Under the pieces are notes generated by a model that made no database searches, was not told the DNA's origin, and was given only the letters and a program-made list of their open reading frames with translations. Shown here one piece after another: positions 1-36,772 of a stretch of DNA of 36,772 bases (positions within the stretch are counted from its first letter, which is position 1; every line of letters starts with the position of its first letter). The position numbers and the translations under genes are program-made. The DNA is taken from positions 1-36,772 of the forward strand of contig JAHFDZ010000025.1 in NCBI GenBank assembly GCA_023248745.1, in the 5' to 3' direction. This DNA comes from Myxococcales bacterium. Its GTDB lineage: Bacteria > Myxococcota_A > Polyangia > Polyangiales > Polyangiaceae.

Positions 1-2650
1 TCCCCTTGACGGGGTCATCGACGTACATGTCGAGCATCGGTCCATTGGAGACAATGACGCGCCGGCTTCGGAGTGAATCGACGATGCGTTCTTCGGTGAG
101 CTTCTGCGTGTCATCCTCGCCCGTGTAAATCATCGTGCGAAACTGACCCGCTTCGTCAAACGACGAGTGCGAATCGCCCGTGCCTACCGCCACGTATTGG
201 TAACCAAGATTGAGCGTATTGAACCAATCGTCGACGGCACCCGGGTACAAGACGTCACCTGTCGAGTCGCGCAAGATTGCGCCCGCAGGTGGAAGATTCG
301 GCGGAAGCTCGCCTGCAGGAAGCTCTCGCGGAACGCGGTAATGATGCAGCTCCCAATACAGCTTGCCGTTGGCGACTTCGACGAGATCGAACTTGAGTGA
401 GAAGGTGGTGCGCCCTCCTCCGTCTCGAAACGCAGGGCCCGTCGGTGCGACAAGGCTTCCGAATGTGGACGGCGCCACCTCCTTAAACGTGAGGGGATCC
501 ACCGAGTATTGCGCGAAGTATCCGAGCACACCGTCGCGCGGGTGATTCACCTGCACGATTGTCTTCTCTTCGCTCAGGCTGCCGAGCTTGCGCAAGTCAC
601 GGAAGATCTCCTCGGGAGTGCGCCGTGCCCACTCGAACGAACCGTGGGTAATCGGTCCGGTTTCGTAACGCAGTGGGTAACCATTGAAGTGGCCGGACTC
701 GAGCGTAGACATCTCGACACCGACCGACGGGAACATCCAGCGATTGAGATTCCATCGCGCGATGCTTGGCGCAAAGTCGGTGACGTAGTTGTGATCGGTC
801 GAGACGACCCATTCAAGTCCTTCAGCGGCGAGTGCGCTCACGCGTTCATCGATCGTCATCGATGAGTCGATGCTGTTGCGGCTGTGGATGTGCGTATCGG
901 CCGCGATCCATCCCACCGTATCGATCTGGCGCTTCAGCTGCTGCGACACCGTTGTGGTGTTGCCGCTCGAAACCGTTACACGCTGAGAAACGAGTTCATA
1001 CTCAGGTCCGCGGCCCACATAGACGTCGTACGTACCAGGGCGAATGGTGAGTTCTGCGATGCCATCGCGCGTGAAACCGACGGCCTCCATGAAGCGCCGC
1101 GTTTCAGGCTTCTCAGGATCGTCGGTCACCAGATCGCTGGATCGGAACGGTTCGCCAGATTGAAGATCGTAGAGGAACGCGCGCGGGTTTCCGCCCGAAA
1201 ATTTGGCGTCATACGTACCTACAACTGTTACCTTTGCAGGAAGCGCGTCGCCAGAAGGCGCCGCGACGCGCACGCTGAGTCTGGCAGGAGGCGGCGAAGC
1301 CGCGACGAGTTCGGTTGTCTCGCCAACGCGAATCGAAAAGTCGGCAAAGTTCGTAATCGGCCGACCTTTCGCGAGGACGCGAAAGCTGTACTCCCCCGGT
1401 TCTAAATTGCCGGCGAAGTAACCCCCGTTGCGAACGTCATATTGACTGAACGGCCGCCTAAAACCGCTCGCTGGGTCGCGCTGAAAAACGATCACGCTCG
1501 TCCCGTCGGCCGGCGCAAACGTTCCTTCATCGAGGACCTGTCCGCTCATGCGGCCCGTCTTGTTCCCGCGTACGGTATTGATCTGATCGACGAGCGAGCC
1601 AACGTCACCGCCGCCAATGAAGAAGTAACGTACCGTTTCAAACGACTCACCCGGTTTCAACTCCGGGGGCGCGTTCTCATAGAAGAGGCCGACGAACGAA
1701 CTTGCCGACAGCACCGTCATGATCGAATGCTTGGTGATCGGCGTGCGACCGCCGTCATCGTAGTAACTTTTCTTGTTCCACGCGTAGTTGCGATCGCTAT
1801 CGCCAAGCGCAAGCGCATAGCTCGTTTGATTGCCACGTGATGCGATGAAGTCGGTCGCGAAGCCGGGAAAGGCCGGCCAATCGATGCCTTTGTTGTAAGC
1901 GTCCTCGAGACCAAAACGCAGATCGAATCCGACGCCAGGGATGAACACTTCGCTCGTGGCACCGTAGAGCGCAACTTCGGCAACAGGGACCGTGAAGCCA
2001 TCGAGCGGAAGGCCAAGGACACCGAGCAGTTGCTGCGCATCCTTGCCGGGGAACATCAGTGTGTCGTTGCTGATGTTCTTCACATTGAACCGCAGCGTGA
2101 GGTGTGAGTCGCCGGGCTTCAATTCGTAACTATTTGTGTAACGAATCTTTGGTGCGCTTTTGGTATTTTGAAAGTCGGCGCTTGACCCCGTGATTGCGCG
2201 GTTGAGTACCGCAAGCATCTCGAGAAAATCTCCCGCGGTACCCGAGGCGTCGATGCGAGCAATTCCATCCTTCGAGCCATCAGAAGCCACCTGCACAGAA
2301 TTGATGTCAGCGGCTTGAAGGAAGAACGCAGGAAAGAGCTCGCCAAAATTGTCAAAGCCCGTCGGTGTTCCGCTCGAGCCTTCTTCGCTTGGCCTTCGCA
2401 GATCGGCATCGATGAGGCTTCCGCCGTAGACACCGAATCCACGAGAAAATCCAGGCTTTTGGATGATCACGCGCACCTTGTCGTTTTCGATGAGGTAATC
2501 GCCGACTTCGCCAAGCGCGCGCTCACCCCCGACGAGATCATGACGTGAAAGCACCATCCGCGCGGTGGCTTGAGGCGCACTTGAACTGCAACCCGGCCAC
2601 GCCGCAGCGACGATGAATGCGAGAACAACAGAACCGACAAGACGCTTCAT
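1..2650 (-). CDS. PHP-domain metallohydrolase (CehA/McbA-like) lipoprotein, 3' end outside the window
   Basis: The minus-strand frame is open from an ATG at 2650 to the left edge, about 883 codons with no stop, so the C-terminus is missing. The N-terminus is a signal sequence followed by a cysteine at residue 21 (WPGC then Ser-rich), a weak lipobox. Residues up to about 560 are mostly beta-type sequence, including a stretch like carboxypeptidase-regulatory repeats. The catalytic PHP part begins at about residue 580: THIHS near 583, STDHN near 616, VNHPRDG near 701 and GTGDSHSSFD near 825. These His/Asp clusters are the metal-binding signature of PHP phosphoesterases, and the arrangement matches CehA/McbA-type metallohydrolases. 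It starts 15 bases after the porin stop, so it is the last gene of the operon. The substrate is unknown; a phosphoester or other ester is likely. Fold and metal dependence are well supported; the exact reaction is not. Confidence 0.85.
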   Translation of the reverse strand, partial: MKRLVGSVVLAFIVAAAWPGCSSSAPQATARMVLSRHDLVGGERALGEVGDYLIENDKVRVIIQKPGFSRGFGVYGGSLIDADLRRPSEEGSSGTPTGFDNFGELFPAFFLQAADINSVQVASDGSKDGIARIDASGTAGDFLEMLAVLNRAITGSSADFQNTKSAPKIRYTNSYELKPGDSHLTLRFNVKNISNDTLMFPGKDAQQLLGVLGLPLDGFTVPVAEVALYGATSEVFIPGVGFDLRFGLEDAYNKGIDWPAFPGFATDFIASRGNQTSYALALGDSDRNYAWNKKSYYDDGGRTPITKHSIMTVLSASSFVGLFYENAPPELKPGESFETVRYFFIGGGDVGSLVDQINTVRGNKTGRMSGQVLDEGTFAPADGTSVIVFQRDPASGFRRPFSQYDVRNGGYFAGNLEPGEYSFRVLAKGRPITNFADFSIRVGETTELVAASPPPARLSVRVAAPSGDALPAKVTVVGTYDAKFSGGNPRAFLYDLQSGEPFRSSDLVTDDPEKPETRRFMEAVGFTRDGIAELTIRPGTYDVYVGRGPEYELVSQRVTVSSGNTTTVSQQLKRQIDTVGWIAADTHIHSRNSIDSSMTIDERVSALAAEGLEWVVSTDHNYVTDFAPSIARWNLNRWMFPSVGVEMSTLESGHFNGYPLRYETGPITHGSFEWARRTPEEIFRDLRKLGSLSEEKTIVQVNHPRDGVLGYFAQYSVDPLTFKEVAPSTFGSLVAPTGPAFRDGGGRTTFSLKFDLVEVANGKLYWELHHYRVPRELPAGELPPNLPPAGAILRDSTGDVLYPGAVDDWFNTLNLGYQYVAVGTGDSHSSFDEAGQFRTMIYTGEDDTQKLTEERIVDSLRSRRVIVSNGPMLDMYVDDPVKG

Positions 2651-2665
2651 GACGAGCCCCGTTCG

Positions 2666-3904
2666 CTAGAAAACAACCTGCGCCATTGCCTCAAACCGAT
2701 TGTTGTCGAGCGCGCGCGCAGCCGGCTCGACCGTAAACGTGTAGTTGAGCCAAAGAGCAAGCGGCAGCCTCTCGCCGCGCAGCCTCACGCCCACCGTATG
2801 ATAGTCCACTTTGAAGGCGTCGTAGTCGAGCCCCGCCGAGGAGCCTGTGCCGGCCCATGGGTGATAATGCGCATACCGATAACCCGGTGTGATGTGGATG
2901 TACGGAGCCTCGAACGTGTAGCCAAGCTGAGCGTGATAGGCCTGCTTGGTCTGCGCGGCACTGCCTACCGTCGGAAATGTAGTCTTAATTTGCACAAATT
3001 GGCCGAGCGCTTCGAATCCCTTCACTTTGACGGCTACGTCCGCCGAAAAGCCGAGATCGTCCTCGTCGTAGAAGCTGGGCGCAATGCCGACAGTGCGAGG
3101 ATTGTAGACCATGCCACCACCGAGCCTCACGTAGCTGCCATAGTTCAACTCCAGGCGACCGATGAACCCCACCTTGCTGTTGTCATCGAGCATCTGGTTC
3201 GCGCCGTTGCCGTTCATGAGCATCGCGTAGTACGCGACCTGCAATTCACCGCCGAGTTTGATCGGTTTTGCCGGCGAGAGCATGACACCAAGTTGACGAT
3301 CGAGCGCGACGCCAGCTTGTTGGAACCCGCGACCGACTAGTACACCTTCTTGACCAACAGCACGCGTCGCAAAGAGCATGTCCTGCGTGCCTCGGAGTTC
3401 TTCCTCTGCGAACGCGGCTTTGAATTGGCCGAGTTGAATACCAATGAACGGCATGGGATCGTAGCGGATGAACGCATCGCGGAGCCGAAAATCGAGATAG
3501 CCGAGCGGCGTGTTAACACCCTGCTGGATGTCTGACGCGCCTTCTGCGGCGATACGGAAGCTCACGTGGTAGTCGGTATTTCCGCCTTCGAGACCCACGC
3601 GCGCACTCTCGAGGATAAATCCGTTGTTCCGGCCGACGAAGTTGTAGCGCGAGTCTTTCTGCACATTTTCGTAGCCGGCGCGGACGTAGCCGTAGACGCC
3701 AACTTCCCACGGGGACTTAGGCTCCTCTTTCGCCGCTTTGGGATCGACCTTTTCAGGATTGTTCGGATCCTTGGCGGGCTCGCTCTTCTTTCCGTCGCGC
3801 GTCTTGCGCATATCGGAAAGGCCTTCTCCGTCACGAGCGGCATGAGCGAGCGTTGAACATAGGCAAAGCGAGAGGGCCCCAAACGCAACGCGGCGTGTTT
3901 TCAC
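2666..3904 (-). CDS. Outer-membrane porin, phosphate-selective porin O/P-like
   Basis: The 412-residue product has a Sec signal peptide (residues 1-22, cleavage after AHA), then a Lys/Glu/Pro-rich linker (about 35-65), then a beta-barrel-type sequence with alternating hydrophobic residues that ends in Phe (AQVVF), as outer-membrane barrels do. Segments such as VGVYGYVRAGYE, a RLRDAFIRYDP strand, and QLGQFKAAFAEEEL resemble porins of the O/P family, where a conserved G-Q-x-K motif follows an early strand. The start codon overlaps the stop of the upstream HupE-like gene by four bases (ATGA), so translation is probably coupled. Its place between a HupE-type transporter and a PHP hydrolase suggests it passes a small solute or metal complex across the outer membrane; that role is inferred. 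The barrel call is firm, the substrate unknown. Confidence 0.8.
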   Translation of the reverse strand: MKTRRVAFGALSLCLCSTLAHAARDGEGLSDMRKTRDGKKSEPAKDPNNPEKVDPKAAKEEPKSPWEVGVYGYVRAGYENVQKDSRYNFVGRNNGFILESARVGLEGGNTDYHVSFRIAAEGASDIQQGVNTPLGYLDFRLRDAFIRYDPMPFIGIQLGQFKAAFAEEELRGTQDMLFATRAVGQEGVLVGRGFQQAGVALDRQLGVMLSPAKPIKLGGELQVAYYAMLMNGNGANQMLDDNSKVGFIGRLELNYGSYVRLGGGMVYNPRTVGIAPSFYDEDDLGFSADVAVKVKGFEALGQFVQIKTTFPTVGSAAQTKQAYHAQLGYTFEAPYIHITPGYRYAHYHPWAGTGSSAGLDYDAFKVDYHTVGVRLRGERLPLALWLNYTFTVEPAARALDNNRFEAMAQVVF

Positions 3905-4875
3905 TTTCGGATCATCGCATCAACGCGCATCAGGGTGAAGTACGCACCGAGCGATCCGACCGTGTATCCCACCCACATCGGGAGACGCTGTATCACGCGC
4001 GCTCGCACCGGCGAGATCCGTACGAGAAACGCGACTGTGACAAGCAAGAAAACAAATCCGAGCTGCCCAACTTCGACGCCCAAATTGAACGAAAGAAGCG
4101 CTGTCAGCAATTGTGACTTAATGAGGCCAATTTCGCGAAGGCCGGATGCAAAGCCCAACCCATGCACGAGGCCAAACGCAAACGCGAGAGGCACCAACCG
4201 ACCCCCTCGTGTCCTTGCGACATCGATCCCAAGTAGCACGAGACTGAGGCCGATCCACACTTCAGCAAGCGCAGGTCTTATTGAAACGAATCCAAAGCTT
4301 GCAAGCGCAAGAGTGATCGAGTGCGCCACGGTAAATGCGCTAATCGCAACGACAAGCTTCTTTCGGTTTTCGGCAAGAACGTAGAGCCCCATCACGACGA
4401 GTAAGTGATCAACTCCAGTAACAATATGCCGAGCGCCAATGCTGATGTAGCGACGAATCACGTCGCCGCGATCGTCTTTCTGGGGAAGCTCAACTTCGGC
4501 ACGTGAAGGACCAAGCACGGTCGAGAACACTTCGTCGTTCTCCCAGCTCACATCGACAACCGCGAGCGAGACCGACCCACCGAGGCCGCGCATGCTGACC
4601 GCACGGCCACGAAGGGTACGCGCGCAATGGAGATCGAAGTGCTGTGAGAATTGCGAGAGCGCCGAAGCGGCCGTTGGTTGTGCGATCGTTTGGCAGTCTT
4701 GTGGAAAAACTGGAACTGCATCGGCGGCGCCGGAAGGGACGCGAAAGCTAACACTGTAGCGCGTGTCGCTCAGCGCGATGATGCGCAATACGGCCGTGGT
4801 GGGTCCATGGGCGAGCACAACGAGTGGCCATGAAATCGCGAGCAAGAACGCCAGCCACGAAAAGGCCCGTTTCAT
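3901..4875 (-). CDS. HupE/UreJ family membrane protein
   Basis: The 324-residue product has a signal peptide (about 1-22, ending LAHG), a periplasmic N-terminal domain (about 23-140) and a C-terminal block of about six transmembrane segments. The membrane part carries the family's polar motifs: HIVTGVDHLLV (His150, Asp156, His157), FTVAHSITLA (His185), FGLVHGLGFA (His238) and FNLGVEVGQ (Glu268). In the HupE/UreJ family these His/Asp residues resemble nickel/cobalt-permease metal sites, so metal uptake is plausible but not shown. The long soluble N-terminal domain is typical of the larger HupE/UreJ_2 type rather than short hydrogenase-linked HupE. No hydrogenase or urease gene is visible nearby. 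It overlaps both neighbours by four bases (4872-4875 and 3901-3904). Confidence 0.85.
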   Translation of the reverse strand: MKRAFSWLAFLLAISWPLVVLAHGPTTAVLRIIALSDTRYSVSFRVPSGAADAVPVFPQDCQTIAQPTAASALSQFSQHFDLHCARTLRGRAVSMRGLGGSVSLAVVDVSWENDEVFSTVLGPSRAEVELPQKDDRGDVIRRYISIGARHIVTGVDHLLVVMGLYVLAENRKKLVVAISAFTVAHSITLALASFGFVSIRPALAEVWIGLSLVLLGIDVARTRGGRLVPLAFAFGLVHGLGFASGLREIGLIKSQLLTALLSFNLGVEVGQLGFVFLLVTVAFLVRISPVRARVIQRLPMWVGYTVGSLGAYFTLMRVDAMIRK

Positions 4876-5723
4876 GGTGATGGTTGCCAGCGAAGGCCCT
4901 CGGGCAACTTAATGCGGTATCGCCCGACCGCTGCGCCTATCCACGATCGTTCACGAACTTGACCACGTTCGCGCACCCAATCGGCCAAGGCAAACTCGCG
5001 CGCCTCCGCGAACGACGCCGCACGTGACGCTTCGCGCTCTTGCACGCGAACGAGATACGAACCAAAGGCGCTGCTCGTGGGGCCTTCCCACGTCTTGAGC
5101 GGCGCCGAAAATGCAACGTCGGCGACGGTTGGCCCAAGCACTTGGGAAAGTTCGCGATGGGTGATCCACTTTGGCGAGCGTGTGAGATTTGCGATCTCAC
5201 CGAGACCTTCTAGCGAACGGTTCGGCTCGCGATCGAGTTGCTCTTTCAAGGTGACAAGCTCGCTCGGACCCGCGTCGTGGCGATCGACTGCGTAGTAGAC
5301 ATAGTCAATCTTGACCCGCGCTTGCGCGCTGTAGCGGTCCTTGTGCTCGCCAAAGTAGCGTTCGAGCACCTCGTCATTCGGCGGCTCCGCAGCACCACGA
5401 GCAACGGCACGTGCGCGATCGATCAAACGCTTTCGCACGGCTTGATCGTCGTCAGCCAAGCCCAATCGTAACGACTCGCGATACATGATCTCGTCGCTGA
5501 GATGCCGGTCGAGAAGGGCACCTTGTTCTTCCTTCGTTGGAGCGCGCGTGAGGCTTCGCTCTTCGGCACGAAGCAAGTCCGACCACCGTTGCTCCGAAAG
5601 CGCGATGGTGTCGTCACTGCCTGTCGGATCGCGGGGCAGGACCACCGCAAGGAGGGCACCAATCACCATAAAATGGATCAATGGCTCCTTCAAAAGCGCA
5701 TGAACGGACGTACGAACCGACAC
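4872..5723 (-). CDS. Membrane-anchored peptidyl-prolyl cis-trans isomerase (SurA/PpiC-like)
   Basis: This is the first gene of the four-gene operon (283 residues, GTG start at 5723). After a short N-terminus with LLKEPLIHF, a single hydrophobic segment (about 15-30) anchors the protein in the inner membrane. The periplasmic part begins with a SurA-like helical region (about 35-125, rich in Arg/Glu/Leu, including RHLSDEIMYRESLRLGL), followed by a parvulin-like domain (about 130-240, with ARVKIDYVYY and a terminal FGSYLVRVQERE strand). The N-terminal layout matches the PpiC-type isomerases commonly annotated beside HupE/UreJ proteins. A likely job is folding or delivery of the porin and PHP lipoprotein encoded in the same operon; this is inferred from position. 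The parvulin domain is divergent, so catalytic activity is uncertain. Confidence 0.78.
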   Translation of the reverse strand: MSVRTSVHALLKEPLIHFMVIGALLAVVLPRDPTGSDDTIALSEQRWSDLLRAEERSLTRAPTKEEQGALLDRHLSDEIMYRESLRLGLADDDQAVRKRLIDRARAVARGAAEPPNDEVLERYFGEHKDRYSAQARVKIDYVYYAVDRHDAGPSELVTLKEQLDREPNRSLEGLGEIANLTRSPKWITHRELSQVLGPTVADVAFSAPLKTWEGPTSSAFGSYLVRVQEREASRAASFAEAREFALADWVRERGQVRERSWIGAAVGRYRIKLPEGLRWQPSP

Positions 5724-5901
5724 GCGTGAACGATATCAGGCTTCCCCACCCCCGCTGGAATGTGACTCTCAATGGCCCCGAGACCACGTTTGTGCGTGTT
5801 CCACATTGACATCTCCCGCCAATGTCGATTCGCACGCGGCTGAAGGGAACCGGAGGCACGATTGATTTGCTAACCGCGCCGGAGCCGAGTGACGATGCGC
5901 G
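5724..5901. promoter_or_regulatory. Divergent intergenic region with possible promoter and inverted repeat
   Basis: These 178 bases separate the minus-strand PPIase operon from the plus-strand lipoprotein gene, so they should hold two divergent promoters. A perfect TTGACA lies at 5806-5811, but I see no good -10 at 16-18 bases downstream. It overlaps an inverted repeat, ACATTG (5803-5808) and CAATGT (5820-5825), that could be an operator. The assignment is weak. Confidence 0.25.
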
Positions 5902-7125
5902 ATGGCAAAATCTCTTTCGACGGCGATCGCCGTGTTCGCCTTGGTCGCCGCTTGTCGTTCCGACGTGAATGCACAAGTGCAAGACGCCGCAGTCGATGCG
6001 CAAGCTTCCGTCGATGCGACAGCGAACCCAGACGTAGGTGCGGGCGACGCCGTGACGTCGTGGGCTTATCCGATGGGGTTCTTTTACCAAACCGTTGGCC
6101 TCCAAAATCAGGTCCGCGTCGGGTGGACTCACGACGGCACAACGGTCACGAGTTCGGGGAGCGACTACGCGCTGTCATGGGGCGTGATTGGGAAGAATGT
6201 CACGTGGGCCGATCCCGTCATGAGCTACTTGAAGAACGGTACCTACGCGACCACCGCTGGCACGTTTGATCAGGATCCACGCGGTGCGGCGATGTTCATG
6301 TACCACGAGACGACTTGCCCTCGGTCGGGTCCCGCTCCAGAAGCTGCGGCCGTGAAGGTGATCACACCGAAATCACACGCGAGCGATGCGCTGTGCAAGC
6401 AAACCGACAACGTCGTCGGTGGCAAAGGGTCGCGCATTTTTGACATCGATGGCAGTAACTACATGTTCATCTCGAACCAAGGCACGATGTACCTCTTGCG
6501 GATGACCAACGGGTCATCTACCGGTTCGCCGGATGCGATGTGCTTCCTTGAAACAGCGGTGACCAAGGTATCGTCTTTGCGTGTTGGCGATGCGACTCCA
6601 GTGGTTCCGATTGGCACTGTGGGTGCTGTCGCGAGCGGGACCGATGGCCTGGTGTTCGGGGACGCAGGCATTATGCGACGGACCGACGGAACCTGGGTCC
6701 TCATCATGAAGGGCTTCCCAAAAACGTTGGCCGATGGACACCAATGTCATGACCTCTGCGAACTCTGCAACCGCGGCATCTATCGCGCCACGAGCAAGGA
6801 CCTACTCACTTGGTCTGCGATTGATCGCATTGCATTTCGCGCGAGCGTTCCCGAGGCAGCGGTCGACCCCACAGGAAGGCCATGGGTCTACTACCAGGAC
6901 TTTGGTGCGGCCTGCGATGCGCAGAACCTTCAACTTGCCGGCCGTGCGCACATCAGCGCGATTTCAGAGCTCGACCTTTCGGGAACGATGTCGACGCCGA
7001 CACATGTTGTCTTCACCGGACAGTCATTCGAGAAAGACGAGCAAGAGCACTATCCCACCAACGGCAACCCGGTCATGCTTTCGGGCCCCGACGCGTTCTC
7101 GCAACTGCAAAGCTGCAAACCATAG
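5902..7125 (+). CDS. Predicted lipoprotein, possible beta-propeller, function unknown
   Basis: The 407-residue product starts with a clear lipoprotein signal: hydrophobic residues 4-17 and the lipobox LVAAC with Cys18. An Asp/Ala/Val-rich linker follows (about 20-50). The remainder has repeated motifs such as SRIFDIDGSNYMFIS, GIMRRTDGTWVLIMKG, GIYRATSKDLLTW and GRPWVYYQDFG. This pattern of an aromatic/Asp strand followed by a 'trader' loop resembles five-bladed propellers of the glycosidase 43/32/62 type, but I cannot point to a full catalytic triad. A CHDLCELC cysteine cluster in the middle may form disulfides or bind metal. The ATG at 5902 is chosen because it is directly followed by the signal. 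The gene stands alone between a divergent operon and a convergent GFA gene. Outer-membrane location is likely; function is unknown. Confidence 0.75.
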   Translation: MAKSLSTAIAVFALVAACRSDVNAQVQDAAVDAQASVDATANPDVGAGDAVTSWAYPMGFFYQTVGLQNQVRVGWTHDGTTVTSSGSDYALSWGVIGKNVTWADPVMSYLKNGTYATTAGTFDQDPRGAAMFMYHETTCPRSGPAPEAAAVKVITPKSHASDALCKQTDNVVGGKGSRIFDIDGSNYMFISNQGTMYLLRMTNGSSTGSPDAMCFLETAVTKVSSLRVGDATPVVPIGTVGAVASGTDGLVFGDAGIMRRTDGTWVLIMKGFPKTLADGHQCHDLCELCNRGIYRATSKDLLTWSAIDRIAFRASVPEAAVDPTGRPWVYYQDFGAACDAQNLQLAGRAHISAISELDLSGTMSTPTHVVFTGQSFEKDEQEHYPTNGNPVMLSGPDAFSQLQSCKP

Positions 7126-7137
7126 TGGGCTCCGGTC

Positions 7138-7213
7138 CTCCATCCTGATCCTGATCCTCCATCCTGATCCTGATCCAACTCCTGATCCTGATCCTCCATC
7201 CCGATCCTCCATC
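7138..7213. repeat. Short tandem repeat, ATCCTG-type, between convergent stop codons
   Basis: About 76 bases consist of repeats of ATCCTG interrupted by CTCCATC, giving a higher-order unit of roughly 18-20 bases present about three times, with an imperfect copy (CCCGATCC) at the end. It lies exactly between the stop of the plus-strand lipoprotein (7125) and the stop of the minus-strand GFA gene (7219-7221), so it is non-coding. Slipped-strand expansion is the simplest origin. Confidence 0.85.
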
Positions 7214-7218
7214 TCAAG

Positions 7219-7632
7219 CTAAGGCGCTTCTTCATCGAAATACGGAAGCTCACTCGCCGCGCGATACCAGTACGCGCGCGAAGCACCATGCACATTTCGC
7301 TCCGGAAACACCTGGGGTCCTTCGTCAAGCGAACCCGCAGGAACGATCGCGTACCTCGCGTTTCGGGTGATCCATGGCACGGCCGATCCACACGCCGTGC
7401 AAAAGCCGGAACAGAAATGTTCAGCCGTCGGCAACTCGAAACGTTTGGTCAGCGCTTGCCCTGACTCCCAAGCAAATTGCGTAACCTTGAACATGAGGTT
7501 TGCGCAGTGCGCGCTTCCGGAACGCTTTCGACAACGACTGCAGTGACAGTATTGAAAGAACAACGCCGTGCCGCGCGCCGAAAATCGCACCTGCCCACAT
7601 AGACAGGAGCCCATAAATTTCGGTTCATCCAT
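7219..7632 (-). CDS. GFA family (CENP-V/GFA domain) zinc protein
   Basis: The 137-residue product fits one GFA domain from end to end. The zinc ligands are visible: CLCGQVRF (Cys10, Cys12), QYCHCSRCRK (Cys29, Cys31, Cys34) and FCTACGS (Cys78, Cys81). The family is named after a glutathione-dependent formaldehyde-activating enzyme, but most members have no tested activity, so a formaldehyde role should not be assumed. It is divergent from the AraC regulator gene with only 33 bases between the starts, which suggests shared control. No formaldehyde dehydrogenase gene is present in the window. Confidence 0.9.
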   Translation of the reverse strand: MDEPKFMGSCLCGQVRFSARGTALFFQYCHCSRCRKRSGSAHCANLMFKVTQFAWESGQALTKRFELPTAEHFCSGFCTACGSAVPWITRNARYAIVPAGSLDEGPQVFPERNVHGASRAYWYRAASELPYFDEEAP

Positions 7633-7665
7633 AGCGGGTACTCTACACAGAAAAGTGCGCTGCTG

Positions 7666-8538
7666 GTGCTTGTGACCGAGGGTGTTTTGGCCTATCCGTC
7701 AACTTTGTTGCCGACACCACTCTCCTACCGCGAACACCTGCCGCACCCGATGCTGCGGCCATTCGTGCGCTGCGTGTGGGAACTTGCGGGTGATTCACAG
7801 GTGAGCGAGCCTCAGGTCATTGTCCCTGATGGCTGCACCGAGCTTGTCCTCAATTTGGGCGATCCTATCGAGCAACTGATTGGAGTTGCGGGTTCTCTTG
7901 CCCAACCACGCGTAACCGTTGTCGGCGAAATACGTCGCCCGGTGGTTACATTAACAACGGGCCGTATCGATCTGTTGGGCGTCCGATTCCTGCCCGGTGG
8001 GTTGCAACCCTTTATCAGCACGCCCATCGGTGAAATCGTCGATCGCATCGAGGCTCACGACGACGTGCTTACGCGTGCGATGCGAGAAACGATCGCGCGC
8101 GTACAGAACGCATGCATTGCGGACCGCCTCGAACTTCTCGAAATCGGCCTCATCGACACATTACAAAAAGCGAAACGACTGGACAACGCGCTCACGCGAC
8201 GGGTTGTGCGTGCCCTGATGGACCATGAAGGGTGCATTCGAATGGAAGCGCTCGCAGAAGAATTTGGCGTGACGCGCAGACACATCGAACGCGCATTCGC
8301 GCTCGGCGTTGGCGCTTCGCCGAAATCGCTCTCGCAAGTGCTCCGATTTCGTCGTGCGCTTGTCGCGATCGAGAATGAGGACGAGCACTGGACCGATGTC
8401 GCAGAAGCATGCGGCTACTACGATCAGTCGCACTTGATCCGCGATTTTAGGCGCTTCGCCGGCTCCACGCGGAGCACTTACTTACGTTCAAACCACCCGC
8501 TCAACGGCCTATTTCATGGCATCGTGACCGCAACGTGA
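7666..8538 (+). CDS. AraC family transcriptional regulator
   Basis: The 290-residue protein has an N-terminal ligand or effector domain (about 20-150) of the type seen in DUF6597 regulators, with VPDGCTELVLNLGD and VRFLPGGLQPF, and a C-terminal AraC-type double helix-turn-helix (about 190-280). The DNA-binding part contains MEALAEEFGVTRRHIERAF for the first helix pair and a WTDVAEACGYYDQSHLIRDFRRFAG stretch for the second, the classic AraC signature. The GTG at 7666 is taken as start; a second GTG two codons later is equally possible and there is no strong ribosome site. The gene is divergent from the GFA gene, which may be its target. Confidence 0.88.
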   Translation: MLVTEGVLAYPSTLLPTPLSYREHLPHPMLRPFVRCVWELAGDSQVSEPQVIVPDGCTELVLNLGDPIEQLIGVAGSLAQPRVTVVGEIRRPVVTLTTGRIDLLGVRFLPGGLQPFISTPIGEIVDRIEAHDDVLTRAMRETIARVQNACIADRLELLEIGLIDTLQKAKRLDNALTRRVVRALMDHEGCIRMEALAEEFGVTRRHIERAFALGVGASPKSLSQVLRFRRALVAIENEDEHWTDVAEACGYYDQSHLIRDFRRFAGSTRSTYLRSNHPLNGLFHGIVTAT

Positions 8539-8588
8539 TGTCGCATTTTTCCAATACGCGGCGTGCGTTCGCGATCAGGGTTGCGCGC

Positions 8589-9422
8589 ATGAAGCTCTCA
8601 TCTATTTTGGTTCTTAGCGTTTCGGCTTGTGCACCGGCAGCTTCTACTTCGACGTCGAGTCCCGAAGACGCTCGAGCAAAAGAGCCCAATGCGAACGACG
8701 ACGCGATCGCAGTTACCGGCGGCACCTTTCGAATGGGATCGCCTGACACGGAAAGCGGCCATGATCAGGACGAAGGCCCAACGCTCACGCTCACGATCGC
8801 CCCATTTCGAATCGACCGCAGCCCTGTTTCGACGGGAGCGTTTGAGGCTCACATGAGCGAAGTGCTCGCACGCGATTCTCTCTCGAAGTGGTACGCCGAA
8901 ACCGATACGCCCGCTTCGTGGCTGGGCAAGTGCAACGTTGGCTCACAGCGCGGTGACCATCCCGTCAATTGCGTCAACTGGAATGCAGCGCGCGCCTACT
9001 GCCAAGTTCGCGGCGGCGACCTGCCGACGGAAGCCGAGTGGGAATATGCAGCACGAGCCGGTACCACCACTTCGTATTGGTGGGGCACTGCATACGAGGC
9101 CGGACATAGCGTCGACTCTGCGTCGTGCAAGACGCGAGGCTGCCAAGGATCAACGGCGCCCATCGCGTCGGCCGGCCCACGCTGCAACGCGTGGGGAATT
9201 TGTGACATCATCGGTAACATTTGGCAGTGGACGCTGACAGACTACCGTGAGCATCTCGACGACGCTGTTTCGATTATCGCTCCGCAAACACCCAAGAAGC
9301 CCGTCCATCGAGGCGGCGCCTGGCTCGACAACGTAACGACACTCTTTCGCTCAGCGCAACGTGGCCTCAACTATCCAGAGCACGGACTCACCGGCGTCGG
9401 CTTTCGCTGCGTACATCGGTAA
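8589..9422 (+). CDS. SUMF1/FGE-domain lipoprotein, probably not a formylglycine-generating enzyme
   Basis: I place the start at ATG 8589 rather than the in-frame codon at 8535 because this puts a lipoprotein signal at the N-terminus (lipobox SVSAC, Cys14) and avoids overlap with the AraC gene. The product (277 residues) is one formylglycine-generating-enzyme (SUMF1) domain: GGTFRMGSP, PVNCVNWNAARAYC, LPTEAEWEYAAR, GNIWQW, HRGGAWLDN and a final GFRC. In true FGEs two cysteines that bind copper follow the RGGSW segment. Here that segment reads WLDNVTTLFRSAQRG with no cysteine, so oxidase activity is unlikely. Many such domains serve as binding or structural proteins. No sulfatase gene is in the window. 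Confidence 0.85.
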   Translation: MKLSSILVLSVSACAPAASTSTSSPEDARAKEPNANDDAIAVTGGTFRMGSPDTESGHDQDEGPTLTLTIAPFRIDRSPVSTGAFEAHMSEVLARDSLSKWYAETDTPASWLGKCNVGSQRGDHPVNCVNWNAARAYCQVRGGDLPTEAEWEYAARAGTTTSYWWGTAYEAGHSVDSASCKTRGCQGSTAPIASAGPRCNAWGICDIIGNIWQWTLTDYREHLDDAVSIIAPQTPKKPVHRGGAWLDNVTTLFRSAQRGLNYPEHGLTGVGFRCVHR

Positions 9423-9445
9423 TTCACGACGTTGCAATTCCCCAT

Positions 9446-9715
9446 TCAGTCGAGCCAGATCCAAATCTTAAACACCGCATAGCCAGAACCAAGCGCAACG
9501 GGCACGAGCCATGCGCTCACCATCCAGCTTGTGTTCCAAAGCCAATGCGAAGCAAACGTGCTGGCGACGACAAACCCGACAACCAGCCCAATCGTTAATA
9601 CGACCCAGAACCGCGAGACGCTGCGGCGATCATCGTTGTACATCACGTAAGCGTCCGACTTACTTGCACTGCTCTCTTTGCGCAACGCGCAGTGCATCTT
9701 GCCCAGATGAGGCAT
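9446..9715 (-). CDS. Small predicted membrane protein, function unknown
   Basis: This 89-residue frame encodes two hydrophobic segments (about 37-54 and 64-84), separated by SHWLWNTSW, after a polar N-terminus, and ends IWIWLD. The shape suggests a small inner-membrane protein with both ends on the same side. The true start may be the internal Met at residue 25 (MYNDDRRSVSR), which gives a more usual short N-terminus. It is convergent with the SUMF1-like gene, 23 bases apart. I recognise no family. Confidence 0.55.
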   Translation of the reverse strand: MPHLGKMHCALRKESSASKSDAYVMYNDDRRSVSRFWVVLTIGLVVGFVVASTFASHWLWNTSWMVSAWLVPVALGSGYAVFKIWIWLD

Positions 9716-9771
9716 TGCGCCCTCGCGGTTCGATCACGCAAGGACGCAATTTGTAACTACATACGACCCAT

Positions 9772-10872
9772 TTACTGACATACCGGCGGTGTCTTTTCGC
9801 CCTTCGCGAGCGAGTCCCATGCCTTGAGCGCACAATCGGCGCGTTTTGTGGCGGTGCCTAGTGCCGCGAACCCGTCGATGAAGGTGTTGCGATCGGCTTC
9901 GCTCCACAGCTCTGTGCGGGTGCCGAGGTTCTTGCTCGCAAATAAACGCGCCGATGCGTAGACGGCACGGCCCGCAGCCTTCGTCCAAGGGAGCGTTGGA
10001 TCGTTGTTAGGGTAGGACGCGATCTTCGGATTGCCACCGTTGAATTCTGCGGCTGGGACTTCGGTCGTCGCGCGAAAGTTGCCGTGCACGTTCTCGCTCG
10101 AGCACTGCGGAAATGCGGTTGAATAGGTCGCAGAGTCTTTCGACTCTTGTTCGGGGTGATAATTGAGCTGGTTGGTTTTCATGCATGCTTCGTGCGAAAA
10201 CGAGTCCGCAAGCGAATGGAGGTAGACGCCAAATCCCCAAACCTTGCCAGCGACAGGATTTTGATTCGCGCCGTTGACGGAAACTGTTGGCGTCGAGATG
10301 CCCGAATAACCTGCGCCTGATATCGCGCGCGAGTTTCCGTTGATTGCCCAGTCGTCAATGATCGAGAGCTCGGGCTTCTTGGGGTCTTTGCAAACGTTGG
10401 ACGTTGAAAAGTAATCGCACGTGTTCGATTTGATGCCGGACACTTCACCGACAGCCGGATAAGTGAGCGACGGCGTGGACGTGCTCGCAGCCCTTCTGGG
10501 AAAGTGCCAAAAGCGAGATTGATAAACATCGATGCGCGACGTGTTGTTCACCGAGACTTTGAGCCCGGTGTAGCCAACAAAGTATCCGTGCATCGCGCTG
10601 CCTGTTTTGCTCGTAAAGAGCTGCCAGTCGGTGGCTTGACACGTCACGGCTGCTTTCTCGGCTTCGTCGGCGGTGAAGCCGGCCGCGCGCAGCAGCGTGC
10701 GCGTAAACTCATAGTGAAACGTGCTGTGGTACTCCTGCATTTTGTTGGTGGTGTTCGGGTACGCGTAGTTCGGATTGAAGTAGTCGTCGTTGTAAGCCGA
10801 AGCAGTCGTCGTCGTGAACAACGCACCAATGGCAGCGATCGCACCGACCGCACTCGCATAATAGGATCTCAT
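9772..10872 (-). CDS. Secreted helical protein resembling zinc-dependent phospholipase C / DUF6765
   Basis: I use the ATG at 10872, not the longer frame to 10935: a strong ribosome site (GGGAGGGAAG) precedes it directly and it gives a clean signal peptide (1-26, cleavage after ASA). Mature-region features are YHSTFHYEFTRTLLRAAGF (about 48-66), a FWHFPRR segment (His123), GVYLHSLADSFSHEAC (His219, Asp223, His227, an HxxxDxxxH pattern) and a helical C-terminus. Zinc-dependent phospholipases C and the DUF6765 group share the layout of an N-terminal Tyr/His helix, a Phe-His segment and a late H-x3-D-x3-H helix. The family call is a resemblance, not a match; the metal ligands are a good guess. Several cysteines may pair in the periplasm or outside. 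The gene stands alone. Confidence 0.6.
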   Translation of the reverse strand: MRSYYASAVGAIAAIGALFTTTTASAYNDDYFNPNYAYPNTTNKMQEYHSTFHYEFTRTLLRAAGFTADEAEKAAVTCQATDWQLFTSKTGSAMHGYFVGYTGLKVSVNNTSRIDVYQSRFWHFPRRAASTSTPSLTYPAVGEVSGIKSNTCDYFSTSNVCKDPKKPELSIIDDWAINGNSRAISGAGYSGISTPTVSVNGANQNPVAGKVWGFGVYLHSLADSFSHEACMKTNQLNYHPEQESKDSATYSTAFPQCSSENVHGNFRATTEVPAAEFNGGNPKIASYPNNDPTLPWTKAAGRAVYASARLFASKNLGTRTELWSEADRNTFIDGFAALGTATKRADCALKAWDSLAKGEKTPPVCQ

Positions 10873-11028
10873 CTTCCCTCCCAATCGCGCCCCACCTGCA
10901 TTCGGTAAGCAGCGCGAAGATCGAGGCGACCACAAGTAGACGCGCAGAAGTTGTTGCGAAATCGTTGCGACTCACGATTTTGACGACCGTCTCACACAGG
11001 TGGCAGAGCGTGTGCCGAGTCGCGTTCG

Positions 11029-11523
11029 CTATGAAATCGCCGCAATTGTCGCAGCCACAGCCGCATCATGACCTTCGAGCAGGCAGAGAAAGAGGCACAA
11101 AAAAATAAGTGCCTTGGGGTCTCTTGCGGTCTTGCGTAGCGAGTCGCCCACGAGCTCTGGTGCGAATTCAATGTCGTAGTGACCCATGCGCGCGGTGATA
11201 TCGAGGACGCATGTGCGATCGGCTCGCAACAGTCGATGATCATTTTTGTGCCAAACAAGCGTTGTTCCATCCGACGTCTGAATGGCATTGCGGCTCCACC
11301 CGGAGGCAACCCGAAGCACCGGCTCAAAAGCACCAGCGGGCGCGGCGGTTGACACGGGTGCTAAAAATCCGGACCGCTTCAGCAACCATACCGGACCGCC
11401 ATCCCATTCAGCCTCAGCAACATTGGCGCGTTTCATGGCGAGTGTTCCCACAACACCGGTCGATCCGATGAGGGACAATCGACTCGTCGAGAGGTTCGTC
11501 GTTTCGGCTCGGAAGCGTTCCAT
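11029..11523 (-). CDS. Hypothetical protein
   Basis: The 164-residue product (ATG at 11523; a TTG at 11547 is possible) has no signal peptide. It begins with polar sequence and a STGVVGTLAMKR segment. A middle part with alternating Trp and hydrophobic residues (WDGGPVWLLKR, LVWHKNDHRLLR, GHYDIEFAPE) looks like an antiparallel beta sheet, and the end is hydrophobic and helical (ALIFLCLFLCLL then Ala-rich). The beta-then-C-terminal-helix layout vaguely recalls tubby/LURP/scramblase-like folds, but I cannot support that further. It lies 90 bases downstream of meaB in the same direction and could be the distal gene of the mut operon. Confidence 0.6.
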   Translation of the reverse strand: MERFRAETTNLSTSRLSLIGSTGVVGTLAMKRANVAEAEWDGGPVWLLKRSGFLAPVSTAAPAGAFEPVLRVASGWSRNAIQTSDGTTLVWHKNDHRLLRADRTCVLDITARMGHYDIEFAPELVGDSLRKTARDPKALIFLCLFLCLLEGHDAAVAATIAAIS

Positions 11524-11613
11524 GGCCCAGCAGGTAGCACGCGCCAATCACACCGCAAGACTGCGGAAATGCACCGGACACCACCAACGTTCACTGAACG
11601 CGAATAGAACCCG

Positions 11614-12584
11614 CTATCGAATCCACCGGGCCCGCAGCATATCGGCAGCTTCTTCGGGACTTGTCGCTCGCGCGCGAAGGGCTTCCGCAAGCTCGCCCGC
11701 CAATTCGGTAACGGAACGATCTGCGCGAAACTCGGCAATCAACCGCTGCTCGGCGATGCGCCACGTGGACAGCATGGCCTGCCCTGCCCGCTGAGCATCG
11801 ATCCAAGCCCCTTGCTCCGAAAAGAAGCGATTTATGAGTGCGTCCAATTCGTCAAGTCCCTCACCTGTCAAGGAACTTGCCGTCACAACTGGAGCGCTCC
11901 AACGCGAATTTTTTCGTGGGGCGTAACGCAATGCAGCTTGCAACTCGGCCTTTGCGACTTGCGCTCGCGTAAGGTTGTCACCGTCGCACTTGTGCACGAG
12001 CACGGCGTCGGCGAGTTCAAAGATGCCTTTCTTGATGCCCTGCAATTCGTCACCAGTACCCGACACCGCGAGCACCAAGAAGAAGTCGACCATCTCGGCC
12101 ACAGACACTTCGGACTGCCCGACGCCAACGGTTTCGACAAACATCCACTCGTATCCGGCCGCTTCGCAGATGAGCATTGCCTCGCGCGTTCGTCGTGCAA
12201 CGCCACCCAGCGCAAGGCCACTGGGCGAAGGCCTCACGAACGCATTGGGGTGCGCGCTCAAGTAGGGCATGCGCGTTTTGTCGCCAAGGATGCTGCCACC
12301 GGAAACGACACTTGTTGGATCCACCGCGAGGACGGCAACATGGGCGCCGCCGTCGAGCAACCGCTGCCCCCATGCGTCGAGCAGCGTGCTCTTACCAGCG
12401 CCGGGAACGCCGGTTACGCCAATGCGGCGTGCCTTGCCCGTATCGGATGCGAGCGCGCGCAGAACCTCTCGCGCAACTTCACGATCGGCTTCGTTCGTGC
12501 TCTCAACTAATGTAACAGATTTAGCTACAATTGAACGATCGCGCGCGCGTATGCCGTCGACATAACGTGCCACTGAAAGTGTGC

Positions 12585-12588
<4 letters not shown>
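11614..12588 (-). CDS. meaB: Methylmalonyl-CoA mutase-associated GTPase MeaB
   Basis: MeaB protects and reloads the B12-dependent methylmalonyl-CoA mutase using GTP hydrolysis. The 324-residue product has the family's normal length. Motifs in order: Walker [10 protein letters not shown] (about 60-68), the VDPTS segment (about 90-94), DKTRM (about 103-107), FVRPSPSG (about 117-124), and [10 protein letters not shown] (about 151-160). The base-recognition motif, usually NKAD in this family, reads HKCD at 199-202, followed by the usual GDN; His in place of Asn is unusual. The start overlaps the mutB stop by four bases (12585-12588), so it is the third gene of the operon. Identification is secure; the effect of the His is unknown. 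Confidence 0.95.
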
Positions 12589-14707
<2,119 letters not shown>

Positions 14708-14711
<4 letters not shown>

Positions 14712-15691
14712 CGCGTCACTCCATCAATCGCCGCTTCGCAGGTCCATTCCATGCTCTGCGGATCGGCAACCCCAAGCACCGATGTTGGATAGCCGCCGAG
14801 CTTTTCGGGATCGCGATCGACGAACGCCGTGATGCCCGTTACGTTCAGCGCTCCCGAACGGATTAACTTCGTTCGCTCTGCGATATCAGCGTCGCACAGA
14901 GCATGAAGCGCACCCGATGCATGAAACGCCGCGTATCCGCCCGCACTATCGATGCGCTCAAGAATGGCCCACGCGTGACGCAAGAGCTGACACGAGAGCG
15001 CCTCGATCGCGAAGCTACCATGCGCGGGATCTTTAACTTTTGCGAGCTGTCCTTCATGTTCAATCAAGCGACGCACATTGTGAACCATGCGCCGGCCAAG
15101 TTCAGACTGAGGTCGATAGCCAATATCGAAAGGCACAAGCACAACATCGTCTGCGCCGCCCACTATCGAAGCGAACGCCACGTGTGCGTTGCGAAGGAGA
15201 TTCACCCATGGTTCGCGCAACGTAAGCGCCGGTGAAACACTGGTCGCAATGATGTGCGCCCACTTTGGCGTTCGCTTGCGAAGCACTTGAAGCTTGGCCC
15301 ACCCCAAACGAAGCGCACGCAGCTTGGCAACCTCGGTCCAAATGTCGGACCCAATTGACACTTCGAATGTTACATTTGAGTCCCTGTCAGACCATGCGTC
15401 GGCCGACGCGAGATGCATCGCGAGTTGCAGCGCCGGTCCGATGCCAAATCGGGCGAGTCCTTCATCGAGAGAAGCACGTGCAGGCGGGAGGGCACTGAGG
15501 TCAGCGGGAGGGCGCGGCTCTACGATCAGCGCGTGTGCTTCTTTGGCCAAAATTACATCCGCATCGGAGAGCGATGTGTGGAGCGCCTCTCTGCGCGTTC
15601 CGCCAAGGAGGCGCTTGATCATCACGTCATCAAATGAGGCGCCGTCGATCTCTTTTTCAACGGCGGCTTTCCACGCTGCGAACGAAGTCAT
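14708..15691 (-). CDS. mutA: Methylmalonyl-CoA mutase small subunit, strongly shortened
   Basis: The first gene of the operon encodes 327 residues, about half the usual small subunit (roughly 600 or more). The N-terminus ([19 protein letters not shown], then [13 protein letters not shown]) matches the small-subunit docking segment. After about 75 residues the sequence passes into the second half of the TIM barrel: [45 protein letters not shown], a [13 protein letters not shown] segment and LDRIDSAGG-like [11 protein letters not shown]. The first half of the barrel and the whole B12 domain are absent. The frame is intact and its stop overlaps the mutB start, so this is a stable short form rather than a broken gene. 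It cannot be catalytic and probably stabilises MutB. Confidence 0.85.
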
Positions 15692-15753
15692 CTGCAGTGT
15701 CTTTTCGCTCGGACGTTAGCCCGCGGCAACTCCAGAGTCGTGCCGCCCGCGGA

Positions 15754-16239
15754 TCAAATGCCAAAGGTTCGCAATGCGTGCCGTGCAAGCGATTCGGGGG
15801 AGCGCAGAATGGCAAGCTTCTTGACATATTCGTCAACTTCCCAGACAGACGACGAGCCCTGAGGAAAGTACGCAACGTCCCCCGGCGTAAGGATGCGCAC
15901 GGCCCCCGTGGCTTCGTCGCACACTCGAACGCTGCCTTCAAGAATGTGCACGATCTCGTCGACACGAAAACACCAACGAAACGTCCCCGCTGTGCAATCC
16001 CACAACAGGCAATCAAGATTGCCGTCATCCGCCGCACTAAGCTTGAGCGCACGCGCGAGAGGATTCCCCCTGAGAATCCACTCGGGCCGAATAGGTGCAG
16101 ACGCCAAATCGGTACGATCAACCGAAAGCTCGGATTGCACCGCCTTCCGCATGCGCAATTCCGCAACGGGCAGCACCCCACTCTCGAACTCAGAAGAAAC
16201 CGGTGAACCAACCCCCGCAAGCGCGCTCTTCGTAGCCAT
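15754..16239 (-). CDS. Cupin domain protein (DUF861-like)
   Basis: The 161-residue protein has a C-terminal cupin of the DUF861 type: LLWDCTAGTFRWCF, then DEIVHILEGSVRV, GDVAYFPQGSSSVWEVDEYVKK. This pattern, with the G-x-F-x-W strand and the D-E/H pairing, is shared with ureidoglycine-aminohydrolase-like cupins, but those also need other features, so the substrate is not assigned. The N-terminal 60 residues are not recognised. A strong ribosome site (AAGGAGG, nine bases before the ATG) supports the start. It is separated from mutA by 62 bases in the same direction and may be co-transcribed with it. Confidence 0.85.
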   Translation of the reverse strand: MATKSALAGVGSPVSSEFESGVLPVAELRMRKAVQSELSVDRTDLASAPIRPEWILRGNPLARALKLSAADDGNLDCLLWDCTAGTFRWCFRVDEIVHILEGSVRVCDEATGAVRILTPGDVAYFPQGSSSVWEVDEYVKKLAILRSPESLARHALRTFGI

Positions 16240-16362
16240 GAGTCGAGCCTCCTTGCTTGAGTTCTACAACGCACCAAACCCATCGGCGATGTGGTTGTTA
16301 TCGCCGATTGTGGAGCCCCTCTCACACTTCATGAGCCCCAGACGCTTAGCGCCTGCGGCCCG

Positions 16363-17256
16363 CTACTCAAGCGCCAACGCATCATACGAACAAACAACAC
16401 CACCTATCGATCCCAACACGCACGCCTTGATCGTCCAATCAAACGTACTCACCCCACCCGTGATCGGAACCGGTCGATCCGGATCACCAGAGCCGTTCAC
16501 CTTCACCAACGCGTTTCCGCGCACTCCGCTCTGTGCGCCCATTGGAAAGAGCTTCGTCCACTCGGGCATTGTCACGTTCGGGTTCGGTGGCGTGGGCCAG
16601 GTTCCTTGGCTGTAGGTGCCGGAGCTTGAAATGAAAATCGCGCTCTTGGCGACTCCGTACTCTCGCTCTCCCCAAATGCAGATCTGAGGTGCGGGGCAAT
16701 AGTCAAACTTGTTATCGCCATTTGCATCCATGAACGCGAAGATTGCCCCGTAACCGATCTTCGCATCGGAGACACACTGGTAGGGATCCGTCTTTGCGCG
16801 AGGGCACGCGAGCAGGGCTTCACTCTGCGGTTTGCCGATGTCGCTCGCGCGAATTTTCACAAGCCCATTCGCATCCGCTTTCCAGCCGCCTGCGATCGAT
16901 GTCGCGACTTCTGCAGACGCGCCGAACCGACTGTTCGGGCCTGGAATCCACACGACGGCAAAGCGAAGGTTCGTTTGGTCAGCGGCGCTTGCGGCGGCTG
17001 ACGTCGTGTCGAATTTGACCTTGATACAAAGCAACTCGGAGCCGCATTCTTCCGCACCGGCATCGGTCACAGGCACACTGGTGTCAGAGCCCACGGCTGC
17101 ATCGTCGGGCCCTGCATCAGGGCAGCCCGGACAGCTCACCTGCCCAGCATCATTGGGCGACCCATCAAGTGGGCCGATGCCGATAGGCTCAAGCCGGGCG
17201 CTGCATCCGCTGAGAAGGACCAACGTTGCAAGCGAAAGGTGTTCGAAAGGTTCCAT
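16363..17256 (-). CDS. Predicted lipoprotein, function unknown
   Basis: The ATG at 17256 is preferred to an in-frame TTG at 17265 because it gives a short signal with lipobox LLSGC (Cys18). A long linker rich in Asp, Ala, Gly and Pro with repeated Asp-Ala-Gly follows (about 30-75), a style common in myxobacterial lipoproteins. The remaining domain contains many cysteines (SELLCIKVK, ALLACPRAK, YQCVSDAK, DYCPAPQICIWGE, KACVLGS, VVCSYDA), suggesting several disulfides, and a calcium-type DANGDNKFD loop (about 175-183 of the mature region). It lies 33 bases after the acyl-CoA ligase stop in the same direction. No family is recognised. Confidence 0.72.
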   Translation of the reverse strand: MEPFEHLSLATLVLLSGCSARLEPIGIGPLDGSPNDAGQVSCPGCPDAGPDDAAVGSDTSVPVTDAGAEECGSELLCIKVKFDTTSAAASAADQTNLRFAVVWIPGPNSRFGASAEVATSIAGGWKADANGLVKIRASDIGKPQSEALLACPRAKTDPYQCVSDAKIGYGAIFAFMDANGDNKFDYCPAPQICIWGEREYGVAKSAIFISSSGTYSQGTWPTPPNPNVTMPEWTKLFPMGAQSGVRGNALVKVNGSGDPDRPVPITGGVSTFDWTIKACVLGSIGGVVCSYDALALE

Positions 17257-17289
17257 GATGAGCAAGTGGCCCCACCGATCAGAAATGGC

Positions 17290-18900
17290 TCACGTCCTAC
17301 CTCTAAATTGTTCACGCAGGGCGCTCTTCAGGAATTTCCCTGCGCTGGTCTTGGGAATGGCGGTCACAAACACCACCTCGTCAGGCACCCAGAACTTCGC
17401 AAACTTCGCACCGATGAAGGCTTTGAGTTCGTCGGACGTTGCAACCTGACCTTCTTTGAGAACAACCGCTGCAAGAGGTCGCTCGGCCCACTTTGGATGC
17501 GGCACGGCGATAACGCAGGCCTCTTTCACGGCAGGGTGTCCCATGAGCTCGTTCTCGAGATCGACCGAGCTAATCCACTCGCCTCCGGACTTGATCAGAT
17601 CTTTCGTGCGGTCGGTGATCTTAATGCAGCCAAGAGCATCGATTGTGACCACATCGCCTGTCTTGAACCAACCATCGGCGGTCCACCGATCGCGTTCGCT
17701 CTCGAGTTGGTGATAGCTGCCTGCGACCCACGCGCCCCGCACTTCGAGCTCGCCCGGTGTGCGCCCATCGCAAGGGACTTTGCCGTCATCGCCGACGGCG
17801 CGCACTTCGATGAATGGAGAAGGGATTCCCTGTTTGGCGCGCGCTGCATAGCGATCATCTTCGCTGCCACTTTCAAGCTCTGGCGGCACATGCGAGACGC
17901 TGCCAAGCGGCGCCGTTTCGGTCATCCCCCACGCGTGCACGACACGCAGGCCATGCTTGTCGAACGCGCGAATCATGCTTTCGGGTGCTGCGGATCCGCC
18001 CACGACCATGCGCAAACCCGGCGACAGTTTCCATCGCAGAGGCTCGCGATCGAGCGCCTCAAGAATACCAAGCCAAATCGTGGGAACGCCCGCAGCAAGT
18101 GTCACACGCTCTCGCTCAAACAGATCGAGAAGGCTAATCGCGTCAAGGTGAGGGCCTGGCATGACGAGCTTCGCGCCCACCATCACGGCCGCAAACGGAA
18201 TGCCCCACGCATTCGCATGAAACATCGGCACAACGGGCAGCACCGTATCGCTGCGCGAAATCGCGAGCGTGTCCGCGAGCGCTGCGGCAAGGGAATGAAG
18301 CGCGATCGCGCGATGCGAGTATGCAACGCCCTTGGACTTGCCTGTTGTGCCCGACGTGTAGCACATGCCCATCACGTCGTTTTCAGACAACTCGGGAAGC
18401 GATTCTGTAGCGTCTCCCGAATCGATGAACGACTCGTAGTCGACGGTACCTTCCGGAATCGGCGCGTCAGTGAGTCGAACAACGATTGTCTTTTCGAGGT
18501 TCGGAATAGCGCCGCGGAATTTCTCGAAAAGCGGAAGGAGCACATCGTCGACAATTACGACGCGATCATCGGCATGACTTGCGACGAAACCAATGTCGTC
18601 AGGATGCAGGCGCAGATTGAGGGTGTGCAGTACGCAGCCCGAAATCGGAATGCCGAAATACGCTTCGAGATGAACGTCGTGATTCCACGACAGGGTGGCC
18701 ACGCGGTCCCCTTTCGAGAGTCCGGCACGCCGCAACGCAGAAGCGAGCTTGCGCGCGCGCAAGTCGAACTCACCGAGTGTGCGTCGTCGAATCGACTTGT
18801 CAGGTAACCGCGTGACGACCTCAACATTCGAGTAAAGCGCGCGTGCGCGATTGAAAATCGAGGTAAGCGTGAGCTCGTACGGCATCATCGTGTGGCGCAT
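17290..18900 (-). CDS. Fatty-acyl-CoA ligase (AMP-binding, ANL family)
   Basis: This 536-residue protein activates a medium or long fatty acid to its CoA ester through an acyl-AMP. Motifs in order: the P-loop YTSGTTGKSKG (181-191), the PMFHANAWG fatty-acid-ligase segment, AWGMTETAPLG (A5), DGWFKTGDV (A7), DRTKDLIKSGGEWIS (A8) and the catalytic C-terminal Lys in TSAGKFLK near 522. This set, with PMFHAN and KSGGEWIS, is typical of the fatty-acyl-CoA synthetases of about 540 residues. The start may be the ATG at 18900 or one of two Mets at codons 5 and 6, which better fit family N-termini. With mutAB, meaB and icmF nearby, a role in fatty-acid or branched-chain acid use is plausible. Confidence 0.93.
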   Translation of the reverse strand: MRHTMMPYELTLTSIFNRARALYSNVEVVTRLPDKSIRRRTLGEFDLRARKLASALRRAGLSKGDRVATLSWNHDVHLEAYFGIPISGCVLHTLNLRLHPDDIGFVASHADDRVVIVDDVLLPLFEKFRGAIPNLEKTIVVRLTDAPIPEGTVDYESFIDSGDATESLPELSENDVMGMCYTSGTTGKSKGVAYSHRAIALHSLAAALADTLAISRSDTVLPVVPMFHANAWGIPFAAVMVGAKLVMPGPHLDAISLLDLFERERVTLAAGVPTIWLGILEALDREPLRWKLSPGLRMVVGGSAAPESMIRAFDKHGLRVVHAWGMTETAPLGSVSHVPPELESGSEDDRYAARAKQGIPSPFIEVRAVGDDGKVPCDGRTPGELEVRGAWVAGSYHQLESERDRWTADGWFKTGDVVTIDALGCIKITDRTKDLIKSGGEWISSVDLENELMGHPAVKEACVIAVPHPKWAERPLAAVVLKEGQVATSDELKAFIGAKFAKFWVPDEVVFVTAIPKTSAGKFLKSALREQFRGRT

Positions 18901-18970
18901 GCGCGAAGACGCTAGTGCAGCGCACGCGCGATAGCCTCACTCAATCGTAGGGAAATCGTCTCGGAAAGGA

Positions 18971-19411
18971 TCAACGAAGCTCGGTGCAGTTTGCGAGCAT
19001 CCAGCCGTTGATCTGCGACTTCACGACACTGCTACCCGCGCGAAAGATCGCGCCGTACTGGCTGCCGCCATCACGAAAGGTCACGACGTTGTACGTGTTA
19101 CCCGTGCTTCGCTCGACCGCCGAAGCGACGTCGAAGACCATGCCATCAACGGTCGTAATCGCGTTCGTCGCCGAACCCACATAGTTGTTTGGTGCGACGT
19201 TCGTCGCCGCGGTCACTTGTGCAAGAAGCGTCGCTCCCATGCTGGCGTAGTCGGCCGTTGCGTATCGCCTTGTCGCGCCATACGCGAAGTTGCTCGTGCT
19301 TTGCAGCTGCGCGAGGCTTTGTCCAAAGATGCACGCAGGAGGAGTCACAACAGGACAGCCTGCGCCTTTGCAGACGCCCCACGCGTGTGTTGCCGACGCT
19401 GCTGACCACAA
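18971..19411 (-). CDS. Small secreted protein, function unknown, start uncertain
   Basis: This frame gives 146 residues from a TTG at 19411. The frame continues upstream without ATG, GTG or another TTG, up to a double stop at about 19457-19462; that extension plus the first residues (RSSISRAARIGLWSAASATHA) reads like a signal peptide, so the true start may be an unusual codon or lie behind an indel. The mature part has a Cys-rich beginning (VCKGAGCP, PPAC) and a Ser/Ala/Thr/Asn-rich body with FAYGATRRYATADYASMGATLL and a closing NCTEL. Composition and amphipathic periodicity suggest an extracellular or surface protein. It is divergent from the DUF2239 gene, sharing the operator-like region at 19445-19491. 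No family is recognised. Confidence 0.5.
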   Translation of the reverse strand: MWSAASATHAWGVCKGAGCPVVTPPACIFGQSLAQLQSTSNFAYGATRRYATADYASMGATLLAQVTAATNVAPNNYVGSATNAITTVDGMVFDVASAVERSTGNTYNVVTFRDGGSQYGAIFRAGSSVVKSQINGWMLANCTELR

Positions 19412-19444
19412 CCCGATACGAGCCGCGCGTGAGATCGATGACCG

Positions 19445-19491
19445 AATATTACCCGGCTATTATTGATCCATAATATTACCCGGCTATTATT
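19445..19491. promoter_or_regulatory. Duplicated AT-rich palindrome with promoter; operator for divergent genes
   Basis: An identical 20-base element (beginning AATATTACCC and ending GGCTATTATT) occurs at 19445-19464 and 19472-19491, 27 bases apart start to start. Each copy is an imperfect palindrome centred on CCGG with 16 of 20 symmetric positions, as expected for a dimeric repressor. The region also fits a promoter for the plus strand: TTGATC at 19463-19468, 16-base spacing, TATTAT at 19485-19490. The transcript would begin at about 19497, the A of the DUF2239 start codon. The AT-rich element stands out in a GC-rich surrounding. The regulator is unknown. Confidence 0.65.
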
Positions 19492-19496
19492 TTCGA

Positions 19497-20082
19497 ATGG
19501 AACCAGAGCCAACGTTTACCGCGTTCGAAGGCGACAAACTTATCGTCACCGCGAACCTTGAGGCCACCGTGCGCAAAACCAAAGCGCGCCTCGACGCCGG
19601 TGCCTACGAAACGGTTCTCGTCTTCGAAGATCAAACCGGCAACCAAGTTGGTTTTGACTTTCGTGGAACCATCGAAGATGGTTATCGCGCGATTGGCTTC
19701 GCACCCGCTCTTTGTGCAACCGGGGAGCGAGGCCAAAGCGCGGACGGGTCCCGGCCGCCCGAAGCTCGGCGTGCTTTCGCGCGAGGTGTCACTCTTGCCA
19801 CGTCACTGGGCCTGGCTTGAGAGGCAACCCGGTGGCATCTCGGTCACATTGCGCAAGCTCGTCGAAGAGGCGCGCAAGAACATGAGCCAACCTCAACGCG
19901 AGCATGCCGCACGCGACGCAACAGGCAAGTTCATGTGGGCCATGGCAGGCAACTTCGCGGGCTTTGAAGAAGCCTCTCGCGCACTCTTTGCTGGCGATCG
20001 CAAGCGCCTCGACTCTCTCGTTCGCAAGTGGCCAAGCGACGTGCGTGCGCATATCAAGCGGCTTGTTAGTCAAGGTGATTAA
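19497..20082 (+). pseudogene. DUF2239 family protein, split by a one-base frameshift
   Basis: Two overlapping frames together encode one DUF2239 protein of about 195 residues. The first (from ATG 19497) gives FTAFEGDKLIVTANL, VLVFEDQTGNQVGFDFRGTIED; the second gives VIARLASHP, then GRPKLGVLSREVSLLPRHWAWL, QPGGISVTLRKLVEEARK and the helical C-terminus. Removing one G from the GG at 19680-19681 joins them as RGTIEDVIARLASHP and restores the family pattern without a gap. The gene is therefore either recently broken or carries a sequencing error. The conserved LPRHWxWL and GGxSxxLRxLV motifs make the family call firm; the family's function is not known to me. There is no ribosome site before the ATG, which fits a leaderless message from the promoter at 19463-19490. 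Confidence 0.85.
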
Positions 20083-20092
20083 CTGCACCTCA

Positions 20093-20131
20093 AAGAGATG
20101 CGCGTCCACGCAAAGGCGACGCGCATCTCTT
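20093..20131. terminator. Strong hairpin between convergent genes, probable bidirectional terminator
   Basis: A perfect 14-base-pair stem (20093-20106 with 20118-20131, inner sequence AGAGATGCGCGTC) encloses an 11-base loop. It sits between the DUF2239 stop and the stop of the minus-strand lipoprotein, the right place for a two-way terminator. There is no T-rich tail on either side, so it is not a textbook intrinsic terminator. Confidence 0.6.
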
Positions 20132-20151
20132 CGCCGCTCGAGAGACATCGA

Positions 20152-20619
20152 TCAGCCAAGGTCATCATCGAAGCGATGGCGTAACGAGTCCCAACGATCC
20201 TTTACGTCACCAGACAAGTCCTTCAAGTCGGCGCTGATGTTCTCGAGCTTGCGCTCCAACTTGACGATGTCCTCGTCAATTTTCTTCTTCGTAGTGTCCG
20301 ACGCCTTAGCGCTCTGGGCTTTGAGTTTTGCAATCTCGCGGGTCATCACACGACTGCGAGCCTCGAGTTTTTCGCGATACTCGCGAACGTTCGCGGCGAG
20401 CGTCTCGTCCGCCTTACGCCTTGCCTCAGCACTCTCGCGCTCCGCATTCTGAGCCGCATAACGCGCCTCACGTTCCTTCTTATCACTTTCAACACGAGCC
20501 CTTTGTGCTGCTTCTTCGGCTTGCGTTGCTCTCTCTCGTGCGCGCTCGGCTTCATCCTGACAGCCGCCAGCAGCAAGGCAAATCAGGCTGCCAAAGACAA
20601 AAGCTTTCATGCTCTTCAT
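20152..20619 (-). CDS. Coiled-coil lipoprotein, function unknown
   Basis: The 155-residue product has a signal with a cysteine at residue 20 (LAAGGC), followed at once by a long heptad-rich alpha-helix (about 22-150) made of Ala, Glu, Arg, Lys and Gln: AEEAAQRARVESDKKERE and similar, then EIAKLKAQSAKASDTTKK and KLERKLENISADLKDL. It ends with an acidic RFDDDLG tail. The ribosome site AGGAG, seven bases before the ATG at 20619, supports this start over the Met at codon 4. Such lipid-anchored coiled coils often act as envelope spacers or as partners of other surface proteins. No specific family can be named. Confidence 0.8.
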   Translation of the reverse strand: MKSMKAFVFGSLICLAAGGCQDEAERARERATQAEEAAQRARVESDKKEREARYAAQNAERESAEARRKADETLAANVREYREKLEARSRVMTREIAKLKAQSAKASDTTKKKIDEDIVKLERKLENISADLKDLSGDVKDRWDSLRHRFDDDLG

Positions 20620-20855
20620 GGAGTTGCTCCTTTGCTTGATGCATCCCCGTTTTGCAACCGCGATGCCAACGAAGTTTCACAACGCAATCGTCGAACAACG
20701 CCTTTGTTTTCCCTTTCAGGCCTTAAGCGCGTGCACCATTGCGCCCCACATCGCACGGGTGCCACACGTTTCGAGCGAGATGTGTGGCGAAAGCAACAAG
20801 GCCTTCACGGACTCGCGAGCGCCGCGTATTGACACAGTGATGCGCGACGCTTCTT

Positions 20856-22427
20856 ATGCGCGCCATGGCCGACAAAGGTACGCACTCGCACCTCGGTCCA
20901 ATTTCGTTCGCAGCAATGCTCGTTCTCGCACCGGCGTTGAGTACATACGGCGTCTTCGAGGCGCGAGCAGCGCTCAGTCTTCCTGCATCGACGTTCGTTC
21001 CGCTTCCTGCCGAGCACGACAAGGCTGCAACGCACGGGATGAAAACATTGGTCATTTTACTTGACGGTCTCCGTTCCGACGTCGCGCATGCGCTGCCCAA
21101 CCTGAACGCGATTGCCGCAAGAGGCGCCGAGACTGAGATCGAGATCGTTCCACCCACGATTTCGTCGCCTCAGTACGTTGCCTTTCTCACCGGGGTCGCA
21201 CCCGCAGATTCTGGCGTGCGATCGAACAGCGGCCTCTACCGCATCGCGCTCGATAACGTCGCATTGCGTGTGCAGCAAGAACACGCCGGCATCACGCTCG
21301 AAATCGGCGATGACGTCGATTGGTGGAAGACGATGTTTGGCCCCTCGTTCAACGAGGCGCTTCTTGTAAAGCCCGCAGAGCTTCTCACGACCGCAAAGAC
21401 CAAACTGCGATCGATCGAATTTGGCTTGGTCCATCTTTGCGCCGTCGACAATGCGGGCCATGAACACGGCGCATCGGGACCGGAATACGCTGCAGCGGCG
21501 CACGAAGTCGACGAAGCTACCCTCGTGCTCGCCCAAACGTGGGGATGGCCAAACGTCAACTTGGTTGTCATTTCTGATCACGGTCACAGGCCAAAGGGGG
21601 GCCACGGCAGCGACGACCCCGACGTTCGTTTTACGCGCATGATCGTAAGCGGCGGTATGGCGAAACGCGCAGCAACAGCCATGGGCGCACGATCGATCGA
21701 TGTCGCACCCACGCTTGCGGCACTTCTCGGCGTCAGTGCACCCGCCCAAGCCCAGGGACGTTCGCTCAACGAACTTTTAGACGTCGATGATGGGCAGAAG
21801 AACGCACTCGCACAAAGCGATAGTGCGCGCCTAGCCCGGATTGAGCCCTCGCTACAGCATGGCCGAGCACTGGCAGCGAAGAGAGAGCGTCGCGAACAAA
21901 TCCTACGCGGCGCAGTCCTTACAATCGCGCTCGCGATCGTCGCTTCGCTCAATTGGAAACGACGCATTGCGGTGGCAGGTCCGTTCGCTTTGGGATTCTT
22001 ACACCTCGCGCTTACCGTCGCGACGTACGGAGCGTCGTTCGGCGCCCTCTCGTTCGCGGCGGCGAGACTCAGTACGCTCCTCGTCCGAGACGTTGCGCTC
22101 TTCTCGTTCGGTTGGACGATCGTCCTTGGGGTCGCAACATATCGACACTGGACGCGAGCCAAGAGAGAGCAACTGTTGGCCGCCGCAACGTGCGCCAGTC
22201 TGGGTGCGGGCGTGCTCGCCTGCGCGAGTTTCGTATGCGCAGGCGTTTCATCAAGCCGCTTTACTTTTTCGCCTGCCTGGGTGGCAGCAGCACCCCTGGT
22301 GAGCTTCGCGAGCTATGCCGCGTTCGCCGCAGGTGCGCTAGCGCTCGTCGTCGGCCGCGAAGGCGTGCGCGCCTGGCGTGAGAAGACGCGCCTCAGTTCG
22401 ACGTCACAAGTAACTCCACACCCATGA
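20856..22427 (+). CDS. Membrane-anchored alkaline-phosphatase-superfamily enzyme, GPI-phosphoethanolamine-transferase-like
   Basis: The 523-residue protein has an N-terminal hydrophobic segment (about 15-40), a periplasmic catalytic domain and a C-terminal block of about four to five transmembrane segments (about 355-510). Metal-site motifs of the alkaline phosphatase superfamily are present: VILLDGLRSD (Asp70), PPTISSPQYVAFLTG (nucleophile Thr101 or Ser103), VDNAGHEHG (Asp198, His202), and VISDHGHRPKGGHG (Asp241, His242, His250). The spacing and the late DHG...GGHG motif resemble type I phosphodiesterases and the PIG-type GPI ethanolamine-phosphate transferases. The natural substrate, possibly a lipid or glycan phosphodiester, is not visible. 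Its 3' end overlaps the 3' end of the convergent DUF1624 gene by 24 bases. Confidence 0.82.
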   Translation: MRAMADKGTHSHLGPISFAAMLVLAPALSTYGVFEARAALSLPASTFVPLPAEHDKAATHGMKTLVILLDGLRSDVAHALPNLNAIAARGAETEIEIVPPTISSPQYVAFLTGVAPADSGVRSNSGLYRIALDNVALRVQQEHAGITLEIGDDVDWWKTMFGPSFNEALLVKPAELLTTAKTKLRSIEFGLVHLCAVDNAGHEHGASGPEYAAAAHEVDEATLVLAQTWGWPNVNLVVISDHGHRPKGGHGSDDPDVRFTRMIVSGGMAKRAATAMGARSIDVAPTLAALLGVSAPAQAQGRSLNELLDVDDGQKNALAQSDSARLARIEPSLQHGRALAAKRERREQILRGAVLTIALAIVASLNWKRRIAVAGPFALGFLHLALTVATYGASFGALSFAAARLSTLLVRDVALFSFGWTIVLGVATYRHWTRAKREQLLAAATCASLGAGVLACASFVCAGVSSSRFTFSPAWVAAAPLVSFASYAAFAAGALALVVGREGVRAWREKTRLSSTSQVTPHP

Positions 22428-23531
22428 GCGGCCTCGCGCCTTGCGTTCACCATAAATGCGGCAGAGTGGATACAGCGCAATCACCGCCGCGAGCCAGATC
22501 GCATACACGCCCACGAGCGACCATCGATGTTCGTATCCGGACGGCGAAGGCAAGGCCTTGTGCTGCGCGACATAGACGACGTACGCCACGCCGTTGAGCA
22601 CGAAAAGGTGCATCACGTAGTAAAAGAGCGGCACGCGACCATACACCGCGAGGATCTTCGCAAGACCCGTCTTTGCACGATCGAAGACCGACAAGAATAC
22701 GAGTGCGGGGCCGAGCGTGATGAGCAGATAGGCGAGCGACGGCGGATATTTCTCAACGTTAAGAAATGCGAGCACAGAGAACGCCGCGGTTTGTTGCGGC
22801 GACCACGGGTGCGGATCGCCGTACAGATTGATCGCCCGCAGAACAAAGAAGGCAACCGTCGTGACAATTCCGGCGCGCAGAAGCAGCTTCCTTCGCTCTT
22901 CTTCGGCGCGTTTCAACCACGCGCCGCACGCATAGCCGAGCGCCATCACGCCAATCCACGGCACGAGCGGATAAAGCACCGCAACCTTGTGCCCAGCAAC
23001 GGGCTCCCATTTCCAGCTCTTCTCGTGAACGAGAGACCAAAGCGGAGCGAATTTTCCCGCTACGTGAATGCGATCGAGCGCGTTGTGTCCGAGCACGATA
23101 ACGCCCCCAATCAACGCAATCGCTCTCACCGGCAGAAAGATGAGACCCGCGAGCGCGAGCATCGACCAACCGATGGCCCAAATGACCTGTAGGAAAGTAA
23201 ATTGATAATCGACGTTGAAGAGCCAACAAAAGCGCACGACCGTGAGTTCAAGGACGATCATCCAAATTCCACGCTTGACGAGAAACAGCGAGAGCTTGCT
23301 CGAAGTCTTCCCGGACGCACGCGACAAGTAGACCGCAACCCCAGCAAGAAAGATGAAGACTGGAGCGCAATAGTGTGTAACAAACCTTGTTACAAATAGC
23401 GCAACCGTGGTCGTCTTGAGGTCAGTTGGATCGATCGCAAAGCTGGTAAAGAAATCGCGCGCATGATCGAGCGCCATCAGCACCATGACGAGACCGCGCA
23501 GAACGTCGACAGATAAGGAACGCTCCTTCAC
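22404..23531 (-). CDS. DUF1624 membrane acyltransferase-like protein
   Basis: I start the gene at GTG 23531 because the following residues (VKERSLSVDVLRGLVMVLMALDH begin the conserved segment) match the family N-terminus; the open frame extends further upstream into icmF but that part is Arg-rich shadow sequence. The 375-residue product has about ten transmembrane segments. DUF1624 proteins are related to heparan-alpha-glucosaminide N-acetyltransferase, and the key motif SVDVLRGL...ALDHARDFF, with its Asp-His, is intact. It likely transfers an acyl or acetyl group from the cytoplasm onto a sugar or lipid on the outer face of the inner membrane. It follows icmF in the same direction with a gap of 61 bases. 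The acceptor is unknown. Confidence 0.82.
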   Translation of the reverse strand: MKERSLSVDVLRGLVMVLMALDHARDFFTSFAIDPTDLKTTTVALFVTRFVTHYCAPVFIFLAGVAVYLSRASGKTSSKLSLFLVKRGIWMIVLELTVVRFCWLFNVDYQFTFLQVIWAIGWSMLALAGLIFLPVRAIALIGGVIVLGHNALDRIHVAGKFAPLWSLVHEKSWKWEPVAGHKVAVLYPLVPWIGVMALGYACGAWLKRAEEERRKLLLRAGIVTTVAFFVLRAINLYGDPHPWSPQQTAAFSVLAFLNVEKYPPSLAYLLITLGPALVFLSVFDRAKTGLAKILAVYGRVPLFYYVMHLFVLNGVAYVVYVAQHKALPSPSGYEHRWSLVGVYAIWLAAVIALYPLCRIYGERKARGRSWVWSYL

Positions 23532-23592
23532 TGCGCGAAAAGAACATTGTTGGGGAAGCGGCGCAACCCTACCGGATGCTTGCAGCGATGCT

Positions 23593-26500
23593 TCACATGT
23601 TGCGTCGGTACTGCCCGCCGACTTCGTAGAGCGCCGTCGAAATTTGCCCGAGCGTGCAGACTTTGCACGCATCCATGAGCGACGAAAATAGGTTCTCGTG
23701 AAGGATTGCCGCACGCTTGAGGTCAGCAAGTGCGCCTTCGGAAGCCTTCGCGTTGCGCCTTTGAAATGCGTCACGCGAAGCGATCGCATATTCTTTTTCG
23801 TCACGCGTTGAACGAATGACCTCGGGCGGAATCACGGTTGGCGATCCCTTCGGATCGAGGAACGTGTTCACGCCGATAAGCGGAAGCGATCCGTCGTGCT
23901 TCTTTGTCTCGTAGTAGAGAGACTCTTCTTGAATCTTGGTTCGCTGATACATCCGCTCCATGGCGCCGAGCACACCGCCGCGATCGCTAATGCGACGAAA
24001 TTCTGCGTAGACCGCTTGCTCGACAAGCTCTGTGAGTTCGTCAACGATGAAGGAGCCCTGCAAGGGATTCTCGTTGTGTGAGAGACCGAGCTCGCGATTG
24101 ATGACAAGCTGAATCGCCAGCGCGCGCCGAACGCTCTCCTCGGTCGGCGTCGTGACGGCTTCGTCATACGCGTTGGTGTGGAGGGAGTTGCAGTTGTCAT
24201 AGATCGCAGTGAGCGCCTGAAGAGTCGTTCGGATGTCATTGAAGGCAATCTCTTGCGCGTGCAGGCTCCGGCCACTTGTTTGGATGTGGTACTTGAGCTT
24301 TTGCGAGCGGTCGTTGCCTTTGTACTTACTCTTGATCGCCTTTGCCCAAATGCGACGCGCCACGCGACCAATCACCGTGTACTCGGGGTCTAGGCCGTTC
24401 GAGAAGAAGAACGAGAAGTTGGGCGCGAAGTCGTCAACGTGCATGCCACGCGCGAGGTAGTACTCGACGAATGTGAAACCGTTGGCCAACGTGAAAGCAA
24501 GTTGACTAATTGGGTTCGCGCCAGCTTCGGCGATGTGGTAGCCGCTGATCGAAACTGAGTAGAAATTGCGCACCTTCTGATCGATGAAATATTGCTGAAT
24601 GTCGCCCATCATCCGAAGCGCGAATTCGGTCGAGAAGATGCACGTGTTCTGTGCTTGGTCTTCCTTTAGGATGTCGGCCTGAACGGTGCCCCGCACCTGT
24701 GTCAGCGTCGTTGCACGGATTTTTTCGTAGACGTCGCGCGGCAACACTTCGTCTCCACTCACGCCGAGAAGGAGCAAACCGAGGCCGTCGTTGCCCTCTG
24801 GAATCTCACCTTGATAGGTAGGCCGCTTCTCGCCCTTTGAGGCATAGATTTGGTCAATTTTCTTTTCGACTTGGTCGACCAGACCTTGCGCGCGGATGTA
24901 TCGTTCGCATTGCTGATCGACCGCAGCGTTGAAGAAAAACCCGAGCAACATCGGCGCTGGCCCATTGATGGTCATCGACACGCTGGTGCTTGCGGATGCG
25001 AGATCGAAGCCGCTGTAGAGCTTCTTTGCGTCGTCAACGTTAGCGATACTGACGCCGCTGTTTCCAACCTTGCCGTAGATGTCAGGCCGATGATCGGGGT
25101 TCTCGCCGTAGAGGGTGACGGAATCGAACGCGGTTGAAAGACGCTTCGCTGGCAAACCACGCGACACATAGTGAAAGCGCTTGTTGGTTCGTTCGGGACC
25201 GCCTTCGCCGGCGAACATGCGTGCAGGATCTTCACCTTCGCGCTTGAGCGGAAAGACCCCAGCCGCAAATGGAAACTCGCCAGGTACATTTTCGGTCAAA
25301 AGCCACGTGAGGATGTCACCCCAGTCCTCGAATCGCGGGAGCGACACCTTCGGTATCGACAGGCGCGAGAGCGATTCGGTCGTGAGTTCTTGTTCGATGA
25401 TCTTATCTCGCACCTGGAACTGAACCATTTTTGCGCTGTACCGCGCCCTGGTCGCAGGCCAGGAGTCGAGCAACTTTTTGCATTCAGGCGAGAACGTTGA
25501 CTCGATGCGTTGATAGCGATCGCGCAACTCGGGCTCTGCGCTGCTTCCCTTCGTGATCGCGATCGCACCGCTCAATTGATAGAGCTGCCGCGCAATCAGT
25601 GCCTGCTCTTTGACCCACGCATGGTAGCGATCGCTCTCTTCGGCGATCTCAGCGAGGTAGCGCGTTCGATGCGGCGGAACGATCGACAGCTTCGCGCTCT
25701 CGATCGCGGGCACCTCGAGCGAAGAGTTAAACTTCGCGCCTGTCTTCTTCTCAAGTGTCTCGATGAGGAGCCGGTAGAGGCGACTCGTTCCCGGGTCGCC
25801 AAACTGCGATGCGATCGTACCCACGATCGGAAGCGAATCGTCGCTCGCCGAAAAGAGGGTGCGACTTCGTTTGTACTGTTTGCGCACGTCACGAAGTGCA
25901 TCGAGCGAACCTGCCTTATCGAACTTGTTGATCGAGATGACGTCGGCGAAATCGATCATGTCGATCTTCTCGAGCTGCGTCGCGGCGCCGTACTCGCTGG
26001 TCATGACGTAGAGCGACGCGTCTGCAAGCTCGGTCACTTCGGTATCGGACTGCCCGATGCCCGATGTCTCGACGATGATGAGATCGAAGCCCGCTGCCTT
26101 GCAAATCGCGATTGCGTCCCGCACGTGCTTGCTCACCGACAGGTTCGCTTCGCGTGTCGCCATCGATCGCATGTAGACGCGAGGGTTGAAGATTGCGTTC
26201 ATGCGAATGCGGTCGCCGAGGAGCGCGCCCCCCGACTTACGCTTTGAGGGATCGACCGAAATGACCGCGAGCGTCCTGTCGGAAAAGTCGGTCACGAACC
26301 TTCGTACGAGCTCGTCGACGAGGGAACTTTTGCCGGCGCCGCCAGTACCCGTAATGCCAAGCACGGGTGTTTTCTTCTGGAGCGGCGCAAGGACCGTACG
26401 CAGCCGCTCAGCGCTTTCGGGATGCGTTTCGGCGATGGTGATGAGCGCCGCGATCGCTTGTGGATCGCGCTTCTGCAAGTAGTCAATGTACTTGTCAAAC

Positions 26501-26943
26501 TGTCCGTCGCGTGCTTCGAAGTCCGACTTCGCAATCACGTCCCCAATCATGCCCTCGAGACCCATCGCACGACCGTCATCGGGCGAGTAAATGCGCGTGA
26601 TGCCGTGCTCATGCAATTCGGCTATCTCCGTCGGCAAAATCGTCCCGCCGCCACCGCCAAAAATGCGCGTCTTGGCTCCGCGCGCCTTCAGCAGATCGAA
26701 CATGTACTTGAAATACTCGACGTGCCCGCCCTGATAGCTCGTGACGGCAATGCCCTGCGCATCTTCTTGGATCGCGCATTCGACGACTTCGGCAGCCGAT
26801 CGGTTGTGACCCAAGTGGACCACTTCGGCGCCCGACGCTTGAAGGATGCGACGCATGATATTGATGGCCGCATCGTGGCCGTCAAATAACGATGCAGCAG
26901 TTACGATTCGGACGTGATGCTTGGGCTTCGCAAGGCTTGTCAC
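23593..26943 (-). CDS. icmF: Fused isobutyryl-CoA mutase with GTPase chaperone domain
   Basis: IcmF interconverts isobutyryl-CoA and n-butyryl-CoA with adenosylcobalamin and carries its own MeaB-like GTPase. Domains in order (1116 residues from GTG 26943): B12-binding (1-150) with [11 protein letters not shown], where His23 is the cobalt ligand; linker; GTPase (about 195-420) with Walker [10 protein letters not shown] (199-207), [19 protein letters not shown] and the intact base motif NKFD near 350; mutase (about 550-1116). The substrate pocket has AQNTCIFS with Gln and [11 protein letters not shown] with Phe, the pair that distinguishes isobutyryl-CoA mutase from methylmalonyl-CoA mutase. 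Its start region is odd (see the leader entry). It is divergent from the BtuB-like receptor. Confidence 0.95.
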
Positions 26944-26973
26944 GAGGCACGTTTTACCACACTCACCCCTCCT
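26940..26973 (-). promoter_or_regulatory. Strong ribosome site and six-codon leader ORF overlapping the icmF start
   Basis: The best ribosome site near icmF, AGGAGG at 26973-26968 (minus strand), is 24 bases from the GTG at 26943, too far to serve it. It is seven bases from another GTG at 26960, which opens a tiny frame (GTG GTA AAA CGT GCC TCG TGA, peptide MVKRAS) whose stop overlaps the icmF start as GTGA. Translation of icmF could thus be coupled to a leader peptide. The alternative is a one-base error that splits the true N-terminus. Confidence 0.45.
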
Positions 26974-27018
26974 CTTTCGCCGCAAACGTGGCCCAGCTAC
27001 ACCCGAGTGCTATCGGTT

Positions 27019-29169
27019 ATGCGTGTGCGTGAACGGACAAGCCCTGCTCGCCGCCTTGATGCTTCGCATGAGGAGAGATCGCTATCGTCCGACGGCAGAA
27101 GACTTGATGGCGCTGCGCATGACGGGCGTGACCAAACGCGACGTCGAAGCAGCGTTTGTGCTCGACAACGACGACGTGATTTTTCGAGAAGCGTTGCAGT
27201 TGCTCTCGCAGTTATAGCGTGCATCTTTTCGGGCAAGTCGGCTCGCGCAGACGAAGAAGAAGTCGTCATTAGAGGAGCCCACCGCACGCCCCAACGCGCG
27301 CGCAAAGATCCACACGGCGCCACAACCGTGATCCCAAGGGAGCAACTCGAAGCTCCTGGCTTGCGTGCAGGCGATGTCTTGAGGCGCCAACCTGGCGTCG
27401 CAATCGTTGACACGGGCGGGTACGGCTCACTTTCGACGGCAACAATTCGCGGCGCCACGTCCGCACAAACGCCTGTCTATCTCGCGGGCATCCGCTTGAA
27501 TGACGACGTGGCGGGCACGGCCGACCTCTCACTCGTTCCACTGTGGATGATCGATCGCATCGAAGTGTACCGGGGGCATGCGCCTCTCGAAGCTGATCGG
27601 CTCGGCGTCGCGGGCGCCATTTTTTTTGAACCTCGGAGACCCACACGCAACGAAGCCGCAGCCGGAGGCATGCTTGGTAGCTTCGGCAGCGAGGCCTACT
27701 TTGCGAGGGCGCAGACCGGCAACGAACACGCTGGCGCACTCTTCGGTGTGCGCTTCGAGCGAGCGCGCAACGACTATTCCTTCACTGACGATCGCGGAAC
27801 TCGATTTGTAACTGAAGACGATCGCAACGTGTTGCGCACCAACGCCGACGCCGCGACGTGGGACGCTTGGTCGATCGGGACGGTCAAGCTTTCTGACCGT
27901 GGACGCCTCGATATCATCGCGAATGCCGTGTCGCGAAACCAGGGAGTGCCTGGGCTCGCTCTCCTTTCCACGCGCTCGGCTCGTGCACGATTTGATCGTG
28001 AGCTCCTTGGGATTTCCACCACGCTTCGATGTGGCCTGCATTGCGAGTGGCGAAGTTTCGCGCACGCGCTGATGGCAAAGAGCCGCATTGACGATCCCGA
28101 ATTTGAGATTGGCCTAGGCAGCGCAGGCATCTCCGTTCGCGGGACGCGCGCCGAGAGTGGAACGGAACTTCACCTTGGGCTCGGATCACGTGTCACGCTT
28201 TCGCCCACGCTGCGGCTCTCGGCCGAAGAGCTGGCACTCGCACCCCTGGCGCAGTCGGGAGCGAACGCCAATCGCCTCTTCGCACGACCTGGCGCCCAGT
28301 TGGATCTTAGGATCAACGACAAAGCGTCAATCCGGCTCGTCGGCGCTTTCGAGCATCAAGCGACGAGTGGCCCATTGCGCATGCCGGGAAGCCTCGATCC
28401 GCCGCCCGCCGTGCCGACGTCAACGCAGCCAATGGCACGCGCCTCAGGAAGCTATGCCATCGGTCAAGATAGTGAACTATCGCTCAGCGCGGCTCGCTAT
28501 GCGCGCGTACCGACACTTGGCGAACTCTACGGCATCTCCGGAGGGGCGCGCGGCAATCCCGCGCTTCGTTCCGAGCAAGGGTACGTTTTTGACGCGGGTG
28601 GCAAAGGTCGCATTCCACTCGGCAGAACGGGAGTGGCCTACGGCGAGGTATTCGCCTTCGCGCGTTTCGTCGACGACCTAATTGCGTTTCGCCGAGCAAG
28701 CCTCAGCTACCTGCGGGCATTCAACGTTGGGCAAAGCCGCACGCTCGGCGTTGAGACCCAACTGGGCATCTCGCCGTGGCCTTTTTTGCTACTCGAAGCG
28801 AACGCGACAATTCTCGATGCGCGCGACACTTCAACGGAGCCAGCCGCGCAATTGCCCTTTCGATCGCGGCTCATCGTTGCGCCGCGAATCGAACTTCGGA
28901 GCGGCCGTGTTCAATCGCTACGCCTTGAGCGAGCGCGTCTTGAAGTCAGGTATGTTTACCAATCAAACCGCACTGCCGATCCTGCCGGACTCATTCGCAT
29001 CCCGGAGCAGGGCTCACTCGACGTCGAAGCGGAGCTGACGCACTTCGGCGGCGCGTGGGCAGTGCGTGCGTTTGCACAGAACATACTCGACCAGCCGCGA
29101 TACGATTTGATCGGGTACCCACTCCCCGGCCGCGCATTTTTCGTATCTGCGGAGTGGCGTGTGAAGTGA
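27019..29169 (+). CDS. TonB-dependent outer-membrane receptor, BtuB-like
   Basis: The receptor frame has a plain signal peptide (hydrophobic SVAVALAVIACIF, cleavage after ARA), a TonB-box-like EEVVIRG, a plug domain (VLRRQPGVAIVDTGGYG, ATIRGATSAQTPVYLAGIRL, DRIEVYRG) and a long beta-barrel ending in FFVSAEWRVK. The stretch GTADLSLVPLWMIDRIEVYRG closely follows the layout of the B12 receptor BtuB. The nearest in-frame ATG is 27019, which would give an odd N-terminal extension of about 55 residues before the signal; no closer start exists. A single added T at 27180-27184 would allow GTG 27176 to start directly at the signal. Beside the B12 enzyme IcmF, transport of cobalamin or a related corrinoid is the best guess. 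No cobalamin riboswitch is seen upstream. Confidence 0.85.
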   Translation: MRVRERTSPARRLDASHEERSLSSDGRRLDGAAHDGRDQTRRRSSVCARQRRRDFSRSVAVALAVIACIFSGKSARADEEEVVIRGAHRTPQRARKDPHGATTVIPREQLEAPGLRAGDVLRRQPGVAIVDTGGYGSLSTATIRGATSAQTPVYLAGIRLNDDVAGTADLSLVPLWMIDRIEVYRGHAPLEADRLGVAGAIFFEPRRPTRNEAAAGGMLGSFGSEAYFARAQTGNEHAGALFGVRFERARNDYSFTDDRGTRFVTEDDRNVLRTNADAATWDAWSIGTVKLSDRGRLDIIANAVSRNQGVPGLALLSTRSARARFDRELLGISTTLRCGLHCEWRSFAHALMAKSRIDDPEFEIGLGSAGISVRGTRAESGTELHLGLGSRVTLSPTLRLSAEELALAPLAQSGANANRLFARPGAQLDLRINDKASIRLVGAFEHQATSGPLRMPGSLDPPPAVPTSTQPMARASGSYAIGQDSELSLSAARYARVPTLGELYGISGGARGNPALRSEQGYVFDAGGKGRIPLGRTGVAYGEVFAFARFVDDLIAFRRASLSYLRAFNVGQSRTLGVETQLGISPWPFLLLEANATILDARDTSTEPAAQLPFRSRLIVAPRIELRSGRVQSLRLERARLEVRYVYQSNRTADPAGLIRIPEQGSLDVEAELTHFGGAWAVRAFAQNILDQPRYDLIGYPLPGRAFFVSAEWRVK
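27059..27217 (+). CDS. Small ORF preceding and overlapping the TonB receptor frame
   Basis: A 52-residue frame (ATG at 27059; further in-frame starts upstream) has protein-like composition: MLRMRRDRYRPTAEDLMALRM, then TGVTKRDVEAAFVLDNDD and EALQLLSQL. The TonB receptor frame over the same bases is Arg/Ser-rich shadow-type sequence. The frame stops at 27217, inside the receptor's signal peptide. It may be a genuine small regulator or leader, or the N-terminal part of the receptor cut off by a frame break in the T-run at 27180-27184. No family is recognised. Confidence 0.3.
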   Translation: MLRMRRDRYRPTAEDLMALRMTGVTKRDVEAAFVLDNDDVIFREALQLLSQL

Positions 29170-29265
29170 AGCTGCGGAGATGGGCCGACTACTTGGTGCA
29201 CACTTTCGACTTCAGTGAGTCTGCCATTTCCTGCGACATTCCGTGAATGTATGCCTCCTGTCTGC

Positions 29266-29820
29266 ATGTCCCGACGCGCCATCTTTCTGAGTTTGATCGC
29301 AATTCACCTCTTTGGGTGCCGGAGGATTAGCGGCGCTGAACTCGAGGCATTCGTCAAGACGACGGGCACGGCAACGTTCAGCACGAGTTGCGGAAACGCG
29401 CTTCACGCCGCGTCCGAAGCCGTTGCGATCGATGGATACAAAGTTGCCGTGACGAAAGCGGAGCGCGGCCTCCTTATCACAGCGCCGAAGCATGCCGAGT
29501 CCTATGCTTATGGATCGAAAACCTCCGCTGCGGTTCTCGAAGCTGCGGTCGCACTCGAAGTAACCACGAAGGCCAAGTTTGGAAAGTGCGTCGTCGCGGT
29601 GCGACCCAAGGGCTACATCAATAGCGCAGAGGTCGATGACTTCTCGTGGCCTCCTCAATACCTCGAAGAGCGCGTGATGAATCCGTTCTTTCGCAACATG
29701 GCGCGCTTGCTCAATACACCTGCGTTGCAGCAAGCGACCGAACCCGAAAGAAATAGCGAGCCATCCGCGAAGCCGCCCACCAAGCCGTCAGCCCCAGCGA
29801 GAAACGATCGCGCGTTCTAA
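29266..29820 (+). CDS. Predicted lipoprotein, function unknown
   Basis: I choose the ATG at 29266 because it is followed by a lipoprotein signal (MSRRAIFLSLIAIHLFGC, Cys18). The mature protein (about 165 residues) has an alpha/beta domain containing TCGNALHAASEAVAI-like sequence, two further cysteines (in TSCGNA and GKCVVAV) that may pair, repeated Ala/Val strands and an aromatic DDFSWPPQYLEERVMNPFF segment. The last 35 residues are low-complexity Pro/Ser/Lys/Ala. It is 96 bases after the TonB receptor in the same direction and may belong to its operon. No family is recognised. Confidence 0.72.
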   Translation: MSRRAIFLSLIAIHLFGCRRISGAELEAFVKTTGTATFSTSCGNALHAASEAVAIDGYKVAVTKAERGLLITAPKHAESYAYGSKTSAAVLEAAVALEVTTKAKFGKCVVAVRPKGYINSAEVDDFSWPPQYLEERVMNPFFRNMARLLNTPALQQATEPERNSEPSAKPPTKPSAPARNDRAF

Positions 29821-29839
29821 GTTACAGACTGACGTGGGC

Positions 29840-30970
29840 CTATCGCTCGGCCTCATGAAACAACAATGTCCCTGCCCCCAAACGCACGCGCGTGCCACGC
29901 CACACAACGTGCTTCTTGAATGGCGCAAATGCCCACACGACGAGCGAGATGGCATCGCGAAGAGGCGCCAGCACAATTGGCAACACGCTCGCGTGCGGAC
30001 CGCGCAAGATGATCCACTGCCCCACGTCCCGCATTTGCCAAAGGACGATCGCAAGCAAGAGCGCGTCTCTGCCCATCAAGTGCCACGCAAAGGGCAGCAT
30101 GAAGAGAGGGCTCGTCAGCGGCTCGAGCAAGTAACCAGCCGGCCGCAAACGGATCCGCAGCATCGCCCATCGCACGTGCCGATCGAAGAACGACTTGAGT
30201 GAAAGACTTTGCGTCACGTTGCGAAGGACAACGTTCGCCAGCCGAACTTTGTAACCCGCGTGTTGGAACATCTTGCACATCACGAAGTCTTCGGCGAGTA
30301 CGTCGGACACTTTTTCGAAACCACCGATCTTCTCGAATGCCCGTCGCGAAAAGAGCATCGACTTTCCGACCACGCACGCGTCACCAAGCAAAGTCGGCAG
30401 CGCTGCGCCTGCGACACAGAACCCATTGAGCTGCACATTTTCGAGCGCCGAGCCAAGCGTGCTCTCGCCGTAGCCGACAAATAGGTTTGTCACGATGCCG
30501 GTGTGCGTTTCATCGTCAAGAAACGTGTCTACTGCATCTTGCACATATTCTTCAGGTGCACTGATGTTGCTATCGCTAATGAGCAGCAGGTCGTATTGAG
30601 CGCTCGAAACCATCTGGCGAATGTTGCGCACCTTTGGATTGAGACCCGAAGCTCCCTGATGAATCACGACCTTCGCGGAGACGTTCGGGTAGCGCAGCCT
30701 CAGTGACTCGACGAGCGCGACGAGCGCAGGTTGACTCCCTTCAATGCCGAAGACAATTTCGTAACGCTCGTAGTCCTGAACGAAAAACGTTTCGAGATTG
30801 CCATACAGACTCGCATCCGTTCCACACAGCGGCTTCAAAATCGTAACGCCTGGACGCGCATGCTCCGACGAGAGCACGCGCTTCTTACGACGCGAGCCGA
30901 TCGCCAAGAGACCAAAGGTCGTCCACGAAACGCAGCAACCGATCACAACGAGCGACAAGAGGTGCGACAT
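29840..30970 (-). CDS. Glycosyltransferase family 21-like, ceramide-glucosyltransferase type
   Basis: The 376-residue protein has an N-terminal membrane segment (about 3-22), a cytoplasmic GT-A domain and two to three C-terminal hydrophobic segments. Motifs of the ceramide glucosyltransferase (HpnI/GlcT) family are present in order: VTILKPLCGTDASLYGNL, TFFVQDYERYEIVFG, the DSNIS metal-site motif, AEDFVMCKM for the catalytic Asp, and RHVRW as the (Q/R)xxRW motif. The likely reaction is transfer of a sugar from UDP-sugar to a ceramide or hopanoid-like lipid at the inner membrane. The ATG at 30970 is preferred to 31018, as it begins the first hydrophobic segment and leaves only two bases after the GtrA stop. 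Substrate choice cannot be read from sequence. Confidence 0.87.
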   Translation of the reverse strand: MSHLLSLVVIGCCVSWTTFGLLAIGSRRKKRVLSSEHARPGVTILKPLCGTDASLYGNLETFFVQDYERYEIVFGIEGSQPALVALVESLRLRYPNVSAKVVIHQGASGLNPKVRNIRQMVSSAQYDLLLISDSNISAPEEYVQDAVDTFLDDETHTGIVTNLFVGYGESTLGSALENVQLNGFCVAGAALPTLLGDACVVGKSMLFSRRAFEKIGGFEKVSDVLAEDFVMCKMFQHAGYKVRLANVVLRNVTQSLSLKSFFDRHVRWAMLRIRLRPAGYLLEPLTSPLFMLPFAWHLMGRDALLLAIVLWQMRDVGQWIILRGPHASVLPIVLAPLRDAISLVVWAFAPFKKHVVWRGTRVRLGAGTLLFHEAER

Positions 30971-30972
30971 GT

Positions 30973-31377
30973 TCACGCCTCCTCCGGTTTGAAAATGCGC
31001 GACCAAAGCGGCATACACACCGACACGTAAACGACGAAGGTCCCAAGGCAGCGCGCCACCAAGTAAGGCATCGGCGTATGGGTCACGAGCAGATCAAAAG
31101 CGATTGCGTTCGCCGCAAAGCCAAGGAGCTCAACACCGGCGAATTGCACACCTTGACGAACCCACTCGCGGGAGCGGTCGCGAAACGCAAAGCGCTTGTT
31201 GCCGACAAATTGAACGAGCATGCCAAGTGTGAGCGCCGGAATGCTCGCGACACGAACGTGCACGCCAAAACCACTCACCAGCAGCGTGAGCACGAGGAGG
31301 TCAGTGAGCGTAGCGATCCCTCCCACCCCGAGGCTGCGAAAGAAACGAGTCAGAAGTCGCCGCGATTGCTCTGGCAT
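30973..31377 (-). CDS. GtrA family membrane protein
   Basis: The 134-residue protein has four transmembrane segments and the GtrA family layout: FFRSLGVGGIATLTDLLVL, then the NKRFAFRDRS motif between segments two and three, then a Gly-Phe-Ala segment and a CLGTFVVYVSVCMPLWSRIF end. GtrA proteins are linked to polyprenyl-linked glycans and are thought to move lipid-linked sugars across the inner membrane. The stop is two bases from the start of the downstream glycosyltransferase, so the two are co-transcribed, suggesting a glycosyltransfer/flip pair for a surface glycolipid. The start codon ATG at 31377 is the first in frame. Confidence 0.9.
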   Translation of the reverse strand: MPEQSRRLLTRFFRSLGVGGIATLTDLLVLTLLVSGFGVHVRVASIPALTLGMLVQFVGNKRFAFRDRSREWVRQGVQFAGVELLGFAANAIAFDLLVTHTPMPYLVARCLGTFVVYVSVCMPLWSRIFKPEEA

Positions 31378-31544
31378 GCATCGCTTGACGCAACGTGCAT
31401 GCCACGAATTGGCCTCTCGTCACGGATGCGAAGCAGGTCCAAATGCGGCGCAAAAGCAGGGCAGCGCCAACGTGCGTTCACAAAGGAGTGCACCGTGGAG
31501 TGCGCAATCGAGAAGCCAGCGCGAACCCTTGGTGCAGCAACTTC

Positions 31545-31695
31545 TACGCAGTGCGGACAGCGATTGCGCCACTCGCCCAAGAGCGCGCATCGCACACGGC
31601 AATCGTCCCTCGCAGACGGAAGCGTTCTTCTCGTCGGCGGCATGAAAGCGTTCGACGGATCGAAAGCGCTCGCAAGTTGCGAGCGCAGTCAGTGA
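31545..31695 (+). pseudogene. Remnant of a kelch-repeat protein, frameshifted
   Basis: Between the GtrA and bcp starts, two frames give one kelch-type repeat when joined: TAIAPLAQERASHTA in one frame, then SSLADGSVLLVGGM, AFDGSKALASCE in the next. The DGSVLLVGG core and flanking HTA and ASCE are typical of bacterial kelch repeats. Dropping one A at 31601-31602 fuses them. The repeat then ends at a stop (31693-31695) with no further blade. This is the debris of a larger surface propeller gene. Confidence 0.6.
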
Positions 31696-31736
31696 ACGCG
31701 ACTCTCGCCAATGCGTAGTTGAAGGACTACGTTCGA

Positions 31737-32279
31737 ATGATGTCGCGTAGGCACATTCTCGTCGTGGCTCTTGCTGCTCTTGCAGCGCTTGGATGCTATG
31801 CGCTCGTCGCCGCCCCGAAGAGGCCAGACGGAGGGGCAGGGCTCTTAGCAATAGGCGCGAACGCACCTGATTTCACGGCGCTCGATACGGCGGGCAAGCA
31901 AATCACGCTCGCGAGTTTGAGAGGCAAACCGGCAGTCGTGTTCTTCTACCCAAAGGACGGCACGCCGGGCTGCACAAAGGAAGCTTGCGCCTTCCGCGAC
32001 AGCTTCAACGAGTACGAACGGCGGGGCGCGGTGCTCATCGGTGTGTCCTCTGATTCTGAAAGTTCGCACACCAAGTTTCGTGCTGAGCACAAACTGCAGT
32101 TCCCGCTCGCATCCGATGAAAGCGGCGCCGTCGCAAACGCGTATGGCGTGAAGCGTTTCGCCAGCCTTGCACAGCGGATCACATTTGTGGTCGGCAAGGA
32201 TGGGAAGATCGTCAAGGTGTTTCCTGATGTGGATCCGGGGGTGCATGCGCAGGAAGTGTTGGCGGCGTTGCCGCAGTAG
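31737..32279 (+). CDS. bcp: Bcp-type thiol peroxidase with signal/lipoprotein anchor
   Basis: The ATG at 31737 is used because GAAGGA lies ten bases upstream; a TTG at 31719 is less likely. The N-terminus has a hydrophobic stretch and a cysteine (LAALGCYALV, Cys20), a lipoprotein-like or membrane-anchoring signal that is unusual for Bcp, normally a cytosolic protein. The peroxiredoxin domain (about 38-180) shows GANAPDFTALD, VVFFYPKDGTPGCTKEACAFRD with peroxidatic Cys79 and resolving Cys84 five residues later, SSDSESSHTKFRAEH, and ITFVVGKDGKIVKVF. It reduces hydroperoxides using a thiol donor. The export signal suggests a periplasmic role. It is 41 bases after the kelch remnant stop. Confidence 0.92.
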   Translation: MMSRRHILVVALAALAALGCYALVAAPKRPDGGAGLLAIGANAPDFTALDTAGKQITLASLRGKPAVVFFYPKDGTPGCTKEACAFRDSFNEYERRGAVLIGVSSDSESSHTKFRAEHKLQFPLASDESGAVANAYGVKRFASLAQRITFVVGKDGKIVKVFPDVDPGVHAQEVLAALPQ

Positions 32280-32594
32280 ACTGGGGGCGCTGCCGCTGAT
32301 GCTCTTGCGTAACCGCGCAGGTGACCTTTTATATGGGCGCTGCGCTTCGCGAATATGTGCTGCGCACGGCTATTTGGGGGCCGAAACCGCATGGTTTCGC
32401 CCCCAAACCCCCATCTTCCTTTCACTACGTTGAGATGATTCGTGCATCTGGGCGTTTGACTACCCTGGTGTCCACCTGGATCGCTTCCCTACGCACGCAG
32501 GAGCGTGCTCGGTCGCTAGGTTGTGGGTCGGGTGGTGCTGCCTGACAGAGCCAGATGGGACTTGGGGTTAGTTGTTGCTTGGTCGGCAATTGGA
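32280..32594. other. Gene-free region between convergent stops, with hairpin 32373-32407
   Basis: No convincing coding sequence lies in these 315 bases. The main feature is a strong hairpin at 32373-32407: a TTTGGGGGC arm and a GAAACC block pair with GGTTTCG and CCCCCAAA around a GCAT loop, with one bulged C (32381). It could terminate the bcp transcript or belong to a repeated-element family. No T-tail follows on either strand. The rest shows T-rich, non-coding composition. Confidence 0.55.
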
Positions 32595-33536
32595 TCATTT
32601 CGGTGCGAAGCCGATCACGTTTGGTAGGGACCAAAATCGTTGGTTGTCGTCGTTCTCGGTGAAGCCTGTTTCGTAACTTCCGGTGGCACGAATTTCTGTT
32701 TCACCGGAACGGAGGGAGAGGGATGCTTCGGGGCCTCCTTCGACGAACATGGCGGCGCGCAAGTCGAGTGCGGGGGTCGCTAGGATTGCTGCGAACTGCG
32801 TCATTGTGAAGGGCGTGCGTGAGTGGATGAACGCAACCCTTCCGGATCGATCCTGACCGATTGCGGTGGCGCTGTAGACCTTCTCGTCTTTCCAAACAAT
32901 CGCGCTGCCGTCGCAGTCGAGCAAACGGTAGTTCTGCACGATCGAACCATATCGTCTGCGAACGGACGCAAGGTTGAAGCCTTGACACGTGCGACCAAAG
33001 AACGCGACTGGGTCGCTGGACTTGCTGACAGGGTCCCACGCCATGAACGCGCCGTACTTTGTCGCATCGGCAAGATTATTGACGTTCTTGCCACTCACCA
33101 TGAGGCCCACGCTGCGCGAGTTCTCTTGGAACATCGACGCGTTCATCACACCCGTAAGGTGAAACCGCTCGCGCCATTCGTCCGCGCGCTGTGTGCCTTT
33201 GTTGGCGAGCGCGGTCAGGAGTACGAAACGATAGTGCGACGGGTCGGCACGCGCGATGGTGATGCAGCCATCACCGACGTTGACCGGCGACGCAACCTGG
33301 GCTCGAAAGCGCTGAAGGACGAGACCCGGTGCAAGTTCGAGCGTGAGGGGCGCCGTCGCACAAGGCTGCAAGCGCGATCCATCCGCTATTGACGAAGCAT
33401 CACGCGCGGGCTCGCTCGATGCGATCGCTGCAGGGGACGGACGCGACTCCTGGCCCCTGCGGCATCCCCAAAGCAAGCTCGATAACCCCGCAACGCAACC
33501 AACGCGAATGGCCCATCGCATCGCCTTCGCAAGCAT
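32595..33536 (-). CDS. Phosphodiester glycosidase (NAGPA domain) lipoprotein
   Basis: I start at ATG 33536, where the product begins with a signal and lipobox LLWGC (Cys25); upstream in-frame sequence to 33761 overlaps the divergent gene and looks non-coding. The 313-residue protein has the NAGPA/DUF2233 phosphodiester-glycosidase fold: HLTGVMNASMFQE, a glycine-rich SGKNVNNLA segment, RVAFIHSRTPFTMTQFAAIL, and AMFVEGGPEASLSL, which corresponds to the family's conserved Asp/Glu-Gly-Gly site. The family removes sugar blocks from phosphodiesters, but bacterial members' substrates are mostly unknown. Divergent starts lie 94 bases away from the metzincin gene, so both may be regulated together. 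Confidence 0.8.
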   Translation of the reverse strand: MLAKAMRWAIRVGCVAGLSSLLWGCRRGQESRPSPAAIASSEPARDASSIADGSRLQPCATAPLTLELAPGLVLQRFRAQVASPVNVGDGCITIARADPSHYRFVLLTALANKGTQRADEWRERFHLTGVMNASMFQENSRSVGLMVSGKNVNNLADATKYGAFMAWDPVSKSSDPVAFFGRTCQGFNLASVRRRYGSIVQNYRLLDCDGSAIVWKDEKVYSATAIGQDRSGRVAFIHSRTPFTMTQFAAILATPALDLRAAMFVEGGPEASLSLRSGETEIRATGSYETGFTENDDNQRFWSLPNVIGFAPK

Positions 33537-33630
33537 GGGGTCCAAAACGCCCGCCGAAACCGTCTTATTCCGATTCATTCCAAACGACGTACCGCCCTGT
33601 CGCGATACTATGCACGATACTATGCTCGGC
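33537..33630. promoter_or_regulatory. Divergent promoter region with a 12-base tandem repeat
   Basis: CGATACTATGC occurs twice in tandem (33603-33613 and 33615-33625) just before the plus-strand start at 33631. TACTAT is close to a -10 hexamer, so the duplication may create alternative promoters or a binding site. No ribosome site is visible before ATG 33631. The role is uncertain. Confidence 0.35.
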
Positions 33631-34866
33631 ATGCGCGCGTTCACGGCCATCATCGCTACTGCGAGCCTGAGCTGCGGCTCGATTGCGGCCGATCCGCCCG
33701 ACGCTGCCGCGATCCCTGCGCCACTCACGTTCGAGCGCGACAACGCCAACCAACGCACCACCTCTCAACTCAAGTGGACCAAGCACGCGTCCTCAACGCT
33801 CGTCTCCGGAAATGTAACACTTGCAGTCTGCAGAGATCACTTTCCGGCCGGGTCCGAAGTTCGCAAAGAGATCGAAACGACCGTAGCGCTTTACAACACC
33901 GTTGTTGCAAATGCCGCCCACGTCACCATCACTGAAGACACCCACCTCAACGAAGCCAGTTTGTTCGCCCCATCTCCGACCGTCAGCCGCATTGACTATC
34001 TCGACACCTTGCGCGAGGACTACCCCGGCTTTCCGTGCCATCCAGACAAGACTGACATCACGCGCGAGAGTTGGGTGATGAACACCTGTCGCTATCGTGA
34101 AAGCACGGGTTGGTCGAATCGATCCGGCAAAGCGACCGCATTCGTCATTTCGGTCAATCGTAACGGATATGATCACTTTTCCGATCCAGCCTCGACGGAC
34201 CATCCCCACATCACCGGCCTCGCACACGAACTCGGCCACGGCTTTGGCATGGATCACACTACCGTTTGGCCAGAAGGTGATCGCGATCTTGTTTCGACGA
34301 TGCAGGGCAACCTGTCCGTGCTTGCAGCATACGACGTTGCCTTTATGCGTCACTTCTATCCGCGAGAGGGCGCAAGTGCGCACATCCTTGCAAGCCCGCG
34401 CATTCGTATCAAAGACAGTGACAAATATCAAACGTGCTACGCGGCGGACGCGAGTGAACAAGCGAGTTTTCCTCGTCAGCTCTATCGTGACGGAGATGCG
34501 TGGAAGGACTGCGCAACTGAGGCGCTGCCCAAACTTCTGTTTGTCTGGTTCGCCGATGGGACCGAACCCCTCCAGAGTGTTCGCGGTTCACTCACGCTGG
34601 GTGGATCTCAATCGATCGTCGAGTGGACATCACCAGACATGGAAGGCGCGTCGCAAGACACATTCGCTGAAACGCTGACATTCAGCGGCAATGCGTTTCA
34701 CGGGCAACCGATGGGCAAGGAGCTCCCTGCGACGATCCGCATTTCGGCGATGGCTGAGACGCCACTATCAAGCGAATTGACGATCGCCACGACACTTCGC
34801 GCTTCACTTGGGGAGTGCGCGAAAGCACAAAAAAACAGCTGCGCGTCTGCACTGCTCGACCCGTAA
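33631..34866 (+). CDS. Predicted metzincin zinc metalloprotease lipoprotein
   Basis: The ATG at 33631 (a Met at 33622 is an alternative) gives a lipoprotein signal with cysteine at residue 14 (TASLSC). The zinc site HELGHGFGMDH (His199, Glu200, His203, Gly206, His209) is the extended metzincin motif HExxHxxGxxH, followed by STMQG, whose Met can be the Met-turn. Upstream sequence (FPCHPDKTDITRESWVMNTCRYRES and TAFVISVNRNGYD) resembles the catalytic domain of M10/M12-like proteases that contain a prodomain-free active core. A C-terminal region of about 200 residues has no known domain. The protein is likely anchored to the outer membrane and degrades other proteins outside. Confidence 0.85.
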   Translation: MRAFTAIIATASLSCGSIAADPPDAAAIPAPLTFERDNANQRTTSQLKWTKHASSTLVSGNVTLAVCRDHFPAGSEVRKEIETTVALYNTVVANAAHVTITEDTHLNEASLFAPSPTVSRIDYLDTLREDYPGFPCHPDKTDITRESWVMNTCRYRESTGWSNRSGKATAFVISVNRNGYDHFSDPASTDHPHITGLAHELGHGFGMDHTTVWPEGDRDLVSTMQGNLSVLAAYDVAFMRHFYPREGASAHILASPRIRIKDSDKYQTCYAADASEQASFPRQLYRDGDAWKDCATEALPKLLFVWFADGTEPLQSVRGSLTLGGSQSIVEWTSPDMEGASQDTFAETLTFSGNAFHGQPMGKELPATIRISAMAETPLSSELTIATTLRASLGECAKAQKNSCASALLDP

Positions 34867-34912
34867 GGTGCAGCCCACATCATCAAAGCGCAAACGGATG
34901 CGCAAGCCTCCT

Positions 34913-36190
34913 CTACGAAGACTGACTTCGGACGAGGGCAAGGGCGTCACGAATATTGCCAACCGCTCGCAAACCGTGAGCCTGCCGGACGCACTCCGCC
35001 CTGAGTGCTTCGCTCGCGCCCTTTTCACGCAGATAGGAAGCTCGCTCATACGCGAGAATCGCGCTTCGGCCTGAGGAACTGAGAAGGCGGCCGAGCCATA
35101 GGTAACCTCGGACAGGTACAATTGTCTCGTCGTCCGTAAGCCAGCGTTGTGCGACGCGCGTCGCGAAGTCAGCAACGCGCGGAAATCCAAGTGCAAGGCT
35201 CATGGCAGTCCAACACAGGACGGTCACATCTGCGATCGGCAGCTCGTTCATTAACTTGACGACATCGTTCGCCCTCGCTTCATCGTGATCCCGAAGGCAA
35301 CTGATCAGAGACGCCGCGGTTCCGTCTGCGCTCACCGCACGCGGCAGTGAATTTCCTGCGGCAAAAGCGAGCCACGTCTCGATCGAAAAATCCATCCGGC
35401 CAAGCGAACGCAATGCTGCGACAGGCTCTTCGCGTGCGTACTGAATCGCTGTGACCCGCTCTAGAACACCCAGAAGGCGCCGTTCTGAAGATGCGCGCGC
35501 ACAAGCCTGCAGACGATCAAGTTCGACGGGCGTAAGGAACACGTGCATTCGCATCGCATGTCTTAGCAGCACATCGTGCTCGCTCCGCGAAGCAAGAACT
35601 TCGATTGCCGTCGCACGCAGGTGAGGACTTACGTTCCACAACGACCAGCGATCGTAAGAGCGGCGCTGCTCGTCGGTGAGGAGCGCCGCTTGAATTTGGT
35701 TCATGTACTTGACCATCGAACCGTCGCGCTCGCATGCCCCAAGCTTCGCAAGCTCGAACATCGTGTTCGTCATGAGCGACGCGTCGCGTGATGGCATCGC
35801 GCTAGCCATTTCGAATCGCCTGCGCGCGAGCGTGCGATCGCCGACCGATGCCGCGAGACGCCCCGCCAAGTGAAGATACTCGGGCTGCACAAAACGCGAC
35901 GCAATGAGTTCTCCAACGTTGAGCGCCGACATCGGCCGCAATTGGTCAATAACCCGAACCATCTCGTCTGGACGGTCCGCGCGACGAAGCTCAACGAGAC
36001 CTTCTTCAAACGCAAGCGCGTCATTCGCAACATCTGCAAGGCGCATCCACTGCGCAAGCGCGCGCCTTGAATCGTCACTCTGGTCGCCGCGAAATGCTAG
36101 CGGCCGTAGCGCTGTCATTGCGGAACGCGCGCCGAGCGAGCCTTCGAGCGCGAGCGCGGCCCTGAGTTGCGCTTCCCCAAGCAAGCTCAT
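34913..36190 (-). CDS. Large helical-repeat protein, function unknown
   Basis: The 425-residue product is almost entirely alpha-helical, rich in Ala, Leu and Arg, with repeated two-helix units such as ALAQWMRLADVANDALAFEEGLVELRRA-like sequence, LHLAGRLAASVGDRTLARRRFEMA, and LVLLGRLLSSSGRSAILAYERASYL-like segments. This resembles TPR-type solenoids, which bind other proteins, though no strict TPR consensus can be claimed. There is no signal peptide. The start overlaps the upstream gene's stop by four bases (36187-36190), so the two are translationally coupled and probably work together. Confidence 0.7.
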   Translation of the reverse strand: MSLLGEAQLRAALALEGSLGARSAMTALRPLAFRGDQSDDSRRALAQWMRLADVANDALAFEEGLVELRRADRPDEMVRVIDQLRPMSALNVGELIASRFVQPEYLHLAGRLAASVGDRTLARRRFEMASAMPSRDASLMTNTMFELAKLGACERDGSMVKYMNQIQAALLTDEQRRSYDRWSLWNVSPHLRATAIEVLASRSEHDVLLRHAMRMHVFLTPVELDRLQACARASSERRLLGVLERVTAIQYAREEPVAALRSLGRMDFSIETWLAFAAGNSLPRAVSADGTAASLISCLRDHDEARANDVVKLMNELPIADVTVLCWTAMSLALGFPRVADFATRVAQRWLTDDETIVPVRGYLWLGRLLSSSGRSAILAYERASYLREKGASEALRAECVRQAHGLRAVGNIRDALALVRSQSS

Positions 36191-36772
36191 CGATCGGCGA
36201 CAACCCCAATGCGGCCGAGACGCTCAAGGGCCTGCGAAACCCGGTCGGCTACAGTCTCGATGATCGCGAGCCTTTGACGCACCGCCGGGACACCAGCCCG
36301 ATTAACAGGAGGCTCAGTGCGCAACGACATCAATGGCGCGTCGAACTCGCGCTCTAACGTTGTGCCGAGGGAGGCCAGCTGTGCGCGTTGGGCTATCGCG
36401 ACTTCGTCAGATTCGCTCACCATAAATGACGTAAGCACGAAGCGGACACGTAGACCTTGCTCGAGCAGGTACTCGATCCGCCTTGCAATGTAAGCAGGAC
36501 TGTCGATGTCCTCCTGAGCACCTTCTGCACGACCGATCGTCCGCGTTAACGCTTCGGCTTCGCGATTGGCCTCTTTGTACGCAATAGCATCATCGGCAAA
36601 ATATGCTTCGCGTCCACGCTCCTCGAGATTCGTCAACTTATTTTCCCATTCTTCGCGTGACAGACCGAACATGGTCTTGTCATTGCGGTAGATGATCGAG
36701 CGCGCGAACTCGACTTGGTCAACGAAACGATCAAGATGCGGCGAGAGCGAAGAACCGTCGCCTTCCCCGAAC
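36187..36772 (-). CDS. C-terminal part of a larger helical protein, 5' end outside the window
   Basis: The frame is open to the right edge with no stop, so this is the C-terminal about 195 residues of a longer protein. It starts within the window with ...FVDQVEFARSIIYRNDKT, then MFGLSREEWENKLTNLEERGREAYFADD, KEANREAEALTRTIGR, DSPAYIARRIEYLLEQGLRVRFVLTSF, and ends RLGRIGVVADR. The helices and spacing resemble the C-terminal lid of Hsp70-type chaperones, but I cannot identify it. It overlaps the solenoid gene downstream, suggesting a paired function. Confidence 0.6.
   Translation of the reverse strand, partial: FGEGDGSSLSPHLDRFVDQVEFARSIIYRNDKTMFGLSREEWENKLTNLEERGREAYFADDAIAYKEANREAEALTRTIGRAEGAQEDIDSPAYIARRIEYLLEQGLRVRFVLTSFMVSESDEVAIAQRAQLASLGTTLEREFDAPLMSLRTEPPVNRAGVPAVRQRLAIIETVADRVSQALERLGRIGVVADR

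Follow-up and report, generated by a model that had tools for sequence, protein, structure and literature searches.

PpiD, PrsA and SurA are periplasmic parvulin chaperones. HupE/UreJ_2 permeases, like the proteins of the DUF3604 family, are common, but their functions are obscure. In 2025 the HupE/UreJ-2 proteins Ang-1 and Ang-2 were described as metal-capture proteins and called anglerases (PMC12537917). According to that work, the N-terminal histidine domain of a HupE/UreJ-2 protein binds copper (Kd 74 nM) and nickel (220 nM), the Ang domain is an Ig-like beta sandwich (PDB 9GCE), the transport direction proposed by the authors is uptake into the cytoplasm, and the gene neighbors named are DUF4198, indigoidine A-like and PfkB (PMC12537917). 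The terms isomerase, PPIase and DUF3604 did not turn up in the available main text of the same paper (PMC12537917). CehA needs four His residues (PMC8292978), and the available text on Sb-PDE of Sphingobium sp. TCM1 describes an exported PHP phosphodiesterase with 2.1 Zn that is probably secreted through Sec (PMC5460133).

The window, that is, the whole stretch of 36,772 nucleotides that was analyzed, is an entire contig (G000:C29). Four genes on its reverse strand encode a membrane-anchored PpiC/parvulin-like protein of the Rotamase_2 family (PPI, 283 aa, 4872..5723), a HupE_UreJ_2 permease whose N-terminal domain is non-cytoplasmic (HupE, 324 aa, 3901..4875), a Porin_O_P-like outer-membrane beta-barrel (412 aa, 2666..3904) and a predicted CehA/McbA-type PHP metallohydrolase lipoprotein (2..2650), which is cut off at the contig end and of which 883 aa are present. 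The ORF coordinates agree with the arrangement given in a preliminary description of this DNA, with overlaps of 4 bases between PPI and HupE and between HupE and porin and a gap of 15 bases between porin and PHP, and profile searches assign the proteins to Rotamase_2, HupE_UreJ_2, Porin_O_P (matched over the N-terminal part only) and PHP together with CarboxypepD_reg. The accompanying remark that no Ni enzyme is nearby is correct locally but not genome-wide, as a urease alpha subunit is encoded on another contig; no NiFe-hydrogenase was found in the window's genome. A scan of positions ~5000-6300 gave no sigma-70 promoter or terminator.

The HupE matches PF13795, the family that includes the anglerases, with 133.4 bits against a cut-off of 24.5 (E 7.3e-39) and PF04955 with an E of 2.1e-6, and a PDB sequence search with it returned no match to PDB chains and no solved close relative. 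It has features of a metal permease, in line with the metal-like His/Asp motifs of the preliminary description. The HX5DH motif (residues 150-157, 4405..4428, reverse strand) has invariant His, Asp and His columns in the HupE alignment A1 and occurs in 167 of the 173 HupE ORFs. By inspection, His23 (codon 4807..4809, reverse strand) is the candidate first mature residue after ...VVLA, which would place it at the position of the anglerase mono-histidine brace, as judged from the sequence, the HupEs of relatives and the biochemistry available for relatives (PMC12537917). The remaining four-gene HupEs that could be read have the candidate His at the same position, and a candidate N-terminal His is found in 102 of the 115 PPI-linked HupEs, some of which have Asp as the candidate first residue instead. 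Cytoplasmic uptake, as proposed in the available anglerase text (PMC12537917), would not alone load an enzyme that is folded outside.

The PPI scores 43 bits against the rotamase profile PF13145 (cut-off 27, E 9.7e-11), and its active-site position, which lies towards the C-terminus of the domain, was surveyed across homologs by a simple motif match, to which all of the following counts refer. The window PPI has Tyr (SAFGSYLV) at the place of the usual parvulin active-site His, and the four other readable four-gene PPIs have Tyr or Trp there. The His is kept in 64 of the 68 readable HupE-linked PPIs of the multi-phylum set and in 19 of the 22 readable linked PPIs of the phylum set. Because Tyr replaces the active-site His, the earlier label of foldase is safer than that of isomerase, and the window PPI is probably a non-catalytic chaperone.

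The barrel ends in Phe and matches PF07396 with 26.1 bits (cut-off 20.9) over residues 69-215 only and is a putative member of the phosphate-selective porin O/P family; this porin adjoins PHP in nearly all relatives. The PHP fragment scores 92.2 bits against NF038032 (CehA/McbA, cut-off 80) and a full-length relative 115.7 bits. Relatives have about 1110 aa, of which the window copy is without the ~227 aa that lie beyond the contig end, and the architecture comprises a lipobox Cys21, a mutarotase-like N-terminal domain, a transthyretin-like domain and the PHP domain. In the 20 sequences of alignment A2 (numbering of the first sequence) Cys21 is invariant, as are H587, H589, H620, H654, H703, D826 and H828, and the HxH ... 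DH ... H ... DxH ligands are invariant or nearly so; the span from HxH (587/589) to DxH (826/828) corresponds to 167..892 (reverse strand). The PHP ligand set of this predicted lipoprotein is complete. PDB sequence searches with the hydrolase families identified no solved close relative, and the model of an 89%-identical relative aligned with 2anu (Z 17.2, rmsd 2.9, 193 residues) and 3e38 (Z 17.0). The window hydrolase gave no PF12228 (DUF3604) match in the profile search.

The preliminary description had proposed a search for conserved gene order, with scattering of the four genes in related genomes as the sign of a chance arrangement, and this search showed that the genes are not scattered. 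HupE is directly upstream of porin-PHP in 10 of the 11 porin-bearing members of the window's family (the window's genome, G255, G313, G344, G372, G366, G374, G360, G041 and G227). The PPI was confirmed in six of the seven HupE-porin-PHP loci whose contigs extend to its position; the G360 match, with an E of 9e-5 and a strong bias in composition, is weak and was left out of this count. The four genes are a real, conserved operon and not a chance arrangement. The restriction of the four-gene order, as far as observed, to the window's family is what would be expected from a single ancestral joining kept by descent in one family, an explanation that we disfavor as highly improbable: the order persists in three genera at porin identities down to 42% and PHP identities down to ~54%, the starred branches of the HupE tree require the four-gene state to have been gained or lost two times or more, and in other phyla PPI-HupE is found with an independent partner of the PHP fold.

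HupE and PPI show ~30% identity among relatives and diverge much faster than porin and PHP, and they are therefore not tightly co-adapted by sequence; in the HupE tree the four-gene HupEs do not group as a single clade. Porin-PHP pairs with no PPI-HupE beside them occur in many genomes across the class. Faster evolution of PPI and HupE and their absence from the lone porin-PHP loci fit a scheme of nutrient scavenging without metal coupling, in which an organic phosphate or ester is acquired through porin and hydrolase, and PPI and HupE are co-transcribed envelope housekeeping genes, each contributing to fitness on its own. We regard this scheme as quite unlikely, since the repeated occurrence of PPI-HupE beside PHP-fold hydrolases in many phyla is unexpected for independent housekeeping genes. 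Conserved linkage does support the original idea of one four-part unit, but this unit is better seen as the joining, in one family, of two older modules, porin-PHP, which is class-wide, and PPI-HupE, which is far wider.

The neighbor counts for PPI-HupE come from profile searches of all six-frame ORFs and cover profiled families only; simple longest-ORF gene calling mis-called many genes in GC-rich loci. The PPI adjoins HupE in 31 of the 82 HupE loci sampled across the phylum, with DUF3604 in most of those 31. In the multi-phylum set, which was retrieved with PPI-linked HupEs, the PPI is beside HupE in 78 of 80 loci and DUF3604 is present in 56, with no adjacent porin of the window kind in the DUF3604 loci. 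Most PPI-linked HupEs belong to one supported clade (98, starred) of the HupE tree. HupE_UreJ_2 was found in 34 of the 36 strong-DUF3604 genomes, leaving two without it, versus 42 of the 76 others (Fisher p 1e-5, phylogeny-uncorrected). Annotated plasmid records carry the same PPI-HupE-DUF3604 trio, and the window's own genome has it at a second locus on C70, so HupE and a PHP-type hydrolase do neighbor each other elsewhere, a point on which the preliminary description had made its proposal depend. One PPI-HupE locus, on a plasmid, has CobW GTPases and DUF1826 alongside; both are absent from all other surveyed loci, and a zinc link through them was dropped as a general feature.

DUF3604 and the window hydrolase are placed in the same PHP fold because realignment, motifs and profile comparison agree: the DUF3604 model matches 3e38 with Z 15.7 on realignment, as well as other PHP proteins, and profile comparison with the window-type hydrolase gives an E of 3e-4 (Foldseek alone gave an E of 0.011 for 3e38). 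Some PPI-HupE pairs have no PHP enzyme with them and lie, for instance, beside a NosD-like beta-helix protein and a diheme cytochrome, and PHP is therefore not the sole partner of the pair. As a pair, PPI-HupE is older than the four-gene unit and is repeatedly a neighbor of exported hydrolases with the PHP fold, widely of the DUF3604 type and here of the CehA/McbA type. The PPI-HupE-DUF3604 cluster was identified in this analysis, and our literature search found no publication on it. The full-text search returned no paper linking DUF3604 with HupE, mention of DUF3604 only in Chlamydia mutant work, and nothing under the HupE UreJ name or PF13795, slashed spellings being outside its reach.

This pattern suggests that the envelope has a metal or maturation system that is as yet unstudied. 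Our tentative reading, to which we give a little less than an even chance, is that the operon encodes an envelope system whose inner-membrane pair handles metal for, and matures, the co-encoded exported PHP-fold hydrolase. The linkage of the genes is observed, and the metal, the direction of transport and the substrate are inferred. The PPI-HupE pair would act on the outer side of the inner membrane, where HupE would capture a transition metal and supply or balance it for the newly exported hydrolase, and the PPI, probably as a non-catalytic chaperone, would hold or fold the emerging hydrolase (or the barrel). The PHP lipoprotein would then move to the outer membrane and cleave an ester-type substrate bound via its sugar-binding-like domains, with the barrel passing substrate or product. 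Weighing against this reading are the cytoplasmic direction proposed for anglerase uptake, the PPI-HupE pairs that have no PHP partner, the two strong-DUF3604 genomes that have no HupE_UreJ_2, the porin-PHP pairs that stand alone, the fast divergence of HupE and PPI and the lack of a single clade of four-gene HupEs.

The same genes could instead serve metal acquisition, the surface hydrolase cleaving a metal-binding or phosphorylated organic ligand, the porin admitting the product, HupE importing the freed metal into the cytoplasm and the PPI merely folding envelope proteins. The uptake direction proposed in the available anglerase text (PMC12537917), the putative O/P family membership of the porin, the presence of canonical HupE genes (PF04955) at 7 of the 80 PPI-HupE loci and the one CobW-DUF1826 locus are consistent with acquisition. 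We nevertheless consider it somewhat unlikely, given that CobW and DUF1826 are confined to that locus among those surveyed, that neither a metal-responsive regulator nor a regulatory site came to light and that the DUF3604 loci do not have such a porin adjacent. Returning to metal handling and maturation by the PPI-HupE pair, a broader form, which is speculative and in our judgment rather unlikely, would make the pair a general bacterial envelope metallation system, in which a permease that captures metal by histidine and a chaperone bound to the membrane jointly load transition metal into newly exported metalloproteins, chiefly PHP-fold hydrolases (DUF3604, CehA/McbA) and, in some bacteria, proteins of the beta-helix/diheme-cytochrome kind. 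The cross-phylum neighbor rule gives the anglerase-type permease, the foldase-like protein and the exported PHP-fold hydrolases each a testable partner, and it would raise the question of how metal is supplied to Sec-exported metalloenzymes outside the cytoplasm.

Compared with chaperones of the PpiD/PrsA/SurA type, the window PPI likewise has a PpiC-type domain that is anchored in the membrane and, by prediction, faces the periplasm, but it is bound to one operon and its catalytic His is replaced. Sb-PDE and the window hydrolase are both exported PHP-superfamily hydrolases, and Sb-PDE has all PHP motifs; it differs in being a zinc-containing protein with a 441-aa precursor, for which the available text describes no HupE, PPI or porin partner (PMC5460133). 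The carbaryl and carbofuran hydrolases CehA/McbA (NF038032) are similar in that the window PHP is above the family cut-off and has the HxH...DxH ligand set, whereas the window type, with ~1110 aa, has mutarotase-like and transthyretin-like domains and a co-encoded outer-membrane barrel. The PPI-HupE-DUF3604 cluster has the same pair in the same order on the same strand with an exported PHP-fold hydrolase, while the window has a CehA/McbA-type hydrolase, an inserted porin and a PPI minus its active-site His. As far as the available text on Ang-1 and Ang-2 goes, the window HupE resembles them as a PF13795 permease with an N-terminal extracytoplasmic domain, a candidate His right after the signal peptide and conserved His/Asp in the membrane part, and it differs in its neighbors, which are DUF4198, indigoidine A-like and PfkB for the anglerases and the PPI and a PHP-fold hydrolase here (PMC12537917).

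The window is the whole of contig G000:C29 (36,772 bases; G000 is the window's own genome), and four co-directional genes on its minus strand run from position 5723 to the contig end. These encode a membrane-anchored parvulin-like protein (PPI, 4872-5723, Rotamase_2), a permease (HupE, 3901-4875, HupE_UreJ_2), an outer-membrane barrel (porin, 2666-3904, partial match to Porin_O_P) and a CehA/McbA PHP metallohydrolase (PHP, 2..2650), which is cut by the contig end and lacks about 227 residues in comparison with its relatives. PPI/HupE and HupE/porin each overlap by four bases and 15 bases separate the porin from PHP; the ORF coordinates and the Pfam/NCBIfam families together confirm the arrangement that the preliminary description had reported. 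Elsewhere the contig carries ordinary genes: a sulfatase-modifying-factor-like protein (8535-9422), a methylmalonyl-CoA mutase/MeaB cluster (11614-15691) and a type I phosphodiesterase-family protein (20856-22427).

We searched the window porin and hydrolase against 289 genomes of the class and then read the loci. The proposal that these genes form one unit is borne out by relatives, as ten genomes of three genera in one family have HupE immediately upstream of porin-PHP (the window's and G255, G313, G344, G372, G366, G374, G360, G041 and G227). The contigs of G255, G041 and G227 stop within HupE, placing the PPI position out of reach; in the seven loci extending past HupE, PPI was confirmed in six and is doubtful in G360. 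Across fully read loci, identity to the window falls to 42% (porin) and about 54% (PHP), and therefore the gene order has outlasted much divergence. The four-gene arrangement is real and conserved. Among the 11 family members carrying this porin, G370 alone is without HupE_UreJ_2 at that place, where a different membrane-anchored protein stands (L181, 2813-4243; its sequence combines a signal-like segment and GGHGEPGRG with an EF-hand-like DLSGDGLLSGNE, plus a single membrane segment at the C-terminus). In G344 (L176, 7181-9782) a stop or frameshift breaks the PHP gene, as a pseudogene or an assembly error.

Beyond the family the porin-PHP pair is kept in many genomes, and neither PPI nor HupE was found upstream of it among the loci of class genomes examined; the operon is therefore the union of two modules, PPI-HupE and porin-PHP. 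A looser second HupE-PHP link occurs in the distant family f12, where, in 7 of 11 genomes (L113, 6970-14601, and related ones), a HupE without PPI shares a contig with a porin-like/CehA-type PHP pair and stands 3-11 kb from it; in the locus that was read, other genes separate the two.

PPI-HupE is the older module. The window's own genome has a second pair on contig G000:C70 (L003, 4045-8245), followed by a DUF3604 lipoprotein-like gene. In a phylum sample of 82 HupE_UreJ_2 loci, to which most genomes contributed one or a few, PPI stands by HupE in 31, most of them with DUF3604. Among the sampled genomes, HupE_UreJ_2 is present in 34 of the 36 that have strong DUF3604 and in 42 of the other 76 (p 1e-5, with no correction for phylogeny). 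Some genomes of the sample are highly multicopy for DUF3604, with as many as 43 first-look candidates, and have far fewer genes for HupE_UreJ_2. A named-genome scan, seeded with PPI-linked HupEs and hence biased towards such loci, yielded 80 loci, found in Pseudomonadota, Bacteroidota, Verrucomicrobiota, Gemmatimonadota, Acidobacteriota, Cyanobacteriota, Planctomycetes and other groups; PPI adjoins HupE in 78 of them, and DUF3604 occurs in 56. The PPI-HupE-DUF3604 trio is also named independently in public plasmid annotation. On a plasmid of Rhodobacteraceae SC52 (L298, 2873-10915), DUF3604, a canonical HupE, PPI and HupE_2 adjoin two CobW GTPases and DUF1826, an indication that this organism has a transition-metal gene cluster there. 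In the HupE tree one supported clade (98*) holds most PPI-linked HupEs and some without adjacent PPI. Five rows linked to PPI/DUF3604 and one linked to PPI only lie outside it; the four-gene HupEs fall within the clade, yet do not form one group.

In alignments, the window-type hydrolase and DUF3604 both retain the ligand motifs of PHP proteins (HxH, DH, H, DxH). The model of the former (a relative 89% identical to the window protein, mean pLDDT 81) matches PHP structures, 2anu with Z 17.2 and 3e38 with Z 17.0; in its N-terminal part it is similar to galactose mutarotase and glycosidase beta-supersandwich domains, and a transthyretin-like domain comes next. For DUF3604, the model (mean pLDDT 66, better in the core) likewise matches 3e38 best (Z 15.7), ahead of other PHP domains, and the two profiles align over the C-terminal half of each (E 3e-4, probability 40%). 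PPI-HupE therefore adjoins exported hydrolases of two distinct families that share a single metal-dependent hydrolase fold, the strongest argument for a functional link between the pair and the hydrolases. Cys21 of the hydrolase, in a lipobox-like setting, is invariant across the 20 sequences aligned. The four-gene-type hydrolases (loci L174, L175, L177-L180, L184, L185) have a His-rich C-terminal tail, such as RLGHLHGGHGE, that is missing from most porin-PHP homologues of distant families.

HupE carries HX5DH at residues 150-157, and its His23 immediately follows a signal-like stretch that ends in VVLA; the other readable four-gene HupEs have a candidate His at that position. In a recent paper on this family, an N-terminal His of this kind makes up a copper/nickel site; the domain that carries it is extracytoplasmic and fused to the permease. 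Its authors name such proteins anglerases and suggest that they capture metal and take it up (PMC12537917). The main rival reading is a metal-acquisition unit with HupE as importer. In the window's membrane-anchored PPI and its readable four-gene relatives, Tyr or Trp occupies the position that in most linked PPIs is the parvulin active-site His, so from sequence a chaperone role seems likelier than isomerisation. The reading we prefer is that the system probably works in hydrolase export: PPI and HupE would work on the outer side of the inner membrane as the hydrolase is exported, HupE taking care of a transition metal and PPI of the unfolded chain; the mature lipoprotein would then pass to the outer membrane and act with its barrel on a possibly sugar-linked ester substrate. 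Gene linkage, motifs and folds are observed here; anything about the metal, the direction in which it moves or the substrate is inference. The earlier idea of a metal-supplied hydrolase stands as a reasonable hypothesis. The pair can have cargo other than PHP hydrolases, as in some Gammaproteobacteria a NosD-like beta-helix protein comes next, plus a diheme cytochrome where checked. The former replaces DUF3604 downstream of PPI-HupE in loci L253, L265 (TIGR03805), L283 and L288; the cytochrome is SO2930-type (TIGR03806) in L265, and sequence similarity indicates the same for L283 and L288.

Text searches of the main text of the anglerase paper (PMC12537917) turned up neither PPIase nor isomerase nor DUF3604, and a PPIase-HupE pair tied to exported PHP-fold hydrolases across phyla appears to be undescribed in the searchable literature. 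This cross-phylum link is the wider finding, and is of more interest than the single operon.
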